Assembly: GCA_019429465.1 (NCBI GenBank) | Contig: JAHYIV010000002.1 | Coordinates: 62,001 to 126,000, forward strand | Source: Desulfoarculaceae bacterium | Lineage (GTDB): Bacteria; Desulfobacterota; Desulfobulbia; Desulfobulbales; Desulfocapsaceae | Direction: 5' to 3' | DNA length: 64,000 bases | Program-made: the position numbers and the translations under genes | Shown here: one piece after another, positions 1 to 64,000 of the stretch | Position numbering within the stretch: position 1 is the first letter of the stretch | Layout of the letters: every line of letters begins with the position of its first letter | Notes under the pieces: generated by a model | What the model saw: only the letters and a program-made list of their open reading frames with translations | Databases searched by the model: none | What the model was told of the DNA's origin: nothing

Positions 1-571
1 ACAGAGCCCGGATGTCACCGGCATCCACCCCGCTGCCGGCGACCAGTTCAGCCGTCAGGGCATTGATACAGGAAACAATGTTCTGCTGCAGGAGAGCAAG
101 ACCGGGATCGATGAAGGAAAAATCCACCTCCCGCATTTTCCTCCTCTCCTGAGTGGCCTGATGAATGCGGCTGAGAATATCGGCCCCATATTCGATCTGG
201 CTGTTTTCACGCCCGGCCGAGGAAAGGACCCGGCCGGTAAGCAGATCCACCAGGGTCGCCTCCAGATGGGTGGTGCCAAGATCGAGGGCCATGGCCGGCA
301 ACATTGCCGGCAGTTCAGGCAGAAAATCGGCCAGCACCCATCTCTCGGGGAGATCATTGACCAGGGCGACCCCGGCAAACCCGGCCTGACGAAAACGTCT
401 GCACAGCGACACAACCCTGGCAAAAGGGATCTCCAGCGGTCGAGAATCGGGTAATATTGCCCTGAGGGCGCGGCGTAGACGATCAAGATCAGCACTATTG
501 TCCTGCAGACTGGGCTTTTCCGCCGTCAGATGGACAGGAAGGACAAAAGAGGTTATCTTTCTTAATACCAT
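1..571 (-). CDS. RACo-like ASKHA-domain protein (DUF4445 / corrinoid-protein reductive activator family), 3' part outside window
   Basis: Not in the ORF track because it runs off the window edge. Reverse-strand reading from ATG at 571: MVLRKITSFVLPVHLTAEKPSLQDNSADLDRLRRAL...AMALDLGTTHLEATLVDLLTGRVLSSAGRENSQIEYGADILSRIHQAT..., with the ASKHA phosphate-1 motif and the QIxYGADILSRI signature of DUF4445. Confidence 0.75.
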   Translation of the reverse strand, partial: MVLRKITSFVLPVHLTAEKPSLQDNSADLDRLRRALRAILPDSRPLEIPFARVVSLCRRFRQAGFAGVALVNDLPERWVLADFLPELPAMLPAMALDLGTTHLEATLVDLLTGRVLSSAGRENSQIEYGADILSRIHQATQERRKMREVDFSFIDPGLALLQQNIVSCINALTAELVAGSGVDAGDIRAL

Positions 572-764
572 ACAGTTTTTCCTTCTTTCTTTCATTGCTC
601 TGCTGTCGCGACACAAGAACGGTCGTTCTTTATCCTCTTTGGTGCAAGCAACCAGACCAGCCAAGGACTTTGTCACCATATAGTGAGGAGCTGAGTGATT
701 CTTGCGCCAGGGCTCCTGAATACTCACAGCTCCTCACCTGTCTTCTTCTTGACGAGAGAGCCGG

Positions 765-1931
765 ATGATGGTACCTAATTTCAACAAAGAAGTGTCAACT
801 ATAATAGGTACCTTGCATAATAGGCACCGGAAAAAACAGGCTCTGATCTTGCTATTATTAAACCGCTACATACTGACCCAGTTTGTCAGGATCTTCTGCA
901 CTGTTGCCGCCGGCTTTGCTGCCATCTATATTCTTATCGACTTCTTTGAGAAGATAGACAATTTCATGGAGGCTGGCAAGCCGCTGAGCCTGGTCTTTCA
1001 GTTTTTCATCCTCAGCATTCCCTTTATCCTTGATCAACTCGGCCCGGTGCTTATCCTGCTCTCAGGGGTCATTACCATAGGCCTGCTCACTCATCGCCAT
1101 GAGCTGACAGCACTCAAGGCCGGTGGTATTCCACTTCGTGCCATTATCAGGCCGGCGCTCATCGGAGGGCTCATCTGCACCCTGCTTTTTCTGGCCATGG
1201 CCCAATGGCTGCTGCCGGTAACCATGTCCAGCACCAATACTATCTGGTACGAAAACATAAAAGGCATGGTCCCGCTGGGAATCTTTCGCAACGGACGCTA
1301 CTACTACAAAGGCCATGAGGGATTCTACTCCTTTGCCAGGCCCGATCCGCGCCAGGCCGTCTTTTTCAATTTCTCCTACTCAAGCTGGACCGATGAGTAC
1401 GACCTGGACACCCTGATCAGCGCCGAATCTGCTGAATGGAAAGATCAGGAATGGATACTCCATAACGGTCAGACCCAGGTGCGCTCAGGCAAAGACAACT
1501 ACCAGACCACACTCTTTACCGAGAAGAGAATTTTCCTGGCCGAGACCCCCGATGTTTTTTTTGTGCCTAAATATGAGGTATCCGAACTTTCCATAACCGC
1601 TCTCTATCAACGGATCCATAATCAGCGGACAGATGCGGAAAAAGTCAAGGCATGGGCAGATTTTTACGGCCGTATCTCCTACACCCTGCTCGGCTTGCCC
1701 CTGCTGCTGCTTGGCCTGCCCGTGCTCCTCATCTCGTACCAGAAATGGGGCCGTGATCTTTCCATTGCCATTCCCGCCAGCTGCGGGCTGGCCTTTGTGG
1801 CCTGGGGCCTCTGGGGAGCCCTGCAGTCGCTGGCCAGGGCCGATTACGTCCATCCCCTGCTGGCCGCGGTGATTATCCATCTTCTCTTTGGCAGCGCCGG
1901 ACTTTATCTCCTGCACAGACAAAATAAATGA
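765..1931 (+). CDS. lptG: LptG/LptF-family (YjgP/YjgQ) LPS export permease
   Basis: 388-aa membrane ORF with NRYILTQFVRIF...GFAAIYILIDFFEKIDNF and C-terminal TM segments typical of the family; true start probably TTG at 849. Confidence 0.8.
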   Translation: MMVPNFNKEVSTIIGTLHNRHRKKQALILLLLNRYILTQFVRIFCTVAAGFAAIYILIDFFEKIDNFMEAGKPLSLVFQFFILSIPFILDQLGPVLILLSGVITIGLLTHRHELTALKAGGIPLRAIIRPALIGGLICTLLFLAMAQWLLPVTMSSTNTIWYENIKGMVPLGIFRNGRYYYKGHEGFYSFARPDPRQAVFFNFSYSSWTDEYDLDTLISAESAEWKDQEWILHNGQTQVRSGKDNYQTTLFTEKRIFLAETPDVFFVPKYEVSELSITALYQRIHNQRTDAEKVKAWADFYGRISYTLLGLPLLLLGLPVLLISYQKWGRDLSIAIPASCGLAFVAWGLWGALQSLARADYVHPLLAAVIIHLLFGSAGLYLLHRQNK

Positions 1932-2752
1932 TCAAAATGCGTAAGAGTTCTGAAAAAAAAAGAATCGGTATTGTCGGGGTCCCGCCACTGGCAATCATCA
2001 AAAAGATAGAGGCAGAGGGGACCACGATCTTTGATCTGGATGAACCCCTCGTCAAGAGGGACATCGAGCTGGCCTCTTCCTATCTGCCCCGGGTCTTTTG
2101 CGCCATCCTGCGCACCGTGGTCATCAATGGTCTCAGCCTTAAACTGGATCGTATCTATATTGATGTCGGACCGGGAAAATGCGACTGTGCCCTGCATACC
2201 GCCACCATCCTGCACGACATCCTGCCGGAGACAACCGTCATCACCACCAGGAATCAAGACCGAAAAGACTTTGGCACCCCCCTCTGCACCAGCAAGATGC
2301 CCCTTGTTGACAAAATAAGCGCCATCACCAGGTCGGTGCAATCGGCCAAGCCTTACCAGGATCTTCCTGCCTGCACCCCTACGGCTGGTTTCTGGGGTGT
2401 GCCGCCGCGTGATTTTTCCCTGCTCAGCCTCTTCCCGGAGACGACCCATGTCTACGGCTGGACCCGCTGCATGGAGAACAAGACCCCTGACCACCAGAGA
2501 CTGGAGGCACAGATCAACTCGGATATCCCTACGGTCTTTTTTGCCCAGTCCTTCTGCGCCAAGACCGCACTGGCCAGACACCTGGCGAGCAGACACCCGC
2601 ACGGACTCTATGTCGACTGCGATGTTACGGCCGGCAACAGCGCCAAGGCAAAGATCGAGGCCTTTCTTGAACTTTCAGCGCCCCAGAAACAGGAGCTCAA
2701 AGGCCGTAAACCTGATTTCTGTCTTCTCTCCCCTGGCCTTCCGACCCCCTGA
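1928..2752 (+). CDS. uncharacterised cysteine-containing protein, translationally coupled to lptG
   Basis: 274-aa ORF whose ATG overlaps the lptG stop (ATGA); contains GPGKCDCALHT and several other Cys; no family recognised. Confidence 0.7.
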   Translation: MIKMRKSSEKKRIGIVGVPPLAIIKKIEAEGTTIFDLDEPLVKRDIELASSYLPRVFCAILRTVVINGLSLKLDRIYIDVGPGKCDCALHTATILHDILPETTVITTRNQDRKDFGTPLCTSKMPLVDKISAITRSVQSAKPYQDLPACTPTAGFWGVPPRDFSLLSLFPETTHVYGWTRCMENKTPDHQRLEAQINSDIPTVFFAQSFCAKTALARHLASRHPHGLYVDCDVTAGNSAKAKIEAFLELSAPQKQELKGRKPDFCLLSPGLPTP

Positions 2753-2754
2753 TT

Positions 2755-3405
2755 ATGCTCCTGGCTGATTTCGGAACCTCATACTGCAAGCTATGGGACA
2801 CCACAACCACCGCCCCTCTGCTCATTCCCACCAAGGAGATCGACCAGGACCTGCAGGTAGATCTTGCCACAGGGCATAACGGCAAACGGCACGCCAGCCG
2901 GTATGTCAATGAACTCACCGCCCTCGCCAGGGGCGGTAATGCCCTGATTGATGCGGACAACTACACCCTGCTCGACTGCGGCAGTCGGGATATCAAATTC
3001 ATCCGCTACGACCAGGGCAAGATCAAGAACATGGGCTGGAATGTGGAGTGTGGCGCCTCAATGGGTTTTACCATTGAACTGCTGGCACGTTACTACAACC
3101 TCGATTTTGCCACTATGCAGGTTCCTGAGAGCTCCTTCTCGGTGACCTGCGGGGTCCTGGGCATGAGCCATATCTTTGATGCGGTGGTGAGTGGAGCCAG
3201 CGAGGCCGAAGCAGTGGCCAAATTTGTCAAAGGAATTGCCCTGAATGCCTATAATTTTGCCGGCAGCCCTGATCTTATCTACCTTTCAGGCGGACTCTGC
3301 CACAACCCTTTATTCGTGGCCTCATTCCCCTGCGAGGTGGTGTCTCTGGGACGCTTTGTCCTCCTGCAGGGGCTGAAGACCATCTGCGACGAGCAGACAT
3401 ACTGA
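2755..3405 (+). CDS. BcrAD/BadFG/HgdC-like ASKHA ATPase (compact dehydratase-activator/archerase-like protein)
   Basis: 216-aa ORF: LLADFGTSYCKLWD (phosphate 1), LATGHNGKRH, LLDCGSRDIKFIRYDQGKIKNMGWNVECGASMGF, FSVTCGVLGMS, DLIYLSGGLCHNP; collinear with HgdC-type activators. Confidence 0.7.
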   Translation: MLLADFGTSYCKLWDTTTTAPLLIPTKEIDQDLQVDLATGHNGKRHASRYVNELTALARGGNALIDADNYTLLDCGSRDIKFIRYDQGKIKNMGWNVECGASMGFTIELLARYYNLDFATMQVPESSFSVTCGVLGMSHIFDAVVSGASEAEAVAKFVKGIALNAYNFAGSPDLIYLSGGLCHNPLFVASFPCEVVSLGRFVLLQGLKTICDEQTY

Positions 3406-3606
3406 AAGAAGAACCATCAAAGGTACGATGGCCCTACCCCGGACGACTGCCAACCTGTGCCGCTGCCACCAAGGCCAGCACAAGCCGGTACCAGCTATAA
3501 ATGCCCACAAGTCAACCCTCTTTTCCCCCTTCATGTGCCGGAAACGAAAGGGCTCCGGACACCACGCTCTCCAGCACGGAAAGTTCTCAGGGCACCACGG
3601 TCCAAC

Positions 3607-3650
3607 AAAAAAAACGGTTCAGAAGGGACCCATTCTGAACCGTTTTTTTT
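3607..3650. terminator. bidirectional intrinsic terminator
   Basis: Perfect 18-bp stem AAAAAAAACGGTTCAGAA / TTCTGAACCGTTTTTTTT with 8-nt loop between convergent units. Confidence 0.9.
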
Positions 3651-3715
3651 AGACGCGCTGAAAGCGCATAATCTGTCAGCGCTTGATTCTATTCAAGATA
3701 ACAGCTCTTACTCTT

Positions 3716-3880
3716 TTACTTATCACTCTGCTTCTTCTTCTTCTCTTTCTTTTTGCCCTGCTCTTCTTTTTTCGATTTTCTACCCTCAACCTTACCGGCT
3801 AACGGACAGCTGGAACAACAACTGCCTTTTTTCTCAAATTTATGGCAACATTTTTTCTTGATCTTTTTAGAATCACCCAT
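3716..3880 (-). CDS. small Lys/Cys-rich protein (54 aa)
   Basis: Below ORF-track cutoff. Reverse translation: MGDSKKIKKKCCHKFEKKGSCCSSCPLAGKVEGRKSKKEEQGKKKEKKKKQSDK*. GAGG about 9 nt upstream of ATG; 15 nt downstream of the FKBP stop. Confidence 0.65.
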   Translation of the reverse strand: MGDSKKIKKKCCHKFEKKGSCCSSCPLAGKVEGRKSKKEEQGKKKEKKKKQSDK

Positions 3881-3895
3881 AATCAGACCTCGTAA

Positions 3896-4645
3896 TTACT
3901 TCTTTTCAGGGGCAGGGGCAGAAAATAAAGCGTCTTCTTGCTTTTCGATAGAGATGAGCTCGACGTCAAAAAGCAGCACAGAATTCGGCTCAATCACGGG
4001 TGGCGCTCCCTGCTCACCATAGGCAAGTTCAGATGGAATGACCAGTTTATATTGGGAACCGACATCCATCAGTTTCAAGGCCTCGCTCCAGCCCGGGACC
4101 ACCTGCTCGACGCCAAAAACAGCAGGCTCATCCCGTTTACGGGAATCGTCAAAGACCGAACCATCAATAAAGGTTCCGGTATAATGCACCTTGACCTGAT
4201 CTCCCTCCTTGACCTTCACGCCAGTCCCTTTTTTCACCACTTCATACTGCAGGCCGCTTTCGGTGACCATGACGCCTTTCTTCTTTTTATTCTCGGCAAG
4301 ATATGCATCACCGGCATTCTTGTTCTTCTCCTGCAGTTCTTTTACCTGGGCAGCCTGTTTTTCCTGCATCTTGGCCGCAAACTCTTTTTGGACCTGGGCC
4401 ACTTCTTCTAAACTTATCTGCGGTGTCTTTTCTTTAAAGGCATCGTTTATCCCCTGAACTAAACGGTCATAATCAATATCTTCCTTCATCCCCCTGAAAT
4501 AAGTCCCCACATCCAACCCCATACTGTAGCTGAGTTTATCCTGAAAGGTCTTCAGCTCATCCGCTTCCTTATCCTTGTCAGCTGCGCATCCAAGGACCGG
4601 AAACAGCAGCAGGGCCGTCAAGGAAAATACCATTAATCTATTCAT
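3896..4645 (-). CDS. FKBP-type peptidyl-prolyl cis-trans isomerase, lipoprotein (FkpA/Mip-like)
   Basis: Signal peptide with LGC lipobox; N-terminal dimerisation region; C-terminal FKBP domain (GDQVKVHYTGTFIDGSVFDDS...IPSELAYGEQGAPPVIEPNSVLLFDVELISI). Confidence 0.9.
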   Translation of the reverse strand: MNRLMVFSLTALLLFPVLGCAADKDKEADELKTFQDKLSYSMGLDVGTYFRGMKEDIDYDRLVQGINDAFKEKTPQISLEEVAQVQKEFAAKMQEKQAAQVKELQEKNKNAGDAYLAENKKKKGVMVTESGLQYEVVKKGTGVKVKEGDQVKVHYTGTFIDGSVFDDSRKRDEPAVFGVEQVVPGWSEALKLMDVGSQYKLVIPSELAYGEQGAPPVIEPNSVLLFDVELISIEKQEDALFSAPAPEKK

Positions 4646-4787
4646 TACTATGAATCTCCTTTGATAAATTTTATGTCAACAACCGATTCTGACCACCCGA
4701 TCAAATACTATTAAGCACTCTTTATTCTGCAAGACAGCTGCTCTTGCCGCCAAGCTCTGGCGACAGAATACCATTTAACCCAATAAA

Positions 4788-5237
4788 CTACAAAACAACC
4801 AGTGTAATTCCCCGATTTCCTTTATTGAGGTTACAATTGCCTGCCATTTGAGGAAAACGTCGCAGCAGGTCTTGGGTCGGACCTGATCTCCGTTTGAATT
4901 CCTCACCAGGAATAAACATATTAATCTCACCATTCTCTTGAAGATATGCCAACATCTTCCTGCACTCGGCACCGATAGCGCCGCCCTTGCCACTGGATCC
5001 GTATCCATGAATCACCGTCAGGACACGCAGATTTTGCAGGCGTCCACCCTGCAATTCCGTCTGCAGTTTTTTCAAAGCACTTTCGACAAGAGGCCTGCCC
5101 CGTTCCAGGTTAACCACCTTATGGAAAACAGCTCCCGCCGGGATCGGTCCTAACGGAAGCTCTTGTTGCCCTCCACAGAAAGGACAGATAAGCACACCCG
5201 GATCAATGTCATTGCCGCAGATATCACAAAGAAGCAT
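4788..5237 (-). CDS. zinc-ribbon plus Smr-domain protein
   Basis: N-terminal CDICGNDIDPGVLICPFCGG zinc ribbon followed by Smr-like VLTVIHGYGSSGKGGAI. Confidence 0.75.
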   Translation of the reverse strand: MLLCDICGNDIDPGVLICPFCGGQQELPLGPIPAGAVFHKVVNLERGRPLVESALKKLQTELQGGRLQNLRVLTVIHGYGSSGKGGAIGAECRKMLAYLQENGEINMFIPGEEFKRRSGPTQDLLRRFPQMAGNCNLNKGNRGITLVVL

Positions 5238-5250
5238 AGCCCTGAGCCAC

Positions 5251-7428
5251 CTATACCCTTCTCACCGAGATCACCGAATCCAGTTGCCGCAGATGCTGAA
5301 GCAATACCTGCAGATGTTCAAGATTCGCAACCTCCAGGGTTATCTGCAGCTCGACAATACCTGCAGGAGTGATCCGCGTCGGGATGCCGAGAATATTAGC
5401 ATCATCAGCATTGATTGCAGCGCTGATGGTAGCCACGATCCCCCGCCTGTTTTCGGCAGTCACCAGAATCTCCACTCGATGCTGGATGGCCTGGGCGCCA
5501 GACCAGGATACTGCTATCCAGCGCTGAGGGTCAGTAACCAGCAGGTTTTCGCAGGTAGCCTTATGCACCGATATTCCGCGGCCAGTGGTAATAAAGCCGA
5601 TAATAGCATCTCCTGGCACCGGATGGCAACACTGGCTTATCTTCACCAGCATGTCATCAATCCCATCAATACTGATACCCGAATCGCCCCCCTGAAGACC
5701 GACATTCTGTTGGGCTACCAGCAGAGCGGCAAGCTCCCGGGGAGTGGACTCTTGTGGCTGCTCCTTGTCGTCGTGAAACTCAGGGGGCTGGAGCGCCTTG
5801 ACCAGACCCTGCACCGTTACAATTCCGCTTGCCACCTTCGCCAGCAGATCATCGAGCGAATTGCAGCGCAGCTCTTTCAGCAGCAATTTAATATGACCAC
5901 TCTTGACCATCTTTTTCAGGGTGGTATCGTACCGCTTCAACTCCCGCTCACAGATATCCCGACCAAGATGTACTGCCTGTTCTTTCTCTTCCCGGCGCAG
6001 CCAGGAACGAATCCGGCCACGGGCCCGGCTGGTCTTGACCAGACTCAGCCAACCCCGGCGTGGATGCTGGGCCTTTGAGGTAACGATCTCAACGATATCA
6101 CCATTCTGCAGCTCATACTTCAAAGGCACTAGGCGGTCATTGACCTTGGCCCCCACGCAGTGATCCCCGACCTCGGTATGGATGGCATAGGCAAAATCAA
6201 TGGGACAGCTCCCTTCGGGAAACTCCTTGACCTCTCCTCCCGGAGTGAGGGCATAAACCTCAGGGGTATAGAGTTCTCCCCGGACGTTTTCCAGAAACTC
6301 CCGAGGATCTTCAACCTCCTGCAGAGAGTTCACCAGCTTTTTCAGTTCCAGGAAGAGCTTGGCATCATTGCTGCCAATCGTCTGCCCCTCCTTATAGGCC
6401 CAGTGTGCAGCCACACCCTCCTGGGCAACTCGGTCCATCTTCTCGGTCCGAATCTGGACCTCGATAAAATTGTTCTGCGGCCCCACCACCGTAGTATGCA
6501 TCGACTGATAGTTGTTGGCCTTGGGAGCCGAGATGAAATCCTTGATCCGGCCAGGAACAGGCGCCCAGTTCTCATGCACCACCCCGAGCGCCGCATAACA
6601 CTCGTCCACCGTATTGACAATAATGCGAAAGGCCACCTTGTCATAGACCCGCTCCAAGGGGATCTTCTGGGCAAGGAGTTTTTTATAAATAGAATAGAGA
6701 TGCTTGGGGCGGCCAATGATACGAACCGGAAACACGTTGCTCTCAGCAAGCTTTCCATTAATGATATCAATCACTTCTTCAACATACTTCTGGCGCTCTG
6801 CGAATGAACTCTCAAGCTTAGTGGAGAGTTCAAGATACTCATCAGGATGGAGATAGCGGAAGGACTGATCTTCGAGCTCACGTTTCAACCAGTCAATACC
6901 CAGCCTGCTGGCCAGGGGCGCATACAAATCCATAGTTTCACGCGCCACCTCCTGCCGATACTCGCTGTCCATCGACTCCAGGGAGCACATATCCTGAAGA
7001 CGGTCAGCCAGCTTGACCAGAAGCACGCGGATATCGGCGGCAATGGCCAGTAACATTTTGCGGACATTCTCAGCCTGATGCGCCAACTGGCTGTTATAAC
7101 GGACTCTGGTAATCCGGGTACAGCCCTCAACGATCTCGGCCACACTCCGGCCAAAGTCCTTGTCCAGCTGCGCAACCGTGACCCCCTCCTTGAGGACACC
7201 ATGCAAAAGACCGGCAACCACAGTATCAAGGTCAAGGTGCATGGAGGCAAGGGTGGAAGCCACTTCCAGGACATGCTCCAGATAGAGCACACCTGAAAAA
7301 TGTTTTTTATCCGTGTGCACCTTGACCGCAAAATCCCAGGCCTTGTCAAGGGGATCCAGATCAACATCGTGGAGATAGCCCCTGGCAATAGCCTTCAGGC
7401 CGGTAATGTTCAGCATGGATACAGTCAT
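5251..7428 (-). CDS. RelA/SpoT family (p)ppGpp synthetase/hydrolase
   Basis: HD, synthetase, TGS (YALTPGGEVKEFPEGSCPIDFAYAIHTEVG) and ACT domains; start trimmed to ATG 7428 because the longer ORF overlaps proS. Confidence 0.93.
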   Translation of the reverse strand: MTVSMLNITGLKAIARGYLHDVDLDPLDKAWDFAVKVHTDKKHFSGVLYLEHVLEVASTLASMHLDLDTVVAGLLHGVLKEGVTVAQLDKDFGRSVAEIVEGCTRITRVRYNSQLAHQAENVRKMLLAIAADIRVLLVKLADRLQDMCSLESMDSEYRQEVARETMDLYAPLASRLGIDWLKRELEDQSFRYLHPDEYLELSTKLESSFAERQKYVEEVIDIINGKLAESNVFPVRIIGRPKHLYSIYKKLLAQKIPLERVYDKVAFRIIVNTVDECYAALGVVHENWAPVPGRIKDFISAPKANNYQSMHTTVVGPQNNFIEVQIRTEKMDRVAQEGVAAHWAYKEGQTIGSNDAKLFLELKKLVNSLQEVEDPREFLENVRGELYTPEVYALTPGGEVKEFPEGSCPIDFAYAIHTEVGDHCVGAKVNDRLVPLKYELQNGDIVEIVTSKAQHPRRGWLSLVKTSRARGRIRSWLRREEKEQAVHLGRDICERELKRYDTTLKKMVKSGHIKLLLKELRCNSLDDLLAKVASGIVTVQGLVKALQPPEFHDDKEQPQESTPRELAALLVAQQNVGLQGGDSGISIDGIDDMLVKISQCCHPVPGDAIIGFITTGRGISVHKATCENLLVTDPQRWIAVSWSGAQAIQHRVEILVTAENRRGIVATISAAINADDANILGIPTRITPAGIVELQITLEVANLEHLQVLLQHLRQLDSVISVRRV

Positions 7429-7438
7429 GGGAAGCCCC

Positions 7439-9190
7439 CTATTGCTCCTGTACCGCGCTGTCGGCCGCGGCGATCTGCTGCAGCAGATAGTCCGCCGCCT
7501 GTTCAGGGACCAGCTCCACGGTAAGACCGTCGCGACGATGACGGATTTCGACCACGCCCTCTTTGACAAGACGCGCCCCAACCGTTACCCGAAAAGGGAT
7601 CCCCAGCAGATCGGCATCCTTGAACTTGGAACCGGGCCGTTCATCACGGTCATCAAGCAGCACCTCAAGCCCTTGGTCCTGCAGCTGCGTGTAGAGCAAC
7701 TCCGCCGCGGCGACTATCGTCGCATCCTTGAGACCAAGATTGAGAATGATCACCTGAACCGGGGCAAGCGCCACTGGAAAGACAATCCCATTGTCATCGT
7801 GATTCTGTTCAATAGCCGCCGCGACAATCCGGCTGATCCCGATCCCATAACAGCCCATGACCAGGGGTTTCTCCCGGCCGTCATGATCCTGGAACAGTGC
7901 CCGCATGGACTCTGAATAAACCGTTCCCAGTTTGAAGATATGACCAACCTCGATCCCCTCAATCTGACCCAGCTTTCCGCCACAGCGAGGGCAGGGATCG
8001 TCGCCGGCAATCTGCCGCAGATCGCCGGTGACGGCCACCTCAAAATCTCGCTCCATATTCACATTCTTCAGGTGGTAGTTTTTTTCTCCGGCGCCCACCA
8101 CAAAATTATGGAGGGCTGCAACTTCCCAGTCAGCCACCACCTTGATTTTCTGGCCATTGAGGCCAATGGGACCAAGATAGCCAGTGGGCACGCCGGTGAT
8201 ATCAAAGACCTCCTGGTCCTCGGCCAGTTCGACTTCTGCCGCCTGCAACAGGTTTTTGAGCTTCACCTCCTGCACCTCGCGATCACCCCGTACCAGGACG
8301 GCAACCGGATATTGCTGCTGTCCTTCTCCGCCGGTCACCTTATAGATCAGGGTCTTGACCAGCAACTCCGGCCCGATACCCAGAAATTCACAGACCGCCG
8401 CCACCTTGCGCTTGCCCGGGGTTGCAACTCTTTCAGGTGCAAGCATCGGCTCCCGACTCTCAAGGCACCGGGCCTTGATCTCGGCCTTTTCCACGTTGGC
8501 GGCATAGTCACACTCCTGACACACCACCAGGGTGTCCTCGCCGGTCTTGGCCAGGACCATGAACTCGTGGGAAAAACTGCCGCCAATGGAGCCGCTGTCC
8601 GCCTCCACCGCCCGGAACTGCAGGCCGCAGCGGCTGAAGATGCGCTGATAGGCATCATACATCTTCTGATAGGAAATGGACGCCTGTTCATCATCGACAT
8701 CAAAGGAATAGGCATCCTTCATGATAAATTCACGACCGCGCATGAGCCCGAACCGGGGCCGAATCTCATCTCTGAACTTGTTCTGGATCTGATAGAGATT
8801 GAGTGGCAGCTGCCGATAGGAACGCACCTCACCCCGCACCAGGTCGGTGATCACCTCTTCATGGGTCGGTCCCAGACACGATTCCCGGTCATGGCGGTCC
8901 TTGAAGCGGAGCAGTTCCGCCCCATACTTCTCATAGCGCCCAGTCTCCCGCCACAGATCGGCCGGCTGGACCATGGGCATCAATAACTCCTGGGCCCCGG
9001 CGCGATTCATCTCCTCGCGGACGATTCTCTCGACCTTGCGGATGACGGCCAGGCCAAAGGGCAGATAGGTGTAGACACCTGCTGTCAATTTACGAATATA
9101 GCCTGCCCGCAGCAGCAAACGGTGGCTGACCACGTCAGCCTCGGCAGGTGTTTCCTTCAATGTCGGGACAAAAGTCTGTGAATAACGCAT
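7439..9190 (-). CDS. proS: prolyl-tRNA synthetase (bacterial type with editing domain)
   Basis: [46 protein letters not shown]...; start at 9190 (ORF-track N-terminal extension runs into the upstream repeat). Confidence 0.96.
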
Positions 9191-9250
9191 CTGTTTTTTT
9201 ACCTTTAAAGATGGTGAGTGGTCAGTTGTAAATGGTAAGCCGCTGTAAAA

Positions 9251-9340
9251 AAATAACATGGCCATCTAAGTGCCCGGAGCGGCATAAGGAGCCGTAACGA
9301 AATAGATATAAATGGCCATGTTATTTCGTAACGGCTCCTA
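9251..9340. repeat. interlocking inverted-repeat element between ispG and proS
   Basis: IR1 9251-9265/9312-9326 (AAATAACATGGCCAT, perfect). IR2 9287-9304/9322-9339 (AGGAGCCGTAACGAAATA, one mismatch). The two stems share 9322-9326. Confidence 0.75.
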
Positions 9341-9378
9341 AGTTGTAGATGATAAGTGGTTAATGCATTTACCGCCGC

Positions 9379-9404
9379 TTCACTACTCACTACTCACTAT
9401 CACT
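9379..9404. repeat. short tandem TCACTAC-type repeat overlapping ispG 3' end
   Basis: cttcactactcactactcactatcact; on the minus strand encodes the last residues VIVSSE* of IspG. Confidence 0.6.
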
Positions 9405-10471
9405 TCCTCTTCTATCTGTTTTAATTCCTGAAGGAAAACAGTCAGCAGCTCTTCCTCTTTTACCTTCCTGTAGATTTTTCCTTTCTTGAAAATAATTCCA
9501 ACCCCGTTGCCACCAGCAACGCCGATATCCGCCTCTTTGGCCTCACCGGGACCATTGACCACGCAGCCCATGACCGCCACCTTAATCGGTTTCTTCATGG
9601 TCTGCACAAAACGCTCAACCGCCTCGGCCAGGGTAAAAAGATCAATCCGGGTACGACCGCAGGTGGGGCAGGAGATGAGCTCCGGACCGCGCTCACGGAT
9701 CTTCAGCGAGCGCAGCAGTTCAAAGCCCACCCGAATTTCCTCGACCGGGTCACGGGTCAGGGAAATACGGAAGGTGTCTCCTATTCCCTGATACAGCAGA
9801 ATGCCAAGGGCGACGCTGGACTTGACGGTGCCGGCGATCAGACCGCCAGCCTCAGTGACCCCGAGATGAAGGGGATAATCAGTCTTCCGGGCAAGGGCCT
9901 GATAGCCGCTGACCGTGGTCAGGGTATCGGAGGATTTGATGGAAATCTTGATCTCATAAAAGCCCAGATCTTCGAGCAGACGAACATTACGGAGGGCGCT
10001 CTCGATAAGAGCAGTCGGGTTTTCCGGGCTGGGATAGCCGTGGACCTTAAGCAGATCCTTTTCAATGGAACCGCTGTTGACCCCTACCCGGATCGGAACC
10101 TGATGGACCTTGGCCGCAGCCACGACTCGGGCCAGTTTAGCCGGACCGCCAATATTGCCTGGATTGATGCGGATGGCCTGGGCACCATTTTCCATGGCTG
10201 CCACGGCCAGGCGGTGATCAAAGTGAATATCGGCAATGAGCGGGATGGAGATCGCCGCCCGTATCCGGGAGAGGGCGACTGCCGCCTCAAGATCAAGGAC
10301 GGCCACCCGGATCAGTTCACAGCCAGCCTTTTCGAGTGCGTGGATCTGGGCCACGGTCGCCTCAACATCACGGGTATCGGTATTGGTCATCGACTGCACT
10401 GTAATGGGACTGTTGCCGCCCACCATCACATCGCCAATCCGTACTTCCCTCGTCTGCCGCCGCAAAATCAT
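9383..10471 (-). CDS. ispG: 4-hydroxy-3-methylbut-2-en-1-yl diphosphate synthase
   Basis: MILRRQTREVRIGDVMVGGNSPITVQSMTNTDTRDVEATVAQI...SCPTCGRTRIDL...VMGCVVNGPGEAKEADIGVAGG. Confidence 0.96.
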   Translation of the reverse strand: MILRRQTREVRIGDVMVGGNSPITVQSMTNTDTRDVEATVAQIHALEKAGCELIRVAVLDLEAAVALSRIRAAISIPLIADIHFDHRLAVAAMENGAQAIRINPGNIGGPAKLARVVAAAKVHQVPIRVGVNSGSIEKDLLKVHGYPSPENPTALIESALRNVRLLEDLGFYEIKISIKSSDTLTTVSGYQALARKTDYPLHLGVTEAGGLIAGTVKSSVALGILLYQGIGDTFRISLTRDPVEEIRVGFELLRSLKIRERGPELISCPTCGRTRIDLFTLAEAVERFVQTMKKPIKVAVMGCVVNGPGEAKEADIGVAGGNGVGIIFKKGKIYRKVKEEELLTVFLQELKQIEEEVIVSSE

Positions 10472-10523
10472 GTCCCTATCCCCTGCTGATCACGGTTCTT
10501 CAATAAAAACATTCATGGTATAA

Positions 10524-10608
10524 GTTAGTGCCTTACAGATTATTTTCTTGTTTTTTTTTTGCAAGAAAATAATCTGCGAAAGGCACTTATCCCGTTCATT
10601 GGGGTTAG
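10524..10608 (-). repeat. dispersed palindromic repeat, copy 1 (hairpin element)
   Basis: Minus strand: CTAACCCCAATGAACGGGATAAGTGCCTTTCGCAGATTATTTTCTTGC-A9-CAAGAAAATAATCTGTAAGGCACTAAC; matches copy 2 at 25804-25888. Confidence 0.85.
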
Positions 10609-10711
10609 TATCTTTGTTTCTTTGTCATTTCTCGCGCCGAGACGCTGAGAAGAACAAGTGAACTTTTCACTGCGCATTTGCGTCTCTTGGGCAAATACAA
10701 TCAGGCAAAAG

Positions 10712-11431
10712 CTATTTTACCACAGCTCCCAGGCTCAACTCCGCATCCGAGGCCCGCACATACAAAGGTACTGCCGTGGCAGGATCAAGGCACTGATCCT
10801 GCTGCAGCATCTCACCTGCCAGCAGACCAAGGGCGGCGGCGCACGGATAATTCAGCATCGTGGGGGCGCTGGCAAACCGGTTCCCTAAGATTTCCTGCCA
10901 GAGATCACCATAGAGCATGATCGCATCGCCGACAAACAGCACCGGTTGCTCAATCTCCTCTGCCAATCTCTGGGGACTGATAACCCGAATCGTACCGGCC
11001 CTGCGGGGTATCCCCCGGGAATCAACCCGATAAAAACAGGTATAGACCTCTTTCTTGCGGGCATCAAGCACGGCACAGATCAATCTCTCGCCGGTACAGT
11101 TCAGGGCCAGGGCATCGAGGGTCGATATCCCCAGCAAGGGTTTATCGATGGCTGTTGCCAGTCCCTTGACCGTAGCCATACCGATACGCAGACCGGTAAA
11201 ACTCCCGGGTCCGAGACTGACACCAAGGCCGGCGACGGTCTGCCAATCCGTTTCGGCCTCGGCCAGCAACCAGTCAATGGCTGACAACAGACGTCGGGAG
11301 TGGGTCACACTGCTGTTCAGGGAAAGAGAGGCCACCACCTGCCCGCCGGTCACACTGCCTCGTGTCAAGGCCACCGAACTGCAACTGCTGGCGGTATCAA
11401 TAGCCAGGATCAGAGGTAACTCTCCATTCAT
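10712..11431 (-). CDS. tsaB: tRNA threonylcarbamoyladenosine biosynthesis protein TsaB
   Basis: LILAIDTASSCSSVALTRG...GVSLGPGSFTGLRIGMATVKGLA. Confidence 0.92.
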   Translation of the reverse strand: MNGELPLILAIDTASSCSSVALTRGSVTGGQVVASLSLNSSVTHSRRLLSAIDWLLAEAETDWQTVAGLGVSLGPGSFTGLRIGMATVKGLATAIDKPLLGISTLDALALNCTGERLICAVLDARKKEVYTCFYRVDSRGIPRRAGTIRVISPQRLAEEIEQPVLFVGDAIMLYGDLWQEILGNRFASAPTMLNYPCAAALGLLAGEMLQQDQCLDPATAVPLYVRASDAELSLGAVVK

Positions 11432-12504
11432 TTGGTAAATATCCTGAACAGATCATTATAGAAGACAAAAATCATCAGCGAGCCGAGCAGGAGGATACCA
11501 ATCTTTTGGGCAACTATCTGCACCCGCTCGGACACCGGCTTGCGCCGAACTGCCTCTACGCCCAGAAACGCCAGATGACCGCCATCAAGCACCGGAATGG
11601 GCAGCAGGTTGAGGATACCGAGGTTGACACTGAGCAACCCCATAAAATAGACAAGATGAATCCAGCCAGCCGTCATCTGCTGCCCGGCTATTTGGGCAAT
11701 GAGAATCGGCCCTCCCAGTTCTGACATGGGAATCACCTGTTGAATGATCTTCACAAAACCCAGAACCGTCAGCGAGATATACATCCAAGTCTGTACAGAT
11801 GCTGCCTTAACAGCCTTCATCAAACCCACCCGCTCATAGACCAGGGCTTCGTCCTTGACCACCCCGATCATGTAACGTTTCTCGGTTACCTCGCCAAAGA
11901 CATTTTTGACGCTGTCTATCGCCGGAGTAACGGCAAGCAGGACTTGATCCGTGCCTCGCCTGACATGGAAAGTGAGTGATTCTCCGCCGCTATCCTTGAC
12001 ACTGTTGAGGATATCCAGCCACCCGGTCACAGGCCGTCCATTGATCTGCTCAATGGTATCCCCGGCCACGAGACCAGCTTCCGCCGCCGGTGAGTTTTCG
12101 ATCACCTGCCCGATGGTGCTTGTATCTCGGGAGTCTGGGACACCAACGGCAATAAAAAGGCCAGCAAAGAGAAGCAGGGCAAACAACAGGTTAAATACCG
12201 GTCCAGCCAGGACAATAAGAAAACGCTTGCCCACGGATTTATGGGCAAAAGATCCCTGCTGATCGTCAGTGACGACATCCTGTTCATCCGGATTCTCTCC
12301 ACACATCTTCACATAACCGCCAAGAGGAAAGGCGCTGATCAGATACTCAGTGTCGCCATAGGTTCTGCCGATGAGTTTCGGGCCAAAACCAAGAGAAAAT
12401 TTGAGGACCTTTACCTTGAACAACTTGGCAAAGAGAAAGTGACCGAACTCATGGACGAAAATAAGCAGGCCAAGGACAATGATAAAAGAGACAACGGTAT
12501 TCAT
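11428..12504 (-). CDS. rseP: RIP metalloprotease RseP (site-2 protease with PDZ)
   Basis: LLIFVHEFGHFLFAKL (HExxH), PDZ region, NLLPIPVLDGGH. Confidence 0.95.
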   Translation of the reverse strand: MNTVVSFIIVLGLLIFVHEFGHFLFAKLFKVKVLKFSLGFGPKLIGRTYGDTEYLISAFPLGGYVKMCGENPDEQDVVTDDQQGSFAHKSVGKRFLIVLAGPVFNLLFALLLFAGLFIAVGVPDSRDTSTIGQVIENSPAAEAGLVAGDTIEQINGRPVTGWLDILNSVKDSGGESLTFHVRRGTDQVLLAVTPAIDSVKNVFGEVTEKRYMIGVVKDEALVYERVGLMKAVKAASVQTWMYISLTVLGFVKIIQQVIPMSELGGPILIAQIAGQQMTAGWIHLVYFMGLLSVNLGILNLLPIPVLDGGHLAFLGVEAVRRKPVSERVQIVAQKIGILLLGSLMIFVFYNDLFRIFTK

Positions 12505-12729
12505 TTCAGGAAAGGTTCCTCATTGGGTAATCTGGAGAATTTGTTATTGCCAGGCGCTCAGTCATTTACCATCAGCACTCCATTCAGCTTAAAGTCGGCG
12601 GCCTGGGGCGATATTTCGTATTCAAAGTTTATATTAAGCATTATTATAGAGTTCAGCAGGAATTTTCCGGTTCAATCTCATATGCTCATGTGCTTGAAGA
12701 CAACCGCACCGTGCTGAACTGCCTGTTGC

Positions 12730-13911
12730 TTAACACGCTTCTGCACTCGCGGCAATGAGGCATTCGGCCTCAGATCTTGCCTTGGAATCAGCGGCCAGGA
12801 TATCGGCCAAAGAGTCTTCACTACCGCCCTGCACCTTCTCCAGAACCCTGGCAACCGTGGCGACAATGCCAGGAAAGCTAATCCTGCCCCCGAGAAAGGC
12901 CTCTACTGCCACTTCATTGGCCGCATTCAGGACCGCCGGCATCACTCCCCCATGGCGCAGGGCATGGCAGGCCAGGGCCAGGGCTGGAAAACGTCCATGA
13001 TCCGGCTCATGGAACTGTAGATTCCCGCATCGGGAAAGCCGCAGCGGCTTGAGGGCCAGAGGTAACCGTTTTGGATAGGAAAGGGCATAGGCAATGGGGA
13101 TACGCATGTCCGGAATCCCCAGTTGGGCCATAACCGAGCCATCCTGAAATTCCACGAGGGAATGAACAATCGATTGCGGATGCACCACCACCTCAATGGC
13201 GTCTACCGGGACATCAAAGAGCCACCTGGCCTCAATAACCTCAAGTCCTTTGTTCATGAGGGTTGCAGAGTCGACAGAGATCTTTCTGCCCATAGTCCAG
13301 TTGGGATGGGCCAGGGCCTGATCCGGAGTGACCTGCTGCAGTTCCTCTTCGTTGCTGGCCAGGAACGGACCGCCGGAGGCAGTGAGAATAATCTTGGCCA
13401 CATCCTCCTTGCGGCCGGCCTCAAGGGCCTGAAAGATGGCGCTGTGTTCCGAATCCACAGGCAGGAGTCGAACCCCCTTGCGCCTGACCGCAGCCATAAC
13501 CAGCTTACCGGCCATGACCAGGGTTTCCTTGTTGGCAAGCCCGATATCCTTCCCTGCCTCGATGGCTGCCAGTGTCGGCAACAAGCCTGCGGCGCCGACA
13601 ATGGCCGAGACGGTCATGGCAGCTGAATCAAGGGATGCCACCTGGATATTGCCCTCTGTTCCCCAGACGATACGGTCATGATAGCTCGCCGGCAGAAGGG
13701 CCCTGAGCAGAGCGGCATGCTCTTCATCAAGCACGGAGATCAGTTCCGGGGAAAACTCCAGCACCTGTCTGCTGAGCCGTTCAACATTCCTGCCGGCGGC
13801 AAGCCCTGCCATGGCATAGTGACCGGGAAACTGCCTGACCACGTCAAGCACACTTCTACCAATAGAACCGGTCGAGCCCAGGAGCGAGAGAACCTTCATG
13901 GGGCAACCCAT
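12730..13911 (-). CDS. dxr: 1-deoxy-D-xylulose 5-phosphate reductoisomerase
   Basis: [21 protein letters not shown]...[11 protein letters not shown]...[19 protein letters not shown] start at 13899 also possible. Confidence 0.96.
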
Positions 13912-14708
13912 GAAACACCCTGAGAGCAGAGCAGCAGATAATAGAGAACCGGGGCGGCAAACAGGAGAGAGTCCACCCGATCAAGGACGCCGCCATGGCC
14001 GGCCAGCAGGGTCCCGGAATCCTTGCTTCCCGTTGCCCTTTTAATAATGGACTCGGTGAGATCTCCGACTATGCCGACACCGGTCAACAGAACCGCCACC
14101 GGTACCAGAAAAACCAAGTTCACCTGCAGATGCAGCAGCATGGCCATAAGCACCGCCATGGCCACACCGACCACAAGCCCACCGATTGCCCCCTCAATGG
14201 TTTTATTGGGGCTTACCAGCGAGCAGAGCTTGTGTTTCCCGAAGCGCCTGCCACAATAATAGGCTCCGGAATCAGACCCGGCAGTAATCGCGGTCAGCAC
14301 CAGGATCCAGCTGCTGCCATCTGGCCATTGATAGAGAAGCAGGAGATGCGCCCCGAGAAAGCCTACATAGCTCACACCAAAGAAGGCACGGCTGAAAAAG
14401 TGCAGCGGATCATGCAGTTGGCTGTAATGATAAAGTATATGGCAGGTCAGAAGAAGAAAGGAAAGGAGGAGACCGCCAGCAAGTCCCAGGGAGGGACAAA
14501 AACCGATACAGAGGGCAGGAAGAAGTGCCAGTGCACCAAACAAAAGACGAAAGGTGATATTCTTCTCAGGAAAAGCCATCCTGGCATATTCCATCCCGCC
14601 AATCCAGATAACCAGGGCCATAACCGGGAAAAAAAACAAAAAGGAGCCATACCTGAGCAAGAGCAACCAGCAGACGATAAGGGCAAGACCTGGAATCAGT
14701 CGATTCAT
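13896..14708 (-). CDS. cdsA: phosphatidate cytidylyltransferase
   Basis: Polytopic protein with [33 protein letters not shown] and [34 protein letters not shown]. Confidence 0.95.
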
Positions 14709-14792
14709 ATTTTTTTATGAAAGCAGAACCAGAGGCAGATCATCCGGCCGGAACTTTCCATCCTGAAGTGTGCCGGGCATCCGGCTTGGCTG

Positions 14793-15539
14793 TTAATCAT
14801 TATGCAGTTGGGCGCTGATTCTACCAAAACGCCTTTCACGCTGCTGAAAATCGGCAATGGCCCCAAGGAAGGCCTCGGTCCTAAAATCCGGCCACATCAC
14901 ATCGGTGAAATAAATCTCGCTGTATGATGCCTGCCAGAGGAGGAAATTTGACAACCTGGCCTCTCCACCGGTGCGAATCAAGAGATCTGGATCCACCATC
15001 CCGGCCGTATCCAGATAACCGCTGATCAGCTCTTCACTGATCTCATCGATTCTGAGAGTCCCGGCTGCACAGGCAGCTGCAATCTTCCTCATTGCCCTGG
15101 TCAATTCAGAGCGGGCCCCATAACTGAGGGCAAGATTGAGAACCAATTTATTGTTGAGCGCTGTCTCATCTTGGGCATGCTCGAGCACCTCACGCACGTC
15201 AAGGGGAAGTCGATCCAGCTCGCCAATGCAGGTCAAACGAATATTATTCTGTAACATCCTGGACAGTTCAGTCTGGGCATAGGTCTTTAGAAAAGACATC
15301 AGGCCGCTGACTTCACCGGCAGGTCGCTTCCAGTTTTCAGACGAAAAGGCATAAAGGGTCAGGATTTCAACCCCGATTTCCCGTGCGGCCTCAACCACAT
15401 CCCGCACCGATTCGACCCCGGCCTTATGTCCAAACAGGCGCGGCTGATGACGCTGCTGGGCCCATCGGCCGTTACCATCCATGATAATGGCCACATGACG
15501 AGGGATGCGTGCAGGATCAATAACAGGGTTTTGAGACAT
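14793..15539 (-). CDS. uppS: di-trans,poly-cis-undecaprenyl diphosphate synthase
   Basis: RHVAIIMDGNGRWAQQRHQPRLFGHKAGVESVRDVV...LLIRTGGEARLSNFLLWQASYSEIYF. Confidence 0.96.
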   Translation of the reverse strand: MSQNPVIDPARIPRHVAIIMDGNGRWAQQRHQPRLFGHKAGVESVRDVVEAAREIGVEILTLYAFSSENWKRPAGEVSGLMSFLKTYAQTELSRMLQNNIRLTCIGELDRLPLDVREVLEHAQDETALNNKLVLNLALSYGARSELTRAMRKIAAACAAGTLRIDEISEELISGYLDTAGMVDPDLLIRTGGEARLSNFLLWQASYSEIYFTDVMWPDFRTEAFLGAIADFQQRERRFGRISAQLHND

Positions 15540-15767
15540 AAGAGACAGAGTACCTTAAAGAGTAAAAATGGCGACAAATGGTGGGGCGCAGTGAAGAAAT
15601 AACCGTTACAGTTCAGACCATCACATCTCGACTGACATTGAGCCTGGAGTCACCCGAATGGATGGAAGGTTGAAGCACGATCCGCCCTTATACCGTTCTT
15701 GCCGAAAGGTGGAATAATGATTTATGCCCACAGTTCATGTCACTTTTACCATTGGCACCTTCAGCGA

Positions 15768-16322
15768 TCATACCTCCATCACCTCTTTTTCCTTGGCAGC
15801 GGTAATCGTATCAATCAATTTCATGCAATGATCCGTCTTCTGTTGAGCCTCGTCCTGAAGCTTAAAGAGGTCATCCTCGGATATCTCTTTATCTTTTTTC
15901 TGTTTTTTCAGGACATCTATGGCTTCACGACGGATATTCCGCACTGCAATACGAATTTCTTCGGCAATCTTTTTGACCAGTTTAACCATCTCCCGGCGTC
16001 GTTCTTCGGTCAGTTGCGGGATAGAAAGACGTATCATCTTACCATCATTGGCAGGGGTCAAGCCGACATCTGACTTGAGAATAGCCTTTTCGATCGCAGG
16101 CAGCATCTGGGGATCCCAGGGAGTAATGACAATCATTCGACTCTCAGGAATAGTCATCGATCCGACTTGGCTCAAAGGCATATCACTGCCATAGGCATTT
16201 ACCGATATCCCTTCAAGCAGGGAGAGAGAGGCTCGACCAGTACGCACCTTTGAAAGTTCATGCCTGAAGGCCTCAATACTCTTCTCTATCTTGTCATCCA
16301 TCTCCATCAGTGCATCACTCAT
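15768..16322 (-). CDS. frr: ribosome recycling factor
   Basis: MDDKIEKSIEAFRHELSKVRTGRASLSLLEGI...PQLTEERRREMVKLVKKIAEE. Confidence 0.96.
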   Translation of the reverse strand: MSDALMEMDDKIEKSIEAFRHELSKVRTGRASLSLLEGISVNAYGSDMPLSQVGSMTIPESRMIVITPWDPQMLPAIEKAILKSDVGLTPANDGKMIRLSIPQLTEERRREMVKLVKKIAEEIRIAVRNIRREAIDVLKKQKKDKEISEDDLFKLQDEAQQKTDHCMKLIDTITAAKEKEVMEV

Positions 16323-16360
16323 CAGCTCTTCTCCAGCATAAGATCTCTATCAGAGATAAA

Positions 16361-17074
16361 TTAAACCGTTACCAGGGTTCCGATCTGTTCCCCGTAAACA
16401 GCCTTCAGGATATTGCCTTTTTTATTCATATTCAACACCAGGATTGGTTTTTTACCATCCCTGGCCAGAGCAATACCAGCAGCATCCATAACCTGCAAGC
16501 CATTCTGCAAGACAGTGTCATAAGTCAAACGATCAAATTTCACGGCATCAGGGGCTCCAACCGGATCCTTGTCATAAATACCATCAACCTTAGTGGCCTT
16601 GATCACAATATCAGCATCAATCTCCAGGGCCCTGAGCACTCCGGCTGAATCAGTAGTAAAAAATGGATTCCCGGTCCCTCCGGCAAAAATAACAACCCGA
16701 CCTTTTTCAAGATGACGGATGGCCCTACGGCGGATATAGGGTTCACAGACCGATTGCATGGGAATGGCCGACATCACCCTGGTGACGACACCCGTTCTTT
16801 CCAGGGCATCCTGAAGGGCCAGACTATTAATAACCGTTGCCAGCATTCCCATATTATCAGCCGTGCTTCGATCCATCCCCTTACTTGCCCCGGCGACACC
16901 ACGGAAGATATTGCCGGCGCCAATCACTACCCCGGGTTCAATCCCCAGGCCAATCAGTTCTTTTATCTCGGCGGCCACATAATCAATGACATCGGTATTA
17001 ATCCCAAAAGAATCTTCACCCATCAGGGCCTCACCACTCAGTTTCAGCAAAATTCTTTTATACTGTATCTGCAT
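16361..17074 (-). CDS. pyrH: UMP kinase
   Basis: [22 protein letters not shown]...[41 protein letters not shown]. Confidence 0.97.
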
Positions 17075-17212
17075 GAAAGTTCCTTTGCATTCCGAAAAAT
17101 GCTCTTAAGAGACGAGAGAAGAAGGGGGGTCTAAAAAAACTTCAGACCATTATCAGAAAGGAGACTGATCAATAAGAGCCAAGGCTTTTATTGATCAGTA
17201 CGACATGCCTGG

Positions 17213-17806
17213 CTACACACCAACCTGAAAGCGGGCAAAACGCCTGATAGAAATATTTTCACCCATTTTTCCAACAAGATCAGTCAGCAACTCCTGAATG
17301 GTCTTGTCAGGAGTTTTCACACATTGTTGATCAAGCAGACAAATTTCAGAGAGAAAACGGTCAATCTTACCGACAACCATTTTTTCAACAATATTCTCGG
17401 GTTTTCCAGATTCCAGGGCCTGCTGCACATAAATCTGCCGTTCCCTATCCACGATATCAGCCGGGACATCTTCCCTGGATAAAGAGACAGGATTTGCAGC
17501 AGCAATGTGCATGGCAATATCACGGGCAAACTGGCGGAAGTCATCAGTCTTAGCAACAAAATCAGTTTCACAATTCAATTCAACCATAACCCCTAATTTA
17601 CCACCGGCATGAATATAGGTTTCCACAACACCTTCACTGGTGGCACGGCCGGCTCTTTTAGCGGCAACGGCAAGTCCCTTCTGCCGCAAAAAATCAATGG
17701 CTTTTTCAATATCTCCACCATTCTCACTCAGAGCCTTTTTGCAATCCATCATTCCAGCGCCGGTTTTATCGCGCAGGTCTTTTACCATCTGACTTGTAAT
17801 CTTCAT
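17213..17806 (-). CDS. tsf: translation elongation factor Ts
   Basis: [44 protein letters not shown]; start trimmed to 17806. Confidence 0.97.
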
Positions 17807-17915
17807 AATCAACCTCTTTATAGTAAGCCTTAAAACACAATTTATAGTCACATGATCACCAGGACAAAACAGCCTGATTCAAAAAATGGTTCAGACACCT
17901 GTTCCAAATAAAACA

Positions 17916-17942
17916 AAGGGGCCGTCATGAGACAGCCCCTTC
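17916..17942 (-). terminator. hairpin (terminator/attenuator) between rpsB and tsf
   Basis: AAGGGGC...GTC..GAC.GCCCCTT stem followed on the minus strand by TGTTTTATTT. Confidence 0.55.
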
Positions 17943-17988
17943 TAAAAAAAACTGACATAAGAGGCGCCAGAAAAGGGGCCCGGTGTGA

Positions 17989-18765
17989 TTATTGTTCAAT
18001 CTCAGTAATCACTTGTCCCATTTCAGAACCAGCATCACCCATAGCAGCAGCCAGGGCCTCATCTGAAGCGGCATCACCATCAAGTTTAGCCTGACCGGCA
18101 AGAACGGCTTCGGCGACACAGGAAACAACCAACCTGAGAGAGCGCAAGGAGTCATCATTCCCTGGAATCATAAAGTCAATACCATCAGGATCACAATTGG
18201 TATCAGCAAGGGCAACAACGGGGATATTTAGCTTTTGAGCCTCGAGTACAGCGATGCTCTCTTTTTTAGGATCAACAACAAAAATGACTGAAGGCAGTTT
18301 TTTCATATTCTTGATCCCGCCCACATTACGCTCAAGTTTAATCCTCTCCTTTTCCATAAGGCCAATTTCTTTTTTGGGAAAACGAGAGATTGAGCCATCT
18401 TCCTGCATGGATTCAATTAACTTCAAACGATCAACACTGTTTTTAATCGTTTGAAAGTTTGTCATCATTCCGCCAAGCCAACGATGATCGACATAGTACA
18501 TATTACAACGTTGTGCCTCTTCGTGGACAATGATCTGGGCCTGCCTCTTCGTACCAACGAACAGAACAGATCCACCTTTGGCAATTTCCTTGGTGATAAA
18601 GTCACAAGCAGTATCAAACATACGCTTGGTTTGATCCAGGTTAATAATATAGATACCATTTCGTGGCCCATAGATATAGGGTTTCATCTTTGGATTCCAA
18701 CGACGTGTCTGATGACCAAAATGCAGTCCAGCCTGAAGCATTTCTTTCACTGTAGCAAATGACAT
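17989..18765 (-). CDS. rpsB: 30S ribosomal protein S2
   Basis: [46 protein letters not shown]; start trimmed to 18765. Confidence 0.97.
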
Positions 18766-19006
18766 TTTTTTCTCCGTTTTCTGGTTTAACCTCCACCCCA
18801 AATTTATCACTTTTAAACCTTAACAAGATCCAAAGCAACACCAGGCACAGCGAGGGGTGTGTGTATTTTACACTCTTTTCTTATCTGTCCCGACAACCGG
18901 AACAAAAGACGAACATAATAAAACATTGTTTTTTACCACGAGATACTTTTTTTTGCAACTCATCAAAATCACAAAAAAGAATTGAACCATACAAAATGCC
19001 GACAAA

Positions 19007-19771
19007 TTAAAGCTGCATCAGAGAGGACTTACCTGTCATAAACAATTTCAGCCACTCAAATCCAAACTGAAGTAAGGCGGTATCATCTGACCGGATCAGC
19101 TTTTTTTGTTCTCTCGTCAATCTAAACTGTTCCAATAACCGTTCCCTGACCGCCAGGGACCTGAAGCCATCGACATCATAACTCACCATAAATGCCATTT
19201 GCTGTTTAGGCCCTCCACTCCCCTCACCCTTCCATGGATTCGTTGCAAAGATCGTATCTATCTCTGCCCAACGATCATTCATACCGTTATAATCCTCAAG
19301 TTGCTGTTCTCTTTTCCATTTGGTAACAGAATAAAAGTTATTTTCTTTATGACCTAAACAGTAGGCATGATCTGTCAAAAAATAATAATCCTGACAACGA
19401 CCACGTGCCAGCGTTCGATCGACCGCTCTTTCTAGCGGATAGGATCGACAGGCAGATGGCCTGTCATGGTAAACAGAACAGCCACCTTCTCCTAGAAAAG
19501 GGCAGGCCTTCTCCTCATTGTCCTTCAGCTTCAGCATAACAGCAGGAAAATAAGGATGTTCCCCTTTAACCAATCGTGTATAGAGACGCATGCACGTCTC
19601 AGAATCGATCTGAAGACAATTTTTCAAGCGCACAATGTCATATGGGTAAAGAAACATATTTACATTTTTACAACAGGACATAAAACACTCAACACCAGCA
19701 TGACAAGAAAACCGAAATTTCTCAGCCCCCAATGGCACCATACTCTCAGGAAATTCTTTTTTACTGTTCAT
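19007..19771 (-). CDS. YkgJ-family cysteine cluster protein
   Basis: FSCHAGVECFMSCCKN...ACPFLGEGGCSVYHDRPSACRSYPL, the CxxxxxxCC...CPFL...C..Y..RP..CR.YP pattern of zinc/iron-chelating YkgJ-like proteins. Confidence 0.8.
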   Translation of the reverse strand: MNSKKEFPESMVPLGAEKFRFSCHAGVECFMSCCKNVNMFLYPYDIVRLKNCLQIDSETCMRLYTRLVKGEHPYFPAVMLKLKDNEEKACPFLGEGGCSVYHDRPSACRSYPLERAVDRTLARGRCQDYYFLTDHAYCLGHKENNFYSVTKWKREQQLEDYNGMNDRWAEIDTIFATNPWKGEGSGGPKQQMAFMVSYDVDGFRSLAVRERLLEQFRLTREQKKLIRSDDTALLQFGFEWLKLFMTGKSSLMQL

Positions 19772-19832
19772 AAATTTTTATATTCCAAGGAGCATCAAGC
19801 GATTACTAGAAAAGTAATCACAAACCATAAAA

Positions 19833-19868
19833 AAAAAAGCTGACATGAAATAAATTCACGCCAGCTTC
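19833..19868 (-). terminator. intrinsic terminator downstream of rplQ
   Basis: Minus strand AAGCTGGCGTGAA-TTTAT-TTCATGTCAGCTT followed by T-run; wobble-containing stem. Confidence 0.65.
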
Positions 19869-20005
19869 ACAAGACCTATATTTACGCAACTTAGTGCAAT
19901 TTCACGCTAATAACACAGGATTAAAGATATGTTCCTGGTAATCAGTTCATCGCGTCCAAGAAGAACAAGGACAAATTGCACCAAATGTACAATCCACTAA
20001 AAAAA

Positions 20006-20410
20006 TCAATTAACCTCTTTTACCGCCAGGTCTTCCTGATAGCCAACCAGTTCAAGGATAGCCATGGGAGCAGCATCTCCTTGACGAACACCCGTTTGAA
20101 TAATCCGGGTATAGCCACCATTCCGATCAGTAAATTTCAGTTGAATGACATCAAAGAGTTTAGCCACAATATCTTTACTGCGGATATAACTGAGTGCCTG
20201 CCGTTTTGCATGCAGATCGCCTTTTTTAGCAAGAGTAATCATCTTGTCAGCAATACTACGAGCCTCTTTAGCCTTAGGTGTTGTCGTAACAATTCGCTCA
20301 TGTTCAAAAAGAGATGTTACCATGTTTCTAAACATTGCTTCTCTATGCGAACTGGTACGTCCAAGTTTTCTGCCTGATTTCCGGTGTCTCATTAATTCTT
20401 CCTCAACCAA
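20006..20410 (-). CDS. rplQ: 50S ribosomal protein L17
   Basis: [37 protein letters not shown]. Confidence 0.97.
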
Positions 20411-20459
20411 TTCTGCTTATGGTATAGATACAAATTATCTATTTTAATAAAAAAAATAT

Positions 20460-21500
20460 TTATTCGAGTTCTTCTAGGTTTTTATCAATCTCTGGAGCTG
20501 TCCAGTTGTCAAACTTTAGACCAAGAGTAAGCTCTCTCTCGGCAAGTAAGGCCTTAATCTCATTTAAGGATTTACGACCGAAATTCTTAGTCTTCAACAT
20601 TTCCTGATCAGTCTTCTGACACAGTTCGCCGATAAAATTAATGCCAGCATTTTTCAAACAATTTGCAGAACGAACAGAAAGCTCCAGATCTTCTACGGAT
20701 TGATTCAGAAATTCATTTTCTGGTTCAACAACTGGCTCACCAACACCTGCTTTAGGTTCGGCTGTCCCTTCATCAAAATTGATAAAAATGGTCATCTGTT
20801 CTTTGAGAATTTTTGCCGCAAAGGCTAAAGCGTTCTCCGGGCTGACACTCCCATCGGTCTCAATCTCAATGGTTAATTTATCATAGTCGGTCTGCTGCCC
20901 TACACGCGCCTGAGACACAACATACTGTATCTGCTTGACGGGGGTAAAAATGGAATCTATTGGGAACTGCCCGACAGCAAGATTCTCCTTAGAGTGCTTT
21001 TCCGCAGGCTGATATCCCTTGCCCCATTCAACAGTTAACTCTGCATAAAAACGAGTCTTGCCAGTTAACGTACAAAGGAGCTGGTCACTGTTCATTACTT
21101 CGACAAAGGAAGATCCCTTAATATCTGCGGCTGTCACAGGACCAGGTCCAGTCTTGTCGATAATTACCGTTTGAGAATCAGCCTTATTGAGTTTCATCCG
21201 AACCTGTTTCAGATTTAAAACAATCTCACTCACATCCTCAACGACATCCTTCATAGCAGTAAATTCATGAAGGGCACCTTCAATCTTAACGGTTGTAATT
21301 GCAGCGCCTTGAATGGATGACAACAAAATACGACGAAGAGAATTGCCTATTGTGGAAGCAAATCCTCTTTCAAGAGGCCGACAAACAAACTTGCCGTATG
21401 TTTCGGTATGAGTGGCCTTATCAACCCCCAACTTTTCAGGCTGAACCAGTTGGCGCCAATTTCTATAAAATGGAATTTTTTCTTCAGCAGTTTGGGTCAT
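20460..21500 (-). CDS. rpoA: RNA polymerase alpha subunit
   Basis: FVCRPLERGFASTIGNSLRRILLSSIQGAAIT...C-terminal VEDLELSVRSANCLKNAGI. Confidence 0.98.
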   Translation of the reverse strand: MTQTAEEKIPFYRNWRQLVQPEKLGVDKATHTETYGKFVCRPLERGFASTIGNSLRRILLSSIQGAAITTVKIEGALHEFTAMKDVVEDVSEIVLNLKQVRMKLNKADSQTVIIDKTGPGPVTAADIKGSSFVEVMNSDQLLCTLTGKTRFYAELTVEWGKGYQPAEKHSKENLAVGQFPIDSIFTPVKQIQYVVSQARVGQQTDYDKLTIEIETDGSVSPENALAFAAKILKEQMTIFINFDEGTAEPKAGVGEPVVEPENEFLNQSVEDLELSVRSANCLKNAGINFIGELCQKTDQEMLKTKNFGRKSLNEIKALLAERELTLGLKFDNWTAPEIDKNLEELE

Positions 21501-21681
21501 ATAATTCCTTCTCTGCGTATCAAACTTCTTATAAGAAAGTTCTTAAACTTATAACCATCCGGAATATCGTAAACGACAATATATGATCGATGACCATCCA
21601 TTCAAGAACGCATTATTTACAATCCAGATAGTTACTCATTCAGAGTAAAAAAAAGAGTAACTATTGAAAGACCAATATAAA

Positions 21682-22311
21682 TTATTTAGAGTAGAGTTCC
21701 ACAATAAGATGTTCCTGAATTGGCAGGGTAAGCTCATCACGATTGGGAAGAGCCTTGACCGTAGCCTTAAAATTATCCTTATCAAGTTCCAACCAACTGG
21801 GAACTCCGCGACGGGCAACAGCTTCCAGGTTTTCAGTAAGAAAAGAATTTTTTCTGCTTTTTTCTTTCACTGAAATTTCATCACCTGAGGCTACAAGAAA
21901 AGAGGGAATATTAACTTTTTTACCATTAACCAGGATATGACTGTGCAAAACGAACTGCCTGGCTTGATTTCTAGATGAGGCCAAGCCAATACGAAAAACA
22001 GTATTATCTAATCGTCTTTCAAGGTTAACCAGTAAATTTTCACCGGTAACCCCTTTCTGTTGATCTGCTTTGTGAAAGCAGATACGAAACTGCCCTTCAA
22101 GCACACCATACATATTTTTTACTTTTTGTTTTTCACGTAACTGCAGGGCATAATCAGAAACTTTTTTGAATCGAGCCTGTCCGTGCTGCCCTGGACCAAA
22201 AGCCCGACGCTCAAACGAACATTTATCAGAATAACACCTGTCACCCTTTAAGTATAACTTAAGGTTTTCACGTCTACAACGACGACATGCCGCACCTATA
22301 TTTCTTGCCAC
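21682..22311 (-). CDS. rpsD: 30S ribosomal protein S4
   Basis: Zn-type N-terminus [24 protein letters not shown]4 domain. Confidence 0.97.
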
Positions 22312-22368
22312 TTAGTCCTCCGCATTCTTCTATGTTTTTTTTATTTACTATTATAACGTCATTGAAGA

Positions 22369-22767
22369 TTAAACACGACGACGTTTTGGAGGCTTACAAC
22401 CATTATGGGGGATAGGGGTAACATCACATATACGAGTCACCTCAAATCCGGTAGCTGTCAAGGCCCGCAATGCAGCCTCTCGTCCTGGGCCAGGACCTTT
22501 TACCTTGACTTCAACCTTACGCATCCCATGATCAGCAGCCTTTTGGCTTGCCTCGGCAAGAGCATTTTGGGCAGCAAAAGGAGTACTCTTACGAGACCCC
22601 TTAAAACCTAAGACTCCAGCACTGCACCAAGAAATAACATTTCCCTGGGTGTCTGATATGGTAACAATAGTATTGTTAAAAGTTGAATAAATATAAACAA
22701 TCCCTTCGGGGATATTCTTCTTTACTCTTTTCTTGTTGCGTGTAGACGCACGTTTTGCACCGGCCAT
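22369..22767 (-). CDS. rpsK: 30S ribosomal protein S11
   Basis: [49 protein letters not shown]. Confidence 0.98.
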
Positions 22768-22790
22768 TGTATTACCTTTTCATTATTAAA

Positions 22791-23159
22791 TTATTTACGG
22801 CGTGCTGCAGCTCCGCGACGCGGCCCCTTACGGGTTCTGGCATTTGTTTTAGTTTTTTGCCCTCTGCAAGGGAGTCCCGCACGATGTCGTCTTCCACGAT
22901 AACATCCTAAATCCATAAGCCTCTTGATATCCATAGAGACCTCACGCCTTCGATCGCCCTCTACAGTATACTCATCTTCAATAATTTTCCGAATACGAGC
23001 GACATCATCACCACTCAAATCATCACTGTTCATCGTATAAGGCAGATCAGCTTTGTCAAGTATCTGCCTGGAAGAGGTGAGCCCAATACCATGAATATAA
23101 GTAAGAGCACGATCAATATGTTTATTTTTCGGAAGGTCAATTCCTGATAAGCGTGCCAA
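22791..23159 (-). CDS. rpsM: 30S ribosomal protein S13
   Basis: [30 protein letters not shown]...[25 protein letters not shown]. Confidence 0.98.
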
Positions 23160-23229
23160 AATCGTATCTCCTCAGATAAAATCTATTATTATGTTAAAAT
23201 TTCAAAAAATTATTAAAATTAAGGAAAAA

Positions 23230-23343
23230 TCAACCCTGACGTTGTTTGTGTTTTTTAAGCTTACAAGAAACCCTGACAACACCATTCCGCTTAAAAACCT
23301 TGCAATCACCACACATTTTTTTAACTGATGAACGTACTTTCAT
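23230..23343 (-). CDS. rpmJ: 50S ribosomal protein L36
   Basis: Short ORF absent from track: [37 protein letters not shown], zinc ligands C11/C14/C27/H32. Confidence 0.95.
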
Positions 23344-23357
23344 AATCCCAATTCTCT

Positions 23358-23594
23358 CTATTTATTCTTTTTACCACCCTTGGCCCTGAATGTAACTCTA
23401 CCACGAGACAGGTCATAAGGAGATAGTTCAATTGTTACCCGATCACCAGGTAAGATCTTAATAAAATGCATCCTCATTTTGCCGGATATATGCGCCAGTA
23501 CCTTATGCCCATTATCCAACTCAACACGGAACATAGCGTTTGGTAGAGGTTCAACAATTGTACCTTCGACCTCTATGGCCTCTTCTTTTGCCAT
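23358..23594 (-). CDS. infA: translation initiation factor IF-1
   Basis: [64 protein letters not shown]. Confidence 0.97.
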
Positions 23595-23671
23595 ACCTGC
23601 TCCTGGATTTTGATAAAATCAAAATAAAAATTTTTAAATATAATATATTCTCAAGAAAAAGAGAAGTACTA

Positions 23672-24475
23672 TTATTTTTTTACTTCAAAGTTCTCTCGTG
23701 AGCTTAAGACAAGAGGACCATCAATAGTAGCTGCTACTGAATGTTCAAAATGAGCAGAGCATTTCTTGTCAGCAGTAATAACAGTCCAACCATCCTTGAG
23801 AACTGAAACCTTATGAGTACCCATATTGACCATGGGTTCTATGGCTAGAACCATCCCGGCAACAATTCGGGGTGAAGAACCGTTCTGCACATAGTTCGGT
23901 ATTTCTGGTGCTTCATGCAAAGATGTTCCGATTCCATGTCCAACAAACTGACGGACAACTGAAAAGCCATTACCCTCTACATGCTCTTGAACTGCCTTTG
24001 ATATATCAGAAATCCTATTGCCTATCTGAACTTGTTCAATAGCAAGCAAGAGTGATTTTTCGGTAACTTGAAGTAACTTTCTTTTCTCACTCACTATGAG
24101 ACCTACAGGTAAGGTGATTGCAGAATCACCAAAATAACCCTTAAAACAGACGCCAAAATCAACTGAAAGGATATCGCCCTTACTCAGTTTTCTCTTACGT
24201 GAGGGTATACCATGCACAACCTCTTCGTTCAATGAAACACATAAGCAACCAGGAAAACCTCGATACCCTTTAAAGGCAGGTTTGGCTTTCCTTCGTATAC
24301 ATAAATCTTCTGCTATTTTATCAAGTTCAAAGGTTGTGATACCAGGCTCAACTACCCCGTGCAAGACAAAGAGAACTTCAGCCACAATCTGATTAGCCTC
24401 CCACATGTAACTGATTTCTTCTGGGCTTTTGCTGATAATTGATTTAGCCTGCTTATTGCTAGCTGCTGAGCTCAA
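23672..24475 (-). CDS. map: methionine aminopeptidase type I
   Basis: FPGCLCVSLNEEVVHGIPS...DFGVCFKGYFGDSAIT...FVGHGIGTSLHEAPEIPNY. Confidence 0.96.
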   Translation of the reverse strand: MSSAASNKQAKSIISKSPEEISYMWEANQIVAEVLFVLHGVVEPGITTFELDKIAEDLCIRRKAKPAFKGYRGFPGCLCVSLNEEVVHGIPSRKRKLSKGDILSVDFGVCFKGYFGDSAITLPVGLIVSEKRKLLQVTEKSLLLAIEQVQIGNRISDISKAVQEHVEGNGFSVVRQFVGHGIGTSLHEAPEIPNYVQNGSSPRIVAGMVLAIEPMVNMGTHKVSVLKDGWTVITADKKCSAHFEHSVAATIDGPLVLSSRENFEVKK

Positions 24476-24477
24476 AA

Positions 24478-25782
24478 TTATCTTCTGCCTGGAATTTTAC
24501 CTGCTTTCATAAATCCTTCATAATTACGCATAACAAGGTGAGATTCAATTTGTGACATGGTATCGATTGCAACCCCCACCACAATCAAAAGGGCTGTGCC
24601 TCCAAAATAAAAAGGAAGATTAAATTTTGAAATCAACATCGTTGGTAGCACACAGACAACACTAAGGTAAATTGCCCCAATAACTGTCAGTCGGGTTAAG
24701 GCCTTATCAATAAATTCGGCTGTCTTCTTGCCAGGACGGATCCCTGGCACAAAGCCACCATTCTTTTTCAGATTTTCAGCGACGTCATCAGGCTTAAAAG
24801 TAACGGCCGTGTAAAAAAAGCAGAAGAACACAATCATTCCGACAAAAAGGATATAATAAAAGACAGTTCCGGGAGAAAGGGCGGCCGAGACCTGCTGAAC
24901 CCAATCAATCTGAATAAAGCTACCAATAGTGGCCGGAAACATCATAATCGAAGAGGCAAAAATTGGTGGAATAACGCCGGCTATATTAATTTTCAAAGGA
25001 AGATGAGAGCTCTGACCTCCATACACTTTTTTCCCGACAACACGCTTTGCATATTGAATAGGGATCCGACGCTGTGCTGTTTCAAAAAAAACAATAATTC
25101 CAACAACTGCAACCATAAAGGCTAATATAAAGGGAATAAAAAAGAGGGCTATCTCACCTGCTTTAACAAGTTGAATGGAATTGGCAACAGCAGCAGGACC
25201 ACTGGCAACAATTCCGGAAAAAATGATCAAAGAAATTCCATTGCCGATCCCACGTTCAGTTATCTGCTCACCAAGCCACATAATGAAGGCGGTTCCGGCT
25301 GTCAAGGTAAGCATGGTCATCAGTTTAAACTGCAGCCCGGGAACAAGGACGATAACCTCACCTCCAGGACCGGTCATTCCCTCAAGACCTGTACTGATAA
25401 AAAGGCCCTGTATGAGCGCCAAACCAATGGTACCATAACGGGTATATTGAGTAATCTTTCTGGTTCCTGCCTCACCCTCTTTCTTTAAAGCCTCAAGCTG
25501 TGGAACCACAACTGTCAGTAGTTGAATAATAATTGAGGCGCTAATATAAGGCATAATACCGAGCGCAAATATAGAAAAATTTTCCAACGCACCCCCAGAG
25601 AACATGTTAAACATGCCGAATAATGAGCTAGCATATTGCTGAAAAAAGGCAGCAACTGCCTCACCGTTGATACCTGGTGTAGGTATTTGCACGCCCATCC
25701 GATAAACAGCAAGCATAGCAAGAGTAAAAAAAATTCTCTTACGCAACTCAGGAATATTGGCAGCTCTTTGTAATCCGCTCAT
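24478..25782 (-). CDS. secY: preprotein translocase subunit SecY
   Basis: Ten-TM protein: IPTPGINGEAVAAFF...GIMPYISASIIIQLL...RNYEGFMKAGKIPGRR. Confidence 0.98.
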   Translation of the reverse strand: MSGLQRAANIPELRKRIFFTLAMLAVYRMGVQIPTPGINGEAVAAFFQQYASSLFGMFNMFSGGALENFSIFALGIMPYISASIIIQLLTVVVPQLEALKKEGEAGTRKITQYTRYGTIGLALIQGLFISTGLEGMTGPGGEVIVLVPGLQFKLMTMLTLTAGTAFIMWLGEQITERGIGNGISLIIFSGIVASGPAAVANSIQLVKAGEIALFFIPFILAFMVAVVGIIVFFETAQRRIPIQYAKRVVGKKVYGGQSSHLPLKINIAGVIPPIFASSIMMFPATIGSFIQIDWVQQVSAALSPGTVFYYILFVGMIVFFCFFYTAVTFKPDDVAENLKKNGGFVPGIRPGKKTAEFIDKALTRLTVIGAIYLSVVCVLPTMLISKFNLPFYFGGTALLIVVGVAIDTMSQIESHLVMRNYEGFMKAGKIPGRR

Positions 25783-25803
25783 TAATTCTAACCTGTACTC
25801 TGT

Positions 25804-25888
25804 CTAACCCCGATGAACGGGATAAGTGCCTTTCGCAGATTGTTTTCTTGCAAAAAAACAAGAAAAAAACAATCTGTAATGCACTAAT
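25804..25888 (+). repeat. dispersed palindromic repeat, copy 2 (hairpin element)
   Basis: CTAACCCCGATGAACGGGATAAGTGCCTTTCGCAGATTGTTTTCTTGCAAAAAAACAAGAAAAAAACAATCTGTAATGCACTAAT; opposite orientation to copy 1, between rplO and secY. Confidence 0.85.
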
Positions 25889-25952
25889 ATTGCAGATATT
25901 AATTTTATAACGATAGAAAATCTGTACCGTGGATTACGATAATCAAAAAAAA

Positions 25953-26402
25953 CTATTCAGATTCGGCAACAATAATTGTACCACCAACGGCTTCAATCTT
26001 TGCCTTGGCACCAGTACTTATCTTATCTACATTGATAGTGAGAGCATGACTAAGATCACCATTGGCTAGCACTTTAATCAACTGGTCTTTTTTTGCCATC
26101 CCCTCACGAACAAGCAGGTCAGCAGTTATAACAGTCCCTGCATCAAATTGATTCAATTGAGCTAGAGAAACTATAGAAAATTCAGTTTTAAACTTATTGT
26201 AGAATCCACGTTTAGGTAAACGACGCTGCAAAGGCATCTGGCCGCCCTCAAATCCTGGACGAACACCAGAACCTGAACGAGAGTTTGCCCCTTTATGTCC
26301 TCTGGTTGCAGTTTTACCACGTCCAGAACCTTGACCTCTACCGACACGTTTTCTTTTACGGTTTGAGCCTATGCTAGGCGAAAGGTTTGCTAATGTTATC
26401 AT
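25953..26402 (-). CDS. rplO: 50S ribosomal protein L15
   Basis: [44 protein letters not shown]. Confidence 0.97.
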
Positions 26403-26403
26403 T

Positions 26404-26586
26404 TTAAATCTCCTCAACTCGAACGAGATGCCCAACCTTATTAAGCATACCTCTGATTTCAGACGTATTCTTACGCGTAGCAGTTTTCTGCATCTTGGTC
26501 AATCCCAGACCTGTAAGAGTGGCCCTGATTTTTTTGGTGCTGCCAATACCACTCTTGACCAAAGTATATGTTATTGTCTCGGCCAT
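26404..26586 (-). CDS. rpmD: 50S ribosomal protein L30
   Basis: 60-aa ORF with L30 motif in the canonical position between rpsE and rplO. Confidence 0.95.
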
Positions 26587-26670
26587 TTGACTACCTTATT
26601 CAGTTAAATAATATAAAAAAGCACACCTCTTCAAAGACGCTGTTGCCAATAAGAGAATGTGCTCAAGTTG

Positions 26671-27183
26671 TTATGCGGCTATTTCGTCTACTGTCTTTCC
26701 ACGTAATTTAGCAATATTTTGTGCGGAGCGCAAGGTTCTAAGCCCACTCAATGTAGCCTTAACCATATTGTGCGGATTATGGGACCCGAGACACTTGGTA
26801 AGGATATTAGTTACACCAGCAGCTTCCAGAACGGCACGGATGGGACCACCAGCGATGACACCAGTACCCTCAGAAGCGGGCTTCAAAAGAACTCTACCAG
26901 CACCATAATGACCGATAATGGTATGAGGTATAGAAAATTCAGTCAGGGAAACAGCAGACATATCTTTTTTTGCCTGGTCAACACCTTTGCGAATTGCATC
27001 TGGAACCTGATTGGCCTTCCCAAGCCCATATCCAACTTTTCCTTTGCCGTCTCCAACAACGACAATAGCGCTAAAACTGAACCTTCGACCACCTTTAACA
27101 ACTTTAGCAACCCTGTTGATAAAAACAATCTTTTCAATCAGTTCCTCAGAAGATTCACTTTTGGAACGTTTAAAATCAGACAA
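26671..27183 (-). CDS. rpsE: 30S ribosomal protein S5
   Basis: [51 protein letters not shown]. Confidence 0.98.
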
Positions 27184-27210
27184 GGGACACCCCCTAAAAA
27201 TACAAGTTCA

Positions 27211-27576
27211 TTAAAATTGAAGCCCACCCTTACGAGCCCCATCGGAAACAGCCTTTATACGACCATGGTAGATAAATCCACCACGATCAAAAACCACTTT
27301 ATCAATACCAGCCGCTTTAGCTCGTTCAGCGAGTAACTCTCCTACCTTTTCGGCAGCAGACGTCTTACCCTTCACGTCTCCAAGCTCAAAAGCCTTATCT
27401 ACCGTAGACATGAAGACTATGGTCTTGCCAATGCTGTCATCAATAATCTGAGCGTAAATATGTTTACAACTTTTAAAAACTCTAAGACGGGGACGTTCAC
27501 TTGTCCCGGTAATTTTTTTCCGGATACGACTTACCCGCTTTAACCGCGCTGTGGCTTTAGCATTTGTCTTAGCCAT
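27211..27576 (-). CDS. rplR: 50S ribosomal protein L18
   Basis: [18 protein letters not shown]...[26 protein letters not shown]. Confidence 0.97.
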
Positions 27577-27624
27577 GTTTAAGTACCATTATTAAATGAA
27601 CCGTAACACTAAAGTCACGGAAGT

Positions 27625-28167
27625 TTATTTTTTACCAGCTGATTTGCCTACCTTACGCACAATGTGTTCATCTGCATAGCGAATTCCTTTCCCCTTATAG
27701 GGTTCTGGTTTCCGAATACTTCGAATCTTAGAAGCAGTAAGTCCGAGCAATTCCTTATCAATAGATTCTAGATTAATCTTGGTATTATTTTCAACAATGG
27801 CAGTAATACCTTCAGGTAAAATAAAATTAACTGGATTTGAATAACCGACGTTGAGAGTCAAGGTATTTCCAATAACATTAGCCTTATACCCGACACCTTC
27901 AATAAGCATGACTTTTTTAAAGCCTTGATCAACACCAACAACCATATTATTAATTAAACTACGAAATAATCCACGAAAAGCATTAGACTTGGTGCTATCG
28001 TCTCGAGTTTCAACTAACAACTCGTTAGCCTGCTGCACAAGTTTAATCTCTTCACGAACAGTTCGTTGAAGTATACCCTTACCACCTTTCACCGATACAT
28101 GCTGGCCATCAATACTAACAGTCACACCAGCAGGAACAGGAATGGGTTGTTTTCCTATACGAGACAT
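27625..28167 (-). CDS. rplF: 50S ribosomal protein L6
   Basis: MSRIGKQPIPVPAGVTVSIDGQHVSVKGGKG...PEPYKGKGIRYADEHIVRKVGKSAGKK. Confidence 0.97.
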   Translation of the reverse strand: MSRIGKQPIPVPAGVTVSIDGQHVSVKGGKGILQRTVREEIKLVQQANELLVETRDDSTKSNAFRGLFRSLINNMVVGVDQGFKKVMLIEGVGYKANVIGNTLTLNVGYSNPVNFILPEGITAIVENNTKINLESIDKELLGLTASKIRSIRKPEPYKGKGIRYADEHIVRKVGKSAGKK

Positions 28168-28193
28168 ATCTACCTCCGTTATTTGTGGATTTG

Positions 28194-28592
28194 TTACCAA
28201 ACCTCACAAAGTATCTCTCCACCTGTGTTGTTGGCTCGTGCGGTTTTATCAGTTACAATACCACTAGAAGTAGAAATTATAGCTATTCCTAAACCATTCA
28301 AAACTTGAGAAATTTCATCAACTTTTGCATACTTTCTCAAACCAGGTTTACTTATACGTTTAATTCCAACAATAACAGGTTCTTTGTTTGATCCATACTT
28401 AAGATCAATTATCAAAGTCCCTTGAACTCCATCCTCTGAAACATGATAGTCAGCTATAAAACCTTCATCCTTAAGTACCTTAGCGATACTGACCTTAACG
28501 TTAGATTTAGGCATCTTGACACTATCAAACTTTACCATCACTGCATTTCTCAACCTGGTCAGCATATCTGCCAGGGGATCGCTCATGGACAT
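28194..28592 (-). CDS. rpsH: 30S ribosomal protein S8
   Basis: [23 protein letters not shown]...[33 protein letters not shown]. Confidence 0.97.
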
Positions 28593-28653
28593 GGCGAACT
28601 CTCCTTTACTTCATCAAGTAAAAATATAAAAACACTTAAAATTACCAATATTA

Positions 28654-28851
28654 TTACCAACTTGACTTCACAACACCTGTAACTTTACCGTTAGAAGCCA
28701 AACTGCGAAAACAAATTCTGCAGATCCCAAACTTCCTTATGAAACCTCTTGGACGTCCACATAATGGGCATCTGTTGTAGTTTCTAACCTTGAATTTTGG
28801 CTCACGTTGCGCTTTTGCTATTAAGGATTTTTTGGCCAAAACAACCTCCAC
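28654..28851 (-). CDS. rpsN: 30S ribosomal protein S14 (zinc-binding type)
   Basis: [60 protein letters not shown]; start may be an internal alternative codon. Confidence 0.95.
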
Positions 28852-28887
28852 TTACCTAACATTAATATAAATAAAGTCCGGAAGAAC

Positions 28888-29427
28888 TTATTTCTTGAAT
28901 GGCATTCCCATATACTTGAGCAGGGAAAGACCTTCTTGATTGGTTTGAGCTGAAGTAACTATTGTAATATTGAAACCTTTGATCTTATCAATTTTATCAT
29001 AATCAATTTCTGGAAAGATAATATGCTCTTTAACTCCCATAGAAAAATTTCCTCTTCCGTCAAACCACTTTGGAGACAAACCCCGAAAGTCTCTAACACG
29101 AGGCAAAGCTATATTAACAAGCTTACTATAAAAATTATACATACGATCTTGGCGTAACGTAACACAACAACCAATCGCGACACCCTCTCTCAATTTGAAG
29201 CCAGCAATAGATTTCTTGGCCCTGGTAACCACTGCGCGTTGTCCAGCAATTATCGAAAGTTCTTCAACTGCACCTTCAATAATTTTAGGATTTTGTACAG
29301 CCTCACCAAGCCCCATATTAAGGACAATCTTCTGTATCTTCGGGACCTGCATTATATTTGAATACCCGAATTCTTCTTTCAAAGAAGGGACACATTGCTC
29401 ATTATAAAAATCTTTCAGCGTACCCAT
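28888..29427 (-). CDS. rplE: 50S ribosomal protein L5
   Basis: [25 protein letters not shown]...[23 protein letters not shown]. Confidence 0.97.
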
Positions 29428-29459
29428 TTGTAACCCCTAGCCTAAGCTTCTTAAAAAAC

Positions 29460-29795
29460 CTATGATTTAGTCTCGATGGATTCACCACAACTTTTACAAA
29501 AGCGAACCTTTGTGCCATCTTCGAGTATTCTTTTTCCAACACGACCAGTCTTTGTACATCCTGGACAGATCAATTGAAGATTAGAAAAATGAATCGGCGC
29601 CTCTTTCTCTACAATCTGACCCTGTTGGTTCATCTCTGTAGGTTTTTGATGACGCTTTATCATATTAATACGTTCAACAATGGCCTTATCTTTATCCAAA
29701 ATAACCCGTAAGATCTTGCCAACTCTGCCTTTATCTTTCCCAGTAATCACTTCAACCTGATCATTTTTTTTCAGGTATGTTTTACCATGTGCCAT
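29460..29795 (-). CDS. rplX: 50S ribosomal protein L24
   Basis: [43 protein letters not shown]; start trimmed to MAHGK at 29795. Confidence 0.96.
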
Positions 29796-29850
29796 TTTCA
29801 ATACCTTTTTGCTCAATAAACTGTATGCCAATTGATTGACATGGAAAAAG

Positions 29851-30219
29851 CTACAGGACTTCAGGAGCCAATGAGATAATCTTCATAAAACCTTGACTAC
29901 GTAATTCTCTGGCTACAGGACCAAAAATACGGGTCCCAAGAGGCTCACCTGATCCAGACAAAATAACTGCAGCGTTATCATCAAATTTCACCCAGGTATC
30001 ATCCATACGCTTTAACTCTTTGGCGGTACGGACAATAACTGCCTTCATGACATCGCCTTTTTTAACCTTGGCGTGTGGTATGGCCTCTTTAACGGCAACG
30101 ATAATAATATCACCGATAGAGGCAAATCGCTTTCGGGATCCACCAAGCACTCTCATGCAAAGTACCTTCTTCGCCCCGGAGTTATCGGCTACGTTAAGTA
30201 CTGTTTCAGTTTGTATCAT
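29851..30219 (-). CDS. rplN: 50S ribosomal protein L14
   Basis: [46 protein letters not shown]. Confidence 0.98.
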
Positions 30220-30282
30220 AATTTCACCTGATTTTTCATCAGTAGCAAATCACAGTATTCATACTGCAAAAACTGGATATTA

Positions 30283-30543
30283 TTAAACAGAACGATCTAA
30301 AATTGTCCTCAGACGCCAACGCTTTCTCTTACTCAAAGGGCGACATTCTTCTATCAGGACAAGATCACCAATTTTGCACAAGTTTTCAGGATCATCAGCT
30401 ATATATTTAACAGTTTTCTTAACATATTTTCCATATAAAGCATGCTTGACCTTCCTTTCGACCTGTACAACAATACTTTTTTCCATCCTGTCACTTACAA
30501 CAGAACCTGTTTTAGTCTTTTTTGTTTTATTTATCTCACTCAT
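30283..30543 (-). CDS. rpsQ: 30S ribosomal protein S17
   Basis: GSVVSDRMEKSIVVQVERKVKHALYGKYVKKTVKYIADDPENLCKIGDLVLIEECRPLSKRKRWRL. Confidence 0.97.
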   Translation of the reverse strand: MSEINKTKKTKTGSVVSDRMEKSIVVQVERKVKHALYGKYVKKTVKYIADDPENLCKIGDLVLIEECRPLSKRKRWRLRTILDRSV

Positions 30544-30606
30544 AATCTTTTCAATTCGAGTTATAGGAAGCAGGATTTTATTTTAATTAAATAAAGTAAT
30601 TTTATT

Positions 30607-30798
30607 TTAACTAAGAGTCATCTCTGTACGTAAGGTGTGAATTCTCGCGATATCTTTACGAAGCTTTAACCCACGCGATGTGTTTTCAAGAGGTCTGATC
30701 CTATGCTGAAAAGCCAGCTTTGAGATCTCCTCTCGTAACTCCATCTCTTTTTTAGCAAGATCATCAGAGGACATCTTACGAATTTCAGACATCTTCAT
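30607..30798 (-). CDS. rpmC: 50S ribosomal protein L29
   Basis: 63-aa L29-like ORF between rplP and rpsQ. Confidence 0.95.
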
Positions 30799-31211
30799 AT
30801 CATATCCCTCCGCAATACTACCTTGGTAGCAAAAGGCAACTTATTGCCAGCCAGCGTTAAGGCGCGGACGGCAATCTCTTCATCTATACCGGCAAGCTCA
30901 AAAATCATCTTACCTGGATGAATCTGGGCAACCCAATATTCTGGACTTCCCTTTCCTTTGCCCATACGTGTCTCTGCTGCTTTTTTGGTAATAGGCTTAT
31001 CAGGAAAAACCCTGATCCACACCTTACCGCCACGTTTAATTTTTCGGTTAACAGCGATTCGAGCAGCCTCAATCTGGCGCGCACTCATCTTGCCGCAATC
31101 AACGGCCTTTAGACCAAAATCACCAAAAGATAAAGATGATCCACGATATGCAGCTCCTGTCAAACGACCCTTAAAAACTTTTCTATGAAGGACCTTTTTA
31201 GGACTTAACAT
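30795..31211 (-). CDS. rplP: 50S ribosomal protein L16
   Basis: [53 protein letters not shown]. Confidence 0.98.
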
Positions 31212-31263
31212 CTCTTACTCCGTATAGAAATGGTTGAACTTTTAATACTGAAGAATTAAAGAC

Positions 31264-31911
31264 CTATCCAACTGCAGAATCAGCTTCACTTAAAACTTCA
31301 CCATTAAAAATCCATACTTTAACACCAATGATACCGTAAGTTGTGTTCGCTTCAGATAACGCATAATCAATATCAGCACGAAGTGTGTGCAAAGGGACTC
31401 TCCCTTCTCTCACCCATTCACAGCGTGACATCTCAGCTCCGCCCAAGCGACCTGAACAGGATATCTTAATTCCTTTAACACCAAAACGAAGAGCAGAACT
31501 AACAGCTTTTTTCATTGCTCGCCGAAAAGCTACTCTTCTAATCAGTTGCCCTGCGACATTATCGGCTACCAACTGGGCATCTGCTTCCGGTCTGCGAATT
31601 TCTTGAATATCAATAACTACAGAACGTTTAATTTTCTTCTCAAGATCCCTTTTCAAGATCTCAATTTCTGCCCCTTTTTTACCAATTACAATTCCAGGAC
31701 GGGCAGTGAAAAGCTTTACTCGCACCTTCTCACCAGTCCGTTCAAGAATAACCTTGGCAAGGCTCGCATGACTGAGACGCTGCTTGAAAAATTCTCTAAT
31801 CCTCTGATCTTCGATGAGATATTTTGAATAATTTCTATCCGCATACCAGATAGAATCCCATGTCCGGGTTATATTAAGTCTCATTCCTAATGGATTAACT
31901 TTCTGCCCCAA
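31264..31911 (-). CDS. rpsC: 30S ribosomal protein S3
   Basis: [35 protein letters not shown]. Confidence 0.98.
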
Positions 31912-31989
31912 AACAATCCTCCACCAAAATACTTAGTTCATTAAAATTAAATTTCGAATCATACTCATATCAGAGAACAATGTAAAGAA

Positions 31990-32322
31990 CTATTGTTCAT
32001 CTAATATTACGGTAATATGACTCGTTCGTTTGATGATCCCTGTAGCTCGACCTTGAGCCCTTGGCATAATTCGTTTTAATGATGGTCCACCATCAATAAA
32101 TATCTTTTTAATGAAAAGTGTGTCAACATCAACTTTATCATTTTGTGTTGCATTTGCAATTGCAGATCCCAGAACCTTTCGCAAGATTCGAGCACCTTTT
32201 TTCGGCATAAAATTCAGCGTATTGATTGCCTTATCAACATTCATTCCCCGAACAACATCAGCAACAAGTCTTGCCTTTTGGGGAGATATACGTATCCCCC
32301 TCCCTACGGCTCGAGCTTCCAT
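31990..32322 (-). CDS. rplV: 50S ribosomal protein L22
   Basis: MEARAVGRGIRISPQKARLVADVVRG...RIMPRAQGRATGIIKRTSHITVIL; start trimmed to 32322. Confidence 0.97.
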   Translation of the reverse strand: MEARAVGRGIRISPQKARLVADVVRGMNVDKAINTLNFMPKKGARILRKVLGSAIANATQNDKVDVDTLFIKKIFIDGGPSLKRIMPRAQGRATGIIKRTSHITVILDEQ

Positions 32323-32365
32323 AATAATTACTCCTAATAGGTCTTGCCAGGACATTTAATATCAA

Positions 32366-32641
32366 TTATTTTTTACCTTTCTTGTCCGCAGTATGTCCAT
32401 AATACGTCCTCGTTGGTGAAAACTCACCAAGTTTATGACCCACCATATTATCCGAAACAAAAACTGGTATAAATTTTTTCCCATTGTGAACCGCAAAGGT
32501 AAGTCCGACCATTTGAGGTATAATATCAGAACGACGAGACCATGTTTTAATAACCTTACGGGAAGCGGTCTCGTTTGCCTTTTCTACCTTTTTTATCAAA
32601 TGGTCATCAATGAAAGGACCTTTTTTTACTGAACGAGCCAT
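32366..32641 (-). CDS. rpsS: 30S ribosomal protein S19
   Basis: [19 protein letters not shown]...[25 protein letters not shown]. Confidence 0.98.
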
Positions 32642-32658
32642 ACGTTACTCCTTACGTC

Positions 32659-33480
32659 TTATGATCTCTTCTTGATAATATATTTATCACTTGCCTTGTT
32701 CGTTCTCGTCTTATAACCCTTCGTTGGATAACCCCAAGGAGTACAAGGATGACGACCACCAGAACTTTTTCCCTCACCACCACCCATCGGATGATCAACA
32801 GGATTCATGGCGACACCGCGCACTGAAGGCCTTGTCCCTAACCAACGGGTACGTCCCGCCTTGCCCAGCTTCTGACTTTCATGTTCTCTATTGCCAACCT
32901 GACCAATACAGGCACGACAGAGCTTGTGAAATTTACGCACTTCATTGGAAGGTAATCTTACGAGCACCGAGTTACCTTCTTTGGCCATCAACTGTGCTGA
33001 AGTACCAGCACTACGTACCATCTGAGCACCTTTTCCGATTTTCATCTCTATATTATGAATAATCGTACCAAGGGGAATATTCATCATTGGCAGACAGTTA
33101 CCAGGCTGAATATCAACATTATCACCAGCAACAATTTGATCCCCAACAGAAATACCATCCGGAGCAAGAATATAGGTTTTTTCCCCGTCAAGATAACTCA
33201 AGAGCGCAATGTTTGCTGAACGGTTCGGATCATATTCAATGGAGATAACCTTGGCATTAATATCAACTTTATTTCGTTTGAAATCGATGATCCGATATTT
33301 ACGCTTATGGCCGCCACCAATATGTCTGGTGGTAATACGTCCGTAATTATTACGACCACCAGTTTTCGACAAGCTAGTAACAAGACTTCTCTCGGGCCTT
33401 TGTTTAGACAAGTCAGAATTTTGAATCGACACGTGATGCCGTTTACCGGCAGATGTCGGTTTGTATGTCTTAATACTCAT
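32659..33480 (-). CDS. rplB: 50S ribosomal protein L2
   Basis: [30 protein letters not shown]...[31 protein letters not shown]. Confidence 0.98.
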
Positions 33481-33561
33481 GATTTCCCAGTCGCTCCATC
33501 AGATTGTTTGGAAAGATTTCTGAATGAATAAGTACTTCTACCACTCGATAATTTTTGTTCA

Positions 33562-33849
33562 TTACAGTTCATCTGTAAAGTTTATCTGGCCTTCAGAAAG
33601 AGTCACATAAGCTTTCTTCCAATCATTCCTGAAGCCCGTGAACTTTCCTACTCGCTTTTGCTTTCCATGCATATTGGCTGTATGAACATGCTTGACCTTG
33701 ACAGGGAACATCTTCTCTACTGCCTGTTTTATATCAATTTTATTTGAATCAGGATGGACTTTAAGAACTATTTTATTATCCGATTCTTGTAATAAAGCGG
33801 CCTTTTCTGTAAGGCAGGGTCCCTTTAAAACATCATACAAATTTTTCAT
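33562..33849 (-). CDS. rplW: 50S ribosomal protein L23
   Basis: DVLKGPCLTEKAALL...FPVKVKHVHTANMHGKQKRVGKFTGFRNDWKKAYVTL. Confidence 0.97.
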   Translation of the reverse strand: MKNLYDVLKGPCLTEKAALLQESDNKIVLKVHPDSNKIDIKQAVEKMFPVKVKHVHTANMHGKQKRVGKFTGFRNDWKKAYVTLSEGQINFTDEL

Positions 33850-34469
33850 GCCATCACCCTTCTCTCAAGACCTTCAATAGCAGGTTGCAACAGCACAAGT
33901 TTTTTGTGAAGAAGGATATCATACACATTCAACCCATCTGTTGATAACACCTTGAAGCCATTAACATTCCGTCCAGATTTATTGACATTCTCATTCATAC
34001 CGGGAGTAATGATAAGCCCGTTTTGAATATCAAGTACATTCATTACATTGACAAAATCTTTGGTTTTAATCGTATCCAGGGTGAAATCATCAAGAACAAT
34101 GAGATTTCCCTCCTGCAACCTGGCACTCATAGCCATTGCCAGAGCCTGCTTTTTCACCTTACGATTTAACTTAAGACTGTAATCTCTTGGCTTAGGACCA
34201 AAAGCCACACCACCACCACGCCATATTGGAGACCTATTACTTCCGGCCCTGGCACGACCGGTGCCTTTTTGACGCCAAGGTTTGGCACCACCGCCACTCA
34301 CTTCAACCCTGGTCTTGGTGCAGGCATTTCCGGCACGTCTTCCGGCAAGCTGCATCTTGACAACATCATGCAACAGATGTTCTTTAACAACAAGATCAAA
34401 CACCTTTTCATTCAGTTCGATCTCGCCAACTTTTTCATTTTTGATATTAAATACACTTACAGTTGACAT
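33846..34469 (-). CDS. rplD: 50S ribosomal protein L4
   Basis: AGRRAGNACTKTRVEVSGGGAKPWRQKGTGRARAGSNRSPIWRGGGVAFGPKPRDYS. Confidence 0.98.
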   Translation of the reverse strand: MSTVSVFNIKNEKVGEIELNEKVFDLVVKEHLLHDVVKMQLAGRRAGNACTKTRVEVSGGGAKPWRQKGTGRARAGSNRSPIWRGGGVAFGPKPRDYSLKLNRKVKKQALAMAMSARLQEGNLIVLDDFTLDTIKTKDFVNVMNVLDIQNGLIITPGMNENVNKSGRNVNGFKVLSTDGLNVYDILLHKKLVLLQPAIEGLERRVMA

Positions 34470-34506
34470 TTTTTTCTCCTTGGGCCCGATCGGATAACAG
34501 AATCAT

Positions 34507-35136
34507 TTATTTACTGAAGATTTTCAAAAGACTCTGTTTTGCACCTGGAACTGGTCCCTTCAACAGAAGTATGTTTTCTTCGGCACGAACGTCAACAATA
34601 ATGACATTCTTGGTCAATACAGTGTCATTGCCCATGCGGCCAGGCATTTTTTTCCCCTTTACCACACGGGCTGGCCATGCACTGCAGCCAATAGAACCTG
34701 GTGCCCTATGATGACGAGAACCATGCCCGGCAGGACCACCGCTGAAACCATGTCTTTTCATGACACCTTGAAAACCATGTCCTTTACTTTTACCTTGTAC
34801 ATCGACAAGATCACCGACCTTAAAGAGAGCTCCCAGGCTAATTGTCTGGCCCAGCTCAAATTGTTCAGAATCGGCAACCCTGAACTCTCTGACATAATAA
34901 AAAGCTTCTGAACCAGATACGTTAAAATGGCCCGCAAGCGGCTTATTCACTCTGGATGCTTTTTTTTCAGCAAAACCAACCTGAATGGCACTGTATCCAT
35001 CTTTAACAGGAGACTTAACCTGCAATATCTTGCAAGGACCAGCCTCAACCACAGTAACGGGAGTAGCCTGACCCAGTTCACTGTAAATCCTGGTCATCCC
35101 GATTTTTTTACCCAAAATACCCATTGTCTTTGGCAT
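34507..35136 (-). CDS. rplC: 50S ribosomal protein L3
   Basis: MGILGKKIGMTRIYSE...GKSKGHGFQGVMKRHGFSGGPAGHGSRHHRAPGSIG. Confidence 0.98.
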   Translation of the reverse strand: MPKTMGILGKKIGMTRIYSELGQATPVTVVEAGPCKILQVKSPVKDGYSAIQVGFAEKKASRVNKPLAGHFNVSGSEAFYYVREFRVADSEQFELGQTISLGALFKVGDLVDVQGKSKGHGFQGVMKRHGFSGGPAGHGSRHHRAPGSIGCSAWPARVVKGKKMPGRMGNDTVLTKNVIIVDVRAEENILLLKGPVPGAKQSLLKIFSK

Positions 35137-35178
35137 AATATTATCCGTTACATTCGTATTCTAAATACAATACTACCG

Positions 35179-35499
35179 TTAAGGCAGTTTAATCTCGACA
35201 TTAACACCTGCCGAAAGCTCAAGTTTCATCAACATATCAATAGTCTGTTGTGTTGGTTCCAAGATATCTAGCAACCGCCGATGGGTTCTCATCTCAAACT
35301 GCTCCCTAGACTTCTTGTTGACATGAGGAGAACGCAAAACACAGTATTTATTTATTGATGTCGGCAGCGGGATAGGACCAGCTACTGCAGCACCTGTACG
35401 CCTTGCCGTTTCAACGATCTCAGATGTTGATTGATCAAGGAGCTTGTGGTCATATGCCTTTAAGCGTATGCGAATTTTGTCTGTAGGTATCATATCCAA
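35179..35499 (-). CDS. rpsJ: 30S ribosomal protein S10
   Basis: [40 protein letters not shown]. Confidence 0.98.
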
Positions 35500-35504
35500 C
35501 CTTT

Positions 35505-36695
35505 TTAAGCAATAATTTCACTGACAACACCGGCACCAACAGTCCGACCACCCTCACGGATAGCAAACCGAAGACCCACGTCCATAGCGATAGGGGTAAT
35601 CAACTCTCCAACAACAGAAACATTATCCCCGGGCATTACCATCTCGGTTCCCTCAGGGAGGGTCACAATACCGGTCACATCTGTTGTTCTGAAATAAAAC
35701 TGGGGCCGATACCCATTAAAGAATGGGGTATGGCGACCACCTTCTTCCTTACCAAGAATATAGCATTCCGCCTTAAATTTTGTATGTGGTGTAATGGTAC
35801 CTGGCTTTGCCAGGACTTGACCACGTTGGATGTCTTCACGTTTGGTTCCACGCAGCAGTACTCCAACATTGTCACCTGCCTGGCCCTCATCAAGGATCTT
35901 TCGGAACATCTCAACACCCGTGACAGTAGTCTTGACAGTATCAGTAATACCAACAATAGCAACCTCATCACCAACATGGACGATACCACGCTCAATACGT
36001 CCAGTGGCGACTGTTCCACGACCTGAAATAGAGAAGACGTCCTCAACAGGCATCAAGAAAGGCATATCAACATCGCGCTTTGGTTCCGGGACATAGGTGT
36101 CGATTGCCTCCACCAAATCCCATATACACTTGGCAGCCTCGGGGTCATCTGGGTTCTCAAGGGCCTTGAGGGCCGAACCATGGATAATCGGCACATCGTC
36201 TCCCGGGAAATCATACTTATCAAGAAGCTCACGCAGCTCCATCTCTACCAGCTCGATCAGTTCAGGATCATCAACCATGTCACATTTATTCAAAAAAACC
36301 ACGATACAGGGAACACCAACCTGACGGGCAAGAAGGATATGCTCACGAGTCTGAGGCATGGCTCCATCGTTGGCACCGACAACCAGGATCGCGCCATCCA
36401 TCTGGGCCGCACCGGTAATCATGTTCTTTATATAATCAGCATGGCCCGGACAATCGACATGGGCATAATGACGATTGGCAGTCTCATACTCCACATGAGC
36501 AGTGGCAATGGTAATACCACGCTCTTTTTCTTCCGGAGCCTTGTCAATATCACTGAAATCAGTAAATTTTGCCAAACCCTTTGTTGAAAGTACTCGGGTT
36601 ATCGCAGCGGTCAGGGTTGTTTTACCATGATCAATATGACCGATGGTTCCCACATTTACATGTGGTTTCTTCCTATCAAATTTTTCTTTTGCCAT
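35505..36695 (-). CDS. tuf: elongation factor Tu, copy A (str operon position)
   Basis: 396-aa EF-Tu; [33 protein letters not shown]. Confidence 0.99.
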
Positions 36696-36719
36696 AATTT
36701 TACCTCAATATGTTTGAGC

Positions 36720-38804
36720 TTAAATCCCTCTGATCTTTTTTATTATCACTTCTGCCTTGACTGCAGGCACCACATCATATTCCAAAAATCGCATTGAGAA
36801 ATTGGCACGCCCCTGAGTAGCTGATCGCAATGATGTAGAATAGCCAAACATCTCAGATAAGGGAGCCTGTGCATGGACGATTTGTATGTTATTTACGGTC
36901 TCAACAACTCCAATTTTTGCTCTTTTGCTGTTAAGGTCATTGATTACATCACCAAGATACTGCTCAGGTGTAACAACTTCTACCACCATTAAAGGTTCCA
37001 GGAGCAAAGGACCTGCATCAACTACAACACGACGAATCGCCATGGCTGCAGATATCCCGAAGGCCATTTCTGTTGATTCATCCTCATGATAGGAACCGCC
37101 AATCAAATTAACCTTCAAGTCGGTCAATGGATAGCCGATAAGAGGCCCAGAATCCAGACTATCAGAAATGCCCTTTTCGATAGCCTTCAGGAAAACCCCA
37201 GGGATCAGTTCTTCACTCACCTTGCACTCAAAAACAAAGCCAGCCCCCCTCGGAAGTGGCTCCACCTGGAGAACGACATGCCCATACTGCCCCTTAGCAC
37301 CCGTATGCTGATCGAACTTCCCTTCAGCCTCTTTCGTGGTACTGATCGTCTCCCTATATGCAACCTGCGGCCTGCCTACATTAGCAGAAGCCTTGAAATC
37401 ATTCAACAAACGATCAATAATTATCTCCAGGTGCAGTTCACCCATACCGGCAATAATAGTCTGACCGGTATCTTCATTTATCGTTATGGTAAATGATGGA
37501 TCTTCGAGTGCCAGCTTCTTTAAGGAATCAGCAAGTTTCTTCTCATCAGCCTTACTTTTTGCCTCTATGGCAACACCAATCACAGGCTTTGGAAAATCCA
37601 TCATATCAAGAATGATGCAATCATTAACTGCACAAAGGGTGTCGCCTGTTGTCGTAAACTTGAGACCGATCACAGCGCCTATATCACCGCTGCCCAACTC
37701 TTTTACTTCTTCACGCTTATTGGCATGAAGTTTAAGGATCTTGACGATCTTTTCCTGTTTTTTCTTGACAGGATTATAAACTCGGTCGCCGACTTTGATG
37801 CTGCCGGAATATATCCGTAGAAATGCAAGATTTTCAACAAAGGAATCACTCATCAGCTTAAAGACAAGGGCACTGAAAGGAGCAGCGTCGCTTGCTTCTC
37901 GCGTTACAACCCGACCACTTTCGTCCACTCCTTCCACCGGTGGAACATCGAGAGGAGAAGGAAGATAACGAATCACGCTATCGAGCAAGGGCTGTATCCC
38001 TTTATTTTTAAAGGCACTTCCACAAAGGACGGGAACCAGATCAAGACTCAGTGTTGCTTTCCTGAGAGCTGTATAAATCTCTTCAGGTGACACTGGTTTG
38101 TTCTCCAGGTATTTTCCCATGACCCCCTCATCAAAGTCGGCCAACTTTTCGAGGAGTACCATATGTGCGGCCGTGAATTTTTGCTTATAACTCTCAGGGA
38201 CATCCAGCTCTTTTACTTCCTGTCCAAGGGAATCCTCATCAAAAACGAACATCTTCCCTTCAATAAGGTCAATGATTCCTTCAAATTCTGATTCACATCC
38301 AACAGGGAGCTGTAAAGCGACTGGGTTTGCCCCGAGCCTTTCTGCCATCATCTTGAGACAGTAATCAAAATCAGCCCCAACACGATCCATTTTATTAATA
38401 AATGCTATCCTGGGGATAGAATATTTGTCAGCCTGACGCCAGACAGTCTCTGACTGAGGCTCAACACCACCAACGGCACAAAAAACAGCAACGACGCCAT
38501 CCAAAACCCGGAGACAACGCTCGACCTCAACCGTGAAGTCGACATGCCCAGGTGTGTCAATAATATTTATTTTACAATCACGCCAGAAACAGGTTGTTGC
38601 CGCAGAACTTATTGTTATTCCCCGCTCCTGCTCCTGCTCCATCCAGTCCATAACCGCATTGCCATCATGAACCTCGCCCAATTTATGTGAACGGCCGGTG
38701 TAGTAAAGAATTCTCTCGGTAGTTGTAGTCTTTCCTGCATCAATATGGGCCATTATACCTATATTGCGCATACTAGACAAAACGTCATGAACAGCCATCA
38801 ACAT
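36720..38804 (-). CDS. fusA: elongation factor G
   Basis: [25 protein letters not shown]...[25 protein letters not shown]. Confidence 0.98.
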
Positions 38805-38896
38805 CCCTCAAACCGATCAAAAACCTGATGACCATTACCTTACACATTACATACTCTAACAACAATCCGTTATTCTCGAAAACGAGAAAGAGGCCT

Positions 38897-39370
38897 CTAC
38901 CAGCGATAATGAGCAAAAGCCTTATTAGCTTCAGCCATACGATGTGTATCGTCACGCTTTTTAACAGCCGCACCTCGATTATTAAAGGCATCCATCAGTT
39001 CCGCCGCGAGCTTCTCTGCCATGGATCGTCCAGAGCGGGCCTTTGCATAACTGATAATCCAGCGCATCGCCAAGGCATTTCTTCTTGACTGCCTGACTTC
39101 CATGGGTACCTGATACGTAGCACCCCCAACACGTCGGGACTTAACCTCAACCTTGGGACGCACCTTCTCCATAGCCTCTTCAAAAACAGTCAAGGGATCG
39201 CTCTCAGTCACCTTGGAAGCTATAATATCCATGGCTCCATACAATATATGCTGAGCAACACTCTTCTTACCCCGCTCCATAATCCCATTGGTAAATTTAC
39301 TCACCAAAACAGAATTAAAACGCGGATCAGGATCAATCTCTCTTTTTGCTACTATCTTTCTACGTGGCAT
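38897..39370 (-). CDS. rpsG: 30S ribosomal protein S7
   Basis: [46 protein letters not shown]. Confidence 0.98.
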
Positions 39371-39413
39371 CTCTATCCTCTTTTACCAGTATAAACAAGC
39401 TATTGACAACCTG

Positions 39414-39785
39414 TCACTTCGGCCGTTTCGCACCATATTTTGAGCGGCCCTGTCGCCTGTTTGAGACCCCAAGGGTATCAAGAGTACCACGAACAATATG
39501 ATATCTTACGCCTGGAAGATCCTTGACACGGCCGCCCCTGATCAGTACTACAGAATGTTCCTGGAGATTATGGCCAATTCCCGGAATGTATGAGGTAACC
39601 TCAATCCCGTTGGTCAATCTCACCCTGGCAACCTTACGCAACGCCGAGTTTGGCTTCTTGGGCGTTGTCGTATAGACCCGAACACAAACACCGCGCTTTT
39701 GAGGTGAGCCCTTCAATGCAGGAGTATTGGTCTTCTTAACTATTTTCTTTCTGCCCTGTCGAACGAGCTGATTAATTGTAGGCAT
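39414..39785 (-). CDS. rpsL: 30S ribosomal protein S12
   Basis: [14 protein letters not shown]...[58 protein letters not shown]. Confidence 0.99.
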
Positions 39786-39951
39786 TACTTTTACTGCTCC
39801 TGTTCGCTAATCCTATTATATTATTCTTGACAACTTTATTCGCTACAGAACTATGAATTTATCATCCGTGAACAATGAACACAAACTTAGATATTTACCC
39901 CAATGTCCAATCTGTGTCAACACAAAAAAGATATCGGGATAGAATAGTTCA

Positions 39952-42900
39952 CTATGAATTGCGCCCCAATCCTGTTCCAGCTGAAATCAGCCTTCCCATG
40001 ATCACATTTTCCTTCAAGCCGGCCAGTTCATCAATCTTGCCGGCCATGGCCGCATTGGTCAGCACCTTTGTAGTCTCCTGAAAAGACGCTGCTGAAATAA
40101 AACTTTCTGTAGACAGAGAGGCTTTGGTGACACCCTGGAGCATTGGTTCGGCAACGGCTGGCATCTTGCCTTCCGCAAAAAGACGATCCCTCTCTTCTTC
40201 AAATTTCCACCATTCAACCTGCTCACCAATCATAAAACGGGAATCGCCGGCATTGGTGATCTGGACCTTCTTCAGCATCTGGCGAACGATGACTTCAATA
40301 TGCTTATCATTAATTTTAACGCCCTGCAGCCGATAAACTTCCTGAACCTCATTAACCAGAAACTTAGCCAGTTCCTTTACGCCGAGAACCCTTAAAATAT
40401 CGTTGGGCAGAACAACCCCTTCCATTAAGGGCTCGCCGGCCTGTACATAATCACCTTCATGGACGATGGTATGCTTGGCCTTTGGAAGAAGATATTCCTC
40501 AGCCTGTCCGTACTCGGGAGTCACAACCACGCGCCGTTTACCCTTCAGTTCCTTACCAAAACTTACCCGACCATCAATCTGAGAGATAATAGCAGGATCT
40601 TTCGACTTCCGAACCTCAAACAGCTCAGCAACCCGTGGCAGACCACCGGTAATATCCTTGGTCTTCGATGATTCGCGAGGAATCTTGCCGACAATGGCCC
40701 CGGGCTCAATAATTTCACCCTCATCGACCGAGATGAAGGATCCAACCGGCAGACTATATCGAGCAAAGGATTCACTGTTAGGCAGCTTGAGCGTCTTCCC
40801 TCGTTCATTCTTGACACTGATACGTGGACTTAACTGGGCTGTGGCACTCGAATGAACAATGACCTTACTGGATTTACCTGTTACACCGTCCAGTTTCTCC
40901 TGCATGGTAACACCTTCGATGACGTCACCATATTTAATGACACCACCAACCTCACTGACAATGGGAATAGTATAGGCATCCCATTTAGCAAGGACCATAC
41001 CGGCCTCTGCTGTTTCACTCTCTTTGACAAAGATCTGGGCACCATAGTTTATCTTATACCGCTCACGATCACGGCCAAGCTCATCCTTGATGGTGATTTC
41101 AGCATTACGATTCATGACAATCTTGACACCCAGATTGTTTTCAACATAATGCATATTCTTAAAGACGACCAAACCGCCGCGCTGGGTTAGAACTTCAGCT
41201 TGTTCAATGGAGCGACTGGCTGTCCCTCCGATGTGGAAGGTACGCATCGTTAACTGCGTTCCAGGCTCACCAATAGACTGAGCGGCTATGATACCGACAG
41301 CCTCACCGATATTCACCATATGGCCACGACCGAGATCACGGCCATAACAGGCGGCACAGACACCACGTCGAGTCCGGCAGGTAAGCACTGAGCGAATAGA
41401 AACCCGGTCAATCCCGGCCTCATAGATCTGCTTAACCTTCGCTTCCGTGACTTCCTCACCCTCAGCGACAATAACCTCACCACTATACGGATCGACCACA
41501 TCCTCCAGGGTCACCCGGCCGAGAATACGGTCGCCAAGTGGAACAATAATCTCACCACCGTCCATCAGTGGTTCAGCAACAATTCCGTCAATGGTCTGGC
41601 AATCCGCTTCAATAATTGTTGCATCCTGGGCCACATCAACCAGTCTGCGGGTAAGATATCCCGAGTTCGCAGTCTTCAAGGCCGTATCCGCAAGCCCCTT
41701 ACGAGCGCCATGGGTCGAGATAAAATACTCAAGAACCCCAAGTCCTTCCCGGAAGTTGGCCTTGATCGGGGTTTCAATAATAGCGCCAGATGGCTTGGCC
41801 ATCAGACCACGCATCCCTGCAAGCTGCCTGATCTGATCCCGAGAGCCCCTGGCTCCGGAATCCGCCATGATAAAAATTGAGTTAAAACTTGGTGTCTCCA
41901 CCAGGTTATTATCACGATCGCGAACATAATCAACATTGATACCATCCATCATCTCATTGGCGACATCCTCACTCACCTTGGACCAGATATCAACAACTTT
42001 ATTATACTTCTCACCGGATGTTATCAGACCATCAGAATACTGCTGCCCGACATCCATAACATCATTTTCAGCCTTCTCAACAAGATCTTCTTTACTGGTC
42101 GGGATCTTCATATCATTAATACAGATGGAAATCCCGGACCGGGTGGCGTATTCATAGCCCATGTCTTTCAAGCGATCTGCAAGGACAACCGTTTCCTTGC
42201 TCCCACCATGCCTGTATGTATAGTCAATCAGTTGCCCCAAGGCCTTCTTCGTCATCACCTTGTTGATTTCGGCAAAAGGAACCGTCGCCGGCAACAACTC
42301 ACCCAGCAGAATCCGGCCCATGGTGGTATCAACAATCTTTCCATCCATCCGGACCTTGATTTTGGCCTGCAGATGAACAGCACTATAATCATAAGCGATT
42401 ATTGCCTCAGCCGGGCTGGAAAAAATCTTGCCCTCTCCCGTGGCATTGAGCCGTTCTCGGCTCATATAATAGAGGCCAAGGACAATATCCTGTGAAGGAA
42501 TAATAACCGGTTCACCATTGGCAGGTGAGAGGATATTATTAGAAGACATCATGAGAACCCGGGCTTCAACCTGGGCCTCCACGGAAAGGGGCACATGAAC
42601 CGCCATCTGGTCACCGTCAAAGTCGGCATTAAAGGCGGCGCAGACCAGAGGATGCAACTGGATTGCCTTGCCTTCAATAAGCAGGGCCTCAAAGGCCTGC
42701 AGACCGAGACGATGGAGTGTCGGAGCTCTGTTCAGAATAACCGGATACTCAGTGACCACCTCTTCCAGGACATCCCAGACCTCTTTGACCCCCTTCTCCA
42801 CCATTTTTCTCGCGCTCTTGATGGTGGTGACAAAGCCCTGGCTTTCAAGCTTGTTATAAATAAAGGGTTTAAACAGTTCCAGGGCCATTTTCTTCGGAAT

Positions 42901-44001
42901 TCCACATTGATGCAGGCGCAGATGAGGACCCACGACAATAACGGAACGACCGGAGTAATCAACCCGTTTTCCCAGGAGATTCTGACGGAACCGGCCCTGC
43001 TTGCCTTTGAGCATATCGGAAAGCGACTTCAATGGACGCTTATTGGTCCCGGTAATGACCCGACCACGACGACCATTGTCAAAAAGGACATCAACGGCCT
43101 CCTGCAGCATCCGTTTTTCATTGCGGATGATAATATCGGGCGCGTCCAGTTCCAGAAGTCGCTTTAATCGGTTGTTCCTGTTAATAACCCGTCGATACAG
43201 ATCATTGAGATCCGAGGTAGCAAAGCGACCGCCTTCCAGGGGAACAAGGGGTCGAAGATCCGGGGGTAATACCGGAATAACCTCAAGTACCATCCATTCG
43301 GGTTTATTACCAGAATCACGAAAGGCCTCAAGAACGAAGAGTCGCTTGTACAACTTCTGTCTTTTTGTTTTAGAGCTTGTCGCTGCCATCTCTTCGCGCA
43401 ACTGGGCCGACAAGGACACAATATCCTGGCTGGCGAGAAGTTCCCGGATGGCCTCAGCTCCAATACCGACCTTAAATTGACCGGGGAAGGCATCTCGCTG
43501 CTGTCGATACTTCTCTTCAGTAAGCAGGGTACAAACAGGAATAGAGTCAACACTCGACTCGATGACTGCGTATTGTTCAAAATAAAGAATCTTTTCAAGC
43601 TGTTTGAGGGTAAGATCAAGAACGGCTCCAATTTTACTGGGAAGACTCTTGAGAAACCAGATATGGGCAACAGGCGCGGCAAGTTTGATATGCCCAAGTC
43701 GCTCCCGGCGGACCTTTGACTGAATAACCTCAACGCCGCATTTTTCGCAAACGACACCTCTGTGCTTCATGCGTTTATACTTCCCGCAATTACACTCAAA
43801 GTCCTTTACTGGTCCAAAAATCTTGGCACAAAAAAGACCATCTCTTTCAGGCTTAAAGGTCCGATAATTGATGGTTTCAGGTTTTTTGACCTCACCATGG
43901 CTCCAGTCCATGATCTTTTCCGGTGAGGCCAGTGATATCTGAACTTTTTTGAATTTTACAGGAGCTTTCGGCTTTTGAAAAAAATTAAATAGCTCTTCCA
44001 C
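39952..44001 (-). CDS. rpoC: RNA polymerase beta' subunit
   Basis: 1349 aa; zinc-binding [23 protein letters not shown]; catalytic [16 protein letters not shown]. Confidence 0.99.
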
Positions 44002-44109
44002 GAGATTACATCTCCCACAGTTTATAGGGTTAAAAAAGTTTTAAGCATGAAGTTGGACTGTACAAATTAACTATAGGGCCTCATTGGCCATTCTTCAAAC
44101 TTAACACCC

Positions 44110-47100
44110 TTAATCTTGCAATAGCTCCATGTTGAGACAAAGACTTTGCAACTCTTTAACAAGAACATTGAAAGATTCCGGCAGGCCGGTCGTAAGAAAA
44201 TTATTTCCTTTCACTATCCGCTCATACATGGTAGTTCGCCCTTCCACATCATCAGACTTTGCAGTCAGAAATTCCTTCAGAGTATAGGCTGCGCCATAAG
44301 CCTCCATGGCCCAGACCTCCATCTCACCCAGACGCTGGCCACCGAACTGGGCTTTACCGCCAAGGGGCTGCTGGGTCACTAGAGAATAGGGACCAGTTGA
44401 CCGGGCATGGATCTTATTATCAACCAGATGATGCAGTTTAAGCATATACATCACACCAACTGTTACCTGATTAGCAAAGGGTTCTCCGGTCAAGCCGTCA
44501 TAAAGTTGACTCTGCCCTACTTCATCGACGCCACTTTCAACCAGTAAATGACGTATCTGTGCCTCATCGGCACCATCAAAAACGGGAGTGGCCATGTGCA
44601 GTCCCCGCTGATGTTTACGCGCCCAGTCAAACAGTTCATCATCACTTTGATCACCGATGATTTTGGCACACTCGTCCTCGGTATAGATCGATTGCAACTT
44701 CTTTTTGATAGCCTCAATTTCATGCTGTCGGGCAAGATCACTAAGTTGCTGACCAAGTTTTTTTGCAGCAAACCCGAGATGAACCTCAAGTACCTGGCCT
44801 ACGTTCATACGGGAAGGTACCCCTAGAGGATTTAAGACAATATCAACGGTTGTACCATCGGCGAAGAAAGGCATATCCTCTTCCGGCAGAAGACGGGAGA
44901 CAACACCCTTGTTGCCATGACGGCCAGCCATCTTATCACCAACGGACAGCTTGCGCTTGGTAGCCACATAAACCTTCACCATCTTGACCACACCTGGCGG
45001 GAGATCATCACCCTTTTTCTTACGATCGATGATGCCATCATACCGTTTTGCAATGAGCGCAGCTTGTTTGTCATAACGAGCATAGGCCTGGTCAATCTGT
45101 TCCTGATACTTGGCCTTCTCAGAAAAATCGAGGGTGCGCAGGGCGTGAAAGCCAATGGCCTCGGCAAGATCAGCGCTTAATTTTTTACCAAGCTTAACAA
45201 CTATAGCCCCGTCCTTATCAGCGACATCACTTTTAACCGTTCTGCCATTAATGATATCCCCAATTTCTCGACAGACACCACGTTTCAGACTGGTCAACTC
45301 ATCAAGTTTATCCTGAGCTAGACGTTCAATCTCCAGATCTTCGATCATAAGTGATCGTTCGTCCTTATCTACACCCCTCCGGGAATAAACCTTGGCATCA
45401 ATAACAACACCTTCTGCCCCTGGTGGTACACGAAGAGAAGAATCCTTAACATCTTGGGCCTTTTCTCCGAAGATCGCCCGCAGCAACTTTTCCTCTGGAG
45501 AGAGCATGGTCTCACCCTTAGGTGTAACCTTGCCTACCAGGGTGTCACCCGCCCTGATCTCAGCGCCGATCCGTACGATACCGGATTCATCCAGGTTCCT
45601 GAGAGCCTCCTCGCTCACATTGGGGATATCCCGTGTGATTTCTTCCTTGCCAAGCTTCGTGTCCCTGGCCACGGTCTCAAAGACCTCAATATGCACAGAG
45701 GTAAAGGTATCTTCCTTAAGCAGTCTTTCATTGATAAGGATTGAATCCTCAAAGTTGAACCCGCGCCACGGCATGAAGGCAATAGTCACATTTTTTCCAA
45801 GGGCCAGTTCGCCCTGTTCGCAGGCGGGACCATCAGCCAGGACCATCCCCTTAGTCACCCGCGTACCAGGAAGCACCAACGGGCGCTGGGTAAAACATGT
45901 ATTCTGGTTTGATTTCTTATACTTACTCAATCGATACACAGCAACGCCGGTATCATAGCCATCAACCCCGGGTCGGTCATAACGAACTACGATACGATTT
46001 GAATCGACTTCTTCAATAACGCCACTATCGCCAGCCAGAAGACAAGCGCCTGAATCACGGGCAACATGAACCTCCATCCCTGTACCAACAAGCGGGGCCG
46101 CAGTAATCATCAAAGGTACAGCCTGACGCTGCATGTTTGATCCCATAAGTGCACGGTTGGCATCATCATTCTCCAGAAAAGGGATAAGAGAGGCGGCAAC
46201 ACTGACCAACTGGTTCGGCGAGATATCAATATAACTGACCTGATCACTACCGACGGTAAGAACTTCTCCTTCTTCTCTGGCAATAAGGAAATCAGGAATA
46301 ATCCGTCCGGAGCTGTCCTGCAATATCGCCGCCGGCGCGATTTTCTGATTCTGCTCCTGCAGGGCACTCAGATACTTGACCTCATCGAGCACAATTCTAT
46401 CCTCCACCTTCCGATAAGGCGTCTCGATAAAGCCATAGGGATTTACCTGGGCATAGGTTGCCAGAGAAACGATCAGCCCGATATTAGGCCCCTCAGGGGT
46501 CTCAACAGGACAGATTCGCCCATAGTGGGTAGGATGAACGTCACGAACCTCAAATCCGGCTCTCTCCCTGGAAAGTCCTCCAGGTCCGAGGGCACTGAGA
46601 CGACGCTTATGGGTAACCTCGGACATCGGATTCGTCTGATCCATAAACTGAGACAATTGACTCGTACCAAAAAATTCCTTAATGGCTGCGGATATAGGCT
46701 TAGGGTTGACAAGATCATGCGGCATCAGGGTCTCAATTTCCTGAAGTGTCATCCGCTCCTTAATGGCCCGCTCCATACGAATCAGTCCCATGCGATACTG
46801 ATTTTCGATAAGCTCACCAACAGTTCGAACCCGCCTGTTACCAAGATGGTCAATATCGTCAACACTCCCCTGACTGTCTTTCAGGCGAACAAGATATTTA
46901 ACTGCTTCGACAATATCCTCACGGGTCAAAGCCTTATGATTGATATCTGTGGTCAGGCCGAGCCTGGCATTGATCTTATATCTCCCAACCTCGGAGAGGT
47001 CATAGAGGTCCACATTAAAAAAGAGGTTTTCAAAAAAGGTCTCAGCTACTTCTTTCGTTGGGGGGCTTGAAGGGCGCAACCGGCGGTAGATCTCCAGTAA

Positions 47101-48189
47101 GGCCTCATCCGAACTGCCAACCTTGTCAAGGGCCAAGGTCTTTCTGAATGAATCGGAGTAATGGACACCATCAATAAAGAGAAGCTCGAATTCACTAATA
47201 CCATTCTCTTTAAAGGACTGTAACAGGGTCTCGGTCAGTTCACCATTGCACAGGGCGACAAGCTCTCCCGTGGCGGGATGAAGAACATCCTGGGCCAGGA
47301 AACGACCGAGAAGCGATTCGCTGGAAACTTTCAGGGAATCGATGGCAGCGGCCTTGATCTTTTTACACAGTGCCTGGCTTATTTTTTGCCCTTTTTTGGC
47401 GAGCAACTCTCCATCCGCCGTATTTTTCAGATCAAACTCGAGCTTTTGGCCCTGAAATGTCTCAGGGGTAAAAGAACTTAAATAGTCATCGCCATCGGTG
47501 CGGACAGTGTTTGTGAGATAAAATGTCCGCAGGAGCTCGGCAGGAGAATAGCCTATAGCCTTCAGCAAGGTAGTCACAGGGAATTTACGTCTGCGATCAA
47601 TGCGAACATAGAGAATATCTTTAATGTCAAACTCAAGGTCTATCCATGAACCTCTAATCGGTATAACCCTGGCGGAATATAAAAGCTTTCCACTAGAATG
47701 GCTTTTTCCATTGTCATGGGTGAAAAAAAGTCCGGGAGAACGCTGCAACTGGGAGACAATAACCCGCTCTGTACCATTGACGACGAAAACACCATCCCCG
47801 GTCATCAAGGGCAGACTACCAAAGAAAACCTCCTGTTCCTTGATATCACGTATGGCCTGAACTCCAGTCACCGTATCAATATCAAAAGTGATCAACCTCA
47901 CCGTAATTTTAATGGGTATCTCATAGGTCATGCCGCGCTGCTGACATTCTGCCACCGTGTATTTTGGTTCACCAAAATTATAGCGGACAAATTCGAGGGA
48001 ACAGAGACCATTAAAATCATTCACAGGAAAAACATTTTTAAAAATCCCTTGCAGGCCGAAATCTTCTCGAGCATCAGCTTCAACATCCATCTGTAGAAAC
48101 TTTTCGTATGATATACGCTGCATGGAGATAAGGTGCGGTGGCTCCATAACTGATGCCGCCGTGGCAAAATTTCTTCTCACTCGTTCCAT
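44110..48189 (-). CDS. rpoB: RNA polymerase beta subunit
   Basis: 1359 aa; [66 protein letters not shown]. Confidence 0.99.
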
Positions 48190-48495
48190 AGTAGTCCTCG
48201 AGATTGCCTTGAGAGCATTATTTTGAAATCACAAACTGGCCGTAAAACAGTTGCGATGTATATGACCCGTTAGGCAAACAGTAACGTAGCCTGGGGATAA
48301 AAGAGGTGACAAAAATGATGACGGGAAGTTAAATAGAATAAAAAAACTTCCTCAATATATATGACAGCCCGGTGCAAAAAGTGAACCTCTTGTAAGATCA
48401 TAACTTTAACCACAGGGAGAATACGCTGTAATAAAAAAGGTGAACCAAATACTACAAAAAAAGACCAACCATTAAAATCACTTCAAAAGCATGAA

Positions 48496-48535
48496 ATGCA
48501 AGACGCTACGTTTCAAAACCCGTAGCGTGTTGCAT
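48496..48535 (-). promoter_or_regulatory. rplL-rpoB intercistronic hairpin (candidate processing/attenuation site)
   Basis: ATGCAAGACGCTACG / CGTAGCGTGTTGCAT, 14 of 15 bp, inside the 393-nt rplL-rpoB gap, no U-tract. Confidence 0.6.
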
Positions 48536-48582
48536 CAAATCAGGTTGTCCTGCAAGCAGAACAACAGATATAAAAAGAGAAG

Positions 48583-48963
48583 CTATTTTACTTCTACGAT
48601 ACCACCGACAGCCTCAATCTTACCTTTAATATCAGCAGCTTCATCTTTGCTTACAGCTTCCTTCAGTGGCTGAGGAGCACCTTCAACCAGATCCTTGGCC
48701 TCTTTCAAGCCAAGTCCTGTAATAGCACGAACCTCCTTGATAACCTTGATTTTCTGCTCTCCGGCACCGGTTAGGATAACATCAAATTCAGTCTTTTCCT
48801 CAGCCCCACCTGCAGCCGCAACTGGTGCACCAGCGACAGCTACTGCCGCAGGGGCTGCTGCTGACACACCAAATTTCTCTTCAAGCTCTTTGATCATAGC
48901 AGAAAGATCAAGTACAGACATGTTGGAAATAAATTCAATTACATCTTCTTTAGAAACAGCCAT
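48583..48963 (-). CDS. rplL: 50S ribosomal protein L7/L12
   Basis: [26 protein letters not shown]...[38 protein letters not shown]. Confidence 0.98.
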
Positions 48964-49045
48964 GAGTACACCTCTTATAGATTTAAAATTTGTTTTTAAG
49001 ATTCTTCTAAAAAATAGAGCTACAGAAAACTCAGCGCTCCACCTG

Positions 49046-49573
49046 CTAGTTTTCTACCTGATTTTTCTGTTCCTCGACAGCGCGCAGACCATAGAGAAAA
49101 GTACGAGGTACTGCTGAAAGTACCTGAACCAGTCCTGTAGGCACACCGTTGAGCACAGAAAGGAATTGTCCCAGCAACACTTCTTTTGTCGGCAGTTTTG
49201 AAAGGGCAATCAGGTCATCGATTGTAAGCTTGTCTCCATCAAGGGCAGCACACCGTATCTTGAATTTGGCATGATCCTCGGCAAACTTAGCCAGCGCTTT
49301 AGCAGGCGCGACAGGATCATTATAGGCCATAACAACGGCGGTTGTACCAGTGAAATCATCTACAAGAGACTCACTTTTGGTTTCTGTGGCTGCTCTTTTC
49401 AGAAGGGTATTTTTTGCGACTCGTATTTCAGAATCACATTTGCGCAACTCTCCACGCAACTTTTGTAAATCGGAAACCGTTAATCCACAATAGTCTGCTA
49501 CCACCGTAAATTTGGCTCGGTTGAATGACTCATTCAACTCAGAAACTACTGCTGATTTTTCATCACGATTCAA
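49046..49573 (-). CDS. rplJ: 50S ribosomal protein L10
   Basis: [35 protein letters not shown]...; upstream of rplL. Confidence 0.97.
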
Positions 49574-49724
49574 AGTGCTCCTCCTTTGCTCGTTTAAGGT
49601 TATTATTTAATCAAAAACAGCAACTACGAAAGCAAGTCGTCTTCATTCATTACTCATTCGACATACCTGATAATTATAGACAACACAAATTATAGGTAAA
49701 AAAATGATAACATCAAACAAAAAA

Positions 49725-49800
49725 ACATTCTATCGTCTCGGCAGGCTATGAAAAAAAACAATTAAACTAAGTGTACCTGCTGTCTTTGACCGAAAATCCT
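49725..49800 (-). ncRNA. L10 leader (autoregulatory r-protein leader)
   Basis: Minus strand GGTCAAAGACAGCAGGTACACTTAGTTTAATTG...CATAGCCTGCCGAGACGATAGAATG in the 262-nt rplA-rplJ spacer; matches the AGACAGCAGG...CCTGCCGAG core of L10 leaders. Confidence 0.8.
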
Positions 49801-49835
49801 GCCTCCATACAAAGGAACAGGATAAAAAAACAATT

Positions 49836-50540
49836 TTATTTAACTGCAGCCCTGGCATCAAGTGGATCTACCTTAAATCCCGGCCCCATAGTTGAAGAAA
49901 CAGTTATTGATTTAATATAAATCCCTTTACTTGTAGAAGGCTTCAACTGAATAATTTTTTCTATAAAGGCCTTAGTATTATCCATCAGCTTAGTATCACC
50001 AAAAGATATCTTACCAAGTCCGGCATGAACTATTCCAGCCTTATCAACACGGAAGTCTACCTTGCCGCTTTTAATCTCTTTGACAATATTGGCCACATCA
50101 AAGGTAACGGTCCCAAGCTTGGCATTAGGCATCAGATTTCTAGGTCCAAGTACACGCCCTATTTTACCAACTGTTCCCATCATATCTGGAGTTGCTACTG
50201 TTTTATCAAACTCAAGCCAACCACCTTGAATTTTGGCCACAAGCTCATCGGAACCGACATAATCGGCACCGGCCTCTCTTGCCTCAATCTCTTTCTCGCC
50301 CTTAGCAAAAACAAGTACTCGAGTAACTTTACCCGTACCATGAGGCAAGACAACCGAAGAACGGACCATCTGGTCTGCATGCCGGGGATCAACACCCAAT
50401 TTTATTGCAACATCAAAGGTTTCATCAAATTTTACATAACTGCTTTGAACAACACTCTTCACTGCTTCCTCTAGGGTCATCAACAGTGAACGGTCAAGAC
50501 CTTCTATCTTGTTTCTATAAAGTTTTCCGTATTTCGGCAT
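49836..50540 (-). CDS. rplA: 50S ribosomal protein L1
   Basis: [16 protein letters not shown]...[35 protein letters not shown]; start trimmed to 50540. Confidence 0.97.
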
Positions 50541-50618
50541 ATTGGGCCTCCTACTCATCAAGCAGGTAATATATTTCTATCCGCTCGAACTGTAGTAAAA
50601 AAATTAATTAAAAGTATA

Positions 50619-51044
50619 TCAACCGACGACAGTAATTCCAATACTACGAGCTGTTCCGGCAATAATGCGCATGGCCTTGTCGATATCATAGGCATTTAAA
50701 TCTGGCAATTTAATCTCAGCAATTTCGCGAATCTGCTGATTGCTTATTTCAGCAACACGATCAACCTTGGGGTTACTCGATCCTTTTTTCAAACCCGCAG
50801 CCTTCAACAAAAGTACCGACGCAGGTGGAGTCTTGGTAATGTAGGTAAAGGATCTATCCTGAAAAACAGTGATAACAACAGGCACCACCGTATCACCCAT
50901 CGATTGGGTTTTGGCATTAAAGTCCTTGCAGAACTCCATGATATTCACACCATGCTGACCCAATGCCGGACCGATTGGTGGTGAAGGATTTGCTTTACCT
51001 GCAGCAACCTGCAATTTAATATATGCCGTTATTTTCTTGGCCAT
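50619..51044 (-). CDS. rplK: 50S ribosomal protein L11
   Basis: [38 protein letters not shown]. Confidence 0.98.
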
Positions 51045-51178
51045 TATTTACTCCCACTGTTCCTAGGTATATTTTTTACTCAACGGGTAACCCGCTAGAA
51101 GATTCAAACAAGCTCAAACCACTATTCTTTTTAAAAGAGATAAGACACCAACTTACCGTTATCTAATGATAAATAAAA

Positions 51179-51712
51179 TTAACTATTTGTTACCTGCATA
51201 TATTCCAATTCAACCGGGGTCTCCCTGCCAAAGATAGAGACCATAACCCTGACCCTGCCTTTTTCTGGAAAAACTTCATCCACTACACCTTGAAAATTAG
51301 CAAAAGGTCCGTCTGTCACCCTGACAACTTCACCAACCTCAAAAATAACCTTTGGTCGTGGAGACTCCGACCCATCATGAATACGGCCGATAATCTTGGC
51401 TGCGTCTTCATCGGGAAGAGGCAAAGGATGCAAATCATCGCCGACAAAACCTACAACCCGTGGCATATTTTCATGTAGTGTATGCCAGGTAGAATCGTTT
51501 AACTCCATCGAAATAAGGATATATCCCGGAAAAAATTTCCGTGAAGAAGTCTTCCTGACACCCTTAATCATTTCAACTACCTGCTCGGTAGGAACAAGAA
51601 TATCGCCAAAAGAATCTTCAAGGCCGTCATTCCTTATCCTCTCTTCAAGGGTTGCCTTGACCTTATCTTCAAAGCCGGAATGAACCTGCAAAATGTACCA
51701 ATGTCTTGCCAT
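51179..51712 (-). CDS. nusG: transcription termination/antitermination protein NusG
   Basis: MARHWYILQVHSGFEDKVKATLEERI...VRVTDGPFANFQGVVDEVFPEKGRVRVMVSIFGRETPVELEYMQV. Confidence 0.98.
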   Translation of the reverse strand: MARHWYILQVHSGFEDKVKATLEERIRNDGLEDSFGDILVPTEQVVEMIKGVRKTSSRKFFPGYILISMELNDSTWHTLHENMPRVVGFVGDDLHPLPLPDEDAAKIIGRIHDGSESPRPKVIFEVGEVVRVTDGPFANFQGVVDEVFPEKGRVRVMVSIFGRETPVELEYMQVTNS

Positions 51713-51782
51713 GAATAAGCTTTTTTATCTGTTAAGGGTTTAGGTGAATAGAGACAGACTCAGTGCTCTTCGGAGCAGGATA

Positions 51783-52049
51783 TTAATTCAAAAAGAAGGA
51801 CACTACTTTTCCGAGTAAAAGATCTACTGTTCCAAGATAAATAGCCATGATAGTTGACAAAACTATGACAACAGTCGTGAGCCCCAGAGTTACCTTTCTT
51901 TCCGGCCAAACAATTTTACTTGCTTCGACCCTGACTTCATTAATAAATTTCTTAATTTGAGCCGGTGAAAAGTCCCCTGACTCTTCAGCACTTCCCTTTA
52001 AGTCTTTGACAGGTTTTGATTTATTTATCATCGTCGTAGCAATACCCAT
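51783..52049 (-). CDS. secE: preprotein translocase subunit SecE
   Basis: FINEVRVEASKIVWPERKVTLGLTTVVIVLSTIMAIYLGTVDLLLGKVVSFFL, upstream of nusG. Confidence 0.95.
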   Translation of the reverse strand: MGIATTMINKSKPVKDLKGSAEESGDFSPAQIKKFINEVRVEASKIVWPERKVTLGLTTVVIVLSTIMAIYLGTVDLLLGKVVSFFLN

Positions 52050-52120
52050 CTTTGGCGAAAAAACTTGCCAAAAAAAAATCCTTTAGTTACTCACCGTTAA
52101 CAACGTATCGTACACTTAAA

Positions 52121-52196
52121 TGGCAGGCCAGGAGGGACTCGAACCCCCAACATCCGGATTTGGAGTCCGGCGCTCTACCATTAGAGCTACTGGCCT
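52121..52196 (-). tRNA. tRNA-Trp (CCA)
   Basis: AGGCCAGTAGCTCTAATGGTAGAGCGCCGGACTCCAAATCCGGATGTTGGGGGTTCGAGTCCCTCCTGGCCTGCCA; encoded CCA. Confidence 0.97.
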
Positions 52197-52208
52197 ACGA
52201 CCTTCTCA

Positions 52209-52358
52209 TTACTTGGTCTCTTTATGGGGAGTATGCGCCCTGCAGAATGAACAGAATTTCTTCAGTTCAAGTTTGTTTGGCGTACTTTTTTTATTCTTGG
52301 TCGTCGTATAATTACGTCGTTTGCATGTTCCACATGCAAGTGTAACAATATCTCTCAT
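52209..52358 (-). CDS. rpmG: 50S ribosomal protein L33
   Basis: Short ORF absent from track: [49 protein letters not shown]. Confidence 0.96.
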
Positions 52359-52378
52359 TACCTTTCCATCCAATAGAA

Positions 52379-52415
52379 AAAAAGCACTCTGCCCTCAACC
52401 AGGCACAGTGCTTAA
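52379..52415 (-). terminator. intrinsic terminator downstream of second tuf
   Basis: Minus strand AAGCACTGTGCCTGGTTGAGGGCAGAGTGCTTTTTTTC. Confidence 0.8.
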
Positions 52416-52424
52416 AATTAAAAT

Positions 52425-53615
52425 TTAAGCAATAATTTCACTGACAACACCGGCACCAACAGTCCGACCACCCTCACGGATAGCAAACCGAAGACCCACG
52501 TCCATAGCGATAGGGGTAATCAACTCTCCAACAACAGAAACATTATCCCCGGGCATTACCATCTCGGTTCCCTCAGGGAGGGTCACAATACCGGTCACAT
52601 CTGTTGTTCTGAAATAAAACTGGGGCCGATACCCATTAAAGAATGGGGTATGGCGACCACCTTCTTCCTTACCAAGAATATAGCATTCCGCCTTAAATTT
52701 TGTATGTGGTGTAATGGTACCTGGCTTTGCCAGGACTTGACCACGTTGGATGTCTTCACGTTTGGTTCCACGCAGCAGTACTCCAACATTGTCACCTGCC
52801 TGGCCCTCATCAAGGATCTTTCGGAACATCTCAACACCCGTGACAGTAGTCTTGACAGTATCAGTAATACCAACAATAGCAACCTCATCACCAACATGGA
52901 CGATACCACGCTCAATACGTCCAGTGGCGACTGTTCCACGACCTGAAATAGAGAAGACGTCCTCAACAGGCATCAAGAAAGGCATATCAACATCGCGCTT
53001 TGGTTCCGGGACATAGGTGTCGATTGCCTCCACCAAATCCCATATACACTTGGCAGCCTCGGGGTCATCTGGGTTCTCAAGGGCCTTGAGGGCCGAACCA
53101 TGGATAATCGGCACATCGTCTCCCGGGAAATCATACTTATCAAGAAGCTCACGCAGCTCCATCTCTACCAGCTCGATCAGTTCAGGATCATCAACCATGT
53201 CACATTTATTCAAAAAAACCACGATACAGGGAACACCAACCTGACGGGCAAGAAGGATATGCTCACGAGTCTGAGGCATGGCTCCATCGTTGGCACCGAC
53301 AACCAGGATCGCGCCATCCATCTGGGCCGCACCGGTAATCATGTTCTTTATATAATCAGCATGGCCCGGACAATCGACATGGGCATAATGACGATTGGCA
53401 GTCTCATACTCCACATGAGCAGTGGCAATGGTAATACCACGCTCTTTTTCTTCCGGAGCCTTGTCAATATCACTGAAATCAGTAAATTTTGCCAAACCTT
53501 TTGTTGAAAGTACTCGGGTTATCGCAGCGGTCAGGGTTGTTTTACCATGATCAATATGACCGATGGTTCCCACATTTACATGTGGTTTCTTCCTATCAAA
53601 TTTTTCTTTTGCCAT
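52425..53615 (-). CDS. tuf: elongation factor Tu, copy B (tRNA-tuf operon position)
   Basis: Encodes the same 396-aa protein as 35505-36695; ORF-track N-terminal extension (to 53705) reads through tRNA-Thr and is rejected. Confidence 0.99.
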
Positions 53616-53660
53616 AGTCGTCGCCTCCCTGTCCATAAACTTATTTAAAAAAAATAAAAC

Positions 53661-53736
<76 letters not shown>

Positions 53737-53762
53737 CCTATCCGTACAAACTAAAAAATCGC

Positions 53763-53838
53763 TGGAGCGGGAAACGAGACTCGAACTCGCAACCCTCAGC
53801 TTGGAAGGCTGATGCTCTACCAATTGAGCTATTCCCGC
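53763..53838 (-). tRNA. tRNA-Gly (TCC)
   Basis: GCGGGAATAGCTCAATTGGTAGAGCATCAGCCTTCCAAGCTGAGGGTTGCGAGTTCGAGTCTCGTTTCCCGCTCCA. Confidence 0.97.
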
Positions 53839-53869
53839 CTAGCACATAAAACACTTAACGATTAAGAAA

Positions 53870-53954
53870 TGGTGGAGGGGGGAGGATTCGAACCTCCGAA
53901 GGCGCTGCCGACAGATTTACAGTCTGTTCCCTTTAACCACTCGGGAACCCCTCC
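53870..53954 (-). tRNA. tRNA-Tyr (GTA)
   Basis: GGAGGGGTTCCCGAGTGGTTAAAGGGAACAGACTGTAAATCTGTCGGCAGCGCCTTCGGAGGTTCGAATCCTCCCCCCTCCACCA (long variable arm). Confidence 0.97.
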
Positions 53955-54002
53955 ATTCACAATACATCTCTCAAAACACTTACAGCACATTTTTTCTACA
54001 GC

Positions 54003-54077
54003 TGGAGCTGGCGATGGGATTTGAACCCGCAACCTGCTGATTACAAATCAGCTGCTCTGCCGTTGAGCTACGCCAGC
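54003..54077 (-). tRNA. tRNA-Thr (TGT)
   Basis: GCTGGCGTAGCTCAACGGCAGAGCAGCTGATTTGTAATCAGCAGGTTGCGGGTTCAAATCCCATCGCCAGCTCCA. Confidence 0.97.
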
Positions 54078-54151
54078 ATATAAAAAAAAACATCTTACCT
54101 ACTATAATCGAGTAAAGCAATCTTTTTTTTATTTATATTTTTCTATCTCTC

Positions 54152-54180
54152 TGTATAAAAAAACAGTCAGGAAAAGACAA
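54152..54180 (-). promoter_or_regulatory. predicted sigma70 promoter of the tRNA-tuf operon
   Basis: Minus strand TTGTCT-17 nt-TATACA, directly after the qmoC terminator and about 75 nt upstream of tRNA-Thr(TGT). Confidence 0.55.
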
Positions 54181-54213
54181 AAAAAAGGCCATGCCAAAAT
54201 GACACGGCCTTTA
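54181..54213 (-). terminator. intrinsic terminator downstream of qmoC
   Basis: Minus strand AAAGGCCGTGTCATTTTGGCATGGCCTTTTTTT (about 12-bp stem with wobbles, T-run). Confidence 0.85.
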
Positions 54214-54242
54214 ATGAAAGGAAACCACTCATTAATATTGAG

Positions 54243-55457
54243 TTACATATCAGCAGAGTTTGTTCCAAAGGCACTATCTCTATATTTCTCGAATGCCATG
54301 GCAAAAGTCCGATAGACTAAATGGGCAAACTTGGTATAAGGCATATACATAAAAAGCATCGTTACGGCCACGAGGTGGACAAAATAAAGAACATAGCCTG
54401 GACCGGGCAGTCCTGACCAGCGAGCAATTTCTGCCAAGAGTCCGCTCACACCAACAACCATAATTTCCCAGATCAAAAACCAGTCATAAAAGGTAGATGT
54501 CAGACTTTTTTCCGCTTCTTTTCTGGCACGATTCATCCACAGGATGCCGATACCAACAATCATGGCAACGGCAGAGACATTGGCAAGAATCTTGACCGGG
54601 TTCCAGACCGACATCGGGCCATGCAAAAAACTCAGCGCCGGCATGAGGGCAAGTACATCATTCGCCAGTGCTGACCAGGCAGTAACAATAAAAAGACCGA
54701 TAAAGGCAAGCATCAGAGGCAGATGCCCCTGTACCCGATCATTATTATCATTACACTTTCTAAGCCGAGTATGCTGCACTATTTCCTGGACAGACGGCCA
54801 GAGAAACTCTTTAATAAAAGAGCCGGCAGAAGGCCGAAAAGCATTTTTCAGGCCAGCGTTTTCTGCCATTCCTTTCCACATTTTCGATACGCCTTTATAA
54901 GAGGCAACAACAGCTAAACCGGCCGCCCCAAGCATAATCACGTCGATAAAAAAGACATTTTTACTCAACCAGTAAAAATCCCAATGGCCAAAGAAGCGTT
55001 GATAACCATAGGTGGAAAAATCAGCCACTGAAGGAATAGAAAGCCCGCCGGAGATCAGCCATAAAACAAAAATGATCACCGAAGGGATTGCGATAAGCAT
55101 AGGCAAACCCTTTGAACTTGATGCCAGTTTGGCAAGCCCTGACGGCCAGCCATAAAAGGTATAGGCATATGCCCTGATAGCGCCAAGGACGTGGCTGGGT
55201 TTAGCACCGCGTGGACAATAAACAGTACAATCGCCACAATCATGACAGAGAAAAATATCAGGATCAGCAACGAGTTTATCCTTCAGTCCCCACTGGGCCC
55301 AGACCATCTCTTTGCGCGGAAATGGTTTCGTATCAGTAGAAAGCTGACAGACTACCGAGCAGGTTGCACACTGATAACATTTCTTCAGTGTATCACCACC
55401 GGCACTTTTAAGATGTTTAATAAATTCTAAATCCGGTTGAACATTCATCCTTCTCAT
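54243..55457 (-). CDS. qmoC: quinone-interacting membrane-bound oxidoreductase subunit QmoC
   Basis: Two CxxCxxxC Fe-S motifs (CYQCATCSVVC, CHDCGDCTVYCPRGAKPS) fused to a cytochrome-b-like membrane domain; downstream of qmoAB. Likely start MNVQPD at 55448. Confidence 0.93.
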   Translation of the reverse strand: MRRMNVQPDLEFIKHLKSAGGDTLKKCYQCATCSVVCQLSTDTKPFPRKEMVWAQWGLKDKLVADPDIFLCHDCGDCTVYCPRGAKPSHVLGAIRAYAYTFYGWPSGLAKLASSSKGLPMLIAIPSVIIFVLWLISGGLSIPSVADFSTYGYQRFFGHWDFYWLSKNVFFIDVIMLGAAGLAVVASYKGVSKMWKGMAENAGLKNAFRPSAGSFIKEFLWPSVQEIVQHTRLRKCNDNNDRVQGHLPLMLAFIGLFIVTAWSALANDVLALMPALSFLHGPMSVWNPVKILANVSAVAMIVGIGILWMNRARKEAEKSLTSTFYDWFLIWEIMVVGVSGLLAEIARWSGLPGPGYVLYFVHLVAVTMLFMYMPYTKFAHLVYRTFAMAFEKYRDSAFGTNSADM

Positions 55458-55531
55458 CCTCCTGTTATATTAACAAATCTTTTGTCTGAGACTGGTAAAG
55501 AGCCAAAAATCTCTTCAATCAAGAGAAAAAT

Positions 55532-55575
55532 GATAGTGGCGTCCTTTTTTTATACAAGAAAGGGACGCCACTATC
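55532..55575 (-). terminator. hairpin/attenuator-like structure between qmoB and qmoC
   Basis: GATAGTGGCGTCC / GGACGCCACTATC perfect 13 bp extended by T/A wobble pairs; followed on the minus strand by ATTTTTC. Confidence 0.65.
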
Positions 55576-55589
55576 TACTCAAAACAGGA

Positions 55590-57854
55590 CTAGAAACCCT
55601 TAAATGGGTTAGGACCAAGTTCAACAATCTCATCAACAAAGTCATTGATGAGTTTGGGGATGGTATCATAGTCGGTAATTGAAACCTGATCAGAACGTAC
55701 ACGCTCAGGCTCAAGTCCGAGGGTGGAGAGGGAATCGCCTATGTTTTCCATACGCTTACTGGCAATCTCAGAGCCCTTGACAAAATGGCATTGATAATCG
55801 TCACCATATTTACAGCCAAGAAGCATGGCGCCGTCCATACCGGCAGAGAGCAAGTCACGGACCCAGGACATATTCACAGAGCCAAGACAGCGAACAGGCA
55901 CGACACGGACCATATGATTCAGTTTGTTGCGCCTCATACCAGCCATATCCAAGGCAGGATAGGCATCATTCTCACAGGCAAAGATGACAATACGTAATTT
56001 ATCTTCATCATCTTCAGGGACATCTATGGCCTTAAGCATGGAACCTATGAGATCGATATTATAATCCTTGAAACCGATAATACGCTCAGGGCAGGCTCCC
56101 ATACAGGTACCGCATCGACGGCAACGCGTTGGATTCGGTAATGGAGTACCCTTGGCATCATCATCAAGGGCACCAAACGGACACTCCTCCGTACAACGCT
56201 TACACTGGGTACAACGTTGCATAAAGAATTCTGGATAGGTCTTATCACCTGAACGTGGATGAACCGACACACCGCGATCGGCAGACTCAATACACTGAAT
56301 CGCCTTCAATGCGGCACCTGTGGCATCATCAATGGTCTCTTCCATGTTCATGGCCTTGCGCACACCGCCACAGGTATAAACACCGGTACGACGGGTCTCG
56401 TACGGAAAGCAGATAAAATGAGAATCGGCATAGCCATCAAAAAGGCCAAGATCCAGGAAAGCCGGTCCTTGACGATAGGCCAGATTAATTGAACTCTCAA
56501 ATTTTGTCGTTGGCACCATACCGGCGGCCAGGACCACCAGATCAACATCAAGATTCAGATCTTCACCAAGCAGGGTATCTTTCGCGGTTACCGTACAGCC
56601 ATTGCCGGCAGCCACAACCCCGGTCACCGCTGCCTTGGTCAGAAAGATCCCGTCATCCTGCTGAATCCCCTTGTAAAACAGCTCCATATGACCTGGAGTG
56701 CGCATGTGCTGATAGAGGATATAGGCCTTGGCATCGCTGTTATTCTCGCGCACATATTTGGCCTGCTTGAGGGCAACCATGGAGGTTACAGAGTTACAAT
56801 AGGGAAAATCCTGATCATGCTCTTCACCACCCGGGCTCATGATAAAGGCAACGGAATTAATGCCGGAGAGTTTGTTCTCCTTGGCCATCTTCTCGAACTG
56901 GGCGTTGGTGACTACCTTCTCATTCACTCCATAGCCAAGATGGGTAAACTCAGAAACGTCAGCCGGCACCCAACCGGTGGCCAGGACAACCGCACCAAAT
57001 TTTTGGGCATCGGGATTTCCCTCAGCATACGGCTTCAGGCCGAGATTGGGATCTTCCAACTGACCCTTGCTGATTAGGTCCTGCTCATCAACACCGACCT
57101 TGGCTGGCGCATCCCACTCTGTTTTTGTGCCGGCAGCCTTGAGAGTCACCCCAAAGTCGCCAGGAGCTCCACCAATACGGGCAACCTCGGTATCGGTCTT
57201 GACCGTAATGTTGGCATCCGCTTCAACCGCGGCAACCATTGTAGCGATGGAGTTTGGCTCAAGCTCGGTATAAGGAAGTTTTGTTGGAAACTGCTTGGCC
57301 CAGCCGAGGGCCTTGCCGCCGAGTTTATCAGTCTTCTCGATAATCGTTACCTTGCTTCCAGCCTTTGAGGCCTCAAGGGCCGCGGTCATGCCGGCGATAC
57401 CACCACCCATCACCAGGATCTCCTTGTTCAGGGTATCCATCTGAAATGGTTCAGGCAGTTCGGTCTTTTTGGCACGGGCACAGGCCATACGAATATAGTC
57501 GCTGGCCGTTTCTTGCAACCACTCCTTATGTGCGTCCTCTTTTCCTTCCTCAGCAACGCCGGCTGACCAGATCACCTGCTCACGCAGATTCGCACGGACA
57601 GTGATCTTGTCGTCACCAAAGTTAAATTCATTCTGCATGACCCGGGGAGAACAGGCACAGATCGTTGCCACATTTACCCCGTTTTCAGTCATGTCATTTT
57701 CAATAAGTGCTCGTCCATCTGCACCACAGAGATATGAATGATCCTTGCAGTCCATGGACAACTCACTGGTAAGCAGCGTTTTCAGCCCTTCAATATCGAG
57801 GGCTTCGCCGATGCCGCAACCTGTACATATATAGGCACAATATTTTTTATCCAT
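55590..57854 (-). CDS. qmoB: QmoB (HdrA-like flavoprotein with MvhD-like C-terminus)
   Basis: MDKKYCAYICTGCGIGEALD...ILVMGGGIAGMTAALEASKAG; two 4Fe-4S motifs CTQCKRCTEECPFGAL / CRRCGTCMGACPERI; MvhD-like C-terminal domain. Confidence 0.95.
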   Translation of the reverse strand: MDKKYCAYICTGCGIGEALDIEGLKTLLTSELSMDCKDHSYLCGADGRALIENDMTENGVNVATICACSPRVMQNEFNFGDDKITVRANLREQVIWSAGVAEEGKEDAHKEWLQETASDYIRMACARAKKTELPEPFQMDTLNKEILVMGGGIAGMTAALEASKAGSKVTIIEKTDKLGGKALGWAKQFPTKLPYTELEPNSIATMVAAVEADANITVKTDTEVARIGGAPGDFGVTLKAAGTKTEWDAPAKVGVDEQDLISKGQLEDPNLGLKPYAEGNPDAQKFGAVVLATGWVPADVSEFTHLGYGVNEKVVTNAQFEKMAKENKLSGINSVAFIMSPGGEEHDQDFPYCNSVTSMVALKQAKYVRENNSDAKAYILYQHMRTPGHMELFYKGIQQDDGIFLTKAAVTGVVAAGNGCTVTAKDTLLGEDLNLDVDLVVLAAGMVPTTKFESSINLAYRQGPAFLDLGLFDGYADSHFICFPYETRRTGVYTCGGVRKAMNMEETIDDATGAALKAIQCIESADRGVSVHPRSGDKTYPEFFMQRCTQCKRCTEECPFGALDDDAKGTPLPNPTRCRRCGTCMGACPERIIGFKDYNIDLIGSMLKAIDVPEDDEDKLRIVIFACENDAYPALDMAGMRRNKLNHMVRVVPVRCLGSVNMSWVRDLLSAGMDGAMLLGCKYGDDYQCHFVKGSEIASKRMENIGDSLSTLGLEPERVRSDQVSITDYDTIPKLINDFVDEIVELGPNPFKGF

Positions 57855-57857
57855 TGA

Positions 57858-59120
57858 TTACGACCTCCTGGAAACCTGAATTGCCTTTAAGGCAGCAGCA
57901 GTAGATGACTGGTTAGTGGTGACAACATCAGCGGCCTTACGAGCACAGCCAGCTGCAATCATACCCTTTTCTGAATCAGAGATGATAAAACCACTGTTAT
58001 CGATGGCCAGGGCAACAGGTGAGCCCTGCACAGCCAGAGAAGGCTGCATCCCGGTTGCCAGAACTGCCATGTCAACTTTCTGTCTAATTTTCTCACCTGT
58101 CACCGCATTTTCAGCGACAACGGTAACTCCACCATCTGCTTCAGGGATAATCTCTGCGACCTTTCCCTTGATGAAGGTCGAATTCGGATCGTCCATCAGC
58201 TTCTCACGGAATTTCTCATATTTCCCGGGCGTCCTCAGATCGATATAGAAGACATAGATCTTGGCCTCAGGATAGCGCTCGCGAATATAGGTCATCTGCT
58301 TGAATGTGGCCATGCAGCAGACATAGGAACAGTACTCCAGGTGATTCTCGTCCCTTGAACCAGCACACTGAACAAAGGCAAAGGACTCGGGCTCCTTGCC
58401 ATCTCCTGGGCGGATAATGGCGCCATCGGTTGGACCGCCGGGAGCTGCCATCCGCTCGATCATCATATTGGTGACAATGGCCTGAGACTGTCCAAATTTC
58501 AGGTTATCCATTTTGGTTGGATCATAAGGGGTCCAGCCAGTCGCCCAGATAATGGCCGCAACTTTGATGACCTTGGTCTCCAACTGCATATCCAGATCAA
58601 CAGCATTATACTTGCAGGCAGCTTTTACAGCTGCAGCACCGGCTGCGGACAGGGCCGCCTTGTTAATCACATAACGACGCGGGAAGGCCATCTCATGAGG
58701 GAGATAGGCAGCCTTGCTCTTATTCATGCCGAAGTTGAATTCGTTATCAATCTCATCCGGACAGGCGATGGTACATTCGCCACAGGCAGTGCAATTGGCG
58801 TTGACATAACGTGGCGCTGTTTCCAATGTCACTTCATAATTCCCGGGGCCACCCGTTACCGACTTTACGGTGGTCAAGGTATAAGGCCGAATCCTGCGAT
58901 TATCCTTTACCCGTTTAAAGTTGATCTCAAGTCCACAGCTTGGTGGACACAGCTTGGGAAAATATTGGTTAAGCTGTGCTACCCGACCACCGAAGTAGGC
59001 GTTCTTTTCGACCAGAAAAACATCATTACCGACTTCAGCGGCCTCAAGGGCCGATGTCAGCCCGCTGATACCACCGCCTACGACCAAAATTGCACCTGAG
59101 GTGCCTTGCTCGTCAGTCAT
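57858..59120 (-). CDS. qmoA: QmoA (HdrA-like flavoprotein)
   Basis: ILVVGGGISGLTSALEAAEVGNDVFLVEKNAYFGGRVAQLNQYFPKLCPPSCGLEINFKRV. Confidence 0.95.
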   Translation of the reverse strand: MTDEQGTSGAILVVGGGISGLTSALEAAEVGNDVFLVEKNAYFGGRVAQLNQYFPKLCPPSCGLEINFKRVKDNRRIRPYTLTTVKSVTGGPGNYEVTLETAPRYVNANCTACGECTIACPDEIDNEFNFGMNKSKAAYLPHEMAFPRRYVINKAALSAAGAAAVKAACKYNAVDLDMQLETKVIKVAAIIWATGWTPYDPTKMDNLKFGQSQAIVTNMMIERMAAPGGPTDGAIIRPGDGKEPESFAFVQCAGSRDENHLEYCSYVCCMATFKQMTYIRERYPEAKIYVFYIDLRTPGKYEKFREKLMDDPNSTFIKGKVAEIIPEADGGVTVVAENAVTGEKIRQKVDMAVLATGMQPSLAVQGSPVALAIDNSGFIISDSEKGMIAAGCARKAADVVTTNQSSTAAALKAIQVSRRS

Positions 59121-59338
59121 ACCATTCCTCCATTAATACTCTTAATATTTACTTTGAAGGTCTTTCTGCCCTGCTCACATCAGTGTGCATAAAAACACCA
59201 AAGACATCAATTCCTGACCAACTCCATCATCTCCTACAATCTTCCTACTCAGCTAACTAACTTAAGAGAAAACAAAAAGTTCCACTGAAAAATACGAAAA
59301 AATTATTCAAAGCATCTCTCTTTTGTAACTCATCCACA

Positions 59339-59379
59339 TCAAAGGGGCACAAAATACCTTTGACCCGAATCAATCACAA
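59339..59379 (-). promoter_or_regulatory. candidate qmoA promoter with inverted repeat
   Basis: Minus strand TTGTGA-17 nt-TATTTT; inverted repeat TCAAAGG-N11-CCTTTGA brackets the -10. Confidence 0.4.
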
Positions 59380-59386
59380 TACATAG

Positions 59387-59428
59387 AAAAAATCTCCAGG
59401 AATCCGAAGACTCCTGGAGATTTTTTTT
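59387..59428. terminator. bidirectional intrinsic terminator downstream of aprA
   Basis: AAAAAATCTCCAGGA-ATCCGAAGAC-TCCTGGAGATTTTTT, perfect 15-bp stem. Confidence 0.92.
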
Positions 59429-59457
59429 ATTCCATCATGAAACCAGGTTCTAAAATC

Positions 59458-61476
59458 TTAGATCCAGGGATCGGTCTCTACGATGTTGATACACTCGACC
59501 TTCTCACACAGCCAATCCTGGGTCTCAGGATTAAAGGTGGAGTTAACGAAACACTTCCAGTTTTCGTCATCAACCGCTGGGAAGTCAGAGCGATAGTAGA
59601 ATCCTGGGTAGCGGGATTCTTTACGGAACTCAATGTGACGAATATGGGTCTCTACACACCAGATACGATGGTAGTTCTCCCAAGCACGAAGAAGCTCATG
59701 GAGATCGCCTGCTGCCATCTTCTCTGAATCTTCACGGAGCATTTTCAGAAGGTCAAGACAGATATTGAGAAGTTTACCGGAGGTCATGTAATAGGTAGCA
59801 ACGCCACCACCATACTCATCGGTGGCCTTCATCAAACGCATCATGATACCTGCTGGTTTGCAGAAATTAGGATTCACGTTTGAAGATGTGGAGGCGCCGA
59901 CAAACTCATGATAACGGCGAACTGGTGCGTAGATCTCATCCGCAAGTTCCTGAGGAGTCTGCTTCAGTTCGGGTTTGAAATCAGGATTGTCACGACAGAA
60001 TTTCACCATCTGCTTGGCAACAATACGGCCCTCTGCATGGGAACCGGAAGAGAACTTATGACCGGATGCGCCGACACCATCACCAGCGGTGAAGAGTCCA
60101 TCAACGGTGGTCATACGGTTATAGCCCCACTTGTACTTGTGGGAACGGGATGGATTCGCAACATCGGGAACCCAGGACTCGTCTGGACCAGAGGTCCAGA
60201 TACCACAGCATCCGGAGTGAGAACCGAGCATGTAGGGTTCAGTTGGCATAATCTCGGAACCAACCTTCTCTGGCTCGATGTTGGCACCAGCCCACAGGCC
60301 GGCCTGACCAATTGACATATCCAGGAAATCCTCCCAGGCCTCAGACTCAAGATGTTTCCAGTACTTCTTCACACCCTTCTCATCCATACCGGCAGCCTTC
60401 TTCGCATCAAGGAAGGCGTTCAGGGCAACATCGGTTGCCATGTAGATTGGACCACGTCCGGCCTTCAACTCGTTGATCATCAAATGATTCCGCAGACAGG
60501 TAGGGGTAACAGCAGAGGCGCCATAAGGCATGAACTTCGCAAGTTCCTCTTTTACTTCCGGGCTGTTGGCATAGAACTCACCAAGACCATTCTGTACCTT
60601 GGCCTTGAAGAGAAGGAACCAGGCACCAACAGGACCGTATCCATCCTTGAAACGGGCCGGGGTGAAACGATTCTCCATCATGGTCAGGGTAGCGCCGACC
60701 TGGGCACACATGGTGTAGGTGGAACCGGCATTCCATACTGGATACCAGGCACGACCCTTACCCTCACCGGTAGAGCGTGGGCGGAAAATATTAACCGCAC
60801 CACCGCAGGCAACGAGAGCAGTCTTGCAACGGAACACATGAACCTTGTTCTCACGGGTGGAGAAACCGACAGCACCAGCTATCTGGTTGGCCTTGTTCTT
60901 GTCGAGCAGCATCTTGACGATAAAGATACGTTCAAGGCAGTTGTCAGCACCAAGGGCAGCTTTGGCCGGCTCGGCGACGATGCACTTGTAAGACTCACCG
61001 TTGATCATGATCTGCCATTTACCGGTACGAACAGGAGTACCGCCTTCACGCAGGGACTTGGCAGGGGCAGCACCATCGAGAGTTTCACCATCGGCATCTT
61101 TCTTCCAGATCGGGAGGCCCCATTCTTCGAACAGCTTTACGGACTCATCAACGTGACGACCACAGTCATAGATCAGATCTTCACGAACAACACCCATGAG
61201 GTCATTACGAACCATCTTTACGTAATTCTCAATTGGGTTCTCACCGATGTAGGTATTGATAGCAGAAAGTCCCTGGGCAACAGCCCCGGAACGCTCCATG
61301 GCAGCCTTATCAACAAGGGTAATCTTCAGGTCAGCAGGTGCCCATTTCTTGATCTCAAATGCAGCACCACAGGCAGCCATACCGCCGCCAACGATAAGAA
61401 CGTCAACATCATGCTCGACGATCTCTGGATTCACGACGGCTGCAATCTCACCGTTTGGTTTATTTGGTAATGCCAT
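59458..61476 (-). CDS. aprA: adenylylsulfate (APS) reductase alpha subunit
   Basis: 672-aa FAD flavoprotein: VDVLIVGGGMAACGAAFEIKKWAPADLKITLVDKAAMERSGAVAQGLSAINTYIG. Confidence 0.97.
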   Translation of the reverse strand: MALPNKPNGEIAAVVNPEIVEHDVDVLIVGGGMAACGAAFEIKKWAPADLKITLVDKAAMERSGAVAQGLSAINTYIGENPIENYVKMVRNDLMGVVREDLIYDCGRHVDESVKLFEEWGLPIWKKDADGETLDGAAPAKSLREGGTPVRTGKWQIMINGESYKCIVAEPAKAALGADNCLERIFIVKMLLDKNKANQIAGAVGFSTRENKVHVFRCKTALVACGGAVNIFRPRSTGEGKGRAWYPVWNAGSTYTMCAQVGATLTMMENRFTPARFKDGYGPVGAWFLLFKAKVQNGLGEFYANSPEVKEELAKFMPYGASAVTPTCLRNHLMINELKAGRGPIYMATDVALNAFLDAKKAAGMDEKGVKKYWKHLESEAWEDFLDMSIGQAGLWAGANIEPEKVGSEIMPTEPYMLGSHSGCCGIWTSGPDESWVPDVANPSRSHKYKWGYNRMTTVDGLFTAGDGVGASGHKFSSGSHAEGRIVAKQMVKFCRDNPDFKPELKQTPQELADEIYAPVRRYHEFVGASTSSNVNPNFCKPAGIMMRLMKATDEYGGGVATYYMTSGKLLNICLDLLKMLREDSEKMAAGDLHELLRAWENYHRIWCVETHIRHIEFRKESRYPGFYYRSDFPAVDDENWKCFVNSTFNPETQDWLCEKVECINIVETDPWI

Positions 61477-61541
61477 ATTAATGTCTCCTTAAAATATTAA
61501 AAGAGTTTGTCTACAATTCTGCAGAAGATTTAGAGCCAGAA

Positions 61542-61961
61542 TTATTTCTTTGGAGTCGGCAGGGCAGACTCAAGGGCCAGACACTCATCGTCAAGGTTCG
61601 CGCCCATGGTACCTACGTATGCGTTAGCAGCACCTTCAGAGGTGGTACGAATCGGGAATTTGAAACGTTTCATGTTACCGTTACGGAATTTAACAGTCCA
61701 CATAATGTCCGACGCACTGCGCATTGGATGAACCTGGCCACCCATTGGTACAAAATCATCATACCCACGAACGAAAATTGCACCCTGTGGACAAATCTTA
61801 ACACAAGAATAGCACTCCCAGCAGGCATCCGGCTCCTGGTTGTAGGCCTTCATCTCTTCTTTGTTAAGCACCATCAGGTCGTTGGGACAAATGTACATAC
61901 AAGCTGTTTTGTCTCCACCCTTGCAACCATCGCACTTGGAAGGATCTACATAACTTGGCAT
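61542..61961 (-). CDS. aprB: adenylylsulfate reductase beta subunit
   Basis: MPSYVDPSKCDGCKGGDKTACMYICPNDLMVLNKEEMKAYNQEPDACWECYSCVKICPQGAIFVRGYDDFVPMGGQVHPMR. Confidence 0.97.
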   Translation of the reverse strand: MPSYVDPSKCDGCKGGDKTACMYICPNDLMVLNKEEMKAYNQEPDACWECYSCVKICPQGAIFVRGYDDFVPMGGQVHPMRSASDIMWTVKFRNGNMKRFKFPIRTTSEGAANAYVGTMGANLDDECLALESALPTPKK

Positions 61962-62153
61962 TAAACTACCTCCTTAGTTTATTTTTACTTTTGCGACCCA
62001 GAACCGACTGGGCCAACTTTAACTCCTACACGAAAAACATACACCTCACCCCATCACTATCCAGCGACAGGGAGGAAGTTTACAAACTGACAGCTATAAC
62101 CATAAAGACACAAATCACATAAAAATCATATTCAAAAATCAACACTGACAATA

Positions 62154-62215
62154 AAATGAACGGTCACTCATTTTCATAGGTTATAATTTATAGTTTGTTG
62201 CCAATAGATTGTCAA
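62154..62215 (-). promoter_or_regulatory. aprB: predicted aprBA promoter with downstream palindrome
   Basis: -35 TTGACA (62210-62215), 17-nt spacer, -10 TATAAA (62187-62192); then AATGAGTGACCGTTCATT imperfect palindrome (about 62155-62172). Confidence 0.65.
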
Positions 62216-62245
62216 GAAAATTAATTACCGAGACTCAACCAGGTA

Positions 62246-64000
62246 TTAATATGATTTCCTGACCAGAACCTCTCTTGGTTTGGCGCCATCAGCAGGACCT
62301 ACAATCCCTTCTTTCTCCATCAATTCGATCAACCGTGCTGCCCGATTATAACCAATCCGCAAACGGCGCTGCACCATTGAAATGGATGCCTGACCGGCCT
62401 CACATACCATGGCGATGGCCTCATCGTAACGTTCGTCGATGTCTTCAGCATTCTGCCCCGTAACGTTACACACCTCCTCTACCTCGGCCACAACCGAATC
62501 GTCATAGCTGGCACGCCCCTGACCTTTCAAAAAATCAACAATATGAGAAGTCTCCGCCTCTGAGATATAGGCGCCATGTATCCGTTGCAAAGGTCTTCCT
62601 GACGGCAGATAGAGCATATCCCCAGCTCCCAGAAGATGTTCAGCGCCAGAGGTATCTATAATCGTTCGTGAATCAATTTTTGATGCCACCTTAAAAGAGA
62701 TACGAGTGGGGAAATTAGCCTTGATAAGACCGGTCAACACATCTACTGAAGGACGCTGCGTTGCCAGGATAAGATGCATGCCAGCGGCCCTGGCCATCTG
62801 GGCCAGGCGGGCAATGGAAGACTCAACGTCTTTGGAGGCAACCATCATCAGATCAGCCAGCTCATCAACAATAATGACGATATATGGCAATCGTTCTTCG
62901 GCGGTCTCATTATAGGAGTCAAAGCCTTTCACCCTTGCCTCTTCCAGCAGACGGTAGCGCCGCTCCATTTCACGCACAGCCCACTGCAGGGCCCTGGAGG
63001 CAAGCTTTGGATCGACCACCACAGGGTGCAGCAGATGCGGAATCCCTTCATAGCCCGACAGTTCAATCCGCTTGGGATCGACCATCAGCAAGCGCACCTC
63101 ATCAGGGGTCGCGTTATAGAGCAGCGAAGAGATAATGGTATTAATGGCCACACTCTTGCCCGCTCCTGTGGCGCCGGCAATGAGAAGATGCGGCATCTTG
63201 GCCAGATCTGCAACAACAGGGTTTCCGACCACGTCAAGGCCAAGAGCAATGGAAAGTTTCGCTACCGAGGAACGGTACTTTTCCGTGGTCAGCAGGTCCC
63301 GTATGTACACCACCTGCCGGTCTTTATTGGGAATCTCTATACCGAGAGCGGCCTTCCCCGGCACCGAACCCACCACCCTGACAGATTGCGCCTTGAGGCC
63401 CAGGGCCAGATCATCGGCCAAGGCCACGATTTTATTAATCTTGACACCAGCGGCCGGTGCATACTCATAGGTCGTCACCACCGGTCCCGGCGAGATCCCG
63501 ACCACCTTGCCTGAAACGCCAAAGTTGATCAACTTCTGCTCGAGCTGTTTGGAAACCTTGTAGTACTCCTCCTTGTCCATCTTATGTTGTATCAACCCGG
63601 GTTTTTCGAGCAGGGACAAAGGAGGAAGACGCCACTCGCCCCGGGCAACGGGCCGCAGAGCAAAGACCTCATCTTCGCCTGACACCTCTGGCGCTGCCTT
63701 TGGTGATTCCTTGACAACCGGGACTGCGCTCAACAAAAATGGCGCAGACTCTACCGCGGGCCCCTCTATCTTTACAGACCTCTGTTCCCCGCCACGCTCA
63801 ACAAGTCCTGCCTGTCGCCTTATATTCTTCGATAACTCCTTTTTCCCCTCAATCGCTCTCAACCTTCCCCAGAAAAAAGAGGTCAGTCCATAAGGAGAAA
63901 AACGGGTAGAGAGCATGATGGAGAACGTCAAGATCAGCAATAAAAAGAGCACAGCACCTGGCCCACCCACCACTGAACGGAGCAGGCCCAGAACTGTTTT
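62246..64000 (-). CDS. ftsK: FtsK/SpoIIIE-family DNA translocase, 5' part outside window
   Basis: Walker A LLIAGATGAGKSVAINTIISSLLYNA, LMVDPKRIELSGYEGIPHLLHPVV, C-terminal gamma winged helix. The frame stays open upstream of the listed GTG start at 63973 to the window edge. Confidence 0.93.
   Translation of the reverse strand, partial: KTVLGLLRSVVGGPGAVLFLLLILTFSIMLSTRFSPYGLTSFFWGRLRAIEGKKELSKNIRRQAGLVERGGEQRSVKIEGPAVESAPFLLSAVPVVKESPKAAPEVSGEDEVFALRPVARGEWRLPPLSLLEKPGLIQHKMDKEEYYKVSKQLEQKLINFGVSGKVVGISPGPVVTTYEYAPAAGVKINKIVALADDLALGLKAQSVRVVGSVPGKAALGIEIPNKDRQVVYIRDLLTTEKYRSSVAKLSIALGLDVVGNPVVADLAKMPHLLIAGATGAGKSVAINTIISSLLYNATPDEVRLLMVDPKRIELSGYEGIPHLLHPVVVDPKLASRALQWAVREMERRYRLLEEARVKGFDSYNETAEERLPYIVIIVDELADLMMVASKDVESSIARLAQMARAAGMHLILATQRPSVDVLTGLIKANFPTRISFKVASKIDSRTIIDTSGAEHLLGAGDMLYLPSGRPLQRIHGAYISEAETSHIVDFLKGQGRASYDDSVVAEVEEVCNVTGQNAEDIDERYDEAIAMVCEAGQASISMVQRRLRIGYNRAARLIELMEKEGIVGPADGAKPREVLVRKSY

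Follow-up and report, generated by a model that had tools for sequence, protein, structure and literature searches.

A conserved gene pair of Desulfobulbia encodes a probable two-component ATP-driven Fe-S electron-injection system

What does a compact HgdC-type ATPase serve when its gene lies downstream of lptG, and where is the protein that would accept its electron? This question arose from a locus near the beginning of the window, that is, the whole 64,000-nucleotide stretch of DNA analysed here. In the initial annotation, the lptF/lptG-family gene and the next two ORFs (here q1 and q2) were regarded as a coupled unit. It was considered that q2 encodes the ATPase, that no dehydratase or reductase subunit adjoins it, and that q1 matches no recognisable family. 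The locus is arranged as follows.

1..571, minus strand, continuing beyond the window (G000:C24:60931-62571): start of the gene of a RACo/RamA-type (AcsV-like, DUF4445) ASKHA protein, matching NF040756
765..1931, plus strand: lptF/lptG-family gene, directly 5′ of q1 and its operon neighbour across most of the class
1928..2752, plus strand: q1, compact HgdAB/DCCP-fold protein of 274 aa, predicted [4Fe-4S] electron acceptor (AF2, Foldseek, invariant Cys)
2755..3405, plus strand: q2, compact HgdC/BadF-type ASKHA ATPase of 216 aa (TIGR00241, AF2, Foldseek)
3611..3650, plus strand: perfect 14-bp inverted repeat AAAACGGTTCAGAA-8 nt-TTCTGAACCGTTTT with a T run, found by eye in the sequence

As had been noticed initially, the start codon of q1 lies inside the lptG stop: the TGA of the lptG-like gene (1929-1931) shares an ATGA with the ATG of q1. 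The spacer between q1 and q2, which had been given as 3 nt, is 2 nt in the window. The tight linkage of the two genes is conserved, since q2 overlaps or abuts q1 (gap of -14 to 0 nt) in 55 of 66 homologous loci. The sole large interruption among these loci was found in L175, where two glycosyltransferase-like genes (276 and 577 aa) lie between q1 and q2. In another locus (L178, in a single-contig genome), q1 is broken into two frames by what looks like a frameshift midway through the gene, while q2 is intact; this may be a sequencing error or real. Judging from the sequence, the transcription of the unit probably ends at the inverted repeat and T run (3611-3650), a feature absent from the output of a consensus scan. 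Further downstream, positions 3722-3880 of the minus strand may encode a 53-aa Cys- and Lys-rich protein (MGDSKKIKKKCCHKFEKKGSCCSSCPLAG...), which is perhaps metal-binding.

Is q2 really an ATPase of the HgdC type? The q2 protein matched TIGR00241 (acyl-CoA dehydratase activase) at E 3.8e-10, with 39.7 bits against a curated cut-off of 125.4, and BcrAD_BadFG (PF01869) at E 6.3e-7, with 29.6 bits, just below the cut-off of 31.5. The BzdQ model also matched in a profile search, and among proteins of known structure, the activators HadI, HgdC, and DCCP-R matched the q2 sequence at E 1e-7 to 1e-8. The AlphaFold (AF2) model of q2 has a pLDDT of 88, and its top Foldseek target is DCCP-R (7yyl; E 1.9e-13, probability 1.00), followed by the activators of aryl-CoA reductases and the HAD activators. 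Pantothenate kinases came far behind, which argues against an Fe-S-free ASKHA family. The phosphate and adenosine motifs of ASKHA proteins, DFGTS, LDCGSRD, and LSGGL, are invariant or nearly so among the q2 homologs. Two cysteines align with the cluster cysteines of HgdC-type proteins.

3049..3051, plus strand: q2 Cys99 codon (NVECGASMG), first inter-subunit cluster cysteine, by alignment
3148..3150, plus strand: q2 Cys132 codon (SVTCGVLG), second inter-subunit cluster cysteine, by alignment

Both are invariant in 52/52 homologs, as the initial annotation would lead one to expect. When 24 ordinary activators from the same order are aligned with q2, their two cysteines fall in register with C99 and C132 in every case. 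The q2 homologs form one fully supported group apart from these 24 activators; this group has two further cysteines of its own, C182 and C193, which hardly vary within it. Thus, the family models and the structure matches to HgdC, HadI, and DCCP-R bear out that q2 is a compact HgdC/BadF-type ASKHA ATPase carrying both cluster cysteines.

Then what is q1? Simple sequence searches returned almost no matches. Against HGD-D (PF06050), q1 scored 14.3 bits (curated cut-off 28.4); the Pfam model matched 4 of 25 members of the q1 family (best E 9e-4), and a profile search found no HGD-D match in the distant q1 orthologs. A whole-length comparison of q1 with the HGD-D profile was weak (probability below 1%) and is not informative for the fold; the half-by-half profile comparison and the structure search are. 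The N-terminal halves matched each other at E 0.012 and the C-terminal halves at E 0.004, whereas swapping the halves gave 0.28 and 0.47. The AF2 model, with a pLDDT of 78 for the best of five predictions and 50-70 for the remaining four, is of moderate confidence and consists of two Rossmann-like alpha/beta domains. With this model, Foldseek found nine PDB chains below E 1e-3, all of them HadC, DCCP, BzdN/O, or MbdN, with HadC as the best match (E 4e-7); after a gap, the list continues with unrelated proteins. The conserved core spans approximately residues 12-252 in a family of about 240-275 aa, and the C-terminal tail is unconserved. The middle helical domain, which forms the CoA channel, is absent; about 15 residues join the two domains with no helix bundle. 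By its predicted structure, q1 belongs to the HgdAB/benzoyl-CoA-reductase/DCCP fold as a compact and very divergent member, probably a miniature one with one cluster and without a CoA site. The initial annotation therefore has to be corrected: q1 does belong to a recognisable fold, and, because this is the HGD fold, the acceptor subunit thought to be missing beside q2 is the neighbouring gene.

The cysteines of q1 were compared, by alignment, with those of the HGD-D family, whose domain limits and ligand sets were taken from the literature (PMC11971306). In that work, the single-cluster subunit BzdO uses C95, C128, and C380, while the double-cubane subunit BzdN has six cysteine ligands (PMC11971306). 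Four cysteines of q1, C58, C85, C181, and C210, are invariant in the family, including the orthologs of other bacterial families at about 42% identity.

2099..2101, plus strand: q1 Cys58 codon, putative LPRxxC ligand (BzdO C95; HadC chain position 72), from the ungapped phmmer alignment to 3o3m_B and the ligand list of PMC11971306
2180..2182, plus strand: q1 Cys85 codon (GPGKCD), putative TCDG ligand (BzdO C128; HadC chain position 99), from phmmer to 3o3m_B, PMC11971306, and the profile alignment
2468..2470, plus strand: q1 Cys181 codon (GWTRCMENKTP), located where double-cubane proteins have a ligand of the distal sub-cluster; invariant, with an ambiguous register (EESC or DCAxFTPN)
2555..2557, plus strand: q1 Cys210 codon (AQSFC), putative QFC/KFC ligand (BzdO C380), from the profile alignment; conserved in all rows

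In the phmmer alignment, C58 and C85 fall on Cys72 and Cys99 of the HadC chain with no gap. By motif position, C58, C85, and C210 would correspond to the ligand set of the proximal [4Fe-4S] cluster. Thus, GPGKCD, formerly listed as a motif of an unrecognised protein, would hold the second cluster cysteine of the HGD-D family. In place of the first double-cubane ligand q1 has an invariant glycine (Gly17), and it lacks one distal ligand region; at most four of the six cysteines of a double-cubane [8Fe-9S] cluster are kept.

Are the two genes always found together? Among 58 relatives, q1 is present in 45, and q2 adjoins it wherever the assembly covers the flank, and the reverse, so the co-occurrence implied by the initial annotation holds in every q1-positive relative with an assembled flank. 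In 13 pair-negative genomes with intact synteny, q1 and q2 are cleanly missing together, and the RACo-like gene is missing too. The two genes are an obligate pair and are lost jointly. The genome of the window (G000) has no further HGD-D protein and no second activase, and q1 and q2 must therefore serve each other. A separate DCCP-like pair is also present in many relatives. In a class-wide draw, q1 was found in 116 of 145 Desulfobulbia genomes and in 43 of 52 genera; in a phylum-wide draw of Desulfobacterota, it occurred in only two families outside Desulfobulbia. The pair is chromosomal, vertically kept, and near class-wide in Desulfobulbia. Plasmids and viral contigs gave no match to q1-q2, which speaks against phage or plasmid cargo.

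How would such a pair work? ATP-driven electron injection of the HgdC/BcrAD type is among the few biological routes to potentials below that of ferredoxin. So far, it is known to act on CoA esters, on lipid esters, and on a handful of small molecules. It is probable, at roughly 80%, that q1 and q2 constitute a two-component ATP-driven Fe-S electron-injection system. For cluster type, ATPase coupling, electron flow, and target, I infer the following scheme. A q2 dimer would hold one [4Fe-4S] cluster between two copies of Cys99 and Cys132 and would receive an electron from a ferredoxin-type donor. The binding and hydrolysis of ATP would push the electron, at very low potential, from the q2 cluster to an Fe-S cluster of q1 ligated by Cys58, Cys85, and Cys210 and, as the fourth ligand, possibly by Cys181. 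Given its predicted HGD fold, q1 is likely to be the acceptor of the low-potential electron, as had been suggested; it would pass the electron on and thereby reduce another target, such as a protein-bound cofactor or a small molecule. Since q1 lacks the middle helical domain with the CoA channel, this target is probably not an acyl-CoA.

Described systems provide the closest comparisons. DCCP/DCCP-R (6eno, 7yyl) likewise combines an ASKHA ATPase having two conserved cluster cysteines with one adjoining HGD-fold subunit, and it supplied the best Foldseek target for q2 and one of the best for q1. However, DCCP is 421 aa in length against about 240-275 aa for q1, and q1 differs further in having four double-cubane cysteines instead of six and in lacking the middle helical domain. 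In the (R)-2-hydroxyisocaproyl-CoA dehydratase HadBC with its activator HadI (3o3m, 4eht), HadC is the top structural match of q1, and its Cys72 and Cys99 align with C58 and C85, whereas q1-q2 has neither a second subunit nor a CoA domain, and q2 is about 50 residues shorter. The class I benzoyl-CoA reductases BzdNOPQ and MbdONPQ have the fold and the ATPase type in common with the pair, and C95, C128, and C380 of BzdO resemble C58, C85, and C210 of q1; unlike q1-q2, they consist of four subunits and act on a CoA ester. The methyl-coenzyme-M-reductase activation complex was considered as an analogue and set aside as unrelated; it combines an ATPase of the ABC type with nitrogenase-like clusters. 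Since q1 and q2 fall below both family cut-offs and the CoA domain of HGD-D is absent, the pair would work like DCCP/DCCP-R without being a described enzyme. Thus, the "undescribed redox system" proposed initially stands insofar as the pair is not one of the described enzymes, but it is a divergent member of a known system type with the HgdAB/DCCP/BzdN fold. A minimal version of this kind, lacking the CoA domain and vertically kept across the class, would mean a new use of HgdC/BcrAD chemistry, and it would be the smallest system for studying this type of ATP-driven electron injection.

What, then, is reduced? A canonical (R)-2-hydroxyacyl-CoA dehydratase or aryl-CoA reductase is highly improbable: the fold and the activator family agree with it, but there is one short subunit instead of two, the CoA-binding middle domain is absent, and the scores are below the family cut-offs. 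The operon position next to lptFG suggests a lipid- or LPS-linked reductase. The plasmalogen synthase PlsA, a large activase/HGD-type reductase, offers a comparison, and such plasmalogen-forming reductases are of the BcrAD/HGD type. Two reductase genes are reported to convert diacyl lipids to plasmalogens in anaerobes (PMC9702350). The lptFG genes adjoin the pair in most of 67 loci, and in one other family lolCD and bamA, together with lysS, lie near q1-q2. In a third family, however, the pair lies between metallo-hydrolases and NADH-dehydrogenase-like (NuoEF-like) genes, and lptG stays in the 13 genomes that have lost the pair, which makes a lipid-linked role improbable, though less so than a canonical enzyme. 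The retention of lptG also leaves lptG unsupported as a functional partner, and, because the neighbours of q1-q2 differ in these two other families, lptG is a positional neighbour. Of the lptG-coupled unit in the initial annotation, the ATGA overlap and the tight q1-q2 linkage are retained, while a functional role of lptG finds no support in the present evidence.

Two further proposals are special cases of the electron-injection system and concern its target. According to one, q1 is the catalytic subunit of a DCCP-like small-molecule reductase with an open Fe site. DCCP-R is the nearest ATPase structure to q2, DCCP is among the matches of q1, and DCCP is known to reduce acetylene, hydrazine, and azide (PMC11971306). 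On the other hand, q1 retains just four of the six cysteines of a double cubane, with Gly17 at the first position and one distal ligand region deleted, and there would be no open site if Cys181 is the fourth ligand. I consider this proposal possible, with the odds leaning against it. According to the other, somewhat less probable, the target is a corrinoid protein, and the electron passed from q2 to q1 is the low-potential electron that a truncated RACo is missing for the reduction of cob(II)alamin to cob(I)alamin.

The corrinoid proposal derives from the divergent neighbour of lptG. Its product resembles the corrinoid activators RACo, AcsV, and RamA in matching NF040756 (E 4e-131, 438 of 800 bits), but the match begins at model position 131 of 632, and the N-terminal [2Fe-2S] domain is absent throughout its ortholog group. 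The ancestral order in the class is the RACo-like gene, then crcB, lptF/lptG, q1, and q2. In many families the gene of the ferredoxin-less RACo (cluster c3, in 41 of 67 loci) adjoins lptFG-q1-q2 in divergent orientation. Of the 58 relatives, 35 of the 45 with the pair have the truncated RACo, as against none of the 13 without it (Fisher 3.6e-7, uncorrected for phylogeny); it never occurs without the pair. In two families the loss is nested, RACo first and then the pair. RamA-like DUF4445 proteins are known in Desulfovibrio to reactivate B12 for methionine synthase (PMC5764234). Against this, the association of RACo with the pair is not independent of phylogeny and synteny, nearly all relatives have full-length RACo paralogs, and RACo normally needs no second ATPase. 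Ten pair-positive relatives (one of them only 59% complete) lack the truncated RACo; the lead is therefore incomplete, and the pair should have another role or partner in these ten. Corrinoid reactivation is the best functional lead for the pair, albeit a weak one. Should the pair indeed be linked to the ferredoxin-less RACo, this would join two ATP-driven reductive activation systems so far treated separately.

Does the methionine synthase inventory fit? In the window's genome and its pair-positive genus-mates, the MetH activation domain, homocysteine methyltransferase (PF02574), and MetE/core-MetE (PF01717) were not found, while a genus-mate without the pair (G002) has a full-length MetH including the activation domain. 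It is conceivable, but unlikely, that the genes form a separate corrinoid-reactivation module in this genus without a detected known methionine synthase, where the HgdC-type ATPase would charge a [4Fe-4S] carrier with a miniature HGD fold, and this carrier would take the place of the built-in ferredoxin domain of the truncated RACo. A replacement of the MetH activation domain by the pair was rejected. A control search revealed that lptG is absent as well from the G002 assembly (83% complete), which most likely does not include this locus at all. Across the class, the pair coexists with split MetH and homocysteine methyltransferases. MetE/core-MetE as a complement in pair-negative genomes was unsupported, since the PF01717 matches are merely scattered.

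A DUF362 gene (E 6.8e-37) was found just 3′ of q2 in 14 of 67 pair-positive loci (L013, L127, L174, L177, and others); it is also kept in 6 of 13 pair-negative loci and is thus unlinked to the pair. In two loci of one family (L125 and L126, family f53), the pair is followed on one strand by genes for a glyoxalase-II-like hydrolase, a Cys-rich protein, and NuoE/NuoF-like subunits, which may represent an electron-supply context.
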